A stretch of 64,000 nt of DNA from the NCBI RefSeq assembly GCF_026210795.1, contig NC_089440.1:434001-498000 (forward strand), given 5' to 3'. Shown here piece by piece: positions 1 through 64,000 of the stretch. A model generated the notes under the pieces. That model worked only from the letters and a program-made list of their open reading frames with translations, was not told the origin of the DNA and searched no databases. This stretch comes from Rhizophagus irregularis (taxonomy: Eukaryota > Glomeromycota > Glomeromycetes > Glomerales > Glomeraceae). A program made the translations under genes and the position numbers. Numbering within the stretch: the first letter of the stretch is position 1; each line of letters starts with the position of its first letter.

Positions 1-1850
1 TTTGCAACTTTAATAACATAACATTATAAATTGCGCAAATTTGATATTACTTAATTGCATAATTTGTATTCTAACCTAAAAATACAAGCTAAGGCTAAAA
101 TCTAAGGCTAAAATCTAAGGCTAAAATTTAACACTAACGCTAAGCAAATTGACAAAATCTAAACCCAACCATAAATATAAAAATTCCAAGAATAGTAAAA
201 TCGAAATACGCGAAAATATAAAAAATAACCAAGTAAAATTGTTAGTAAAATTGAAATTAACCGAAATCAATAAACGAAATCAAATACAACCGCAAATATA
301 AAAAATCCAAAGAGTAAAATCAAAATAATACCAACCGTAAATATAAAAAATTCAAGGAAAATTAGCAAAATCGAAACGCGCATGTAATAACAATTAAACA
401 AATAAAAAGTTGAAATTTACCAAATTGTCACATCCAAGGAGACCGAATAATGTAAAAAAGAATCGTTAGAAGCTGTTTGTGAAGATAAAAAATATTAAAA
501 GAATAAAAAAAAATAAAAAACCATACCGAAATATCGCATCTAGAATAATATTTTAATAGGTAGTAAGCATTAGTATACTTCAGAAGGTTCACTTCCTACA
601 AAATAATGAAATGTTAGTACATTTCTTCAAAGTAAACATTAAACAAACTGACCTCCACACACTTACCCCATATTCCAGGAAGCTGAAACCCTGTAAATTA
701 AAGAAAAAAATTAAAAAATAATTTATTTTTTTTTATTTTTTTTAAAAAAACAATAAGTTTTGAAATGAAACTTACCTATCGAACATTCAAGAACAGAAGC
801 TGAAACCTACAAAATAGAAAAAAAATAATTTTTTTTTTTAAAAAAAATAAAGTTTTGAAGCGTGTTCAAAATGAACTTACCTATCCAAAGTCCAAAAACT
901 GAAGCCGAAACCTACCAAATAAAAGAAAATAAATTAATTAAATAAAAAAAAAATTTAAAAAAAGACTCGAAGCTTTTGCTTCAAAACCATCTATCAAAGC
1001 CCAAAACTGAAGTTGATATCTACAAAACAAAAAAAAAATCAACATATAATTTTTTTAAAAAAATTATTTAAAAAAGTGTTTACTTCAAAATTCACCTATA
1101 AGAGCCCAAAAACGCCAATATCTACAAATAAACAAAAAAAATATTATTAAAAAAGTATATTTATATTGAATAATAAAAGTTTTGAAGCTTACACTTCAAA
1201 ACTTACTCATCCAAAGTCTATGATCCAAAACCCGAAACCTAAAAATAGAAGAAAGAAATTAAAAAAAAAATATTTTAAAAGTTTCAAAGCGAAAGCAAAG
1301 CTTCAAAACTCACCTAACAAAGACCAAGTATCAGAAGACGTAACTTACAAAATAAAAAAAAAGAAAATTATTAAAAGTTTAAAAAAACTTTTTTAAAAAA
1401 AAAGTTTTGAAGCGTTTAACCACCTAACAAGGCCCAAATATCAGAAGGTGAAACCTATAAAATAAGAAAAAAAAATTTTTTAAGTTTCAAAGCCAATATC
1501 TATACAATAGAAGAAAAATATTTAATAAAGAATAAATAATAGTTTCAAAACGAAACTTTGAAAAACATTAAATTAAAAGAAAAAAATAAATAAAAAATAA
1601 TTTTTTTATAGTTTCGCAACGAAACTTTGAAAAGAAAAAAAAATAATTTATTTAGTTTTGCTGTGAAACTTCAAAGAGTTTTAAATAAAAATAAATTAAA
1701 GAAAAAAAATAAAATAAAAAATAATTTTTTTTATAGTTTCGTAACGAAACTTTGAAAAGAAAAATAAAAATAATTTTTTTAAAGTTTCGTTGTGAAACTT
1801 CGAAAGAGTTTTAAATAAAAAAAAATTTTTAAATTAATTTGTTAAAGATT
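1..1850. repeat. A-rich non-coding DNA with degenerate tandem repeats
   Basis: No gene is supported here. A 13-bp unit (AAGGCTAAAATCT) is repeated three times at about 91-130. From about 640 to 1500 a loose unit of roughly 110-120 bp recurs. Each unit has a stretch like CCAAAAACTGAAGCNGAAACC, then a poly-A tract, then AAAGTTTTGAAG. The short reading frame at 1166-1396 is almost entirely Lys/Asn/Ser from these A-rich units and is not a credible protein. Confidence 0.6.
1604..1810. repeat. Hairpin-bearing tandem repeat, two units
   Basis: Two units of about 125 bp each carry a small perfect stem, GTTTCGCAACGAAAC in the first and GTTTCGTAACGAAAC in the second. Each is followed by CTTTGAAAAG and then by a diverged stem (GTTTTGCTGTGAAAC, GTTTCGTTGTGAAAC). 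The stems are short and the surrounding DNA is poly-A. Function is unknown. Confidence 0.5.
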
Positions 1851-2221
1851 ATCACTTATCTATTATATACGTGATAATCATTCTTCGGAAAGATATCATA
1901 TGTCAAAATTTTGGTCGAAATTTCGCACAGTCTGAACTTTGGCCAAAATTTAGCCGAAAGTCATATGACCAAAATCGACTAGTGGAATGCAGTGGTTATA
2001 AATAGTTTTAATTGGCTATATTTCTCTTATGTGTATATGTGCAATATTTTGTGCAAATTTTATGCAAAAATGACATATACAATATTTTACAATAAATTGC
2101 AAAAAATTTTGCTCATTATTGCATAAAATTTGTGCAATTTAAAATTTTGTGCAATATATTGAACAATATTGAACTTATTGCACATTAATGTACAATATTG
2201 ACCCCTCCGAAATTTACTGAT

Positions 2222-2580
2222 GGAATTATCAAAAAAACTCTCAAAAAAAAAATTATCAAAAATATTTTATATGAATCTTAGAAAATCTCAAAAAATTTTT
2301 TTATTAGAAATATCCTAGAATCTTTCAAAAAAAAAAACTTATCTATCATCCCATAGAATTCTTAAAAAAAAAATCTTTATTTATCAAAAATATCCTATAC
2401 GAATCTTAGAACATCTCAAAAAAAAAAAAATTTTATTAAAATATCCCATACGAACCCTACAAAAAGAAAATCTTTATTAAAAAGTCCCATACGAACTCTT
2501 TCCATACGAACTCAAAAAATCTCAAAAAAAATATTTTCTATCAAAGATATCCCATACGAACTCTTCCCATACGAAAAATT
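2222..2580. repeat. Degenerate tandem repeat, about 75-80 bp unit
   Basis: Phrases like ATCAAAAATATCCTATACGAA, CTTAGAACATCTCAAAAAA and CCCATACGAACTC recur in order, with decaying identity. No reading frame is present. Just upstream (2035-2170) lies an imperfect inverted repeat built from TTTTGTGCAAATTTTATGCA and its complement. Confidence 0.5.
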
Positions 2581-2823
2581 TTACAACCTATATTTATGTA
2601 TATGTATTGTTTTTATTGAATTATTTTTCTTTTGTTCATATACTGTTAACGTGATGTGATAAAATTTTTTATGTGATATATATTTGTGTAATGGCAAAAT
2701 ACCAGAAAATCGGTAAATTTCTAAGTTTGTAAAAAAAAAATTTCTTATTTTCTAAATCTGAACATCAAAAAACCAGTAGTTTGGTAAGACATTTTTGGTT
2801 AGTTAAAATTTCATATTAGTAAA

Positions 2824-3025
2824 CATGATGAAGATTATTCAACACATGATGAAAAAATTTCATGTCACATGGTGAAAAACATCATAAAATATGATGAAAA
2901 ATATGATCAACATGATGAAATGTCATCATGTCAACATGATGAAAAGTTATCATAAAACATGATGAAAAGTCATCATGAAACATGATGAAAAGTTATCATG
3001 AAACATGATGAAAAGTTATCAACCT
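2824..3025. repeat. 23-bp tandem repeat with dyad symmetry
   Basis: The unit is near ACATGATGAAAAGTTATCAT plus GAA. It is most regular from 2934 to 3020, where about four consecutive units are visible; looser CATGATG/CATCATG copies extend upstream. CATGATG and CATCATG are complementary, so each unit can form a small stem. Confidence 0.65.
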
Positions 3026-3337
3026 TTTGACCAGTACGGCTTGCCATATGTGGGCAGTGTGGCCAAGTGGGTATATATAACAATTAATATGGTTACACCA
3101 TTATCAGAATGCGGAATTATACAGTATTTGTCTGACAATATATAAATGGGTAACAAGAAATCGGCACTTATTTACTGCCGTAGCATTATTCAAAAAAAGA
3201 AGGATCTACACATTATTTGGTTCATTCTACTTACCTTTTTATGTATTGTTGTAGTACATCGATTAAGTCTCTTCCCAAAAGCTTGATCCAGAAAGGATAA
3301 TTAGCAATAGTAATATCACTGAAGCCGTATATATATA

Positions 3338-3858
3338 CATCAGGAAATTTGTTTAGGCGTAATTTAGTGTAATATTTCGAAGGTGGTGTAAAATTTCGAA
3401 ATATTACACTAAAAACGTAATATTACAAAAGTTTACGCTCTTAAATTTGAATAATTATAGTAATTTAAGAATATCTCGCTATCTACCGATCCAATCAAGA
3501 CGATCTATAGCTCATTGGAATCAGCTCATCAAGACGAATCGAATGGTAGTAAAATCGTATCTTTACGTTTGATAGATGACTTTCTATTAATTTAAAACTT
3601 TACTGCATACTATAGAGCGTTCTATCAACTGTAAAATGCGATTTTACTACCATTCGATCCGTCTTGATGAGCTGATTCCAATGAGCTATAGATCGTCTTG
3701 ATTGGATCAGTAGATAGCGAGATATTCTTAAATTACTATAATTATTCAAATTTAAGAGCGTAAACTTTTGTAATATTACGTTTTTAGTGTAATATTTCGA
3801 AATTTTACACCACCTTCGAAATATTACACTAAATTGCGCCTAAACAAATTTCCTGATG
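3338..3858. mobile_element. Fold-back/MITE element with 220-bp inverted arms
   Basis: The arms are 3338-3557 and 3639-3858, with only about three mismatches seen over 220 bp. The central 81 bp is itself partly self-complementary (TTTGATAGA against CTATCAACT). Each arm contains a nested perfect 16-bp stem, AGTGTAATATTTCGAA with TTCGAAATATTACACT. The element is flanked by TATA (3334-3337 and 3859-3862). The inverted paralogue at about 36770-36790 has only a TA run there and continues straight into the flank, so it is an empty site. There is no coding capacity, so the element is non-autonomous. Confidence 0.85.
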
Positions 3859-3972
3859 TATAACTTCTTAATTTCCTTAAATAATAGAAGTGTCTTACAA
3901 AGGAGAAAAGAAAAGCTAAAGATGAATCTTTGTATTAAATTTTCATCTTTTCTTGATTTTTTTTAATAAAGG

Positions 3973-4282
3973 TGGATCGTCAAAGAAAGTGAAGTTGCTC
4001 GTTACATAATCGCATCTATCTCAGAGGGTGATATCAGGTACAACGAAATTATTTATAATTTAACTAACTAAATTCTTTATTTAAAAAAATTATTTAATAA
4101 TATAGGTTGTGAATTATTTATTTAATTCTATGATTACTTACTTATAACTTACAATCTATTTAAATAAAGCATTTAGTTAGTTTAAATTATATGTAGATAT
4201 TATATAAGTTATTTATTTAATTCTATTAATTTTAAATGTATTTTGCTTCGGCAGTTGGAGAATTCTCAAAATCGCAAAATAA
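3973..4282 (+). other. Possible two-exon reading segment inside the duplication
   Basis: An open stretch from 3973 reads WIVKESEVARYIIASISEGD and ends at ATATCAG|GTACAA (4037/4038). After a 217-bp gap, GGCAG|TTGGAG (4254/4255) restores the frame for SWRILKIAK and a stop at 4282. In the inverted copy (complement of about 36350-36665) the same splice leaves the frame open with one extra codon. Conservation of frame in both copies hints at real coding use. No start or family is recognised, and in-frame stops lie just upstream. It may only be the tail of a dead gene. Confidence 0.25.
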
Positions 4283-4806
4283 GAGATTCAAATGTTGAGC
4301 GTAAAAATGATTATATTTATTGAAAGTGATGAAGAGAGAGATATTTATGAGCATATCTACTTATATATATGGAATCTTGGACAAATTACTTATAATTTTA
4401 TACAGTATATATTTTGAATTTTGTGTGTGGTTCTAATCGTATTTTAATCTTTATTAAATTCTAACTACACTTAAGGCCCAAAGAGTTGTTGGAAGAATTA
4501 CCAAAAAACCATTTATAATTAAAAAATGTTCTAAAATTTCAAACCACTGACACTAGAAAATAGAAGAATGATGGCAAAAAGTGGCAAGATTTAATAATAA
4601 TAAAATGTATTGTGAATGATAATTAAACTTATCAATTTAAGGTTGTTGAATTAATCGATTTTGTAGGTATATATACAATTATTCATTAATTGATGATCTG
4701 CGAGTCAACTAGAGAAAATTACATACAACAAGCAATAAAGTATATGTCATACTTTTATTTTCAAAGCCATTATCAAGCGTACAATTTTTTTTTGGCGGCA
4801 TTTACT

Positions 4807-5959
4807 ATATGTTATAAGGTAAAATAAGTCTTCTGAAAGTGCAATTTTTTTAAACTAAGTTGTAAACAACTTTTATTCTGATTTTCGCACTCATTAGCCA
4901 AATCACGATCTGTAGCTCTTTCTTTTAAAACGTAGGCATATGTATTTATCCAATTTTGTATGGTATTTACTTTTAGGATGTTCTCTTCTTCAAGTTCACC
5001 AGCTTCAACATGTAAAGAATTTATCAATTATTGTTATTACATAAAAACCGTAATGTTGGAGAAATAAGCCCAAATTCCTAAAAGTTTTGAAGTAAAACAG
5101 CGTTCTTTAGACATTTGCCTAGCGAAATTTGTGAACAACTTCACATTCAGGAATGCAGTTTTTAATCAATAAATTTCCATCGAATTTTATTATCATTTTC
5201 ATCACTTGACTCACGAATCGCCAATTAAATTTCTAGCACAAATCCCAGCTAATACTATATGTCTAACGGTTTTATTCGTTTATTTTTGTTTAAATGCTTT
5301 TCATTTCTAAATTTCTCAACTTTACATAAATTATCTTTCAGTGTATATGATATGTTCATACATTCTTGTAAGTTAATATTTATAAATATATAGTCATTAA
5401 AGCGAAAGGATTTTTTTTTTATTAAGAAAGTATCATTATATCAGTGAATTCAGCATGCCTAAGATATTAAAGAATTTATGGGCAAATTATTTTATTTTTA
5501 ACAATAACCTTGAAAGTATATACTGTACTTTCATGTTTAAATGATTAGCTCAGTCTGGTGAATTTGTCTTGTCTTTCTACTTACATTTATTGCACAAATC
5601 CCATTTGAAGTGAAAATCTTCAATGCAATCAAACCAGAAATTTGAGTTTTTTAAGTTCAATTAGATGATTTGAATGTATAAACAAAAATCCTTATTTATA
5701 AATTTTTTATTAAATAATTTGGAAAAATTACTTAAAGCTAATTAAGAATGCAACACTATTATTTATGCTGGTAAAAATGAAAATATTAAAAATAAAATTT
5801 TATATAAACATTATATAAATTATATAAATTATTATTCAAGTTAAAAAGTAATTTTTTTATATATTAATATGACAATAATGATTTTTATTGATTTTACAAA
5901 ATTACAAAGAGCAGTTTTCTAAATATTTTAGTAACTTTAAAACATTTGTAATTTATATA
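4807..5959. other. Non-coding interval with a tiny BTB relic
   Basis: No gene is supported. At about 5753-5797 one frame reads NTIIYAGKNENIK, which matches the BTB exon-1 motif of genes A-D (VIIYAGENENVK). This is probably the last trace of another BTB-TLDc copy. The rest is AT-rich without structure I can name. Confidence 0.35.
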
Positions 5960-8900
5960 GTATTCTGCAGTTTTGGTATTCTGTTCAAAACTGCATTATT
6001 AAATTTTTTTCTTCAAAGATTATATTGTGATTTTAGCCATTATAACAATGTAATCCATAACTTTATAGTGACTTCAATTACTAAGTAAAAGATTCAAAGA
6101 ATTACATTGTTATTTCAACTTCCATAACAACAAAATCCATAATTTTCATAGTGATTTCAATTATTAAGTAAGTATATACACAGTGAAATTCGATAAACCG
6201 GATCTATCGGTTCCACTAAAAATATCCGGTTTATCAGGATATCCGGTTTAGCGAAAAAATTTCAATATATTGAAAATCTATTATATTGAATTTTTAAAAA
6301 ATTTTCATGCTAATAAAACTAATATACACTATAATTTGATTTTTTCATCTAGTTTTAAGTTATAGAGGTCATGAAAATGAATATAAAATATTTTAATTGA
6401 ATATATAAGTAATACTTAACTTCAGCTGGAATTAAGATTTTTATAATTCCGGCCAAATTTAAGATTTACCGAATCACGTTACTTAAATTTTATTGGTTCC
6501 TAGTCACGTGATCCGGTTTATCAAATCATTTTTACTATAGCTGGTTAGAAAATTGATCTGTTATAGCGAATATCGAGCTTTTACTAGTAAACTCCGGTAT
6601 ATCGAGCTTATTTTAATATACGTGATTTGGTTCCAGCAAAAAAGTCCGGTTTAGGCCCAAATCCGGTTTATCAAATATCCGGTTTATTGAATTTCACTGT
6701 GTACTTACATATTGTTTTTTGTATTCTGCAATTTTGGTATTCTGCTTAAACTGTATTAATGGATTTTTTGTGAAGATTTAGATATTTTTCTTGCTTTAGG
6801 CACCTTTCATTGTTATCTATTTCATATTGATTTAACTAAAAACAAGAAAAAGAGTTAATAAGAATCCAAGATTATATTGTGATTTTAATCATTATAATAA
6901 TGAAATCCATAACTTTGTAGTGATCTCAATTACTAAGTAAAAGATCCAAAAAATTACATTGTCAACCACCATAACAACAAAATCCATAATTGTTATAGTG
7001 ATTTCAATTATTAAGTAAGTATATACTTACATATTTTTTTTTTAGTATTCTGCAATTTTGGTATTTGTTCAAACTGTATTATTATTAATCTTTGTTGCTT
7101 AGATCTAGAGAAAGGATTTTTGTATATGATTTAGATTTCTTCTTTAGGCATTTTTTATTTCTATCTGTTTTATATTGATTTAACTAAAAACAAGAAAAAG
7201 AGTTAATAAGAATCCAAGATTATATTGTGATTTTAGTCATTATAATAATAAAATCCATAACTTTATAGTGATCTCAATTACTAAGAAAAAGATCCAAAAA
7301 ATTACATTGTGATTTCTATCACCATAATAACAAAATCCATAATTTTCATAGTGATTTCAATTATTAAGTAAGTATATACTTACATATTATTTTTTGTTTT
7401 CTGCAATTTTGGTATTCTGTTCAAACTGTATTATTGGATTTTTTGTGAAGATTTAGATTTTCTTCTTTAGGTGCCTTTCATTTCTATCTATTTCATATTG
7501 ATTTAACTAAAAGCAAGAAAAAGAGTTAATAAGAATCCAAGATTATATTGTGATTTTAGTCATTATAATAATGAAATCCATAACTTTATAGTGATCTCAA
7601 TTACTAAGTAAAAGATCCAAAAAATTACATTGTGATTTCTATCACCATAACAACAAAATCCATAATTTTTATAGTGATTTCGATTATTAAGTAAGTATAT
7701 ACTTACATATTGTTTTTTGTATTCTGCAATTTTGGTATTCTGTTCAAACTGTATTGTTGGATTTTTGAAATTTTCTTCTTACTTTAGGCATTTTTCATTT
7801 CTTTCTATTTCATATTAATTTACTAAAAACAAGAAAAAGAGTTAATAAGAATCCAAGATTATATTGTGATTTTAGTCATTATAATAATGAAATCCATAAC
7901 TTTATAGTGATCTCAATTAATAAGTAAAAGATCCAAAAAATTACATTGTGATTTCTATCACCATAATAACAAAATCTATAATTTTCATAGTGATTTCAAT
8001 TATTAAGTAAGTATATACTTACATATTATTTTTTGTTTTCTGCAATTTTGGTATTCTGTTCAAACTGTATTATTGGATTTTTTGTAAAGATTTAGATTTT
8101 CTTCTTTAGGTGCCTTTCATTTCTATCTATTTCATATTTATAACTAAAAGCAAAAAAAAGAGTTAATAAGAATCCAAGATTATATTGTGATTTTAGTCAT
8201 TATAATAATGAAATCCATAACTTTATAGTGATCTCAATTACTAAGTAAAAGATCCAAAAAATTACATTGTGATTTCTATCACCATAACAACAAAATCCAT
8301 AATTTTTATAGTGATTTCAATTATTAAGTAAGTATATACTTACATATTGTTTTTTGTATTCTGCAATTTTGGTATTTTATTCAAACTGTATTGTTGGATT
8401 TTTGAAATTTTCTTCTTACTTTAGGCATTTTTCATTTCTTTCTATTTCATATTAATTTACTAAAAACAAGAAAAATAGTTAATAAGAATCCAAGATTATA
8501 TTGTGATTTTAGTTATTATAATAATGAAATCCATAACTTTATAGTGATCTCAATTACTAAGTAAAAGATCCAAAAAATTACATTGTGATTTCTATCACCA
8601 TAACAACAAAATCCATAATTTTTATAGTGATTTCGATTATTAAGTAAGTATTTACTTACAATATTGTTCTTTTTTAGTTTCTTTTCATTTCTATCTGTTT
8701 CATATTGATTTAACTAAAAACAAGAAAAAGAGTTAATAAGAATCCAAGATTATATTGTGATTTTAGTCATTATAATAATGAAATCCATAACTTTATAGTG
8801 ATCTCAATTACTAAGTAAAAGATCCAAAAAATTACATTGTGATTTCTATCACCATAATAACAAAATCCATAATTTTCATAGTGATTTCAATTATTAAGTA

Positions 8901-10685
8901 AATATATACTTACATATTATATTTTGGTATTCTGTTCAAACTGTATTATTGAATTTTTTGTGAAGATTTAGATTTTCTTCTTTAGGTGCCTTTCATTTCT
9001 ATCTATTTCATATTTATAACTAAAAGCAAAAAAAAGAGTTAATAAGAATCCAAGATTATATTGTGATTTTAGTCATTATAATAATAAAATCCATAACTTT
9101 ATAGTGATCTCAATTACTAAGTAAAAGATCCAAAAAATTACATTGTGATTTCTATCACCATAACAACAAAATCCATAATTATTATAGTGATTTCAATTAT
9201 TAAGTAAGTATATACTTACATATTATTTTTTGTTTTCTGCAATTTTGGTATTCTATTCAAACGGTATTATTGGATTTTTTGTGAAGATTTAGATTTTCTT
9301 CTTTAGGTGCCTTTCATTTCTATCTATTTCATATTGATTTAACTAAAAGCAAGAAAAAGAGTTAATAAGAATCCAAGATTATATTGTGATTTTAGTCATT
9401 ATAATAATGAAATCCATAACTTTATAGTGATCTCAATTACTAAGTAAAAGATCCAAAAAATTACATTGTGATTTCTATCACCATAACAACAAAATCCATA
9501 ATTTTTATATTGATTTCGATTATTAAGTAAGTATTTACTTACAATATTGTTCTTTTTTAGGTGCTTTTCATTTCTATCTGTTTCATATTGATTTAACTAA
9601 AAACAAGAAAAAGAGTTAATAAGAATCCAAGATTATATTGTGATTTTAGTCATTATAATAATGAAATCCATAACTTTATAGTGATCTCAATTACTAAGTA
9701 AAAGATCCAAAAAATTACATTGTGATTTCTATCACCATAACAATAAAATCCATAATTTTTATAGTGATTTCGATTATTAAGTAAGTATATACTTACATAT
9801 TGTTTTTTGTATTCTGCAATTTTGGTATTCTGTTCAAACTGTATTGTTGGATTTTTGAAATTTTCTTCTTACTTTAGGCATTTTTCATTTCTTTCTATTT
9901 CATATTAATTTACTAAAAACAAGAAAAAGAGTTAATAAGAATCCAAGATTATATTGTGATTTTAGTCAATATAATAATGAAATCCATAACTTTGTAGTAA
10001 TCTCAATTACTAAGTAAAAGATCCAAAAAATTACATTGTGATTTCTATCACCATAACAACAAAATCCATAATTTTTATAGTGATTTCGATTATTAAGTAA
10101 GTATTTACTTACAATATTGTTCTTTTTTAGGTGCTTTTCATTTCTATCTGTTTCATATTGATTTAACTAAAAACAAGAAAAAGAGTTAATAAGAATCCAA
10201 GATTATATTGTGATTTTAGTCATTATAATAATGAAATCCATAACTTTGTAGTGATCTCAATTACTAAGTAAAAGATCCAAAAAATTACATTGTGATTTCT
10301 ATCACCATAATAACAAAATCCATAATTTTCATAGTGATTTCAATTATTAAGTAAGTATATACTTACATATTATATTTTGGTATTCTGTTCAAACTGTATT
10401 ATTGAATTTTTTGTGAAGATTTAGATTTTCTTCTTTAGGTGCCTTTCATTTCTATCTATTTCATATTTATTTAACTAAAAGTAAGAAAAAGAGTTAATAA
10501 GAATCCAAGATTATATTGTGATTTTAGTCATTATAATAATGAAATCCATAACTTTATAGTGATCTCAATTATTAAGTAAAAGATCCAAAAAATTACATTG
10601 TGATTTCAATCACCATAACAACAAAACCCATAATTTTTATAGTGATTTCAATTATTAAGTAAGTATATACTTACAATATTGTTTT
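5960..10685. repeat. 14-unit tandem (satellite-like) array
   Basis: The anchor GATTATATTGTGATTT recurs at 6018, 6870, 7218, 7541, 7857, 8178, 8494, 8748, 9054, 9377, 9631, 9947, 10201 and 10509. Spacings fall in classes of about 254, 306-308, 316-323 and 348 bp; the first gap of 852 contains a MITE. Each unit has two related halves of about 80 bp. One starts TTATATTGTGATTT and the other TTACATTGTGATTT, and both run through AATCCATAA and TAGTGAT. A linker begins with the 16-bp palindrome GTAAGTATATACTTAC. Short units lack an internal part of the linker. All frames carry frequent stops, so the array is non-coding. Confidence 0.9.
6179..6701. mobile_element. TA-flanked MITE inserted in the satellite array
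   Basis: The 523-bp element has terminal inverted repeats of about 25 bp. The left end begins CACAGTGAAATTC and continues with a sequence like GATAAACCGGAT; the right end is the mirror image. The TA dinucleotide is duplicated at 6177-6178 and 6702-6703. Removing the element and one TA regenerates the palindrome GTAAGTATATACTTAC present in the other array units. The TA target fits Tc1/mariner/pogo-type mobilisation. The interior is rich in CCGGTTTA motifs and has no transposase. Confidence 0.9.
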
Positions 10686-11149
10686 TAGTTGTTGTTATTA
10701 TTAATATTTGTTGCTTTATATTAGAATATCCTTGGCATTTTCCTTAATTATGAATTTTTTACGAAACCTTTTAATTTTTAGAAAATAATGGACTTTTTAT
10801 GTATTTTTCCTTATACAAACTTTTATGCAAATTATGTAAGATATTGTAATATTGTATCAATATTAGTTATTACTATAATTAACAGATTTAGACCAAATAA
10901 AATTGTATCATTTAAACATATAATTCCAACTGTTATACAAAATTTAGTAAACACTAATATTTATTAGTCATAATAGTACTATTAATTACATGTATGATTA
11001 AAAAATTGTCATTTAACATCATTTAACATGCTTATTTTATGAAAATTCGCAATGACTCATTATATAGTATTATAATCAACAATAGATATGCAATAAATTA
11101 TTATTAGCAATTATGAGTAATACTCTACAGATACAATAAATCAAGGGAT
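10686..11149. other. AT-rich interval, nothing recognised
   Basis: No reading frame, repeat or RNA feature is supported between the end of the array and the duplicated block at 11150. Confidence 0.5.
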
Positions 11150-11640
11150 ATCAAGGATATAAAAATGACAGTATAATAGCATTACTATTTCTGCAAATTT
11201 GTGTAACAAATGGGTCTGTTTTAAGTTAAATCTTTTGCTTACTCATAATGAAATGAAATCAAAATCTCTAAAGAATTACTAACCAAATTTTATCTGTTCA
11301 AGCCTAATATCATGCATAAATTAATAAACTTTTCAAATTTGAGGTTATTAAATATTAAAATGATTTATTAGTTTTACATAGGATTAATATGTGAAATTTT
11401 TATTACATGTTTATAATACAAAATTTCTTAGTTAATTAACCAATATGATCAAAATTTAAACTAATTCTCTTAGAGCTTATATAACACGTCTAACTCTTTT
11501 TTTTTTTTTTAAGATTAAATAACGAATTCTTTATTAATTAAATCAATTTAACATAGATTTTACATTAATTTTAGAAATACATAGAGGTAAACAACTAAAA
11601 TTTATTAACCCTATAATTAACCAATCTATTCTAAAATAAT
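11150..11640. repeat. Duplicated block, copy 1 (segments A then B)
   Basis: Segment A (about 11150-11430) is the reverse complement of about 41390-41672. Segment B (about 11431-11640) is a direct match to about 41165-41388. The two loci therefore share both pieces in different relative orientation. Segment B contains, on the minus strand, an AATAAA (11530-11535) and a 14-base poly(A) (T run at 11497-11510), as expected at the end of a reverse-transcribed message. Confidence 0.75.
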
Positions 11641-11754
11641 AATAAATTATGAAATTATTTAAAAAAGATAACCAAGTTTTGTCGAAATAAAAAATTTCCT
11701 ACAAATTGTGTATATTTTATATTAACTCTGTTAACTCATAATTTCAATAATGAT

Positions 11755-12340
11755 GCTATATCCCACGTGTAATCACTTTCTTTTTTTTACGTTTTTTCTT
11801 ATTACTATCTTTCGTCTCATCTGAGTCATTTGAACTTTATTATCATCTTTTGGTTTCGTCGAAACTAGTGGCCTTAACAGCAATCTTTTACTATAGTCTT
11901 CATTTAAATGTGTAAATTCTTCTACAGCCTCTTTGCTTGTTCCAATGTGTATGTGATGATTGTTTATCGGCGTGGGTGCTGGTGTAGATGTCGCCACTTC
12001 TAATTGGTCCGTCACATCAAAATATCGTCCGCCATCTACCAAAAGATCTGCTGATTGTCGTGTAGACGTGGTATTTGTTGACGCAAAACGAACTCTTTCT
12101 TTGCTGACTTTTTATCTGTAATGACGCTCATAACTCTTCTATCATCGCCGATCTATATAGCTTTCATAATCCTATGTTCGTTGTTAAAATATATTAATAT
12201 ACTATAAACCGTTGCTTGCCAAGAATATCATTGTTTAATTTTGTAAGCCGGCATTCTTCCACTATAAAACCATCTTACTAAAATTTTTTCATCATTTTTT
12301 TTATAAGCACGGTGTTAACACCCCATTCATGGAATTTTTG
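11755..12340 (-). pseudogene. Probable retrocopy of an unidentified gene, with poly(A) tail downstream
   Basis: Reading the minus strand, protein-like sequence runs without an intron but hops frames and meets two in-frame stops. Pieces in order are ILVRWFYSGRMPAYKIKQ, YSWQATVYSILIYFNNEHR, IGDDRRVMSVITDKKSAKK, then RVRFASTNTTSTRQSADLL and VDGGRYFDVTDQLEVATS. The longest piece stays open to about 11773. A shift near the end gives the more natural acidic-then-basic tail SSNDSDETKDSNKKKRKKKK, which looks like a nuclear-localisation tail. About 220 bp further on are AATAAA and poly(A). Lack of introns plus a 3' poly(A) suggests retrotransposition of an mRNA. I do not recognise the parent gene. Confidence 0.5.
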
Positions 12341-13108
12341 TCCGCTTCTCGTGTTAACCTTATTTTAGCCTTAACTGATTTAACACGCTTAAATATTTTC
12401 AATAGACTTTTTCTAACTATCACCAAGGGTGATGATGATGATCACCATTGACTGAAATTATGACGATAGACCAGCATTAAAAAAATATAGTTCCGGTAAA
12501 AATTGATAATTCCGGCCAACGGTAATGATCACACCCAATAAAAACTTTTGTACTTTTGATATTTTAATTAAAAAATTTTATGGTAAAACATACTTATTAA
12601 TGAAAACATTATTAGAATATTCAAGCACCTTTATCTTAATTAAACTATCATTCAACGATACTTTAATATTCAAAAGTTATTTCTGTGCAATTTCTAGGTT
12701 TAAATTGTTGCAATATCATGTGAAACAAATTTCTCTAACTTATATTCAGATTTATGATAAGAGATTCTTCAGTTGTACCAAGATATAAAAGGAACATGAA
12801 GCACACAAAATTGGAATAGTTGACGTAAATCATCTCATAATAGAAATAATTATTGCGTAAAGTTGACATAAATCATTTTATAGTAAAATAGTACAGATCG
12901 CGTTTAATTGATCATAATTGCTCACATTCACATGTAATCAATTATTTGATAATCAAAGTAAATTTGACCAGCACTATAATAATTTCGGTCATGTTGTTGG
13001 CGTTAAGTTGATAAAATTTATTAATTTATCTACAATTGCTTAACTTTATATTTCTCATTTACCAGTTTATAACTCGATTATTGTACAACTTTGGCATTGA
13101 CTTGAACA
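12341..13108. other. Non-coding interval with a recurring TTGACGTAAATCAT motif
   Basis: No gene is supported. Around 12820-12900 a unit of about 45 bp (GTTGACGTAAATCAT, CTCATAATAGAAA, TTGCGTAAA) occurs twice. The same motif family recurs at 16225-16380. The part from about 12950 onward is paralogous to 18190 onward. Confidence 0.45.
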
Positions 13109-13292
13109 GGACCCTCGGAAAAGTCTCGTGTAGATAAGGTGTTTAAGTGCGTGAATAGCAAAAATAATCACGTAGATCTCTCCTTTTATGGATAATTTTT
13201 TTTGATACTGGCTGGCATTATAATAATTCCGGCCCTGGAAGAGAATAATAAATTTTTTGCTGCGCCTTACCTATATAAGACTTTCCGGGTCC
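13109..13292. mobile_element. Short MITE with GGACCC termini
   Basis: The ends are GGACCCTCGGAAAAGTCT and, mirrored, AGACTTTCCGGGTCC. The interior has CACGTAGATCT, TCCTTTTATGGATAAT and AATTCCGGCCCTG, which match the interior of the element at 44107-44337; the two are one family. The paralogous position in copy 2 (about 18410-18425, GACTTGAACC followed by AATCGATGATC) lacks the element. Confidence 0.7.
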
Positions 13293-14204
13293 AATCAATA
13301 ATCGATCATGGTTGGCTTGATCAAATTCACTAGTGCAAGAATGGCCAGTAATCTGAAATTAACGTCTAACTGATATTAGTTATCACGTAACCAGCTGAAA
13401 GACAAAAAAATTTACATAGGCTGTAATTATGTTAATGTTGGGCGACTTTTATGATGATAATTTTTCCAGAAGCACAAACTGTTAATGTACAGTACTGTAT
13501 AAAAAAGTCAATAGAAAATATTAATGATATACAGACTTAATTAATTTTTAGGCATTTATACAGTAGTTGTAAGTCCAGTTAACTGTTCTTGAGAGTTTAA
13601 CCATTAATATCAATGGAGTTTCAATTTTTAAGTCTGTAATAATATATTATTCCTTACATACAATGCCTAAAATTCTACCAAAAATTTAAAACTAATTATT
13701 ATCCTTGTTATAATGACAGCGAGGTATAACGGCGGCAAAATAAAACTTCTTACGAATCGTTGGTTCTGTTGAATGAAGCTTTTAATACAAAAGTAAAGAT
13801 GACATCTTACTTAACTACTATCCGTTATCACATAAATTGAGTAAAAGGAAAATATAATATATATAGTATATATATTTTATTACTGTATATGTGATCAAGT
13901 TAACTATTAAATAATTTAATAATTTTTACGTTAAAAAGATTCATTCTAATTACATAAATATATAAATGATGCTTAAACATCCCTCTCAACTACTAAATCG
14001 ATTATTTATTCATAAAAATATATTTGTAAAAGAAGTGGTTTCATTCTATCTAAAACATAAAAAATAATGAACTATGTGATATCAAAAATACTGAACTTGT
14101 CGCATTATTCATTTTTAGTAGATATATCATTCCTAATATTGAAGAATACCATATTAAAAATAAATAAATTAATAGTAATGAATGCTAATCTAATTATTTT
14201 TTAA

Positions 14205-16100
14205 AAACTTGAAAAACTTCATAATCATTGGCTTTAAACCCATTCTCCGGTACATCAATTTTAGGATAAGAGGATGAACTATTTGTACAGTCATACCATA
14301 TCCCATCATTAAAACATAAATCACTGCCTACACCAAAGAATGCACCATAATATGTAAAACTGCCTATGAATATTGATTACCATTACTATAACCTACTTTT
14401 GTATCTTCATTGTAAATGAGAATAAGAAGATATCATAATTAGACTTCCATTCATCACTTAAATCTCATTGAAGTGTATTATATCCTCCAAACATTTGCTC
14501 CGAATTTGTGACTCCTTTGTTATCACATTTTGTATGTGTATTACCATCCCTACAGAAGGCGATCAATGTTGTTTTGCTAAATTATACAGATCATCATGTG
14601 ATGACGTACTATAAACAATACGTAATGTTTTTTTTTTAGTAATTAAGGCACTCATCCCAAAAACTCGATATGCGATTATTTATGGTTTAGTAAAACTGCC
14701 GTTTATAATATACTTAAATGTAATCATGAAACTGGCTCTTTCACACCTACAAAAAGATCAGGTCGCTTACCACCCCTTAACTCACCAGCACGACAAGAAC
14801 TCAAAGCTTTTGTTCAAAAAAAATGATAAAAATCATCGTCTTTGTTCAAAAAAGCTTGCAACTGTATGGGAAGTTCGTAAAAAACAGCTTATTTCTGCAA
14901 TTACAAGATGCCGTAACCTTAAAAAAGTTGGACTTAATGCCTGTATTCCCCATAAAAAACCTGCAATGACAGAAACACATCGTCAGGCTCGTCTTGAATG
15001 GGCTCTTGCACACAGAAATTGGACAACAAGAAAATGGAGAAGAGTACTATTTTTATTGTATTATTTTATATGAAATTTTTATTTTAAAAAATGTCATAAA
15101 ATGAGTCATTATTTACGTTGATAGAATCAAATTTTCGTTTCCTAGGGGACTGTATTTTAATATTTAATTGTTTATCTGGAGCCATATGAAACACAAGTAT
15201 ATTATTAACTAAATCCTTTGGTAATATTTTTTTAAAAGGGTATACTTTAGTTATAAAATCTGCTGAAGAAATATTATAAAATCTTATTAATGGAATAAAT
15301 CCATGAATAGTTCTATCCATAATTACAATTTCTTCTTTATTCCATTTCTTAACATCTTTCTGAATAGAAGGATGTTGAGAAAAACACCATTTGATCAAGC
15401 TATCCCAAATAGCAATTTCATCCAATGACAAATCATCTCGTTTTAAAAGTAATTCTAATAAAGGTGCTTTCAAATTGACAAATTTATCAGATTTAAATAA
15501 TATGTCTGGTTTAGTGCAAATTTCTTTAAGGCAATAATTCCATAAATCTGTGAAAGTTTCATGTTGATAGATTGTTTCAAGAATTTCTATAGGATTTTGT
15601 TGTAAAAATCCATGTTGATGTTTAGTCAGATATTCTTGAATACAAAGAATTAGCGTTTGTATTTTAAATTCATCTACTGCTATCAAAAGCTTTAAAACAT
15701 CCGGTCCTTGTAAGTTTGTTAAGTCAACCTTTCCACAATAAATAAACCTAAATTTGAAAAAAAAGAAAAAGAGATATTATACACAGTTTACACTGCGGCA
15801 GTAGATTTGTATAAATAATATATTTAATATTTATTTTAATTACCTTAAAATAATTTTTAAAAATTGAAGAGAAATATTAGGGAAATTAAAAATAAATTTT
15901 TCATTCTTGCAATTTTTGATCAATTCTTTAGAGAGGGCCGCACGAAAATATTTAGATCTAATGCGTAAAAGATTTGAAAATGCATGTATTTCTTTCACGT
16001 TTTCATTTTCACCGGCATAAATAATAACATCATATCCTTCGTCGGTTTCAAGTAATTTCTCACAATCTCTAATAACTTCCTGAGAATAATCGAAAGACAT
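14205..16100 (-). pseudogene. BTB-BACK-TLDc gene A, truncated by a transposon fragment
   Basis: Exon 1 (16100-15844) encodes the first part of a BTB/POZ domain, with VIIYAGENENVKEIHAF and the family RIRSKYFR motif. A 96-bp intron (GTAATT...TTTAG) follows. Exon 2 (15747-15084) starts FIYCGKVDLTNLQGP and gives the rest of BTB plus the BACK region (ELLLKRDDLSLDEIAIWDSL). The frame then runs into a stop just as the TLDc domain should begin (about NNDSFYDIF). Recognisable but heavily frame-shifted TLDc sequence resumes at 14545-14205, beyond the Tc1 fragment. The start is set at MSFDYSQ, as in gene B. What remains could still make a 306-residue BTB-BACK protein without TLDc, so 'pseudogene' may be too strong for the 5' part. 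Confidence 0.85.
14600..15075 (+). mobile_element. Tc1/mariner transposase fragment
   Basis: The plus strand encodes the N-terminal part of a Tc1-type transposase: KLATVWEVRKKQLISAITRC, LKKVGLNACIPHKKPAMT, then HRQARLEWALAHRNWTTRKW and RRVLF. The family continues with the first catalytic Asp motif directly after this, and it is missing here. Upstream, another frame reads GRLPPLNSPARQELKAF, so one frameshift separates the helix-turn-helix region. The fragment sits inside gene A in opposite orientation and separates its BACK and TLDc parts. No terminal repeats are identified, so the boundaries are approximate. Confidence 0.8.
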
Positions 16101-16224
16101 AATTTTCAAGAATGACAAAAAGACTGTACTGTAGTAATTAAATTTATTTAGTAGTGTCCAAATGTAAATCTTTTTTAACGTTTTTATAATATACCCTAAA
16201 AGCTTTCTTTATACGGGCGGTAGG

Positions 16225-16380
16225 ATAATATGTTGAAAAAAAAACCTAAATCACGTGAAATTGGCGTAAATGATCACTTCATAGTAAAAAACGATATACG
16301 TAAAATTGACGTAAATCATTTCATAATAAAAAAAAATATTGCGTATAATTGACGTAAATCATTTTAAAAATATCATATGA
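16225..16380. repeat. Three tandem units with GACGTAAATCATTTCATA
   Basis: Three degenerate units of about 50 bp occur upstream of gene A, each with TTGACGTAAATCATTT or close (TTGGCGTAAATGATCACTT in the first), ATAGTAAAAAA and GCGTA. They are related to the pair near 12820-12900. They could be promoter-proximal elements or debris of one transposable element. Confidence 0.5.
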
Positions 16381-17685
16381 AAAAAAAAAATGAAAATTAC
16401 AGTACGAGATTATCTTTAGGCTTTTTGGTAAGGTTGGTAGGGAGTATAATGACTTAAAATTTTGGTTTCTATTATACCCGAAATTTTTGCATCATTACTG
16501 AAAATTACATTACAGGATATAGCTTATCACTATTAAGTATGAATATAAAGGTGACTGTTTTACTTTAAAACTACCTCAACTGAACGTCTGTTAGAAAATT
16601 GAAATGGTTTATTTTATTAACAACAGAAAATGCAATTAATTTTCACAATTCCACCAAGTCTAGGTATTATTGCAGAATAGAATACTAAACGCGGGGACGT
16701 TTAATAATTAATTCCCATTGGTTTCTTAAATTACGCAATATTTTATTTAGATAAATCACATTAATAAAATTTATAACGATAAGATGATATATTCATTTAA
16801 GTTCAATTTCGTAGATTAATCACTTGTTAGTTTTATCTTAACCTAATATTATTATAGGATACTGCTTGTAATAGATTGTTTAAAAGAAGTTATGAATATG
16901 AAAATGAGGTTTAAATGAAATGAATTAGTTAACTATTAGCAGTCACCCGTTGCTTCGCATCTGAAGTTCTGAACCAATGATTTTGTTTAAATAGAAAAAT
17001 TTAGTATCATAATGTAATACTAAGTAAATTAAAGATGGTTACAGTAGTTTTTTTTTATAATTAGGAATTTAATATGGTAATAATTAGTTAACAAAAAAGA
17101 ATAAAATAATATGTATTAAATTATATTTATATAAATATTAGAATTTATATAATTCATATTTAATTAATTTTTTTAGAAGTATTTTCGAAAAAACTTTAAT
17201 ATTATGAAAATATTACAAATATTTTTATTAATTAATTATAAATTTATAATTATTTCTTATTATTTTCATTACGTCAATCTTAAACTTATAACCAACTTAG
17301 GAAAAATATTTGAACAATTAAATGTATTAGAATCTGTTCATTTCATTTATTATTAGTTTCCTTTTGATACTCATTTTACTCGATAAATTATTAATTTAAC
17401 TAAACCATTTGAATTAAATCTTTATTCAAAAATTTGGTGATTATTTAGAAAATTTTGGATATAGGATTTGGTTAAATAACCTATTTTTAAATCAATTAAT
17501 TATAAATATTGTAAAAATATCAATTTTTTTTGATTTTTATGAAATCAAACTATTTTATCCAGCGTTCAATTTAATTGAAATAATCTTAATCATCTTTCTA
17601 TCAACGTCGGTCAATTTTCCTATATGTTATATTGATTTCTTTTAAAAAATAATGATTAAATATATTTAATATAATTTATTTCTTT
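16381..17685. other. AT-rich interval, no gene
   Basis: No coding sequence is supported. At 16936-16966 the phrase CAGTCACCCGTTGCTTCGCA is much less AT-rich than its surroundings and is echoed by TAGCATGTTGCGTTGCGACA at 50878. Both precede A-rich stretches with ACCGAAA motifs. They may be ends of one repetitive element family. Confidence 0.4.
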
Positions 17686-17689
17686 ATTT

Positions 17690-17960
17690 AATAATAAAAA
17701 AAAATCGAAAGAAAAAGAAAAAAAAATTTGGAGGGAAGAAAAAGGATAAAGAAAGAAATCGGTTTAAAAAAAGGGAAATTTCCGAAAAAAAAAGGAATCC
17801 GAAAAAAAATAAGTGCCGAAAAAAATTCCGAAAAAAAGGACAATAATTCGGTCCAAAAAGAGTGAAAAAAAATTTTTAAAAAAAATAACAATACGGTCTA
17901 AAGAAAAAAGATCGAAAAAAATAATATAAAAAATTAATAATCAAAAAAAAAAAAATTCCG
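17690..17960. repeat. Homopurine-biased tract
   Basis: For about 270 bp the plus strand is mostly A and G, with repeated CCGAAAAAAA and GAAAGAAAAAGAAAAAAAA. The minus-strand frame at 17688-17891 is a Phe/Ser/Leu artefact of this bias. Such strand asymmetry can come from an expanded microsatellite. Confidence 0.6.
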
Positions 17961-18942
17961 ATTAAGGTAAAATTCATTAACCGAAATTGGATTAGTTGAT
18001 TGGAATGCGAATAGTTTTTGACCATAAATGAATGTCAAGGTTTTAATTATATGGCGGGATTTCAAGTTACACGATTCAAATTATTTATACGGGTAATCCA
18101 AACGTCAGATAGTTATATTGATGTAAGAGAATTGATTATTAGGTTCTAAAAATTTGTTCTGATTGACTGATTTAATTGGTCAAAATACAATTTAGATCAA
18201 CGTTCAATTGATCACATGTTAATCAATCATATGATTAAGCAAAGTAAGTTTGACCAGCACTATAATAATTTCGACCATGCTAGCGTTAAGTTAATCGATC
18301 AAAATTTATAACTATGATTGATCAATTTATCTACAAAATGCTCAACTTTATCTTGCTCAATGCTAGTAGTTTATCACTTTATTATTATATGTTGGACTTG
18401 AACATTGACTTGAACCAATCGATGATCTTATCATATTTAATTCACTTGTGCAAACATAGCCAGTATTCTGAAATTATATTTAAACCGATATTAGTGGTGA
18501 TTATGTAACTAGAAATTCCAATAATCTAGTGATTTTTCCAGAATATATTGTTGCATAAACTGTTAATGTACTGTATAAAAAATAATAGAAAAAAAAAATA
18601 TTAAAAAATAAAGATTGAATTGATGATATACAATATTAGAAAGTTTTAATTAATTTTTAGGCATTTTTAACTAAAAATCCCAATAATATTAACGATAATA
18701 TCTCCTCTATGTTGGTGGCTAAATTGATCTCAATACTTCAAAATAACTTTTACGTAAATAGGTTTGTAACAATATCAAAACTGTTTATTATTTTTTTTAC
18801 GACAGCAGCAAGGCATGACAGCAAAATATAACCTCTTACAAAATCGTTAGTTCTGTTGAACGAAGCTTTTAATATAAAAGTAAAGATTATATCTTACTTA
18901 ACTACAATTCATTGTGAGTAAAAGGAAAATATAATGAGTGTA

Positions 18943-20096
18943 TATGTTGTACCTCAAGCGTCGGTTCTTCAGGTGGTACTAACTGACGTGTATCAGATAT
19001 AAATTGATACCTGACGCGTTGGGGTGCGCTGTTAACTATGTAAATCAAAACTATATCAAGTTATATAATAAAATTATTAATTAAGGATTTTTTATAATAA
19101 TAACAATGAGTTAAAAATTTTAATGTTACAATAATGAAGCAATATCAGGCCCAAATAGCTGAGGCTGTATTTTCTGAAGTGACTCATTTTTTTGTTTTTG
19201 CACTTCCTTTAACTTTCCAAATTTTCTTTTGAAATTTTAACATACGACAAACAGAGTTTTGACTGTTTCGTTCCTTTAATTGAAAACAATGTATGATTTG
19301 CAAGTACACATTATATTATATTTCACATCCAATTAGATGTGTGGCTTTAACTATTCTGTACTTTGAGAAAAAAAGCATATTAAGATTAAGAACATGACTT
19401 TATTAGCAAAGTTACGAGGCCATTTTGTGTGTTAATAATAAAATACTTAAAAAAAATCAGACCTCAAAAAAGAAAAACTACTTAAAATTCCAATTGAAAA
19501 ATAATTTGCTAGTAAATGTAAAAAATAGCTTCGTAATTTTGTAAAGATAGTTTGAAGAAGCTAATAAATGGTAAAATATTTGAGAAAGAAGAAATTGTTC
19601 GATCTGTGCATCTAAAAAAAAATGTGCTGTTTTTTATAGTAATTTATTATTAAAATTTCGTCTATCAAATTTAGACTCTAAAATATTAACTATATAAAAA
19701 TCATAGGCGACTTGATATAGTTTTGATTTACATAGTTAACAGCGCACCGTGTCAACTTGTCATCTATTCTTAATTAATTTTATTATTAAATAAATGTTAT
19801 TTATCGTATTAGAAAATATGTAATCTAAAATAAATCAGATTGATTAGACTCTAGCTTATGGAAAACCACTTCATAATTTATAATATATGAATTCATATAA
19901 ATCAATAAGTATAAAATTTTCATAATATGTATAATTAATAGTGCTATACAAATTTATTTATAGAAAAAAAGTAATTCCATTAATAAATAAAAAGTACTAT
20001 TTAATGTAGAGGACTTGATTGTGCGATACAGCTGACACGCATCGTATCAATTTACATTTGTCGCAATGTCAGTTATCATCCGACATGAAACATATA
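18943..20096. mobile_element. Composite insertion in the 3' flank of gene B
   Basis: The paralogous copy (about 13865) lacks this stretch. Its ends are related: the left begins TATGTTGTACCTCA and the right is the mirror of a TATATATGTTTCATG sequence. Inner parts (AACTGACGTGTATCAGA...AAATTGATACC) are imperfectly complementary to the right side (GTATCAATTTACATTTG). The left end also matches the TIR of the element at 51675-51869 (TATATGTTGTGCCTCAG). No transposase is recognised. Confidence 0.55.
19023..19748. mobile_element. Inner element with perfect 39-bp inverted repeats
   Basis: The left end begins GGTGCGCTGTTAACTATGTA and is perfectly complementary to the right end over 39 bp (19023-19061 with 19710-19748). 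No clear target duplication is visible beside it. It lies inside the larger insertion, so it is either nested or the true mobile core. The interior is AT-rich with no convincing transposase frame. Confidence 0.75.
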
Positions 20097-20247
20097 TATT
20101 TATTACATGCATTCAAATTCTTTAATTTTTCATTTTAAATATTTCATGCATTAAATATGAAAAATAATTTTGCGTTAAAATAAATTCATTCTAGTTATAT
20201 AAATATGAAATTTAAATAAATGACGCTTAAGCGTCCCTCTTAACTAC

Positions 20248-20388
20248 TTAATCGATGGTAGTAATGTTGAAAAACTCATTGACTGGTTCATCTAAAGTTT
20301 GTCTAAACGGAAAGCCTACTGATATTTTTTGGACCCAGCAACCTTGTAAATATACTAAGAGATAATTACCTCTTTGAAAACTTGCAAT
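20248..20388 (-). other. Orphan coding fragment, family not recognised
   Basis: On the minus strand an open frame reads IASFQRGNYLLVYLQGCWVQ, then KISVGFPFRQTLDEPVNEFF and NITTID followed by a stop. Composition is far more protein-like than the flanking DNA. It lies in the 180-bp insertion absent from copy 1, about 250 bp downstream of gene B. It resembles a terminal exon or a transposon-captured fragment; I cannot name the parent. Confidence 0.35.
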
Positions 20389-20635
20389 TTATCAAGTTAC
20401 TAGTTCTCAATCATTAGTGAGTGTTTTATGCAAAAATCTGTATTTATTCATTAAAAAATATATTCGTAAAAAAAAATAAGTTTCATTCTATCTAAAACAT
20501 AAAAATAATGAATTATGTAGTTTCAAAGGTACTGAACTTATTGCACTATTCATTTTAATAACTATATCATTCCTAATATTGAATTATAATGTAAAAATAA
20601 ATAAATAAATAAATAAACAATGGATGTTAATCTAG

Positions 20636-22134
20636 TTATTTTTTAACAATTTGAAAAACTTCAAAGTCATCAGCTTTAAATTTTGCTGGTATACCAATTT
20701 CAGGATAAGAAGAGTCAGAAAAATTTGTAATTGTACTGCTATACCACTCATTATTATTATTAAAATATAAATCATGACCACCGCCAAATGCTGGACCGTA
20801 AGTTGAATTATACACAGAATATTGATTGCCATTACTATAACTTACTTTCGCACTTAGAAGGTTATTTGTATCTGTAAATGAGAATAAAAAGCTATCATAA
20901 GTAGTGTTCCATCCACCAACCGAATTCCAATAAAATGGATTATATCCTCCAACTATTTGTTCTGAATTTGTGATTTTTACTAGAACAATTGTAGCACCTT
21001 TATTATCACATTTAGTATGAAATGCTGCAGGTGTATTACCATCCCTACTAGCACGATAAAGTAAATTAAAATTATAAGGAATATTTTTTTCATTATAATA
21101 AAAATGATTTTTCTTTTCAATCCAACTAGAAAAAATAGCAAAATGTTTGTCATTTACGATAATAGTATCATAAATACATTTTGGTTTCCTAGGGGGTTGT
21201 ATATCAATTAATTGATTATCTGGAGTCATATGAAAAACAAGTATATTATCAATTAAATCCTCTGGCATTACTTTTTTAAAAGGATATACTTTAGCAATAA
21301 AGTCAGCAGAAGGAATATGATAAAATCTTATCAATGGAATAAATCTATGAATAGTTCTCTCCATAATTACAATTTCTTCTTTATTCCATTTCTTAACATC
21401 TTTCTGAATAGAAGGATGTTGAGAAAAACACCATTTGATTAAGTTATCCCAAATAACAATTTCATCCAATGACAAATCATCTCGTTTTAAAAGTAATTCT
21501 AATAAAGGTGCTTTTAAATTGATAAATTTATCAGATTTAAATAATGTATCTGGTTTAGCACAAATTTCTTCAAGACAATAATTCCATAATTCAGTGAAGA
21601 CTTCGTGTTGATAGACTGTTTCAAGAATTTCCATAGGATTTTGTTGTAAAAATTGATGTTGATGTTTGGTCAAATATTCTTGAATACAAAGGATTAATGA
21701 TTGTATTTTAAATTCATCTACTGCTATCAAAAGCTTTAGAATATCAGGTCCTTTTAAGTTCTCCAAATTAATCTTTCCACAATAAATAAACCTAAATGTT
21801 AAAAAAATATTATACTTAATTACTGCGGCGGCAATTTTGTACAAATATATGTATGCTTATTATTTATTTTTTATCATTACCTTAGAATAATTTTAAAAAA
21901 TTGAGGAGAAATATTAGGGAAATTAAAAATAAATTTTCCATCTTTCTTCTTGGTCGATTCATTAGAAAATGCCGTTCGAAAATATTGAGACCTGATACGT
22001 AAAATATTTGAATGTGCATGTATTTCTTTTACTTCTTCACCTTCACCGGCATAGATAATAACATTATATTCTTCATCCGATTCAAGTAATTTTTCATAAT
22101 CTTTAGTAACTTCCTGAGAATAATCAAAAGACAT
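20636..22134 (-). CDS. BTB-BACK-TLDc domain protein (gene B)
   Basis: This is an intact two-exon gene: exon 1 22134-21881, an 89-bp intron (GTAATG...ATTTAG), exon 2 21791-20636; 469 residues. The BTB/POZ domain spans about residues 15-125 across the intron (VIIYAGEGEEVKEIHAHS, RIRSQYFR, FIYCGKINLENL). A BACK-like helical region occupies about 130-255 (ELLLKRDDLSLDEIVIWDNL). A TLDc domain covers about 294-469 (FAIFSSWIEKK, LLYRASRDGNT, VGGYNPFYW, then FEVFQIVKK at the end). BTB domains dimerise and often recruit Cullin-3 ligases. TLDc occurs in TBC/LysM-associated proteins linked to V-ATPase and stress responses. A combined role as substrate adaptor or signalling protein is inference. The start was chosen at MSFDYSQ, shared with gene A, although the frame is open 14 codons further upstream. 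Confidence 0.92.
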
Positions 22135-22708
22135 GACTTTTTTCTTGCAAAAGTAATATTTTTTCTTTAAGAACAAAAAGAGAACTTGTATTACACAACG
22201 TTTGATCGACGAGGAGTCGTTTTATTTTTATAATGAAAATCACATGAAAAATCACATGATTATGCAATGTTGTTATTCACGTGTTTAAATCAACTTATTC
22301 CATAGGTTGTAGGTTGTAAAAATGGTTATTTGTAATATACCAGAAATAATGCTTAACCGCAGAAAATCTTGGCACCATTTTCCAAAAATGTATTTACTTT
22401 GATGAAAGTAAAATTAAAAGTATTTATAAAAATCCATAATATGTTAATAGAAATTTAACATAAAACTTACAAACAAAAAAATATATATAATTTTCTTAAT
22501 TATTTCCAGAGTTATTAAAAAATCATTTTTTACTTAATTTAGAGAAATCACAAATAATAAAAATGTATATTAAATTTTTTTATTAAATAATATAATTTGG
22601 TCTGTAGTCCGTACATACTGCTACATAATTAGCGTTATTAATTATTATAAAATGTTAAACAAAGAATAAAATTACTTAAAAACATGATAAATTATATAAT
22701 AAAATAAT

Positions 22709-23074
22709 TTAAAATTTAATTAATTGGTAAGTAGGAGACCTAGTTTTATAAGAATTATATTCAATAGCATCACTACTAAAATTCAAATATACTCTTCTAG
22801 CATCATCAGATAATTCATTCCACTTTTCAGTTGCAAGCTTGGAAATAGTTGATTTAAGAAAGGCATGTTTATGAAGTGCTTCATATTCTCTTTTAAAAAC
22901 AAAACAAGCAAATCTTGACCTTGAAAATGTAAGTTTTGGACCGAAACTGTTGAATGAGAATTTAATTGGATGATTTACTGTTTGAATATTCTTATAAATA
23001 ATTTTATGTTTATTATTAGCTAGTTCGACTGCAGAAGTTGCAGAAGTTGAAATTATATTCTTTTCTTGCGACAT
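22709..23074 (-). CDS. MATA-type HMG-box protein
   Basis: This single-exon gene encodes 121 residues. The HMG box covers about residues 52-106, with FACFVFKREYEA in helix 1, then KLATEKWNELSDDARRVY and NFSSDAIEY. The N-terminal 50 residues are polar and low-complexity. The C-terminus TPTYQLIKF-type (here SPTYQLIKF) is shared with the second HMG gene at 53023. Such proteins bind DNA and, in these fungi, form a large expanded family related to sex-locus HMG factors; a mating function for this copy cannot be inferred. It lies 575 bp upstream of gene B in the same orientation. The usual Pro-Asn-Ala-Phe of helix 1 is altered to Phe-Ala-Cys-Phe, so DNA contacts may differ. Confidence 0.88.
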   Translation of the reverse strand: MSQEKNIISTSATSAVELANNKHKIIYKNIQTVNHPIKFSFNSFGPKLTFSRSRFACFVFKREYEALHKHAFLKSTISKLATEKWNELSDDARRVYLNFSSDAIEYNSYKTRSPTYQLIKF

Positions 23075-23099
23075 ATTTTTTTAAAAAAAAATGTTAAAA

Positions 23100-25060
23100 T
23101 TTCTTGAAGGAAAATAAATTATTGTGCACGTACGGACTAAAAATTCCTATTGTTAATCCTTTATATTATGTGTGAGTTACACAGAAAAGTGTTTCACCTT
23201 GGTTACTCAGGTTACTCAAGTGAAATTGATGATCCAAATTCAAAGAACAAGTAAAAATTGTAACTTTGAAAATCTTAAAATTTTTATCCTTTTATATTGA
23301 CAAATAACAAAAAAAAAAATTATTTCCTACAAATAACAAAAATATTGATAAAAAATTTTTATTAACCATTTCAATATGTTTAAACTTACGTACATAATTT
23401 TAATCCTATATTTATTTCTAATATGTTGATAAATAACAACGAAATTATATTATCATTAAGCGTCCACTTATCGTTAAATTGTCTCCGCAGTAAAATCTCA
23501 ATTCTCGTGGCTTAGACCAAATTTATTTATAATAATAGACAAGATGGATAGTCGATCTACAATCTCTTTTTCTTTTAAAAAAAACATTTTTATTCTTTTA
23601 TGACCGAATTTTAATTAAATTTTCATTCCTTATTCAACTTTAAAAATATTTTATTAAATAAAATCAAAATAATCATATAATATTCTCAACACCTAAATTC
23701 AAAAAATATATTTTGGCCTTTCTGAGACAAAATAAAAACAATTATGATTTATTTATCACAAACTTGATTCAGGCAAACATATCCCATTTTTATATAATAT
23801 ATTCTATAAATATTTTACATATTAACATGATTTCGTATTTAACACTTACATCATTATATTACTACATCAACTCCTTATCATACACATAGAAACTTTTTAA
23901 ATTTTACCCTTATTACTCCAATTAACATAGTACAATATTTACAAAAATGATATAAAATGAGTAAACAATTTACAAAATGAAATCTCTTTAATCAAAAACT
24001 AAATCGATCTCATATTACCATCATCATCTTGCGGACAAATGATCCTAATAATAACAGCACTGAGATGGCATTGAGCAAGGTGAATCTATTACGCATTACT
24101 AATTACGGCATGTATTTTATGACCTATATTTTCGCTATAAAAAATGGGATGCCTATGAAGAAATCAACATAAAGCTTGTAATACATCTATTAGTTCTTCA
24201 ATTCTAATAAATTCTGAAAAGCAATATTGATAATGTTACGAAAGTTTCTGACAACATAATTCGATCACATAGAAACTACATCTCATTTCACGTTACTTTT
24301 GACTCGAGTATGCAAATAGAAATTTTTGAAAAGAAAATCCTAGCCCTAGAATGCTTAATAAAAGTTATAAAGATAGAAAGGAATGGTACGAATAACAAAA
24401 TTTTCTATAGTATATAATCACGTTAAAGTGAATTTTTTATTTTTTTTCCTCTTTCATTCAATTTTATTTAATTTACTAATGTATGGACTATTGAACTCAG
24501 TATTCATCTTGTTCACAAGATCAGATTACATTACTACCGATTTATAACATAGTATAAACATTAATTGGTTCGAGAAATCCTTTAGCTTTTAGTTATTCAA
24601 TAGTCCCTTACCGATACCCTTATAATTTTCACAATTCGCCCTTCGTCACCTTCCCTTGTACTGTTTTTAAATAAAGTTGGATAAGCCACGCCATTTTAAT
24701 TATATATTTTTATCAATAATATAGTTTTCCAATTCAAATTTATATATTCATTTCCAATTACTTACTGATTTTGATAGTATTGATGCTGGGCCAATGTTAT
24801 TAATCCCGTCAATTCTTTGAGCGCCACATTAATTGCCAATAATAATTGATGCAAAACCGCGAAAACCAAGCTGCTCAAGTGTGGAGTTATTTCATAGTCG
24901 TGCCACTTGATTTCCTTCCAATTTTCATCTTCATTTCATTCATCAATGTTCATCCAAAAACCGGTGGCAACACTAACAATATCTAAAAATTTAATAATAT
25001 ATTTGGATATAATATGGAATATAATAATTCAACATTCTATTCACCTTAATAAACTATTTT
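23100..25060. repeat. HMG upstream region, copy 1 of a duplicated flank
   Basis: Colinear similarity to 53420-55090 is visible through landmarks: GTTACACAGAAAAGTG and TACTCAAGTGAAATTGATGATCC just upstream, CCGCAGTAAAATCTCAATTC, TACTACATCAACTCCTTATC, and TTCAACATTCTATTCACCTT at the far end. Similarity is moderate and patchy. No gene is supported within it apart from the retroelement debris near its end. Confidence 0.65.
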
Positions 25061-25480
25061 TTTAATTATTCCATAATGTTGAAACACTATTTATGATTCA
25101 CCAATACAAATTCACAATTGTCATCTTATGATTTAATTTTAATAAATGATTTAAATTCAATGGGACACAATTTATACGGAGATATTAATATACGCACTCG
25201 GCTTTGTTTTCTTATCGAACGATTCAACAACAAACCATGAGATTTGAACCATTTTATCTCACCTATGGAAAAGAAGCGATTGAATTACGATTATTATATC
25301 CGTCTGACCGTAGTGATAATACTGACTCCATAAAAAATTTGGATATGCCGAGGAGATTAAAAATCAGCCAGGCAATAAACAAGAATGTAAAAAAAATACA
25401 GAAATCTATTATGACACATACAGAACAAATTAAGAGTATACAATATAATAATGAGCAATTTCAACTCCATTGCTTATAAT
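24770..25480 (+). mobile_element. Ty3/gypsy retrotransposon relic (gag and integrase fragments)
   Basis: At about 24795-24880 a frame reads INPVNSLSATLIANNN followed by a stop; this aligns with the gag-like fragment at 57692 (MNTLNATVTANNN). At 25160-25200 WDTIYTEILIYAL gives, after a frameshift, FSYRTIQQQTMRFEPFYLTY (25207 onward) and GKEAIELR. That is the C-terminal part of a gypsy integrase, where the usual form is YRT...T.F.PF.L.YG. Almost all of pol between these pieces is missing. No LTRs are found. Confidence 0.75.
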
Positions 25481-26879
25481 CAACTGCAGCTGAATCTAAT
25501 GAAAATCTCATTTATTGGAGGAGGATAACAATTCGTCATCGGAAAATAATAATCTTTCAAAATCAGAAAATTAAAGTTTATAAAATAATAAACTTTGTAT
25601 TCCAATTTCTAAATACCTACAAATTTTAATAATATTTATTCAATAGATCTTAATAGAAGCAAAGCAATAATGACATTTATAGACGGATTTTGTAATCTGT
25701 TTATTTATTCACATTTTATTTTAAATTGGGTAACAACACTTAGAAATGACTTTTGAAACTCCAAAAAAAAAATCAATAACAGTAATTATAATGACATTAT
25801 ATAATAGTGTTTTTTATACATAATTTTCACCAAATTCTAAAGAGAAATTATGTGATAAACATCAATATTTCTTATTAGTAAATTTTAATATTGCACTTTT
25901 TTTTAATATTAACTATGATATGTAAAAAAGTCATTATGGTGTGAAAAAAGAAAAATACTATCTCACCCATATGAATTTATCATTGTAATTATGGGCAAGC
26001 GTGTATATATATACATAATCAGTCAGCAAATTAATAATCATCATTACCCATCGCTCTGAAAAGAAACATCTTAACGTCGATAATTTATCTCGGATAAAAA
26101 CCTAATTATATATATATATATATTTTTACTATCACTATTCATCGCTGGATTACTCTTTTGATTATAACTCAACAATATGGATTTAGATACATACTTTGAT
26201 ATTTTACACAATTACCTCCACTTGAAAGAATTCATAAACAAGGATAAGATAATTCTGTAATCGTTTAAATATAATATTTATTCCTATAGATTTATTATTA
26301 ATTAAATTAAACCTTAAATTTTTGGAAATTAATAATTTATTGAAAGATAACCTTGGAATTAAAATTTTATCAGATATCATACATATATCACATTAATGAC
26401 ATAAATTGTTTTAGAATTTTTACCAGAAAAATTTATAAAAAAACAACATATTTATTCATTTGGCCAAGGAATATCATACATGTATTATTTATAATATACA
26501 TAGTATTCAAATTATATATTAGAACTTAGTAGTGAATATCACTATTGGTGATGGCTAATAAGAAAACTAGTAAAAATTTATGAAATAAAGCATATTTTTA
26601 TTAAAAATTTTATTTAATACTTTATATTAATAACAAATAAATAAAATTCACTTAGAAAATTTATACTAAAAAAAAATTTATTTTAATTTTATGTAATTTT
26701 AATTAATATGTATTATTGATTTAAGCATATAGAATGTTATATTTACTTTTTGAATTACTGAAATTTTTTTAGTTAAGATGTAGCTTACAGTAAAAGATTT
26801 CCTTATTCAACCATCCTCATAATACAAAATTAAATGTTATAAAAGTGGTTTTAAATGTAAAATTTTAATAAAAAAAAAT
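25481..26879. other. AT-rich interval, no gene
   Basis: No supported coding sequence, RNA gene or structured repeat is visible. A (TA)n run lies near 26107-26124. Confidence 0.5.
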
Positions 26880-26887
26880 TTGTGGTT

Positions 26888-27127
26888 GCAGAGTAATTTT
26901 ATCATCAAGATCCGAAGTATTTGATAGGTTACTTTATAATGGAATGAAAGAAAAAAACTTATTCATCTAAAAGTGAAATTATATTAAAATATATTTATAA
27001 CGAATCAGTTAAAAAAGAACCTTTAACAAAAGAAAATATAATTGAAGCTTTTTATGTAGATTATTTTCAATTACCACATTTTCAGAATTTTATTATGAAA
27101 AAATTATTAAAGATATTTTGTTTGTAA
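26888..27127 (+). pseudogene. BTB/POZ gene relic of a second subfamily
   Basis: One frame reads CRVILSSRSEVFDRLLYNGM and then KEK. After a frameshift the sequence continues SEIILKYIYNESVKKEPLTK, then ENIIEAFYVDYFQLPHFQNF and IMKKLLKIFCL before two stops. This is the BTB core and first BACK helix of the common fungal BTB type in which VILSSRSEVFDRLL is typical. It is clearly different from the VIIYAGE type of genes A-D. Neither a start nor downstream domains remain. Confidence 0.75.
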
Positions 27128-27670
27128 TAAGACGATAAAATATTATCCATCATTTGGTAAATGCACAAAAGTTTGATATACCTAAATAATTAATATCGAT
27201 ATTTATGACCTTAAATTCGTAATTTGCATAATTTGCATAGTAATAGTAATATCATTAGTTCTTATACTCCCTCTAAAAAATTTTTATCCAAATATTTCCA
27301 TTATTTCTCTGACTTTCATAAAAATTCCGTGAAAATGATACATTCACAGATATTCGTGTTAGAGAGATGAAAATATTCATGATTTAAGGCTATAAATTTC
27401 ATGAAAATGATACATTCACGGAAAAATCATGGAAATATAAACATGGATTGAATCTGATGATAGAACATATATAAAAATTAGATGAAGTTATTAAAGATTC
27501 TATTTAAATATTATGTCCTGTATATGATGTTCCTTTTTTGTCTTAACTGAGTTGTTAATAAAATTGTTAAATTACTGTACTCGGATTTCCTAATTTTTTT
27601 TGAAATTATTTGATTAAATAAATTTTCTTAATGATTTAATATACATATGAATAAGAATTGCTAATTCTTT

Positions 27671-28473
27671 TAGAGCTTTGAACCGGATAACCCTAATGCT
27701 GTTATGGGGTTATCCGTTTCAAAAAAATTGTATCCGAATACCCTGTGTCAGTTAGTAACAGATAAATCCGAATGAAAATTATAAGATATTCGGATTATCC
27801 TAAGCTTACAGGCGCAGCAATTATCCACACATATTTATTTATTATAATTAATTCAAATAAATTTATATTTATTACATTTTCGCTCGATTTAATTTTACTT
27901 AATCAATTAAACATCATATCAACCATGTTACCATTTCTTTTAAGAAGTATTAATGCTTCAAACAAGTCTTCTTTCATTGAAGTTCTTTTAGCTGTCATTA
28001 TCAAGCCTGCATCTCTAAATACATGTTCACTTGCGCCTGACGTTGCTTGAATTTGATAAATATTTTCTAGCAATTTGGCTAAAATTGGAAACTGTCTTTG
28101 ATTTGCATTCCACCATTTTAGAGAATCTTGGTCCCTAGGAATCTGAGCTATTGCAAGATATTGTTCAACCTCATCATCTCCATTTTCTTTCTCAGATAGT
28201 TCCTTTTCATATTGTATTATTTATATTATTTTGTGCTAGTGTAGTTTCTTTATTATTATCACTAGTAGCCATTTTTAGAAGAGTTAAAAGCTTAAAAATA
28301 ACAATTAAGCTATAAACTATTATTAAACCTGGGATATCCGAAAGTATAATCCGGATAATCCTATATAAAAAAAAATCAATATTCGGATACTCTATAAAAA
28401 CAATCCGGATATATAGGCTAATAGGATAAATCCTAGAGTATTCTAGTTACATTACCCGTTAAGGAAAGCTCTA
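27671..28473 (-). mobile_element. Internally deleted hAT element with 8-bp target duplication
   Basis: The 803-bp element has termini TAGAGCTTT/AAAGCTCTA and is flanked by a perfect 8-bp duplication AATTCTTT (27663-27670 and 28474-28481), the hAT hallmark. On the minus strand it keeps the very start and the very end of a transposase. MATSDNNKETTLAQNN begins at 28272 and stops after 21 codons. In another frame the C-terminal dimerisation domain runs DDEVEQYLAIAQIPRDQDS, LKWWNANQRQFPILAKLL, then QATSGASEHVFRDAGLIM and a stop at 27903. The catalytic region is gone, so any movement needs help from elsewhere. Subterminal CCGGATAAC/TATCCGGA motifs may be transposase-binding sites. Confidence 0.9.
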
Positions 28474-28481
28474 AATTCTTT

Positions 28482-31400
28482 TTAATTTCAATTAACTATA
28501 ATATTTTGCATATAATTCACGCTTTAGATGAATTCCAATATCCAGTACTTCTAATAAACCGAAATCAAACATCAATTAATAAAAAAATAATTTCCTTAAT
28601 TCTTTAAATTACGATTCAATGAAAAAAACTACTCTAGCATTAGCCTCCAAAAAATGATTAGAAATCTCGTACATTGTTTATAATGAAATATTATATGGAA
28701 AAGAAAGATTATGGTGAATAACAAAGGATAATTAGGATCACCGTACAGTCTGTACTCTGTACACCATCTTTGTGTGACCAATTATTAATAAGCCCATAAG
28801 CCATAATTAAAAATAAGAAATTTCATTATAAATCATTTTCCTTTGACTTTACTTGCATATAGCTCAATATAAGATATCAAATTTATTTTTTTTTTATTAA
28901 TCACATGCTTCTGGCCAGCATTATAACGTATATTAAGGGATTTGCGCAGATAGATGGTATGGCTGAAAATTTTTGAAGAATAGATCCGAAATTAAGCCTC
29001 AAAGTAGGCTTATCTGGATGAATACTAAATAATTTTTATCCAGAGTGGCTGTAAAAATCCGCATTAGATCCGAATGGTTCTTTATAAATAGGATTAAGGA
29101 TCAATTCTTTTTTTTGATTCAATTAATAATTTGTGTAAAAAAATTTTTTTTACCAAATTTCAATAATCTTATTACCATATATTAAATATATTAAAATATT
29201 ATGAAATAACCTATTTTTTAGAATACTTTTAAAAAGTGATAGTAACAACTTGATTTCATCTTATAAATAAATTATATTCCTATAAATTTAAATATTCATG
29301 TGACTTAAGAAAATTTTTTTCTCTTAATTATTGTTGAAAGATTATTTGAATCCAAATTATTCTTAAATAATGAAAAAATTATATGTTTTTATTTTTTAAA
29401 AATAGTGGTGGAAATATTGTCTCAGTGTAATTAAATGATTCACGCAGTATAAAGATGATGTTATATTCACATCAGATTGGAAGGACCAACAGGATAATGA
29501 CCAATGCAAAAACAACATGAAATAGCTATTATTCCCTTGAGGAAGGAAGGGATGATCCTGAAATTTTATGCTTTCCATGTTAACTTCTTGATTTATACTT
29601 GTTTTGTGTTAGTTTTTCTTCAATTAGATATGAAAAACAAAACTGTATATTTGTGTTGACTTCAGCTTTTGTCTCTTTTCCAAATGTTACTTGCTAATAT
29701 TTTTTAAGATGATCATATGATAATTTAACACATTCATGATTCAGAATAAAGCATACAAAGTATGATAATTGTTGTATATGAAATCAGATTAAGAGAATAT
29801 TTTAATATAATAAAGGAAAGAAGACAACAATATATTTCATTATAGATTTTGAATAGATAAAGAAGATCAGAGCAATTTAATAATAAAGTTTAAATTATAT
29901 ATTACAAACAAATCAGATACAATATACAGAACTAGATTAGAATGATTATAATTCTTGCTTTTCATCTTATTCTTCTTATTCACACATTTACATTTTCTTT
30001 TGACAAATATGGTCATAAAGATTTATTACAACCACAATACTGCTCTACCTGCTGTTGCTATTGTCTTCTTCTTTTATCATTGCTAAGAAAAAAAGAAATG
30101 CAGAAAATCAAAATATCTTATGATTTTATGATAATACTACATGACCAAGAAATTAATGGATATAGTTTATTAATTGACAAAGTCATAAAATGGTTTAAGA
30201 AAGTCCTAGATTTACCAAGGAGTTCAAAATAGATGATGATCATACAAAAACAAGAAATTAAAGGCATTTATAAATGGAACATAGGACCAAATGGTACAAG
30301 ATGAATAATAAAGGAAAAATTAAGCATTCCTGTTTAAAATAGTCTTTCAAGCATTTTCATGGAAATAATTTTCTAATTAAACAAATTAAATATCAAATAA
30401 AATTAATAAAATTGCACATAACTCATGCAAAGGAAATCACATGATATATATATATACTAGGAATATAGATAATTATATAGGTAATTAGAGTAACATTACA
30501 AAGATATGGAAAAAATAAAAAGTTGTTTATATCACCAAACCTTCATTATAGTTGTATATAAATAATAATATTGCCATTTACTGAAAATGAAATTAAATCC
30601 AATTTTTTGGAAAGAAAGGATGGACATTATATTCTTCACAGAAGATTTCTAAATTTATTATTATTAGGACCATATGATAATATTCAAGATTATTCCATCA
30701 AAAATGTGGCCAAGATTTGAAGACTACAAAACATTTTTGGAAAGGTAGCCAGATATTACAAATAAAAACTCAATATACAAATAAGTAATATTAAAAGAAG
30801 CAGTAATTGAAGCAAATTATATACTCAAGCAATACCAAAAGTTCCATTGTCATAGAATGATACTGGAGTTTGTCAAATGGGAAACAAGATGGATATGCAG
30901 TATTTGAATATGAAGTAATGATATTTCATCATTACATTATATATGAAATGAAAATGACATAAAAAGGTTTTATACTGCTGACTGCTCCTTTGTATTTTAA
31001 CAAAAATCTAAGAATTGCTTTAAAGTTTTGAAGGCAAGAAATATGTTTGTTTAATGGAGGATATCCATAATAAAAACCTTGAGTGGATAAAAAAAATTAT
31101 AAAATTCTTTTTTGATTTGTGCAGAAGAATACAAGCAGAAAAACAAGTACAATCTAATTAGTAAATAGTAGTATTATGCATATTAAGTTTACAGATTATA
31201 CACTTGAAGCATTATTCTTAAGTGTTATAATCTAAGAAAGTTTAATTCTGCCAAAAAGTGATTGACTTATTTTCAATTATATGTAAAACCTTAACTGTTA
31301 ATAAATATAATTGAACACTTATATATGGCTATATCTGGAGTATTAATTAATAAAGACTTTGAATTGGCCCTAGAGAAATATTTAAAATTAAGAAAATTTT

Positions 31401-31754
31401 TTTAAGACATATTCCTCTCAACAACTCACTTATCTGCAATGCTCTTTACATTAATACATGTTTACAAAAGTAGATGATAAAGAAGCAGTTATGTCAAATC
31501 CTCCTTCATGTCAATCATCATATTAGGGACAGACAAAGTTCCTAATTTAAACCTGACAGCAAAGATGTTATATATTTCTTACTATGAAAGCAAGAAAGAG
31601 TCAAAAACAAGTCAAAGAAACTGTAACAGGCATTCTGGTGGACGAAATATACTCCAATAATTTATATTTTATTCACAGAGATAATTCAATGATTTATTCA
31701 TTACAAAAAGACAAAATGGTTTTACTACATATAATGATTTTCTGTACATATTGA
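28482..31754. other. Long non-coding interval
   Basis: No gene is supported. Short frames at 29396-29578 and 29942-30232 lack domain features and look like chance openings. Around 28920-29110 sequence is somewhat less AT-rich (GGCCAGCATTATAACG, AAGCCTCAAAGTAGGCTT) and may be a decayed repeat. AATTCACGG/TTCCGTGAATG motifs like those at 47065-47100 are not found here but occur just upstream at 27330-27425. Confidence 0.4.
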
Positions 31755-33355
31755 ATTGAAAATATTAGCAATGCTAAAATCATTGCCAATAAAATTAAAA
31801 AATAATTAACATGTATATTAGCAACACTAAAAAGTGTTGCTAGTAAAAATTAAAAAATTCCTAATTCCTTTAGTATTTAACATCCAAATTTGCAAAATCA
31901 GTTATATTTTAGATAGATTATTAATTTTAATAATTCAGAATAATATATATGAGAGCTTCAGGATTTCTTAAAACCATTAATTCATATCTATTCCTTTAAG
32001 TTCTTAATCTGACAGTCCCTGAAAAGTCACCAGATTATCTTTTATTCTTTTATTTTAGCATCTATTAATTTTTGAAAAAATTATTAGTATTTTATTTTCA
32101 AATAATTAAATTATAGTTGACTAATTTGTAGAATTAAAAATAATTAGCATGAAATATTAGTAACACTAAAAAGTGTTACTAATAATTAATATTTAACATA
32201 AAATCCAAAAATTAGTCAAATTTAAGATAGATTACAAATTTGATAATTCTATAAGATAGAGAGCTCCCTCTCCAACAAGTTTAAATTCTAAAAAGATGAA
32301 TTTACCAACACGTTATAAATGTGGCTGTTGTAAAGGGCTTGGACATAATGTTAGGACTTGTAGGACTTGTAACAATAATATAAAACCATGGTTTTGTGAT
32401 ATAGAATGATAAATTTAAAATGTTGTGTTTTTGGTTTGTGACACAGAATGACAAAAATAACTTGTAAGTTATAACACAGCTGTAGTTTGTAGATTAAATA
32501 TAATTGGTTATATTAAAAAAAAAATTGATCTTTGTTCTGTTTGGGTAATTTAGGAACACTTGTAACACATGTTGGTTATATAATAATTATGTAAACCTAA
32601 AGCATCTTAATAAGATTGAAATTAAAAATAATAACATTTCGGAACTAGAGAAAAATTATTAAAAAGTTTCTAATTATATGATAAAATCATAGGAAAACTT
32701 TCAACATGGGCCAAATATTGCTTGAAGTAATGCATATCTATTAATCAGACTAATTAATCAAATTATATTGGCTAATTTATAGAATTAAAAATAATTAGTA
32801 TAAAATATTAGCAACACTAAAATGTGTTATTAATAAAAATTAAAAAATTCCTAATTCCTTTATTATTTAACAATAATCAGTTGAACTTTAAATAGGTTAT
32901 GTTATAAATTTTAATAATTCAGAATAATATATATGAGAGAGGATTTTTTTCCAAATAATTAAATTATAGTTGGCTAATTTGTAGAATTGAAAATAATTAG
33001 CATGAAATATTAGTTACACTAAAAAGTGTCATTAATAAAAATTAAAAAATGCCTAATTACTTTAGTATTTAACATCAAATTTGCAGAATCAGTTAAATTT
33101 TAAATAGGTTATATTATAAATTTTAATAATTCAGAATGATATATATGAGAGAGCTTTAGGATTTCTTGAAACTATTAATGCATATCTATCCCTTTAATTT
33201 CTCAATCTGGCAGTCCCTGAAAAAGTCACCAGATTATCTTTTATTCTTTTATTTTAGTACCTATTAATTTTTTTTAAAATCATTATTTAGTATTTTTTTC
33301 CAAATAATCAAATTATATTAGCTAATTTGTGGAATTAGAAATAATTGACAACGGA
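31755..33355. repeat. Repeat family with an AACACTAAAAAGTGTT palindrome
   Basis: Blocks at about 31760-32160, 32160-32270, 32740-32990 and 33000-33350 share an ordered set of motifs. These are the near-palindrome AACACTAAAAAGTGTT (31823 exact, 32162 exact, 32813 and 33013 diverged), AATTCCTAATTCCTTTAGTA, ATTCAGAATAATATATATGA, GACAGTCCCTGAAAAGTCAC and TTCAAATAATTAAATTATAG. The arrangement is tandem-like with deletions. Non-coding except for the small zinc-knuckle frame at 32296. Confidence 0.75.
32296..32409 (+). CDS. Small CCHC zinc-knuckle reading frame
   Basis: This 37-residue frame contains a textbook CCHC knuckle: Cys9-x2-Cys12-x4-His17-x4-Cys22, in YKCGCCKGLGHNVRTC. A further Cys pair (Cys25, Cys34) follows. 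Zinc knuckles of this form bind single-stranded nucleic acid. In fungal genomes they occur in retrotransposon gag and at the end of MULE/hAT-type transposases. Given the surrounding repeats, it is most likely the surviving end of a transposon protein and not a free-standing gene. No other domain is present. Confidence 0.45.
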   Translation: MNLPTRYKCGCCKGLGHNVRTCRTCNNNIKPWFCDIE

Positions 33356-33399
33356 AGAAAGAAATATGGTTAATTGGTACCTATTCAACAAAAATTGGA

Positions 33400-33640
33400 A
33401 CAAGTACAACCTGCAACTTCAGTAAGACCTATGAAAACTTCATCATTTTTACAAAAGTAAATCAACAAGGAATGTGCAAGTTGTAGATGATGAAGTTACT
33501 AAATATTGGAATTCTAATGATGCTGAAGAAAGTATAAAACCATTAGAATGGTGGAAAATGGAAATATGGATAATATTAAATAAAGAGGAAAAGGAGAAGA
33601 ATGAAATAAGGATCACAGCTAAAAATGGTTACTAATAATG
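33400..33640 (+). mobile_element. Possible hAT transposase C-terminal relic
   Basis: A frame reads VVDDEVTKYWNSNDAEESIK followed by PLEWWKMEIW. This fits the spacing of the hAT dimerisation motif (E-x3-Y...PL-x-WW, compare DEVEQYL...LKWW in the element at 27671). A preceding frame gives EQVQPATSVRPMKTSSFLQK. Downstream the similarity is lost and in-frame stops appear. Confidence 0.4.
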
Positions 33641-34217
33641 AAAATGAATATAGGGTTTTATTGAGCAGTTTAATTATAGGAGAGATATTATTCTAGGGAT
33701 GAATCAAAATATTATAAAAGTTTTGAGAGAATTTATAAACAATCTAAGTAATAAAAGGAGATTAGATAATGCATTTTATATAGAACTTATATTCATAGAA
33801 ATTTTTATGAAAAAGATGAAAATGAAGATAATGGAGTATATCGATAGACAATTAAAAATTCAAGAATAAAGAAGAACTGAGATGAGGAAATCGCAAGTTT
33901 TGATGCATGAAAATAATTGGGAAAAACGAGAATTTGAAATAGTAGAAGTAGGCTTATTATAACGGAATACAATTATATTGGAAAAGAAATTTAATTAAAG
34001 TAGATTATAAAGAATGGTGGTAAAAATGTACTGAAGAAATGAGATTCTTAATAGTAGAAAAATAGAAGACTTATTTTTTTATAATCATAAGAATGAATTT
34101 GAACTTTAAAAATAATTAGTAATAGGAATAAGTTTTCTTTTTGGCAGCATGCAGAGGAAGTTACAAGAGATTGAGCGTACAAGATTAAGAATTTAATAAA
34201 AGAACTGCCAACATATA

Positions 34218-35304
34218 GTGCTATATGAAAGAAATGCTAACAGTATAGATGATAAAATATACCATCTTTACCATTTCCAAAGTTTAAGGCCACTCCAATT
34301 CAATAGTTTGTTTAACGTACCCCACCCCCTTGTTTTTGAAAAATTTTTAAAGATAAACAAACATATGTTATATCACATGATTTATAACAATATTGCCGAT
34401 CTGTACAATGTTTAAAAGAATTTCTTTGAATCTCCCGAATCTATGTTTTCATAATAAAAATAAATAAAAATAAATAAAAAAATTTCTTTGCATCTGAATC
34501 TATATTTCTAGTGGTACAATTAATAATAGTAATATACATAAACTTATCAATTGCACTATCTGTAATAAACCAAGATATATTTTTAGTAAAATTGCAGAGT
34601 GATAAAGAAAAAACTAATTTAGAAATTTTATTAAATAATGTGATTTATATTTGTGGATTTCCTATAACTCCTGAAATACATAATCTTTACAAAAAAGTTT
34701 ATGTTAGACAAAAAATATATTGTAGTAGTCCAATTGAAGCTGTATATTATTCATGTCATCATTAAATTATTTGTTTTTATTGTAGGGAAAAAAATGAGTT
34801 ATTAGAGTCAGATGATAGCTTGAAGAAAAATTTACTACTATATATTCATTTTGCCAAACTTGTAAAAGTAAAGGTTATTAATTTATATATTTATTTTTAA
34901 ATGTTTACTTAATTTGACCCCCTCCCATCCTCAATTTTTATATAAAGTTAGGACGTTAAACAAACTATTAAATTGGAGTGGCCTTAATCGATGATTGCAA
35001 CAAATATATGGGCAGCATTGGTATAGCTGACCAGTTGCGAAGCTATTACTCAACTCAATTAATTGTTTATCATACTTCTATTATAAATTCTTATTTAATT
35101 GGCAAAAAGTTAGATATAATAAAGGATCATAAGAGTTTTAGATTGAATTTAATTCATGCAAGATGTATAAAAGAAAAAGATGATTATAAAGAAATATTAG
35201 AACAATTGATTTATGAATACAAAGAAAAATTGATTGATGAAAACAAAAATGAAGATTTGAAAATTTTGGGAGATTTCAATATAGCATTTATTCAGATCTT
35301 ATAA
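34218..35304 (+). pseudogene. piggyBac-like transposase remnant, interrupted at a TTAA site
   Basis: Downstream of the inserted element the frame reads DDCNKYMGSIGIADQLRSYY, the strongly conserved piggyBac (DDE_Tnp_1_7) motif usually seen as DYNKYMGGVDLADQLRSYY. STQ and TSIINSYLIGKK follow, with about 15 residues missing between them. A Lys/Glu-rich C-terminal stretch runs to the stop at 35304. The upstream part (34218-34283) reads LYERNANSIDDKIYHLYHFQ. Removing 34288-34983 and one TTAA joins the two parts in frame. Catalytic Asp residues lie in the missing N-terminal part, so it cannot encode active enzyme. Confidence 0.8.
34288..34983. mobile_element. TTAA-flanked inverted-repeat element inside the piggyBac remnant
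   Basis: The 696-bp element has TIRs of about 31 bp that begin GGCCACTCCAATT and continue AATAGTTTGTTTAACGT; the right end mirrors this with one visible mismatch. Both sides carry TTAA (34284-34287 and 34984-34987), the target used by piggyBac-class elements. The frame at 34511-34765 inside it has no recognisable motif. The termini are not the classical CCC type, so class assignment rests on the TTAA target. Confidence 0.85.
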
Positions 35305-35789
35305 GAAGATTCAAGGTCTTATTAAGATATAAAAGAAAATGGGAATTACTAAGGGGTGTTTATAATAATAATTTCAATTACATCTTGAATAAAAAAGAAT
35401 ATAAAACTCTAGATCATTTTGTTTAGTATAGATTATGTTTAGTTATAGGAAATAATGTGAAATTTTATTTTATATTATTTTCTAGGTATTTATAATAATT
35501 ATGTAACCAATTTTATTAATTCCTTAATAAATAAATACGTTACTAAATTTTTTTTAAAAAAAAAAAAATGATTGATATCACAATGTGAAATTTTTCTGCG
35601 GGATACTGGGGAAGTTGAGCATGTAATGATTCACAGATTTAACAATATACAGTACATGATTTTTTTATATATTGCAAAAAAAATAAATCCTGAAAATAAA
35701 ATTTTTTTAAATATATTATATTTTTTACAAATCAGGGTTAAAGTTTAGGAGGAAATTTAATTAAAACATTTAAAATTATGATTAGTAAA
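35305..35789. other. Short non-coding interval ending in poly(A)
   Basis: No gene. AATAAATAAATACG at about 35528 is followed 20-30 bases later by a run of A (35558-35568). It looks like another message-derived 3' end on the plus strand, possibly that of the piggyBac remnant. Confidence 0.35.
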
Positions 35790-37200
35790 TGCCACATGTC
35801 TCCAAGGTAAAGTTCGCCAATAAAAAATTGTATGCTTGATGGCTTAGGAAATAAAGTATGACGTATATTGCTTGATTGCTTGTTGTATGTAATTTTCTCT
35901 AGTTGACTCGCGAATCGTCAATTAATGAATAATTGTATATAAACCTACAAAATCTCTGTAATCGATTTAATTTAACACCCCTAAATTGATATAAAGTTTA
36001 ATTATCATTCACAATACATTTTATTATTATTAAATCTTGCCACTTTTTGCCATCATTCTTCTATTTTCTAGTGTCAGTGGTTTGAAATTTTAGAATATTT
36101 TTTAATTATAAATGGTTTTTTGGTAATTCTTCTAACAACTCTTTGGGCCTTAAATGTAATTAGAATTTAATAAAGATTAAAATACGATTAGAACCACACA
36201 CAAAATTCAAATATATACTGTATAAAATTATAAGTAATTTGTCCAAGATTCCATGTATATAAGTAGATCTGCTCATAAATATCTCTCTCTTCATCACTTT
36301 CAATAAATATAATCATTTTTACGCTCAACATTTGAATCTCTTATTTTGCGATTTTAAGAATTCTCCAACCGCTGAAGCAAAATACATTTACCAATAAGAT
36401 GAAACTAATAGAATTAAATAAATAACTTATAACTTACAATCTATTTAAATAAAGAATTTAGTTAGTTTAAATTATGTGTAAATATTATATAAGTAAGTAA
36501 TCATAGAATTAAATAAATAATTTACTCCCTATATTATTAAATAATTTTTTTAAATAAAGGATTTAGTTAGTTAAATTATAAATAATTTCATTGTACCTGA
36601 TATCACCCTCTGAGATAGATGCGATTATGTAACGAGCAACTTCACTTTCTTTGACGATCCACCTTTATTAAAAAAAAATCAAGAAAAGATGAAAATTTAA
36701 TACAAAGATTCATCTTTAGCTTTTCTTTTCTCCTTTGTAAGACACTTCTATTATTTAAGGAAATTAAGAAGTTATATATATATGGCTTCAGTGATATTAC
36801 TATAGCTAATTATCCTTTCTGGATCAAGCTTTTATTTATTGAGCGAACTGTTTTAGTTCATTTCGGCATTTAAGCGCTTTTTTTAAAGCAATACTATTTA
36901 CATTTAGACATTATTTGTACTTTATTTTGTTAGTTTGCCATTATGGCGTAGTGAAAAAGTAAAGGGAAGAGACAAACAAGACTTAATTGATGTACTACAA
37001 CAATACAAAAAAAGGAAAGTTTGCGTAGAATGAACCAGAATAATGTGTAGATCCTTCCTTTTTTGGATAATTCTACGGCAGTAAATAAGTGCCGATTTCT
37101 TGTTACCCATTTATATATTGTCAGACAAATACTGTATAATTCCGCATTCTGATAATGGTGTAACCATGTTATTTGTTATATATACCCACTTGCCACACTG
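35790..37200. repeat. Inverted segmental duplication, right arm
   Basis: This is the reverse complement of 3055-4806. It contains the fold-back empty site near 36775-36790 (AAGTTATATATATATGGCTTC). It runs to GCCACACTGC at 37191-37202, 24 bp before the chosen start codon of gene C, so it includes that gene's promoter. The minus-strand frame at 36922-37110 (MGNKKSALIYCRRIIQKR) has a shorter counterpart in the left arm and no known domain. Confidence 0.85.
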
Positions 37201-37225
37201 CAAAAAAAAAAATTTCATTATGGAA

Positions 37226-38701
37226 ATGTCGATCAAATATTCTCAAGAACTTATAAATGATTATGAAAAATTATTTAAAACTGATAAAGGATATGATGTT
37301 ATTATTTATGCTGGTGAAGATGAAGTTGAAATTCATGCACATTCACTTATTTTATGTACTAGGTCTCAATATTTTCGTGCAGCATTCTCTAATGAATGGG
37401 CAAATAAAAAAGATGGAAATTTTATACTTAATAAACCCAATATTTCCCCTCAAGTATTAAAAATTATTTTAAGGTACAGTATAAGAAAAGAATAAAGGAG
37501 ATTTTTTTATATAAAATTGAATATAACAATAATTTTATGATTGTTAATGTAATATTTGATATTTAGATTTATTTATTGTGCAAAGATCGATTTGACGGAA
37601 TTACAAGGTCCAGAAATTCTAAATCTTTTAATAGCTGTGGATGAACTTAATGTTCAAACATTAATTCAATGTATTAGGGAGTATTTGATTAAACACCAAT
37701 GCGACTTTTTACAACAAAATGCCATAGAAATTTTTGAAACTGCTTATCAAAATGAAGCTTTCACTGATATATGGAATTATTGTTTTGATAAAATTTGTGA
37801 AAAACCAGCTGTATTATTGGATAAATTTATCAATTTAAAAGAACCTTTATTAGAATTACTTTTGAAACGGGATGATTTATTATTAGATGAAGTTGTTGTA
37901 TGGGATAATCTGATTAAATGGAGTTTCGCTCAACATCCTTCTATTCAACAAAATGTGAAGAAATGGAATAAAGAGGAAATTACAATTATGAGAAGAACCC
38001 TTCACAAATTTATTCCTTTAATTAGATTTTATCACATAACTTCAGAGGATTTTATTTCAAAGGTAGATCCTTTTAAAGCGTTGCTTCCTGAAGATACAAT
38101 AGATAATTTACTTGCATTTCATATGAATTCAAATAAGGAATTAAATATTGATTTACATCCTCCTAGAATGCCTAAATATGATTCTATTATAATTAATGGT
38201 AGTTATTTTGCTATCCTTGCTAGTTGGATTGAAAAGAAAAATCATTTTTATTATAATGAAAGAAATATTCCATATAATTTTAATTTACTTTATCGTGCTA
38301 GTAGGGATGGTGATACGCATGCAGACTTTCATATTAAATGTGATAAAAAAGGAGCTACTATGGTTGTGATAAAAATCACGGATTCGGAGCAAATAGTTGG
38401 AGGATATAATCCATTGGATTGGAATTCAAGTAACTTATGGGTGTCTGCGAAAGATAGCTTTTTATTCTCATTTACAGAAAAAAATAACTTTCAAAGTGCA
38501 AAAGTAGGTTATAGTAATAATAATAAGTATTCTATAGGTTACTTTTCAGATCATGGCGTGGTCTTTGGTACTGATTTATATTTTTATGAAGGGATTTGGC
38601 ATAGCCAGAAATATAATACTCATTCTTATCCCGAAATTGGTATACCAAGAAAGATTTTTGAAGCGGATGACTATGAAATTTTTCAAGTTGTTAAGAAATA
38701 A
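37226..38701 (+). CDS. BTB-BACK-TLDc domain protein (gene C)
   Basis: This is an intact two-exon gene: exon 1 37226-37473, a 93-bp intron (GTACAG...ATTTAG), exon 2 37567-38701; 460 residues. BTB: VIIYAGEDEVEIHAHSLIL, TRSQYFRAAFS, FIYCAKIDLTELQGPEIL. The BACK-like region contains ELLLKRDDLLLDEVVVWDNL. The TLDc domain runs from about residue 290 (FAILASWIEKKNHFYY) through LLYRASRDGDT and VGGYNPLDW to FQVVKK at the end. The start is placed at MSIKYSQEL, matching MSFDYSQEV of paralogues; an ATG two codons upstream (37220) is equally possible. Its 5' flank is the duplicated right arm, so regulatory DNA of this gene exists in a second, gene-less copy at about 3.05-3.2 kb. The role is inferred as for gene B. 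Confidence 0.92.
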
Positions 38702-39009
38702 CTAGTTTTGCTATTCAATTTTGATGTATATATTTATATAATTCTTTATATAAAATGTCGTCTAAATGTTCTTATATATATATATATATATATTATATGG
38801 TATATTTCTAATCTATGTTAGGTTACTAAAAAAGATTCAACACAGTACATGGAGTATTTTAATGCCTCTTAAAATGTTAGAGTTTTTGATCTTTTGAAAT
38901 TGATATACTTAGATTTTTTTACATTGTTTCTAAAACGGACTTTTATTTTACAGTACGATTACAACTAATTAGTGTATGGTGTATTTTATGGTATGTATCA
39001 GTATGGACA

Positions 39010-39654
39010 TAGGGATGGGAAAGTAACGGTTAATTATAAATTTGGTTAATTAACTGGTTAATTAACGGTTAATTAACGGTTAATTAACCTATAGTTAACT
39101 AAAATATTAATTTTTTATAAATAATAAAATAAAACAATGAAATTTATTTATTTATTAAAATGATTATAATAAATCTTATATATTTTATTTATTCTTCATC
39201 ATCTAAACTTATTACATTTGATTCAAATTCAAGTATAGTACTATTATCAGTCAGTACCACGTTCAAAAGTTTTGGAGCAATAATTACAAGTTACAGAAGG
39301 ATGTTTTTTATTATTACTTTCTGTTTCAGTAACTTTCCAATGCTTCCAAACTTTTCCTTTTTTTTTCCCATAATTGCAAGAATTTTTTTTAAAAATTATG
39401 TAAAAAAAATGTATTAAAGAAAAAGAAAAAAAAGATCATAAAAAAAAGATTATCAAGTTATACAAGATATAAATTATAAAATAAATCTATACCATTTTTT
39501 ACCAATAATTATCAAATTATAATTAAAATCACATGACTTAAATTCTGCATTTTTATTGGTTGATTTAAAGTAACGGTTAATTAACCATTTTAAACTAATT
39601 ATAAGTAACATAATTAACGGTTAATTAACCATGGTTAATTAACGCCCATCTCTA
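39010..39654 (-). mobile_element. hAT/BED-finger deletion derivative
   Basis: The ends are TAGGGATGGG and CCCATCTCTA, and both subterminal regions are packed with GGTTAATTAAC motifs. The flanks TATGGACA (39002-39009) and AATGGACA (39657-39664) look like a decayed 8-bp target duplication. On the minus strand a BED zinc finger is readable: WEKKGKVWKHWKV, then HPSVTCNYCSKTFERGT. It is followed directly, with a frame change, by the acidic terminus ILEFESNVISLDDEE and a stop. The catalytic middle is absent. It lies about 300 bp downstream of gene C. Confidence 0.8.
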
Positions 39655-39879
39655 TTAATGGACAGTATGAAAGTAGAAGTTATTTTGAAAATTTTACATT
39701 TGTATATATATTATATTTGTCAGAATTATATTTATATAATAAATAATCTATACTGACTATTTAATATTACTAAGAATGAAAATTTAAATTTAAACAATTT
39801 ATGCATTAATAATTTCCTTTTTAATAAAATTTTCGACATAAATTAATAAAAATAAGGCTTTGGTTCTATTTAAAATTTT

Positions 39880-40230
39880 TGAAAGTGTTATCTAAGGATT
39901 ATGAAAATTTTGTTAAACAGAAATTGAACATGATATTATTATTTATGCAGTAGAATAACAAAATGTTAAAGGGATTCATGTCTGCTTATTCAAATATTTA
40001 TTGTACTAGGACTCAATATTTTGTTCTGCATTTTCTAACGAATGGTTGAACAAAGGGACGGTCCATTTATCGTATAATATAATCACAAGAATCAGATGTA
40101 TTAAAATTATTGATAATTATAGGTTAGATTAATATTCACTCATTGAATTCCTGCATTTAATAAATTTTAATTGATCATCGAACTGAATTATTGTGCAAAA
40201 TCCAGTTGGAATTCTTATAATTGTTTATCA
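39880..40230 (+). pseudogene. Relic of a BTB exon pair (A-D subfamily)
   Basis: Out-of-frame pieces match exon 1 of the neighbouring genes: AAGGATTATGAAAATTTTGT, ATTATTATTTATGCAGTAGA, ACTAGGACTCAATATTTTG and TCTAACGAATGG. About 150 bp later comes an exon-2-like start (GAATTATTGTGCAAAATCCA, compare TATTGTGCAAAGATCG in gene C). The spacing matches exon-intron-exon. Several stops and frameshifts make it non-functional. It is probably the stump of a tandem copy of gene C. Confidence 0.65.
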
Positions 40231-41164
40231 ACATTTAGGAGAATCTATTGGGGTAGCGTTATACTTACAAAATTAACGTACAGATTCATTAACTAAATTG
40301 GTGGGTAATTTTTAAATTTAATAAATTTAATATGATTCATGGTTAGTGAATCATTCTTATTTCTAATGACATGAAATTATCAACCATAAAAATTTTATAT
40401 ACAATTTTGTTAATAATAACGTTTAATCTCAATATTTAATTTGATTGTCATTATTATTAAATTTCACTTTCTGCTGCATTATAATTATCAATGATCATAC
40501 AAATTGTAATTTTTCTTTTTTTACTTTTAATCATTTAATTCATATCATTTAGTAAACTAATTCATATCAAAATTGTAAAAATTCTGCATTGGAATTTTAT
40601 CTAATTTATTCATATTTTTCTTTTATCATAAAATGATTATTATCCCATAGAAAACAATAAACTATAAAATGCGGCTTTAAAATTCTACAATTTCGTATTC
40701 TAATATTATTTACTTGGTCAATTTTTACACGTAAGTCTTATTTACCGTTAATAATATTATAGCTTTTATCTCTCAACTTAAATATAATTTGCTGAAAACA
40801 TAGTATTTGATAGTTACAAAAAAAAAACATGGGAAAGGGACTTGTGCGTATGCTAATCTAATTAGGAATATATACTACGTGAGAGTACATAAATATTTAA
40901 GCTCTCTTTCTTTAAAGTCGGTATTATGCAATTATGCAATTTTAAAATTAACTCATTACCTTACAGTTAATCTGTATTCTATATTAACAATTATCAAAGT
41001 GAAATTATGGTTATTGTATGTTTTCAATACTCATTTTTATTAAATAAAAAAAAATAATAATTTTTTTTTATTATTTATAAATCGTTTAATATTGACTCAT
41101 CATAATAGTCATCGCATGCGTGTAATATTTAATTATTCATAAAAATATTAATTGTCTTATAATA
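40231..41164. other. AT-rich interval, no gene
   Basis: The short frame at 40807-41043 has no domain-like features. Nothing else is recognised. Confidence 0.45.
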
Positions 41165-41672
41165 TGTATTCTTAGTTAATTAACTAATATGATCAAAATT
41201 TCAATTAATTCTCTTAGAGCTTCGATTCTGGTTTATATAACACGCCCAACTTTTTTTTTTTTTTTGAGATTAATAACGCATTCTTTATTAATTAAATCAA
41301 TTTAACATAGATTTACATTGATTTTAGAAATACATAGAGGTAAACAATTAAAATTTATTAACCCTATAACTAACTAATCTATTCTAAAATAAATTTTGTA
41401 TTATAAACATGTAATAAAAATGTCACATGTTACATATGTAAAACTTAATAAATCATTTTAATATTCAATAACCCCAAATTTGATAAGTTTATTAATTTAT
41501 GCATGATATTAGGCTTAAACAGATAAAATTCAGTTAGTAATTCTTTAGAGATTTTGGATTTCATTTTATTATGAGTAAGCAAAGATTTAACTTAAAACAG
41601 ATTCATTTGTTACACAAATTAACAGAAATACTAGTAATGCTATCATACTGTCATTTTTATATCCTAATAAAG
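41165..41672. repeat. Duplicated block, copy 2 (segment B then inverted A)
   Basis: Segment B (41165-41388) matches 11431-11640 directly, including TTCTCTTAGAGCTT, a 15-base T run (41251-41265) and minus-strand AATAAA at 41284-41289. The following 41390-41672 is the reverse complement of 11150-11430 (for example TGCATGATATTAGGCTTAAA). The junction lies in AAAATAAATTTTG near 41388. It directly abuts the 3' end of the kinase pseudogene. Confidence 0.75.
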
Positions 41673-41884
41673 AAATAAATCCCTACAAATAAATTATTTT
41701 GCCTAATTCGCTAATTTGAACATTAAGACATCTGAAACTACAAATTAAACAATGTAGATTATTGTAGAGTTAAAATAAAATTAAAATCTGTAAATACAAT
41801 AGTACACCAACTGTTTTTATTAAAGAATGAATACAAATTAAAATTATAAATAAATCATAATTAACATAAAACATTTAGTACCTG

Positions 41885-43456
41885 AATTAAATTGAAATGG
41901 TGAAAATCTGAAAAATTTATTAGTTCTGGAAGATTTTTAAAATTTAAAAATCTACTGATATAAATTGCTCGGGTATGAGTTTTAATACCTTCAGACTTAT
42001 TTCCATTTGATCTATTTTTCAATTTTCTTTTTCTAGTTTTATCATATTCTTCAATTTGAGAACGGATTTATCATCTTTATGTTCTTTTTCTTCCCATTTC
42101 TTTAATTTATGGTATAACTCTTTAGAATTTGGTCTATTTTTTTGCTTCAGCATCCCAAAATTTCATAATTAAATCCACAAGAAATGCTGGAATATCTTCA
42201 GAAATTTTCAGTCTAAATCCTTTCTTTACATACTTAACAGCTAAAGTATAATCATGAGGAATATTATTAAAAGGAATTTCTTCAGAAAGAGACTCATTCA
42301 TAATTATTCCAAATGAATAAATATCAGCTGCTTTTGTATATTGATATCCACGTAAAACTTCTGGTGCCATATAAGGTAATACTTCATAAACTCCTTTTTT
42401 ATCTAATCTTTTTTCGTTATTTGCTAGCTACACATTCCTAAATCACTTATGAATATAGCTGACATGTTAAATAAATAATAACTGAATGAAAGTCTTTATA
42501 AACATTTTCAGCATTATGGATATCTAACAGTCCGCTTGCAATTTTTATAATTTCTTAATTTTGTTGTTAATATCATTTTCAGGCTTATTTAAATAGAAAT
42601 TTCTTAAATTTCCATCTTCACATTAATTTAAAACCATCATATAATCTTTGGTATTTGGATCTTGAGTTACTCCATAACAGAAAACAATATCCCACAAATA
42701 AATCTGTAGGTGAAATTTGATCTAATTTTAAAAATTTTTTTAAAGGAAATAAAATTTATTAAAAAATAAAATAATCCAATTGCAAAATAAATTAAATTTT
42801 TTATTTAATTACCTCATTATTTAAAAAATCTGTACTAATATCCAAAGAATTACCCAAACTTTTTAATGCAACTTTTTGTTCTGTAAATCTGTACCATTTT
42901 TGATTTTCATTATTCCAATAACTAGTAAATCCTCAGCTGAATAAATTTTATCACATTTGTAATATTTTGAAATTTCTCAAAAGGTATCCATTCAAGACAT
43001 TTTGTATGATGTAGAGCATTAAGTTGTGAATGTTGTATTAATTCATCAATATCTTTATTTCTACTAGTCCAATTTTTAATATTTTCTTTAAATCTTTTTG
43101 CAATACAAAGTTGACACCAATATCTTTCTGTGTTAATTACATTCTCCACATATACCATATATTTTTTTTTCTTTTTTCCAAGTCTCCCATATAAATTACT
43201 TTATCATCAATCTCTTCTGATAGGGTACTATTTGAATCAACAGAAGAAATTTTAACATGTACATTTGAATAAAAGAACAAAAATATATTCTTTATTTACT
43301 AAACAGTTAAATCATATTATTTGTAATAAATTATAAAGTAAAATTACATTTACCTGATATCTATAAAGATTGACATTTTTCAATAAGTCTTTCTTCAGAT
43401 AATTTATTAACACTACTAGTGTCTCTTGATCTGAATATTTTTTTCAACAATTCCAT
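41885..43456 (-). pseudogene. TKL-like protein kinase pseudogene
   Basis: Minus-strand pieces occur in the order of the family. They are a start MELLKKIFRSRDTSSVNKLS (43456) with a stop soon after; RYWCQLCIAKRFKENIKNWT; HTKCLEWIPFEKFQNIT; KVALKSLGNSLDISTDFLN; VTQDPNTKDYMMVLN; then MAPEVLRGYQYTKAADIYSF from 42370 and a truncated end of the C-lobe (WDAEAKK). A frame-shifted tail carries HKLKKWEEKEHKDDKSVLKL. The glycine-rich ATP loop that should follow FEKFQNIT is deleted. The activation-segment APE motif is intact, but at least two stops and several frameshifts precede it, so no active kinase can be made. Introns seem retained (GTAAATG after exon 1), so this is a decayed gene and not a retrocopy. 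Confidence 0.85.
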
Positions 43457-44106
43457 ACTAAAATCTTGAAATAGATTGTTTAATCAACTACTAATAATAA
43501 TAATTTTAAATATATAATATATACTATATTATAATATATACCTTAGAATTTATGGCTAATAGAACGTGCTATAAAATTTGCTTTTATTAATGAAATTCAC
43601 GGAAATAAATTATGTAAATCCCATGTTACAATTCACGCCAACAATGATTTAAAATTTTCTGTTAGAAAAAGCAATAATGTGGCGTGTGAAGTACAGTGGC
43701 GTTGTATAATAAAATTATTTACAATATTTAAACTTAATATAATAAAATGTATATAAAATTTCCAGATTATTGCGCATATAATTTTTGCTATTTTATATAT
43801 TTTAGGTTGCTTCGTGCAAATAATTTAATTTATTATTATTATTAAGTTCCGAATAGCGGTTATCCGATTTGAATAAATATAGTAACATTAATTTTTTTTA
43901 AAAAAAAAATGAACTTAAAAACTATATAAAAACATAAAATAATTCCTTTATTATTGATCATAATTTGAAAATGTGACTCTTCCGAATGTCATAGATATTT
44001 AAATAATACGGGTAATACTAATACGGTATACAAAATATTTTGTATATTTAATACAATACAAGTTAGTAATAACGGGTTCTAAATAAAGAAATAATGATTA
44101 TCAAAA
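43457..44106. other. AT-rich interval, no gene
   Basis: This is the 5' flank of the kinase pseudogene. No other feature is supported. Confidence 0.45.
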
Positions 44107-44337
44107 GATTATAATAGGACCCCGAAATATACATAAAAGGGTCAGGTCAGAGTTTGCGTATAATGAGTCAAAAAAATCATGTAGATCATTCCTTTTATGG
44201 ATAATCCCAGCCAAAATAATATTTCCTAATTTAGATAATGGCTGAAATTATCGTAATTCCGGCCCTGAAAGAATGCGTATTTTGGACCACTTCTGGACCT
44301 GACCTCTACATATATATTTCGGGGTCCTATTATAATC
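44107..44337. mobile_element. Short MITE with GGACCCCGAAATAT termini
   Basis: The 231-bp element is bounded by GATTATAATAGGACCCCGAA and its perfect complement TTCGGGGTCCTATTATAATC. The true transposon end may be inside this, at TA or TATA next to ATAGGACCCC. The interior (ATGTAGATCATTCCTTTTAT, AATTCCGGCCCTGAAAGAAT) marks it as a sibling of the element at 13109-13292. No coding capacity. Confidence 0.85.
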
Positions 44338-45030
44338 AAAGATAAATATAAAATTTGTTTATCAAACCTCAAAGGCATAATGTAAAATAGATATCTATTG
44401 TATGTACAACAATAATCGATGTCAAATATCTAAATTATAAACAAACGAACAGTTAACGATTTGGATCTATATCGGAAAAAGCACATGCAATTCTTTTAAA
44501 ATTACTTCACTATCAAATGATCAAATGATGAAAATCATACATCGGAATCTCAAATTGTGATTATGATCAATAGATAGGCTTGTGTTTAATACTTTATGCG
44601 CGCCACGACCATAACAATAACTCAAAACAAATTTTCGCATGAAATATTTTCTATAAAAGTATAAATAATCATTTTTTCCTTTTTCCTACACAAAATTTCT
44701 TTCTTTTACACGTATTTTTTTTAAAATACTTATAGTTTTTTATCTTAGTCTCTAACATTTATTAATAATTTGTAGCTTTTTCTTATTAACTCTCCGTTTA
44801 GAAATATAAGTATCTTATACTTTCGGCTACTCCTAGTCAAGCTATTTTTGCCTACTAATTTCTATTTAGAGATAAAAATTATTAAAATAAATATCCTAAG
44901 CAACTTCTAGTTAAAAGTGTTGTGAGTTGTGGATAGTTACGGACGGTTATTCAGCATATTTTTTTTTTTCTAAAAACCGAAATAAAGTCAAGCCTGAATA
45001 GTAGTTATTTTTATTATTCTGGTAAGTGGA
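44338..45030. other. Non-coding; pyrimidine-rich stretch
   Basis: The segment 44665-44860 is pyrimidine-rich (TCCTTTTTCCTACAC, TTTCTTTCTTTTACACG), which resembles promoter or 5' leader DNA of an expressed fungal gene. It precedes the GC-richer patch described next. No frame is supported. Confidence 0.3.
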
Positions 45031-45045
45031 AATGGCTAAGCTGGG

Positions 45046-45264
45046 ATGTATAAGGGACAAGTGCACCTAGAGTGTTTTGGTTATCCTCCTCTTCTAGAAG
45101 TTTGGTTACCTTCAATGAGAATAAAAATATCTCAAGCTATGTCGCAGACTTCTGTATGTGGGGCCCGTCCCTTTGGTGGTGGGTCTCATGTCTTATTATC
45201 AAGCAATATGACAGTACCTCTGCACGAGTTTGATCACTCACGATATATCGTTAATGTCAGTTGA
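45046..45264 (+). pseudogene. GC-richer 72-codon frame, weakly like a proteasome alpha subunit
   Basis: Base composition jumps well above the surrounding DNA. The frame includes YPPLLEVWLPSM, then QAMSQTSVCGARPFGGGSHV and VPLHEFDHSRYIV. By eye this follows the order of proteasome alpha-2-type subunits: a YPPT..L segment, an AM-x-TQSGGVRPFG segment, then a P-x-LYQVDPSG-x-Y segment. Key residues are degraded. A GTAAGT donor-like site lies at 45021. It could be a decayed exon, a retrocopy piece or a non-coding RNA gene with a chance frame. Confidence in the family is low. Confidence 0.25.
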
Positions 45265-46686
45265 TAGTAGGCATGGGGGCTTGAATCTGTCTTTTCTACA
45301 AAGCTTACTTAGAGTACTCGAGTCTTCTAACCTATTTTATTATATACTATATATTTTTAGATTTCATTCTCTCCTGTTGGATTCAGCCTTCACTAGTAAG
45401 AATTGATATATTGTAAGACTTTTTTGTAATGATAGTAAAATCCAAACTGTTTATTATTATAATGGTATTTGCTTATACATTGTTAGACTTAATTTAAAAA
45501 AAAAAATTGTGATAAAATAGGTATAATGTTGTTTGATTGAAATTATTATAAGTTTACTGAATTTTATATACATGAATATTTATTATATTCCTCACACATG
45601 ATTATACATAAACTCAATTTTTATATGTATTATATACATAATTAATTATTAATAATAATCTTAATTAAAACAAGAATTTAATTCTTTAATGATTTAATTT
45701 ATTTTTCTGAAAAAAAAAAAGAAATTTGTCTCATTTCAACAAAATTTATATTTTAATATTGTATTGTTGAATTGCTTGTTTAATATATTCTAATTATTTT
45801 TATTAATCAAAGATGAAGTAAATATTGTAATATAATTATCTAAAAAAATTTAGAAATTGCAATTGCTATTTCATATTTTTTGAGAGGATATTCCTTATGA
45901 AATGAACAGTGGCCATGTCGGGAAATCGGCAGAGATATATAATATAAATTGTTGATATGTAAAATTCAATTTGGCTAAAATTAATTAAATTAATTTACCG
46001 GTTAAAAATTCCTAAATTATAATTCTGGCCAAAATTTTCTTAACTCTGGCCAAATTTATAATGCCGGCCCAAATTTGGTAAAAATCGAAATTTTCAGGTT
46101 AAAGGAATCACATCGACAAAACGTGACATACTTTTTCATAATATAATAAACTGTTCTTATTTTTATAAACTTGAAAAATTATGAACTTTGCTTCATTCGG
46201 TTACATCTGGCCAAAGAAGATTGTTAAAAAAATATGCTATTTTATAAAAACATTTTGAACTTTTTACCTTACTTATTTTTTTGAAAAATACTTTGTGTAA
46301 ACATTTATTTTAACGCTATTTACATGTAGAAAGAATATTTATTCTGTTTAATCAATTTATTAATTCAGACTTTGACATTTTATCATTATATTTGAATTTT
46401 GATAATTTATTTATTAAATTAAGCTTTGACACCAAATTTAAACTCTAGCATTTTATACTAAATTCAAACATCAATGACTACCATTATAATCACTATAATA
46501 TTAGGAAATTTATCATATTTAACTAGTAGCTTTTCAATTAAAAAAAGCAAATTTACAACCTCAAAAATATATCTAAATAATATTAATTGGTAATAAAAAA
46601 AAGATTCTTTAGGGTTTAATCAAAAAATTTTAACAAAAATTTTAAGAATACAAAAAAATTTATTTGGATAATTAATATAAGGGTTT
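45265..46686. other. AT-rich interval with GGCCAAAATT-type motifs
   Basis: No gene. Around 45970-46110 the phrases TTGGCTAAAATT, TTCTGGCCAAAATT, TCTGGCCAAATTTATAATGC and CGGCCCAAATTT cluster. They belong to a dispersed motif also seen at 6430, 12510, 47930 and 51210. Confidence 0.45.
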
Positions 46687-46981
46687 AAAATTTGTGCGCA
46701 CCTGCGCATGTGCGCACCCCATGGATATATTATATATAAAAGTCAAAAATGACATTCTAAACCCTTCATGGCTCATTAAGTAAAGTTGTAGAATAGGCAA
46801 AAATACGCATAGTAAATAAATTTTTAAGGCTCTATAATATGTACGTGAGAGTTGCGGCATGAATATTTAAAAAAATCGGGATTTTACTAAAATCACGTGA
46901 TAATTAATGATCGACAAATTTACTATATAAAAATTACCAAAAATGGAGGGGTGCGCACATGCGCGGGTGCGCACAAATTTT
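46687..46981. mobile_element. Inverted-repeat element with GTGCGCAC-rich ends
   Basis: The ends are AAAATTTGTGCGCACC followed by TGCGCATGTGCGCACCCC on the left, and the mirror image with one mismatch on the right. Alternating purine-pyrimidine CpG/GC runs stand out sharply in this AT-rich DNA. Weaker complementarity (TAAGG near 46679 and CCTTA near 46987) may extend the TIR outward. The minus-strand frame spanning it (46672-46860) is part of the repeat and not a gene. Confidence 0.8.
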
Positions 46982-47747
46982 ATTTCCTTAATAAAATTGT
47001 TTATCCTGCCAATTTACATCTATCCCTGTAAAAAATCTGATCCGTGTTTTATCTTTCCATGTTTTTTCCGTGAATGTATCAATTTAATGGATAAATCATG
47101 GAAATTTTTCTAACGGTTTTGGTACGAAATCTTGAAAATCATTTGAACGATATAATGACTTGTCGGGATTTTGGATTGTCGAGATTTTGATTGTCGAGAC
47201 TTTGTTGTCGGTCTTGTGTTAGTCGTGCAAGTGACTGTCGAGATTTTGAATGTAAATTTACGTATAATTTATTTATACTAGATAAATAAACATTATACAA
47301 ATATTTTTATATACTAATTAAATATATATAAAATTCTTTACTTCATATAAATTTGTATAGATTTATGTATTTTATTTAATTTAAATAAGTGTAAAAATGC
47401 TGCTTAGATATAAACTTCGCATTTAACATATTTGTATATTTTTAGTTAGACAATTTTATATAAAGTATACATTAAAATACTTTTAAATTAAAAAAAAAAA
47501 TTATAAAAATTCCATTAAGAGAAACAAATAGATATTTGTATATTAAATTGCATGATATATCAATTTCAATAATTTTGATCAAAAAAAAAAATCCAATAAC
47601 TAAAGAAAGAACAAAAAGTCGTTGTTAAAAAAATTCTAAGAAAATAATCAATGATAAAAATTAGCAAATTGATGTTCAACTAAATCAATAACTGAAATAC
47701 CGCAATACATTTCATCAAGTATACGAATTTGCTAAATTAATCCAAAT

Positions 47748-48120
47748 TAGAGTTTGCTGATGGTACATCCGGTTTACAAATGGTTTTTGATGATTCGGTT
47801 TAACCCAGATTCATATTACGAAAACCGGTTTGCGTTTAAAGCGGGTGCAACCGAATACTCAACCCGGTTTGATATTGAAACTTTCTACTGGCCCGAATTA
47901 CGAAATTTAAATAATTTAAATCACGTGACCACGGCCAAAATAGTAATTATAACTTGGCCAGATTTATGCCGATCACATTTAATTCAGGCCAGAATTATCA
48001 AATATAAACCAGAAGCGCAAATCGGTTATTCGGATTTTGCCAAACCGGTTTGAAATAGATTGAACCAGTTGCACCCGTTTTAAATTCGGTTTTCGAAAAT
48101 AGAACCGGTTCCAACCTCTA
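47748..48120. mobile_element. Imperfect inverted-repeat element with CCGGTTT motifs, hAT-like ends
   Basis: The right end reads AACCGGTTCCAACCTCTA and the left begins TAGAGTTTGCTGATGG, so both start with TAGAG as in many hAT elements. Inside, CGAAAACCGGTTTGCG and AGCGGGTGCAACCG face their degraded complements near 48035-48100. No matching 8-bp duplication is seen. The 99-codon frame at 47754-48053 is a by-product of the GC-richer repeat. Confidence 0.6.
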
Positions 48121-49168
48121 CGGCTACTTCATTTCTTATTCCAAATCGTTATCATTAAAATTCTTCGTTATCTAACATGCTGTCATCGGTAGGGTATATA
48201 CAGTATAATAACACCGTCTGGAGTTAGGCTCTTTGGATTCGCTGCTAAATTTTCGTGATTGATCAAGCGTAGACTGTCAAGGAATGAAATGCGTTATTTA
48301 GATCGAGTATCTGTCTGATAAGTAGGTTAGGGTCCACACGGTTTTTAGATGCAAAAACGCAAAAAGACAAAAAAAAAAATTGCATAACTGCGGAGCATGT
48401 GATGAAATCACTGATCAAAGTGGTATGGTTTCCACTATGATTGAAACTTGTCCAGTTTGCATAATATTTCCATAACATTTCCAGAAACTTCATTGAAATC
48501 TGGCCTAAACCATGGAAATTGGACAGGTTTCCACCAAATTTTAATAGTATAAACTTCATGCAAACCATATCTCTTCGACCTGTGAATGTAGCTAGTTGAC
48601 GAGAGAAAGCCATTTTCGTTAGTTGTGGAGTTATGAAGTGTCGCTTGACGCAGAGACGCGCTTAGTGTCGTAAGTTTTATGTATATAGTTAGATTATATT
48701 GTTTTGTTTTCTTTTCTATTTTGTATTTAGATAGATACTTTATTGACTTTTACGAATAAGGTTTGAAATCAAAAAAAAAAAAAATCTGAATTCACTATTT
48801 TTTCATCTAAACTTACTTTTTTTTAACGATATTCTCAGAATGCTAAAAATAAATATCTTTTTTTTAGCTTTATTATTTTATTACTTAAGATTATTTAAGG
48901 AGTATATTCGTAAATATTATTTGCGATTGAAAGCTTAATTTACGGATAAATTATCAAAACATTAACAGTTAATAAATTATGACGCAATTCGTCAGTCTAA
49001 TGGTCGAATATCCAACCCAATGTGTGGCTGAGATTTATGGCATGTGATTGACATACTGCATATAAATATTTATTCATGTGATTTTCCAATTATATTTCAT
49101 CGTAATTGATTGTGTAATACAAATTAGTTTCTCGAAAACTTTCTTTTTTTTTTAAAAAAAAAAACGAC
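48121..49168. other. 5' flank of gene D; no other gene
   Basis: The region 48400-48640 contains loosely complementary phrases (TGGTTTCCACTATGATTGAA, GGACAGGTTTCCACCAAATT). The minus-strand frame 48263-48613 shows no domain. About 48640-48675 (CTTGACGCAGAGACGCGCTT) is locally GC-richer. From about 49070 the sequence is similar to upstream DNA of the other TLDc genes (CACGTG-type and TGTAATAC motifs). Confidence 0.35.
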
Positions 49169-50875
49169 ATGTCTTTTGAACAGTCTCAAGAAGTTATTAA
49201 CGATTATGAAAAATTACTTGAATCTGATGAAGAATATAATGTTATTATTCATGCGGGCGAAAATGAAAATGTAGAAATAATACACGGACATTCAAATATT
49301 TTACGTATTAGATCTCAATATTTTCGTACGGCATTTTCTAATGAATTAACTGAGAAAAAGGATGGAAACTTTATTTTTATTATTCCTAACATTTCTCCTC
49401 AATTTTTTAAAATTATTTTAAGGTAAATTTTAAATAAATCGTGTATACATATATATGAAATTAATTGTCAATTATAACTAAATATTTTTTTTTTTTAATA
49501 CTTAAGGTTTATTTATTGTGGAAAAATTGATTTGACGAAATTACAAATATTGGAGGTTTTAAAACTTTTGATAGCAGTAGATGAACTCAAAATTCAAACA
49601 TTGATTCTTTATATTAATGAATATTTGATTCAACATCGTGAATTTTTAAAACAAAATCCTATAGAAATACTTGATACCGTTTATCAAGTTATTCAGAATG
49701 ATATTTTCTCAGATTTATGTGATTATTGTCTTGAAGAAATTTGTGCTAAACCAGAAGAATTATTTAAATCTGATAAAATTTTAACTTTAAAAATGCCTTT
49801 ATTAGAATTACTTTTAAAAAGGGATCATTTGTTTTTGGATGAAATTGTTATATGGGAAAGTTTGATTAAATGGTGCTTGGCTCAACATTCTAATATTTCA
49901 AAAGATCCTACACAGTGGAATAAAGAAGAATTAATGACCATGGAAAGAATTATTCATAGATTTATTCCATTAATAAGATTTTATCATATCCCTTCAGCAG
50001 ATTTTATTACAAAAGTATACCCTTTTAAAAAAATAATACCAGAAGATTTAATTGATAATGTACTTGTATTTCACATGGCATCAAGTGAACGATTAAATGT
50101 TGATATACAACCTCCTAGGAAACCAAAAATTATTTATGATTCTATAATTAATAAGAAAAAATTTGCTATTATTTCTAGTTGGATAGAAAAGAAAAATCAG
50201 TATTATTATAATGAAAAAAATATTCCTTATGATTTTAATTTAATTTACCGTGCCAGTAGGGATGGTTATACAAATACTGCATTTCATGAAAAATGTGATA
50301 ATAAAGGAGCTACTATAGTTGTGATAAAAATCGCAAATTCGGAGAAAATAGTTGGAGGATACAATCCACTTTTTTGGGATTCAAGTAACACATTTAAATC
50401 TACTTATGATAGTTTCTTATTCTCATTTACAAATAAAGATAACCATAAAAGTGCAAAATTATTATTCTCACTTTTAAATAAGGATAACCTTCAAAGCGCA
50501 AAAGTAGGTTATAGTAACGGTAATACATATTCTATAAGTTGTAATTCAAGTTATGGACCAGCATTTGGTGGAGGTAATGATTTATGTTTTGGTAGTGGGA
50601 CGTATTATAATAATGCATTTGGTGGAGGTGGTTATTTTAATGGGACGTGGTATAGTAATACAAATGTTAATTACTTGAAAAACTTCAAAATTATCTGCTT
50701 TAAAATTTGCTGGTATACCAATATTAGGATAAGAGTTATTAAGAGTTATAAATATGATGAAATTATTAAAAAGAGATTAATGCGCAATGTTATATTTTAC
50801 TTTGTTTACTTTGTCATATTATTCACCGTTTTAGTAATTTCGATAAATTTTTTGAATAAGTTTAATATATACTAG
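49169..50875 (+). CDS. BTB-BACK-TLDc domain protein with altered C-terminus (gene D)
   Basis: This is a two-exon gene: exon 1 49169-49422, an 84-bp intron (GTAAAT...CTTAAG), exon 2 49507-50875; 540 residues against 460-469 in B and C. BTB: VIIHAGENENVEIIHGHSN, RIRSQYFRTAFS, FIYCGKIDLTKLQ. The BACK-like region contains ELLLKRDHLFLDEIVIWESL. TLDc starts near residue 305 (FAIISSWIEKKNQYYY, LIYRASRDGYT, VGGYNPLFW). Two oddities affect TLDc. A 45-bp duplication repeats FSFTNKDNHKSAK as FSLLNKDNLQSAK. A 62-bp inversion (50674-50735) replaces the conserved last strand. The frame then reads on about 45 residues past the usual end, finishing in a hydrophobic stretch (VIFYFVYFVILFTVLVISIN) that could act as a tail anchor. 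Expression is not established. Confidence 0.85.
50674..50735. other. 62-bp micro-inversion in gene D
   Basis: On the plus strand this segment (CTTGAAAAACTTCAAAATTA through GGATAAGAG) matches the antisense strand of the TLDc 3' end in genes A and B (20650-20710, 14205-14270). Reading it in reverse complement in place gives SYPNIGIPANFK and FEVFQVIK in the frame of gene D, the family C-terminus. The inverted order happens to contain no stop, so the frame stays open. Confidence 0.9.
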
Positions 50876-51674
50876 CTGTAGCATGTTGCGTTGCGACAGG
50901 ACTAAATAAGTTAAAATCAATATAACAATAAAATCTTTGTTTTATATTTAAATAAATTAGATCTTATATAATATTAACACGTTTTTATTTTAATTATATC
51001 GTTGATCAGGTGAAAGAGCGAAAAAAAGAAAAATAGAAAAAAATTAGTAAAATAAAAAAATTATTAAAAAAATAAAAAAATAATGCTTACTGTAAGACGA
51101 TCTAGGATAGTAGTATCCAGATCTAAAGCCTAAAAGACGAAATAAATAATAACTGATAACGATAATATACCTGGTATACATATATAAATTATGGCGTGGC
51201 GGCCAGGATTCTCATAATTCTGGCCAAAATTGCACAATTCTGATAATTCTGGCCAGGGTTGCTTATTTTCGGGGTGCTTGCTAACCGCAAAATACGGTAA
51301 TAAAAAAAATATGTATAAAAAATAAATAAAAAAAAATAAAAAAAATATTTAGTATAAAAAACCGGAATGTATTAAAATTTCGGTTAAAAGATCCGGTCTA
51401 ATAAAAGAACGACCGAAAAAAAGATTTTAAAATCTGGATGATGCGATCGGCCGCAGCCCATCGGAACGTACACAACTACACATATGCAAACCATAATAAT
51501 CCTCGGAATAGATCAAGAAAGGCCTAGCCCGATCTATAGCAAACGAGGTGTGTCAGGTGTGTCGATTGATTAGCATTCCAAAAATCGGCCCATACGCACA
51601 GACGAATCACAATTCAATAATATTTATGCAAGTTAATCTAAACATTATCGGTTACACAAGAAAATTTTTCAACT
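50876..51674. other. A-rich repeat-like interval downstream of gene D
   Basis: It begins CTAGCTGTAGCATGTTGCG (compare 16936). It then has A-rich DNA with TTCTGGCCAAAATTG and AATTCTGGCCAGGG (51210-51260) and ACCGGAATG/TTTCGGTT/GATCCGGT phrases. A GC-richer patch at 51440-51560 (GATGCGATCGGCCGCAGCCC) has no tRNA or rRNA features that I can identify. Confidence 0.4.
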
Positions 51675-51869
51675 ATATATATGTTGTGCCTCAGATTGAT
51701 TCTTGCCTCAGATTAAAACTCACGCTGCGTGAGATCAACACCAGATCACGTGCATTACATATATGGTAATTTTACTATGTAGATCATCACGTGTATATAC
51801 ATAATTCGTCACATCCTATTGGTAGTTTTAATCTGAGGCAAGAATCAATCTGAGGCACAACATATATAT
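51675..51869. mobile_element. Short MITE with perfect ~46-bp inverted repeats
   Basis: The 195-bp element is bounded by ATATATATGTTGTGCCTCAG, continuing ATTGATTCTTGCCTCAGATT and AAAACT; the right end is the exact complement. The terminal TATATA suggests a TA target. The interior (about 100 bp) has CACGTGCATTACAT and CATCACGTGTATATAC. The same terminal motif opens the larger insertion at 18943. Confidence 0.9.
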
Positions 51870-53022
51870 TAAATAAAATTAATACATATTTCGCGTTGCA
51901 ATCTTGTTGAAAAAGTAGCATATACGAAATATAATTAAATCAATTAATCATAGGGTCTTCGAAGAGACAATTAAAATTCTACCGCAGTAATGTGTTTAAG
52001 TAAAATGCTCAAAAATTGTTATCGAATATCCCATATATTGTAAATCTAATTAAGTTGATTACATGGAACGATTACTGAACGTATTTTAACTTTTCCCAAC
52101 ATCAACTTAACATATTCGTATGTCACGAGCTGTGGTAAAACCGATTTATCTGGAAACTTTATATGGTAACATCTGAAACACTATATTAGAATTTGAAGTA
52201 GTGTAACATTTATATTTCAGAACTTTCTACTCTTTTAGCTTTTTTTTTTTCGTAAATAATAAATAAACAAAAGATTTTTAATATTTATTTTTACAATATA
52301 AATTTCTCGAAATTTTATTTATATAATTACGTTTACAAACAAACTTTTACATTTTTTTTTTCTCACCCTAACCTTAATTTTTCTATCCTTAAATAAATTA
52401 GGAAAATAAAATAAGAAACCGGTTTTTTATCATTATGATGTAATTGGCACTTTGTATTGCCGATCATTTAAACTCAAATTACTATTGTCAAGAAAAATTT
52501 TTGGACTATTAAACCGACAACATAAAAAAATTATTCTTTTCTTCGAATAATCTGGCGATAAACTTTCGCGATTTATTGGATATAATTATTAATTATAAAA
52601 AAAAATCTATTTTTATACCTCATAGATGCCAACGAAATTATAATTACGGTTGCTAAACTATAAACGAAATAAAATTAAGATTATATTTTACCTATTGTAA
52701 TCTATCACATGAGATATTGTATAACAAATGATGGTCCCGTTGTACGATGAGAAGGGTACTAGATCGTGTATAACAAAAAATCACTTAAAAAGTTCGACAT
52801 TACAAATTATAATGAAAACTATTGGATATGGTGATTTATTATTATAAATAAATTATAATAATAATAAACAAATGATCGTGACACAATATTATGTAGTAGG
52901 GGGACTAATTTTGGCGAATAAAAAATGAAAAAAAAAGAAAATAAAATAATAATAAATTTATCAAAAAACATGAATAACAATAAATTGTACTAAAAAAAAC
53001 ATGAACAAATTATAAATTGATT
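51870..53022. other. Interval without a recognised gene
   Basis: AT-rich DNA containing no convincing frame, RNA gene or repeat. This is the shared 3' side of gene D (plus) and the HMG gene (minus), which converge here. Confidence 0.45.
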
Positions 53023-53400
53023 TCAGAATTTAATTAACTGATAAGTAGGAGTTCTAATTCTATAATCATGATATTCACGAGCATCATCACAAAAATTTTT
53101 ATATCTTTGTCTAATATCATCAGGTAATTCCAACCACTTTTGAGATGCGAATTTTGATAAATCTCTTATTTTATAAATTTTATATTTAAAAAGTGTAAGA
53201 AGTAATTCTCTTCTAAAGATAATAAAGGCATTTGGAATCCTCCAAGTTCGATTTCTATATCTTCCATTTCTTGAATGATTACTTTGATAAAGATCGTTAA
53301 ATGATAATTTATTTGGAAAATTTACTTGAATATTTCTATATATCTCTTCATATTGATTATTGGTTAATTCAATTGAGTTTATATTCCCCTCTTGAGACAT
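53023..53400 (-). CDS. MATA-type HMG-box protein
   Basis: This single-exon gene encodes 125 residues. The HMG box covers about 53-110: RIPNAFIIFRREL carries the typical Pro-Asn-Ala-Phe of helix 1, followed by LSKFASQKWLELPDDIRQRY and NFCDDAREYH. The N-terminus (MSQEGNINSIELTNNQYEEI) and C-terminus (TPTYQLIKF) match the HMG protein at 22709, so the two are clear paralogues. This copy keeps the consensus helix-1 residues and is the better candidate for a DNA-binding factor. It converges with gene D, about 2.1 kb apart. Family knowledge supports nuclear DNA binding; the target and any mating role are unknown. Confidence 0.9.
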   Translation of the reverse strand: MSQEGNINSIELTNNQYEEIYRNIQVNFPNKLSFNDLYQSNHSRNGRYRNRTWRIPNAFIIFRRELLLTLFKYKIYKIRDLSKFASQKWLELPDDIRQRYKNFCDDAREYHDYRIRTPTYQLIKF

Positions 53401-53419
53401 GAAAAAAATTTTATTTTTG

Positions 53420-55090
53420 AAGGAATAAATTTACGGACCAAATCCGATTAATAACCCTTTTATATACACAAGTTACACGGAAGATCGTTTTACCTGGGTT
53501 ACTCAAATGGAGATGATGATCCAAAAGAATTGAATTGCGAAGATATTATTATATGACATATGACATGTAACTTTATGAAACCTTAAATTTGTTTCTTAAA
53601 CCTTTTTGCAACAATATTCTATTTTTATTATTATTTTTATTATTATCTTCTTAAAAGATATTAATATGTTTAATATTGCATGAAAAGATTCAAATTCAAA
53701 ACGGATCTATTACTACGACTAGTAAAGATCTGAAATCCCGACTCGAAAGTCATTATCCCAAATTTGATTAAAAATTTATGCGAATCAGTGATGCGGCAAT
53801 TGCGGAATCTTACTTTATATAGCCTAAAAAATTTTGGACTAAATTTTGGGGTATTTCATTAAAGCCAATTGTAATAATATTGTTACACAGACAACAATAT
53901 CAGTAGATATGATTAATTGAATCATCGCCGCAGTAAAATCTCTAATTCCCGCAACAGGTAAAGTAGGAGGCTTAGACAAGATTTATTTATTAATTTATTT
54001 ATAATAAGCCATATTAATCCTTTAACTCGAGATCCAGATAGATAATTTGATCGATAATCTCTTTTTTTTTTAATAAAAATCTTTTTTCATATTTTTTTTT
54101 AGATGTATCGAAACTTTTAAAAAGACCAAATTTTTAAAATTTTATTTCTATTTCACAAATATTTAAATAACGATATCTTAAAATATTAAAAAGTCAACAA
54201 CTATAAATCATTGATATTTCAACTTATTTTATATTAAAATCTCGCAAAACTTTAATCTATTATTAACAATGAAAACGAAAATAGCGAAAATTATAAATAC
54301 ATATTTACAATCTAATTTTTTTACGTGTATTACGAATCTTGTCAACTTATCAATAAAATAAATTTATTACATTATCTCAAAAATTTAACATTAGTTATAA
54401 ATATTTTTATTCAATCAATATTTTTATGCATAAACTTTTTCTACTTCAATATTATAGACTTATATATCAATATACTACTACATCAACTCCTTATTATATA
54501 ACAATAAAATTTAAATAAATATAACTAATCGATAACATGAAGTATATGTATTAATTTTATTATTATTTACCATTATTACTTTTAAAATTTCCAATACATT
54601 CATCAATTACTGCCATTATTAATTTAATATTTTCAAATAATTCATACTTCAAATACTAAAATATTGAACAATTTACACAATTAAATCACGAGGTCGCCAT
54701 TATTATGTTGCATTATTTATTCAACAATTCAATATTGTTTATCACAAACCAATAGAAAACTGGTGGTAACAATATGATTCTAACAATATGACTCTTGAAA
54801 ACGAAAAATGTAAAGTTTATATACTGTTAAAAGATCTATGATGCATGGACCATGTTGAATAATTATACCAAATTTTCCATGGAAAATGTATTGATCAACA
54901 ACTAGTCTTTCAAGAAGAATTTCAGTACAATTTGATGCATCATGTTGAAATGACTTGATATTTGATCTCATGACATTGATTGAAATTATGATCCAACAAC
55001 ATATTGAATGATGATATGAATTAAATACATACTAGAAAACAATTCAACATCCTATTCACCTTAATAATCTATATTTTGATTCATCAACGC
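53420..55090. repeat. HMG upstream region, copy 2 of a duplicated flank
   Basis: This region is paralogous to 23100-25060: TACTCAAATGGAGATGATGA, CCGCAGTAAAATCTCTAATT, TACTACATCAACTCCTTATT, CATCCTATTCACCTTAATAA. The frame at 54780-54971 has no domain and no counterpart in copy 1, so I treat it as chance. Confidence 0.65.
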
Positions 55091-57691
55091 GGTGGAATTC
55101 TTCAAATATTGTCTTATAAATGACTATTGAAACTCTAAAAAAAATATAAAATTATTTAACAAGAATTACATTGGATAAATTCATCAACAGCAACTAAAGT
55201 TATTAATGGATTCTCTTCTGAAAAGGAATTTACAAACTAAAGACAGACATGAAATAATTTTAAACACTTAACATGTCATGTAACTATTTAAACAACATCC
55301 TATGGTATAAGAAATTCATAATAAGAACATCACTACATTTTTGATATAACAACAAATCCTAATAATACCTATTATTTAACAATGTTTCCCTAAATAAGGA
55401 TGAAAAGCTATCATTAATCAACTTTCAAATATCAAAATGTGATAAAAGAAAAAATATTCTAATATTGACCTAATATATTTTATATGGAGCAAGCATATGT
55501 CTATGCATATTTACCAAATAATAATATTGATTATCTCAATCTAAATCAATCATACTCTATATTAGATTTTAACTTGAAATTGATCGGGGCACAGCCATAT
55601 TCCTTTTATTATAGTGTATATACTACGTCCTACTTATATATCACATTCAACTTGCTACTTCAACTCAAATAAATTTCTTTGACTCATTGATAAACATCAC
55701 ATTGTTGTGTATAATTCTTAATACCAACTTTCAGAATTGAATGTCATCATAACAACTTTTACACCTATTATACATCTATGTCTGGTTTTAATAATTACCG
55801 TTAGGCAAGTCAAACAACAATGACCTTGAAATCACGACTTAAATGAAATGGATGAAGTGATGAGTTTGAACTTGGGTATATAAAACCACTAATTTATCAA
55901 GGATATTATGCAAATAATGAGCCTCACCCTAAAATTTCATTTAGAAAATTCATTTACACGCTCCATCTTCTTCTTCACAGCTATCTATCCCATCTCACCT
56001 TTATGGATGATTCAACACTAGTCTCAGATTAACAACGAGGCCTTGAACACCTACTTGGCATTGCGGAAGAATTCTATTTTCTTAATAACACCTCTGCCAA
56101 CCACTCGAAATATGTTTTATTATCATCCTCTTCGTCTCGAACTTAAAGTAACTCTTAAATGTAACTTTTAATTAGTTATATATTAAGCATATCTTCAATC
56201 TTATTTTTATTTAATATACTTCTAATTATTAATTAAATTTAATATAGTTGGGAATATATATCTCTTATGAGAGGTGATTAAGAATCTTCTAAAATTTTTT
56301 AATTAGATTACTTTTAAACCATCTTGTGCACAGCCAACCAAAAATTTGGGGACAATTTTATCAATTATATTGTACACTCTGAATTAATTACTTGATTTAA
56401 TAGTAATCAATTTACTGGATTACCTATTATTAACGATGAAAATTATAACAAAAGAAAAAAGAAATAATTGTGAATTCTTTTTCAAAATCTATTAAAACCT
56501 ATGATAGGTTAACATTAATACCGAAGAATAATTATACAAATATCTCCTTTAAATACATTAAAATCTATTAAACCCTATTATATGTTAATACAAATATTTC
56601 CTTCAAATACCATACTATATTACCATTATTTATTACCATAATTTAATTCATGAATCAAGAAACAGCCTTATAATATCAAATTGTAGATGAATATAATCTT
56701 CTAAAAGTATAATCTAAAATAACTAAATTACTTCACCTTTATATTATCCCTTAACAAATATGCATAATTGAGTCAAAAATCTCAGATATAAATTATCTTA
56801 CTGTATTAATCATAATGCTCATATTAGAAATAACAAATTACAAATCTCGTAGAGAAATGTGGAGATTGCAGCAGGAAGGGTGAATTGACGAATGTCACAA
56901 ACGCCAACTTACGAATTCAAGGAGAGTGGAAATATACTCACAGATTCAGATCCATCCATGATTCGATCGATCAGGAGATTTATCATGATACCCAGCATCT
57001 TCCATATTGATTTGAACTTTCGAAAAAAAAACTTAAGGGAAAACTAGGAATTAGGTTCGAGGAATTTCGCCATAAGTTCTATACACAATATCACTTATAT
57101 AATAGAATCAAAGAAAATTTAAAATGTTGATGTTTATTCAGTTAATAGATTAAAAAATTTAATATTTTTGAAAAACTACTAGTTAAAGTTAAATGAATTA
57201 GGTAGAAGATGATCAAAATAATATAATTTATATACCTAACTTATTCTTATATACAAACAATTAAAGTAGTTAGAACTCTTCTCTCTCTCTCTCTCTTTCT
57301 GTCTCTCTCTGACAGGAATATTAATAACCACAGCATCAAATTTTCGGTAAGCGATTCTTAAACAGAAATGAATTACAGATAAATTTAATATATACTAGTT
57401 ACAATCTTTAGACCTTACATGTTAGAAATTAATTGCTAAATTTACAAAAGCTGTAGATCAATCAAAGATCATTTATTAGATCTGATTTAGGCTCATCAGA
57501 ATCTAGTTTCATTTATTCTATATAAAAAGCATTCCAATTCGATAGAAGATCCTCTTTTCTTTTGGATCATAGAATGAAAACAATAATGGAGATCACAAAA
57601 GAAATGTAAAATGAAAATTTTATAGAAAATTTATCTAAAGTATTAATTCACACAAATTATTAAGCCATATAAAAGATTTTAAAGAATTTGA
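55091..57691. other. Long non-coding interval with a CT microsatellite
   Basis: No gene is supported; the 55484-55672 frame is Tyr/Asn/Leu-rich without motifs. A (CT)n run lies at about 57274-57313. A less AT-rich stretch at 56850-57075 (GTGGAGATTGCAGCAGGAAG, CATGATTCGATCGATCAGGA) lies upstream of the gag relic and may be its decayed leader or LTR; no direct repeat was found to prove that. Confidence 0.4.
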
Positions 57692-57888
57692 TATATTCAA
57701 GCTTTAACAGCGGCTGTACAAGCACAAACTGGACAGATGACAGCGCCTAATCTCAGCAATGCTATGAATACCTTAAACGCCACGGTTACTGCCAACAATA
57801 ACGCCTTACAAGCCCGCGGCCATAACATCGCACAAGTACCTTTATTTAATGGAGATAATCAGGATTCAATTACATGGTTAAATGAATG
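57692..57888 (+). mobile_element. Ty3/gypsy gag N-terminal fragment
   Basis: A frame open for 65 codons reads LTAAVQAQTGQMTAPNLSNA, then MNTLNATVTANNNALQARGH and NIAQVPLFNGDNQDSITWLN followed by Glu and a stop. The VPLFNGDNQDSITWLNE type motif is the start of the capsid-like gag core of fungal gypsy elements. GC content is much higher than in its flanks, so it has decayed less than the related piece at about 24795. Both ends are abrupt. Confidence 0.75.
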
Positions 57889-59639
57889 ATGACAAATACC
57901 TTTACTCTTTTTTACCTTAAATTGTTAATTTTAAAGTTCATAATATATACTACTACAATCTAAAAAAAATAATATAATATTCATATTTTAAAAATTTTAT
58001 ATATCAAATAGAATGATGCAAAAATTATAATATTTATTTATTTAAACTTTTTTCAATTAAAAGAAAAACTTTTTAATGTTTTCCAATATAATAATGGCAT
58101 TTAATAATATAAAAAAAAAATTGTTCAACATTTATATTAATAATAATCATAAATTCTTATATCCTATTTTTATATAATTAAATATTTATTTTAAACTTAT
58201 TTTTTATATTTAATACAATAATTCATTTAACACCTTATTTAAAAACACATAAATATTACAACTTTTTAGCTAAAAATTAGATTTTTATCCTAAAACACCC
58301 ATTAGAAAATTGAAAACTGATTTAACAGAAAATATTCTGGTCAAATTCAATATTATTTTGAGTATATAATTAGAACTTCTAATAAGATTAAAGCTCATCA
58401 ATTTTTCATTTCAGAGATCAATTACACGATCCTGAAACTTCTTCCTCATGAATTCATCAATTTTATTCTAAAGATTTTTACTCCTAATGATGAGTTTCAT
58501 ATAAATTCTCCATCATTCTTCCTATCCCCAAATCCAATAATTTAATTATAACATGGAAATTATTAGATAAAATTAGCATATATCAAATGGTATAAGCCAG
58601 CACCAAACCAGTATAAACATCTAATCTAGTTACTTATGATGCATAATTTCATTCTTTTATCAATGAATGGAAAGAATATACAACTGAAGAATCATGAAAA
58701 GCCCATGTTTCTCAATACCATATTCATTGGTCTGAAATATACTAGTTGCATTATATTACTCCTATATGCTTTGCATGATTCCATGCATTGCTTTTTCTTA
58801 TAGTTGCTATTTTATTATACCTATTTTTGCTTGAGTTGAATATAAAAATAATAAGCTAGAAAGAATAGAGAATAAAGATAAGAATTGAATGAAGAACGAA
58901 TATTGATAAAAGAGATGAAATAGATTGAAAGGTTTTATCAGTTGGATTTTATTCAAAATTAAATACACGTTAAAAATGGCAGATTAAATAATTATACTTG
59001 CTCAAAAACCAACAATGACCCTCTCACTTCAACAATTCAATATTTTTATTTTCATAATTTTTCTAATACCACTTATACATTCATTCCAATTAATGATCAG
59101 TTTAGAAAAAATTTTACACCAATTTTTCAACTTACTAATAAACAGAGAAACTTCATATGTAAAAACTTACATAGCCAAAATGGATATGTTGATACATTGA
59201 ATATATCTGACGAAACTTGGACCAGATGACTAGTTACAGGTTATACATGCTAATCATTTTGTGGAAGATATTATTACTTTATGACTTTGTGACCGAAATT
59301 ATTCTAGACCAATTCAGTATTTTTTATAAATAAATATTATTATATACTCACAAATTATTGAATTCTATTGATTAGCATATATTAAAATAGGCATATGAAT
59401 TTACTTATGAATATATCAGACAAATATTTAAATATAGTTTATTATACTTAGATTTAAATTAAATATTATTAATATAGTTAAAGAAAAATATAAAATCTAA
59501 TAATAGATTCATGTTAAGAATGAAAAATATCTGAAAATATGAAATTGAATGAAATGCTATACCAACAATTGGATTACCAATGTTAAATACAGCTGAGTCA
59601 TTTATTCTCTGGATTGGAAAAAATCGGATACACGAAAAA
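57889..59639. other. AT-rich interval, no gene
   Basis: The frame at 59015-59200 lacks any domain. No structured repeat was recognised. Confidence 0.45.
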
Positions 59640-59765
59640 GTTTCACAAGCACGTGAATTCTTTTTATATTGGTGCTACTGATCCTTGATTACTTCTAATT
59701 TATACAAGCTGTGCAGCTGGTGCACTGCCACTGGGGCTTAAACATGTTAATCAAGGGAGGTTGTT
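59640..59765 (+). mobile_element. Possible MULE transposase relic
   Basis: One frame reads NSFYIGATDP, a stop, then LLLIYTSCAAGALPLGLKHV. This resembles the region around the first catalytic Asp of fungal MULE transposases, where a (V/Y)IDAT-x-S motif is followed by LLYTS-x-AGALPLG. Here the catalytic Asp is replaced by Gly and a stop interrupts it. Only about 40 codons survive. Confidence 0.45.
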
Positions 59766-60715
59766 ATAGTACATTATTTAATAACTTATAATAAATCACC
59801 TGATAATTACAGAAAAAATTACAAACAGCATTATTTTATGGCAAAAAGAATCCTATTCATCAATATATAAAATAGATCATTGCAAAATTAGCTTTTTATT
59901 AATATCATCAAATATTGTAGATACTAATAGTTCTTATTTCTTACATTTAAATATATGCATTATGGATTGTTTTTACATGTTGATTTAATAATGATAAAGT
60001 AGAACAAATATGTAATATTATAACTATAAAAAAAAATAATCTGTTTTTAGTCAGAATCTTTTTTAAAATCAAACAAATTATAAGTGAGAGAATTTAATAT
60101 CAGCCACATAATTAATATTATATACAAGAAATTAAACTACTATATTTGAGATAATATTAAAATTTATAAATTGGGCAAGGAAGTAATTGATTTAAAGAAA
60201 CAAACTGTTTTTTTTAAATATCAGATTTCCTTCAGTTGTTGTAAAGTAAGTTTCATTACTATTCATATATTTTTAATAATTTTTACTATACTAACAATTT
60301 GCATGGTTTTTTGCGGAAAACTACACTTTAGAAACTTCCAAGACAAGAAATTTCTTGAATGAAAAACTTTAGAAGTATATTCCAAACTGGTGTTGTTAGT
60401 AATTCTGATTCATACCCTTGATTTAGTACTAACAAATGATTTGAACTTGACTTTAGATGATAATCATATTGATTTCTTATAATTACTTATATAAATTATT
60501 ATTGAATTATTGTTTAGAAAAAGTAATAAGATGGGCTCATTATTATCATGGGCTGTGTACCTGGCTAAGTAATAAATAAAGTCTAGTTGTTATAGTATTA
60601 CAAAAAGTTTTTTCGCCAACTTCCTAATTTGATTATTTATAAAAAAACAATGTGAAAGTTCAGGTGTTGATGTGGCTTTTAATGTGACTTTGACAATTTT
60701 TCTATAGTATGCACA

Positions 60716-61362
60716 GCCTTCTATCTTTAATATATAATAGGAACTGAAGAATATTTTTTTATAAATTTACCATGTTTTTCTTTTTTTTTTATTTTTCCAT
60801 CCATAAAACTTGTTAAATAAACATTTTTTTGTTTAAAATGAAAAATTTGTGTAATAACTATATTTAAATTTAAAATAAATTCATTAAAGTTTTGCAATAA
60901 TTTTTGTTTCAAGAATTCACTATCCTTTGAATGTATAATACAAATAACAGTTGATTTTTTAATAAGCAATGCCAGGAGTTGAGAATAACAATTAGCAAAC
61001 TGATGCAGGAGAAAAATTTGGATTAATTAACTAAATTAGAGTTAAAGTTGATGGGCCTTCTATCTATAGTATCTATAATATATAATATAAACTAAAGAAT
61101 ATTTTTTATAAATTTACCATGTTTGGCTTTCTTTTATTTATCCATCTATGAAACTTGTTAATTAGGCACTTTCTTATTTAGAATAAAAATTGATGTAGCA
61201 ACTATATTTAAATTTAAAATAAATTCATTAAAGTTTCACAATAATCTTTGTTTCAAAAATTTTATTATCCTTTAAATATATATAGCCAATTTTTCATGTA
61301 GAAGAGTAATGCCAGAAGTTGAAAACAACAATTAGTTAACTGATGCAGAAGAAAAATTTGTT
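60716..61362. repeat. Direct duplication, two ~300-bp units plus a weak third
   Basis: Unit 1 (about 60716-61020) and unit 2 (about 61054-61362) share CCTTCTATCT, AAAGAATATTTTTTATAAA-type sequence, ATAAATTTACCATGTTT, AAATTTAAAATAAATTCATT and AACTGATGCAGAAGAAAAAT. Traces of a third unit lie at about 61760-61905. The minus-strand frame in unit 1 (60727-60969) is broken in unit 2, arguing against coding function. Confidence 0.7.
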
Positions 61363-62411
61363 GAAAGAGGGTAATGCTTCTTGGTGAAGGTATTTTCAAA
61401 CAAATGGTGATTGAAAGTTGATAGATAATAGAGAACAACTTTTGTTTTATTATCATTTTTTTCTGTTAAAATGATTGGAAAGTATCCAAAGCAAGGAACT
61501 TGATGCATATCACATGAATGTGAAGAAAGTCAAAGCATGAATGAACATACTCACGATGATGATGTATCAACAGGTCTGTATCATGTATAATAACAAAAAA
61601 CTTTCATAATTTAATCAGTAAACTATCTTTGAGAGGTGGTGGACAAACATAAGGAATTCAAAAAATAGTGGACGGATTAAATTTTATAAATCCTTTTAGG
61701 AGTATAAAGAGGAAAAGAAAATCGAATTAGAATTGCAAGATTGTAATGATATTATAGTATTTTGTTTTATATATAATTGACATTCACTTGTTTAGAACAA
61801 AGATTGGTGTAATACCTGTACATAAAAACCAGTGCATTAATTTAAAACATGGGTAACACAGTTCTTATCAAGAAATACATTGCCTTAAATGTTCATCCAT
61901 AGGTGGTGTGATAAAAGAATTCTAAAAAAATTGCCTTGTTGGATTAAAGTTTTAATATATTTTATATTTTAAAAATTTAAGTTCTTTTGAATTGGAAACC
62001 ACTATACAATTATTGCAATATTATGGAAGAAAATTGATATAGTAGCAATCAGAAATAATTTAATGCTTTAATAAATTATTAGGCTTCAAGATCTTATCAA
62101 GCAGAAGTTGACCATATAGTAAAGAATCAAACCAAATTAAACTTCAAAATTTAAGCAATAGAAGTCAACTTGAGATATATTAAATATATCAGCACAAAAT
62201 ATTATTCAAATACCATCAAATTGATACCATACGTGTTCTATTAGATATATTTGATACTTTTACTTGTAAATTGGATAATTTAATATACCACAAATGTTAT
62301 ACATTCTAAAACATTTTGCAAAGTAATTAAAAATCATGATCTTATATTATAAGATGCCTACAAATTTTAGTATAAGAATATTTTTTTTACTATAACTCTT
62401 TACAAAATAAT

Positions 62412-62567
62412 TTGCAAAACTTATGTTTAGATAAAGTAACACAATTCTATACAGGAAGTGTGGCTGTAATAACTAACTTCCCACTGGAATATATTGCTAC
62501 TTTCTCTGTAGTCCATCAAGCTATGAAGGACAATCCATGGATTGAACAGGATATTTTAAGAAAATAG
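62412..62567 (+). other. Protein-like open segment, family unknown
   Basis: This frame reads LQNLCLDKVTQFYTGSVAVI, then TNFPLEYIATFSVVHQAMKD and NPWIEQDILRK with a stop. Composition is more protein-like than elsewhere in this region, and hydrophobic spacing is regular. It has no ATG and no recognised domain. It may be a terminal exon or a transposon remnant. Confidence 0.25.
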
Positions 62568-64000
62568 TAAATGGCGCCATTTCTTTAGCAAAAAATGAAT
62601 ATTCCCAAAGTAGCATTACTCTACATTCACTTCTTCACTATATTTTTTTACTTTCATAACTTTTCAAAAATTCTTATTTTATTATTGTTGCACATCGCTC
62701 AGCTATATCCAAAAGAATAACTCAGCTCTATATTCAGTTGATATGGATAACAAAATGAAAATTCAAGTTATTTATAAATGTTTATTACATAAGCAAAGAA
62801 TACAATAGTTCAAGAATCAGGCTTATTGCTGGTATTTTTAGAAATAGTTAAAGATTTCAATGATAGTTTATATTATAGCTGTGTTGTAGATTGTTAATCA
62901 TTGAATGAAAAGCAGCTGACTATTCTCAAGCGAATAGAGTTCCATTGCAGTACATTATTATCAAATCCCTGAGTTGAACCACTTAGATTTTTCATTAGGG
63001 AAACTGCCAGTACAGGTATTAACATTGAAATGAATGATAAAAAATTGCATACATTGGCTATATAGAAACTACCATTTTTACTATCACACCACTTTATTAA
63101 GCACACTAAACATTAATAATGAAACATATATGATTTGTGTGTTACTTATTTATATAAGTAATTAATTGAGTATAATGTAGAAATGGAAGAAAATTTTAGA
63201 ACAATCATAATTGACTACAAAAACATAATATTTATTATAAAAATATTGTCAACAAATTTTTTATTATTCTTGATACAAAAAATTTTATCTTTTGACCATT
63301 GGTCTAATGATACAAAGCAAAATGCATAGTTCACAGCATCATGATCTTTGCATATTTTTGATTTCCACCCCTTATTATATTAGAAATATTTCTTATAAAA
63401 AAAAAAATTTCAGACAATGGTCAATATTTCCTTTGTCTTTAAAATCATCATCATTGATATAAATCATTTCATCTACCTGGATCAAATAATGAACTTGAAA
63501 GAATGAATCTGGCTAGGCAAGAAATATGTTTGCAAATTTTGTTTAGATATGAAGGAAAGTGAAATGGTCCTAGTAGAGATTTCATGACTATTTTCTCAAC
63601 AAGATAAAAAGTCGCAGACTAGAAAAAGTTGATCGATATAATATTGGATTTTTCATCATTAACCTAATAATTAATATTTCATATTACACTCATTTTATTT
63701 ATCTTGACTAGCAAATATGTGGGTTATAATTGTTTTCTTTTGGAAATCACTGTATTAAAGAAGATAAAATTATAGTATAAGATTAATTACTAAATGAAAA
63801 TTAGAAAATACATATCCAATCACATAGAGCTATTGAAAAGAAACATATATCTTTCATCTTGCATATAAAAAAAACCAAAACGAAATAATAAAAAATTTAA
63901 TACCTCAAAGCACACTTCAAAAAAGATGAGGGGGATGTAAAATTAATTACCTGATTTGACTTAACCCACATCCCTTATCCCCTCTTCTTATCCTTTATTT
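62568..64000. other. AT-rich end of window, no gene
   Basis: The minus-strand frame at 62894-63106 shows no recognisable motif. No RNA gene or repeat is supported. Confidence 0.45.

Follow-up and report, generated by a model that had tools for sequence, protein, structure and literature searches.

Does the last exon of a BTB-BACK-TLDc gene of Rhizophagus irregularis carry a short stretch that was turned around in place, and did such a single event give the gene the unusual C-terminus that it has today? Both had been proposed in an earlier note on this DNA. The gene, here called copy D, lies in a window of 64,000 nucleotides (C12:434001-498000), i.e. the whole stretch of DNA analysed, which was compared with the genome of 146,748,485 bases on 32 contigs. 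A non-exhaustive search of the literature on template switching, coding microinversions, and the Rhizophagus family found no description of the D locus.

Structure of copy D and its family

Copy D has the architecture of its family, which consists of a BTB exon and, behind a retained intron, an exon coding for BACK and TLDc; the whole frame, comprising both exons read across the intron, is open (Table 1). In exon 2, the Pfam matches to TLD (53.7 bits) and BACK (21.3 bits) are each above the cut-off. The acceptor of the D intron is AAG; the 14 other family introns recognised by our script end in TAG (13) or CAG (1). TLDc is a huge family in the genome of Rhizophagus irregularis: at least 150 places, each scored individually, are above the cut-off (986 candidates at first look). 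A profile search for solved structures gave none at 0.01, and a search with the single protein gave only a weak match (4acj, E 0.22).

Table 1. Features of copy D and its surroundings (positions in the window)
Feature	Position	Strand	Basis or remark
Copy D, BTB-BACK-TLDc gene	49169-50875	+	Rhizophagus irregularis
Exon 1, start codon and BTB domain	49169-49422	+	Pfam BTB 29.6 bits (cut-off 20.5), translation
Intron, 84 bases, GTAAAT...CTTAAG	49423-49506	+	Splice points read from sequence
Exon 2: BACK and TLDc, inverted stretch, new tail; stop 50873-50875	49507-50875	+	Open frame
45-bp in-frame tandem duplication in TLDc	50414-50503	+	D-specific; units 82% identical
Left arm of flanking inverted repeat, TTAATTA	50667-50673	+	6 of 7 complementary to right arm
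Inverted segment, which in the family orientation encodes the TLDc end SYPNIGIPANFKADNFEVFQ	50674-50735	-	Opposite-strand matches to paralogues
Perfect 10-bp tandem repeat, TAAGAGTTAT twice	50730-50749	+	Spans the right junction
Right arm of flanking inverted repeat, TTATTAA	50736-50742	+	Relatives have GTTATTAA there, coding for VIK
C-terminal extension, 43 residues past the family stop	50744-50872	+	No relative found in the genome
Second TTATTAA, where the alternative 103-bp inversion would end on the right	50763-50769	+	
Hydrophobic stretch VIFYFVYFVILFTVLVISINFL	50789-50854	+	Kyte-Doolittle; modelled helix
Dispersed repeat supplying the last codons and stop of D	50855-50980	+	Genome DNA search

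The window holds three more copies of the family, A, B, and C. Copy A was apparently disrupted by a mobile element: the two matching pieces of this copy are separated by a fragment of a Tc3-type transposase at 14615-15070 (+), which matches Pfam HTH_Tnp_Tc3_2 with 43.4 bits. Further features of the window are a remnant of a hAT dimerisation region (27906-28220, -), a protein-kinase fragment (42137-42427, -), an HMG box-like open reading frame (53026-53430, -; 24.9 bits, slightly below the cut-off of 25.4), and an open reading frame at 22712-23080 (-), for which a Pfam search gave no match at 0.01. Two nearly identical open stretches of 71 codons (7566-7778 and 9656-9868, -), about 2.1 kb apart, suggest a local duplication. 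Just downstream of D lies a perfect 46-bp inverted repeat (51675-51720 / 51824-51869), whose arms are 103 bases apart.

Orientation of the D segment

For each paralogue, the strand of the best match to the D segment was compared with the strand of the match to the D body. The first set consisted of 40 copies: A, B, and C from the window and 37 fetched ones. In all 40, the best match of D 50667-50742 was opposite to the strand of the gene body, with E-values from 9e-19 to 0.005; the weakest were those of L007 and L017 (E 0.005). The second set comprised 15 further copies taken from the results of a search with the D body (40 places scored of 308 candidates). Here, the D segment was opposite in 15 of 15 cases (E 1e-16 to 4e-4), and none of these copies matched it in D's own orientation at E up to 0.05. 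The in-place microinversion proposed for 50674-50735 is thus borne out: at this site, D carries the reverse complement of related sequence relative to 55 of 55 paralogues, the reference being paralogues and not an orthologue. The closest match to the segment is copy B (87% identity over 68 nt, E about 1e-18). Because the large family offers so many reference copies, the event can be demonstrated without a second genome.

The coding sequence leads to the same result. For 15 chosen copies, the summed local alignment score rose from 938 to 1597 when 50674-50735 was turned. Unturned, the D codons from 50675 onwards read LKNFKIICFKICWYTNIRIR; turned, they read SYPNIGIPANFKADNFEVFQ, the C-terminus of the family, which is regained in frame as NVNY-SYPNIGIPANFKADNFEVFQ-VIK, in accordance with the earlier note. 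Since LKNFKIICFKICWYTNIRIR is read in place of SYPNIGIPANFKADNFEVFQ, 20 residues are replaced in D. The note had also considered that paralogues might share the inverted form; none of the 55 does. In an all-against-all comparison of the minus strands of 41 copies (E up to 1e-3), 36 of the 40 others matched the D segment, L007, L015, L017, and L035 being under the threshold, and no copy besides D had a comparable pattern of inverse matches. The inversion in D is therefore confirmed as real, and D is the only flipped one among the 56 copies compared.

Several other minus-strand matches were considered and rejected. A second microinversion in L015/L036 was ruled out, because L015 is normally oriented with respect to its close relatives. 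By eye, the remaining matches are scattered or lie in AT-rich palindromes. Those of L002, L014, L024, L031, and B near gene positions 700-745 (850-885 in B) are AT-rich and palindrome-like; L024 and others match themselves near gene positions 700-745. Those near gene positions 40-130 resemble T/A tracts, again by eye.

An error of assembly or polishing is almost certainly not the cause of the inverse orientation. In the description of what is presumably this assembly or a close version of it (PMC10234402), the reported quality of Q36.27 permits small errors; the same source gives a Nanopore assembly at 77-85x and Illumina polishing at 227-232x, and a clean flip of 62 bp that is unlike every tested paralogue would be atypical of consensus errors. 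It is likewise very unlikely that the segment was not turned in place and that, instead, D's own sequence gave way to the 3' end of another paralogue, copied in antisense. Dozens of related templates are present on the same contig, but none of the 55 copies exceeds 87% identity over the whole segment, and higher values belong to pieces of 25-38 nt. Moreover, the divergence of the segment equals that of the gene body: in a coarse test, the mean residual against the body-based prediction was +0.013, with lower values in 23 of 36 copies. Divergence of this size agrees with D's own DNA having been turned around fairly recently, and not with a copy from elsewhere.

Boundaries and flanking repeats

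The exact ends that had been claimed for the inversion did not hold up. Four pairs of limits (50673-50736, 50674-50735, 50675-50734, and 50676-50733) score equally well, copy B favours a 103-bp version, and grid searches and the global test disagree between copies as to the exact boundaries. The outer edges of the inversion adjoin the arms TTAATTA and TTATTAA, which constitute a near-perfect 7-bp inverted repeat. In the open frames of the 40 copies, equally good adjacent arms were found for 163 of 40,317 intervals of 62 bp (0.4%), a frequency to be read with the caveat that the arm length of 7 bp was picked after inspection of the sequence.

The longer inversion, of about 103 bp (50667-50769), is a variant compatible with our preferred explanation and a possible, if rather doubtful, one. 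In this case, 50743-50769 would be the former loop, then the VIKK end of the family would follow with the old 3' UTR directly after it, and the family stop would have been removed by a small deletion. The 103-bp interval is bounded by an identical TTATTAA arm. When compared with B, it scored above the 62-bp model by 10 to 21 in five of five global scorings and was also ahead in all four grid-search scorings; several other intervals, however, outscored it against the same copy. The 3' flank of D past the second arm resembles those of B (nominal p 0.003) and A (nominal p 0.03), but these are two of 17 flank tests, and the other 15 copies gave p above 0.15. In the global test of 39 copies (L031, one of the 40, lacks the tryptophan anchor and was excluded), the 62-bp model was better against 30-37, depending on the scoring; note that this test may favour the shorter model where the 3' flanks are non-homologous. 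Summed over the 40 copies, the version 50667-50770 reached 2961 compared with 3366 for the short version. The longer variant also requires a loop that is, by eye, longer than those of the other copies. On balance, we favour the 62-bp version over the 103-bp version with moderate confidence.

Open frame through the flip

An inversion preserves length, so it cannot shift the frame, and the avoidance of stop codons is the sole requirement for continued reading. The antisense reading of the flipped segment is indeed free of stops, and in this respect the earlier description was accurate. Its view that the kept frame is notable is contradicted by control flips: considering all 62-bp intervals in the exons of the 36 intact copies, 7,273 of 37,215 random flips (19.5%) stay open, and at the homologous site the frame remains open in 20 of 35 copies. 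As a sign of selection, the open frame thus counts for little at best. For flips of 103 bp, the corresponding number is 2,521 of 35,739 (7.1%).

A cryptic intron at 50655-50727 would remove most of the flipped stretch and let the predicted protein end at WYR. Its GTAATA donor and AATATTAG acceptor are similar to those of the family intron, and joining them gives WYR plus a stop. Comparable donor-acceptor pairs are, however, frequent (176 in 42,795 nt, occurring in 33 of the 36 intact copies), and we regard such splicing as highly improbable.

Origin and properties of the C-terminal tail

According to the original proposal, the inversion created the new tail in one step. This is not the case: if the segment is turned back, the frame reaches the same stop and has the same extension of 43 residues after VIK, so that the tail is present with the segment in either orientation. 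It exists because the family stop is missing and not because of the inversion; both the missing stop and the continuing D frame are observed. All 40 copies of the first set stop within 6 residues past an EVFQV-like motif, whereas D runs 43 residues past VIK. The two changes that had been described, about 21 residues replaced and about 45 added, are thus both present, the correct counts being 20 and 43.

A search of the genome for protein relatives of the D tail (E up to 10) found none besides D, which rules out the tail as a shared feature of the family. At the DNA level, the last codons and the stop come from a dispersed repeat. Of 48 candidate places, 40 were scored, which gave 39 further occurrences at 73-94% identity; a longer, AT-rich match lies on C11 and, in the 701 bases that were read, is by eye a non-coding repeat. 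Extensions were seen in other copies, too. In the second set, L049 has one of about 11 residues, as counted from the listing, and in L043 (C12:660010-661960) a basic stretch of about 25 residues follows the usual motif; D is therefore not alone in having a shifted stop.

The tail had been called hydrophobic, and it is strongly so: its maximum Kyte-Doolittle value over 19 residues is 2.83, compared with a maximum of 1.39 in the rest of exon 2, to which this calculation was confined. The usual threshold is 1.6. As a control, we used 269 stop-ended non-coding tails of 43 residues from the window, the DNA of which has 25% G+C. Three of these reach the value of D, 10% pass 2.0, and 25% pass 1.6. 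Among the 120 frames read after the stops of the 40 copies, six run for at least 38 codons, and four of these six pass 1.6. As a quarter of the non-coding tails are above 1.6, transmembrane-like tails are cheap in DNA of this composition, although the tail of D is an extreme one. Values above 1.6 being so common, chance is an adequate explanation for the hydrophobic tail.

TLDc domain and constraint on D

The match to the TLD profile covers positions 6-161 of 170 in D, compared with 5-169 in B and 4-169 in C. The complete TLDc C-terminus is absent from D, where the antisense reading LKNFKIICFKICWYTNIRIR stands; an EVFQ-like motif is found in 40 of 40 copies of the first set. We take the lost residues to be a core strand of the TLDc fold. 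AlphaFold, run with three sequences of the window, gave a mean pLDDT of 49.7 for B and 40.6 for D, with the TLDc part below 50 in both, too low for a usable model of this domain in either copy.

The omega test used 23 relatives, drawn from the 36 copies with an exon 2 frame of at least 340 codons. Eleven copies of a distant clade, L007, and L019 were excluded, and the short-framed copies A, L009, L031, and L037 are also absent. D was truncated before the inversion, and a codon column was kept if at most four copies lacked it, which left 364 columns. Pairwise omega outside the inversion was 0.35-0.53 for D against nine relatives. The median of D over the 23 relatives, 0.42, is the highest of the 24 copies; for the 253 pairs without D, the median was 0.36 with quartiles of 0.33-0.40. 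In six pairs, distance-based tip estimates ranged from 0.44 to 0.63 for D and from 0.28 to 0.48 for the relative in the pair. Five of the pairs gave the higher value to D; the sixth (L024) did not, with 0.46 for D versus 0.47. D is thus mostly constrained, yet somewhat more weakly than most of its relatives. In the tree, it lies on a long branch, the placement of which is weakly supported (0.563).

D differs from its relatives in further respects. Its 45-bp tandem duplication ends 170 bp upstream of the inverted segment, and none of the 36 intact copies fills both units in the alignment. A second tandem duplication of about 54 bp is possible at 50561-50662 (repeats 75-87%), or the pattern in the alignment may be ordinary loop variation. 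The 45-bp duplication and the AAG acceptor suggest that constraint on D has relaxed, with its coding past still recognisable in the sequence.

Because the last conserved TLDc residues are gone, a loss of TLDc function in D is likely; taken together with the somewhat weaker constraint, the missing TLDc end makes it most probable that D is losing this function.

Proposed course of events

We consider it quite probable that D underwent a fairly recent microinversion associated with inverted repeats while relaxing or degenerating as a member of its family, and that the stop was lost separately. During replication or break repair, synthesis would have switched from one of the arms TTAATTA and TTATTAA to the other and returned, using the opposite strand as template for about 60 bp or more of D's last exon, which remained at its site in reverse orientation. 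The flip is length-neutral and by luck stop-free, and 20 residues encoded by the antisense strand now stand where the conserved TLDc end was. As a separate change, the family stop was lost, and the frame continues for 43 codons into the T-rich 3' flank, where it gains a hydrophobic end and meets a stop inside the dispersed repeat. On this view, D is most likely losing its TLDc function, and the tail is a by-product. Probably, the inversion was an accidental copying error, and copy D is decaying and not gaining a new job.

As the molecular cause, a microinversion by template switching or break repair fits the anatomy of the locus. Seven-base arms are short for classic template switching, and the break-repair version would fit D better because the arms are both short and imperfect. 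Against decay, it can be argued that BTB and BACK of D are above their Pfam cut-offs and that the excess of omega is modest in the five pairs in which D is higher. As omega is well under 1 and the whole frame, including the intron, is open, D may still make a selected protein.

Such a protein could be a functional innovation, namely a membrane-anchored BTB-BACK protein that dropped its TLDc end and uses the T-rich tail as a putative C-terminal anchor. The hydropathy of the tail, reached by few control tails and by nothing else in exon 2, points in this direction, as do the basic residues (KKRLMR) preceding the hydrophobic stretch, the modelling of the tail as one helix (AlphaFold block pLDDT 64 and 71, exon-2 residues 431-450), a body omega under 1, and a precedent in yeast (PMC7005711, see below). 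The large fraction of non-coding tails that pass the threshold, the lack of a tail homologue in the genome search, and a constraint somewhat below that of most relatives argue against this interpretation, and we judge it unlikely. The more elaborate assumption that local replication errors (the 45-bp duplication, the inversion of 62 to 103 bp, and the stop loss) together built a still-selected protein of this type appears distinctly unlikely. D exemplifies how several local rearrangements can gather at the 3' end of one gene copy. Production of the D protein would offer a natural test of whether peptides encoded antisense or by read-through are tolerated; without it, the changes would be nothing unusual in a duplicated gene on its way to decay.

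Comparison with known systems

The following comparisons refer to the available parts of the cited papers. The definite microinversions between human and chimpanzee, 17-33 bp long, all have flanking inverted repeats of 3-75 nt; the authors ascribe them to template switching, or to microhomology-mediated break-induced replication where the repeats are short and imperfect (PMC8755829). The D inversion resembles them in being in place with short, partly imperfect inverted repeats at its edges. It differs in its length of about 62 bp, perhaps 103 bp, and in its location within coding sequence; in the part of that source at hand, no protein is changed by the microinversions.

In coding genes of Saccharomyces cerevisiae, ten spacer inversions were described, with changes of 2-5 bp and arms over 9 bp; the largest event changed five residues and had an ancestral arm of 5 bp (PMC8604942). 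As in these cases, the flip in D lies between the arms of an inverted repeat, and the coding frame stays open. Unlike in yeast, where at most five residues are affected, 20 residues are changed in D, and the arms are imperfect and 7 bp long.

Recent de novo C-termini that arose through the loss of stop codons have been reported for Saccharomyces and Drosophila (PMC4494051). D likewise lost its stop, and its 3' flank is now a C-terminal extension; in D, however, the stop loss is combined with a neighbouring inversion. Finally, transmembrane segments are known in yeast to originate from thymine-rich non-genic DNA (PMC7005711). The hydrophobic stretch of D is similarly read from T-rich non-coding sequence; in contrast to the yeast segments, it was added to an existing gene.

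The event in D is a clear case of a known type of mutation, and a rather long one. As a coding microinversion with an open frame, it exceeds the lengths given in the parts of PMC8755829 and PMC8604942 available for this comparison.
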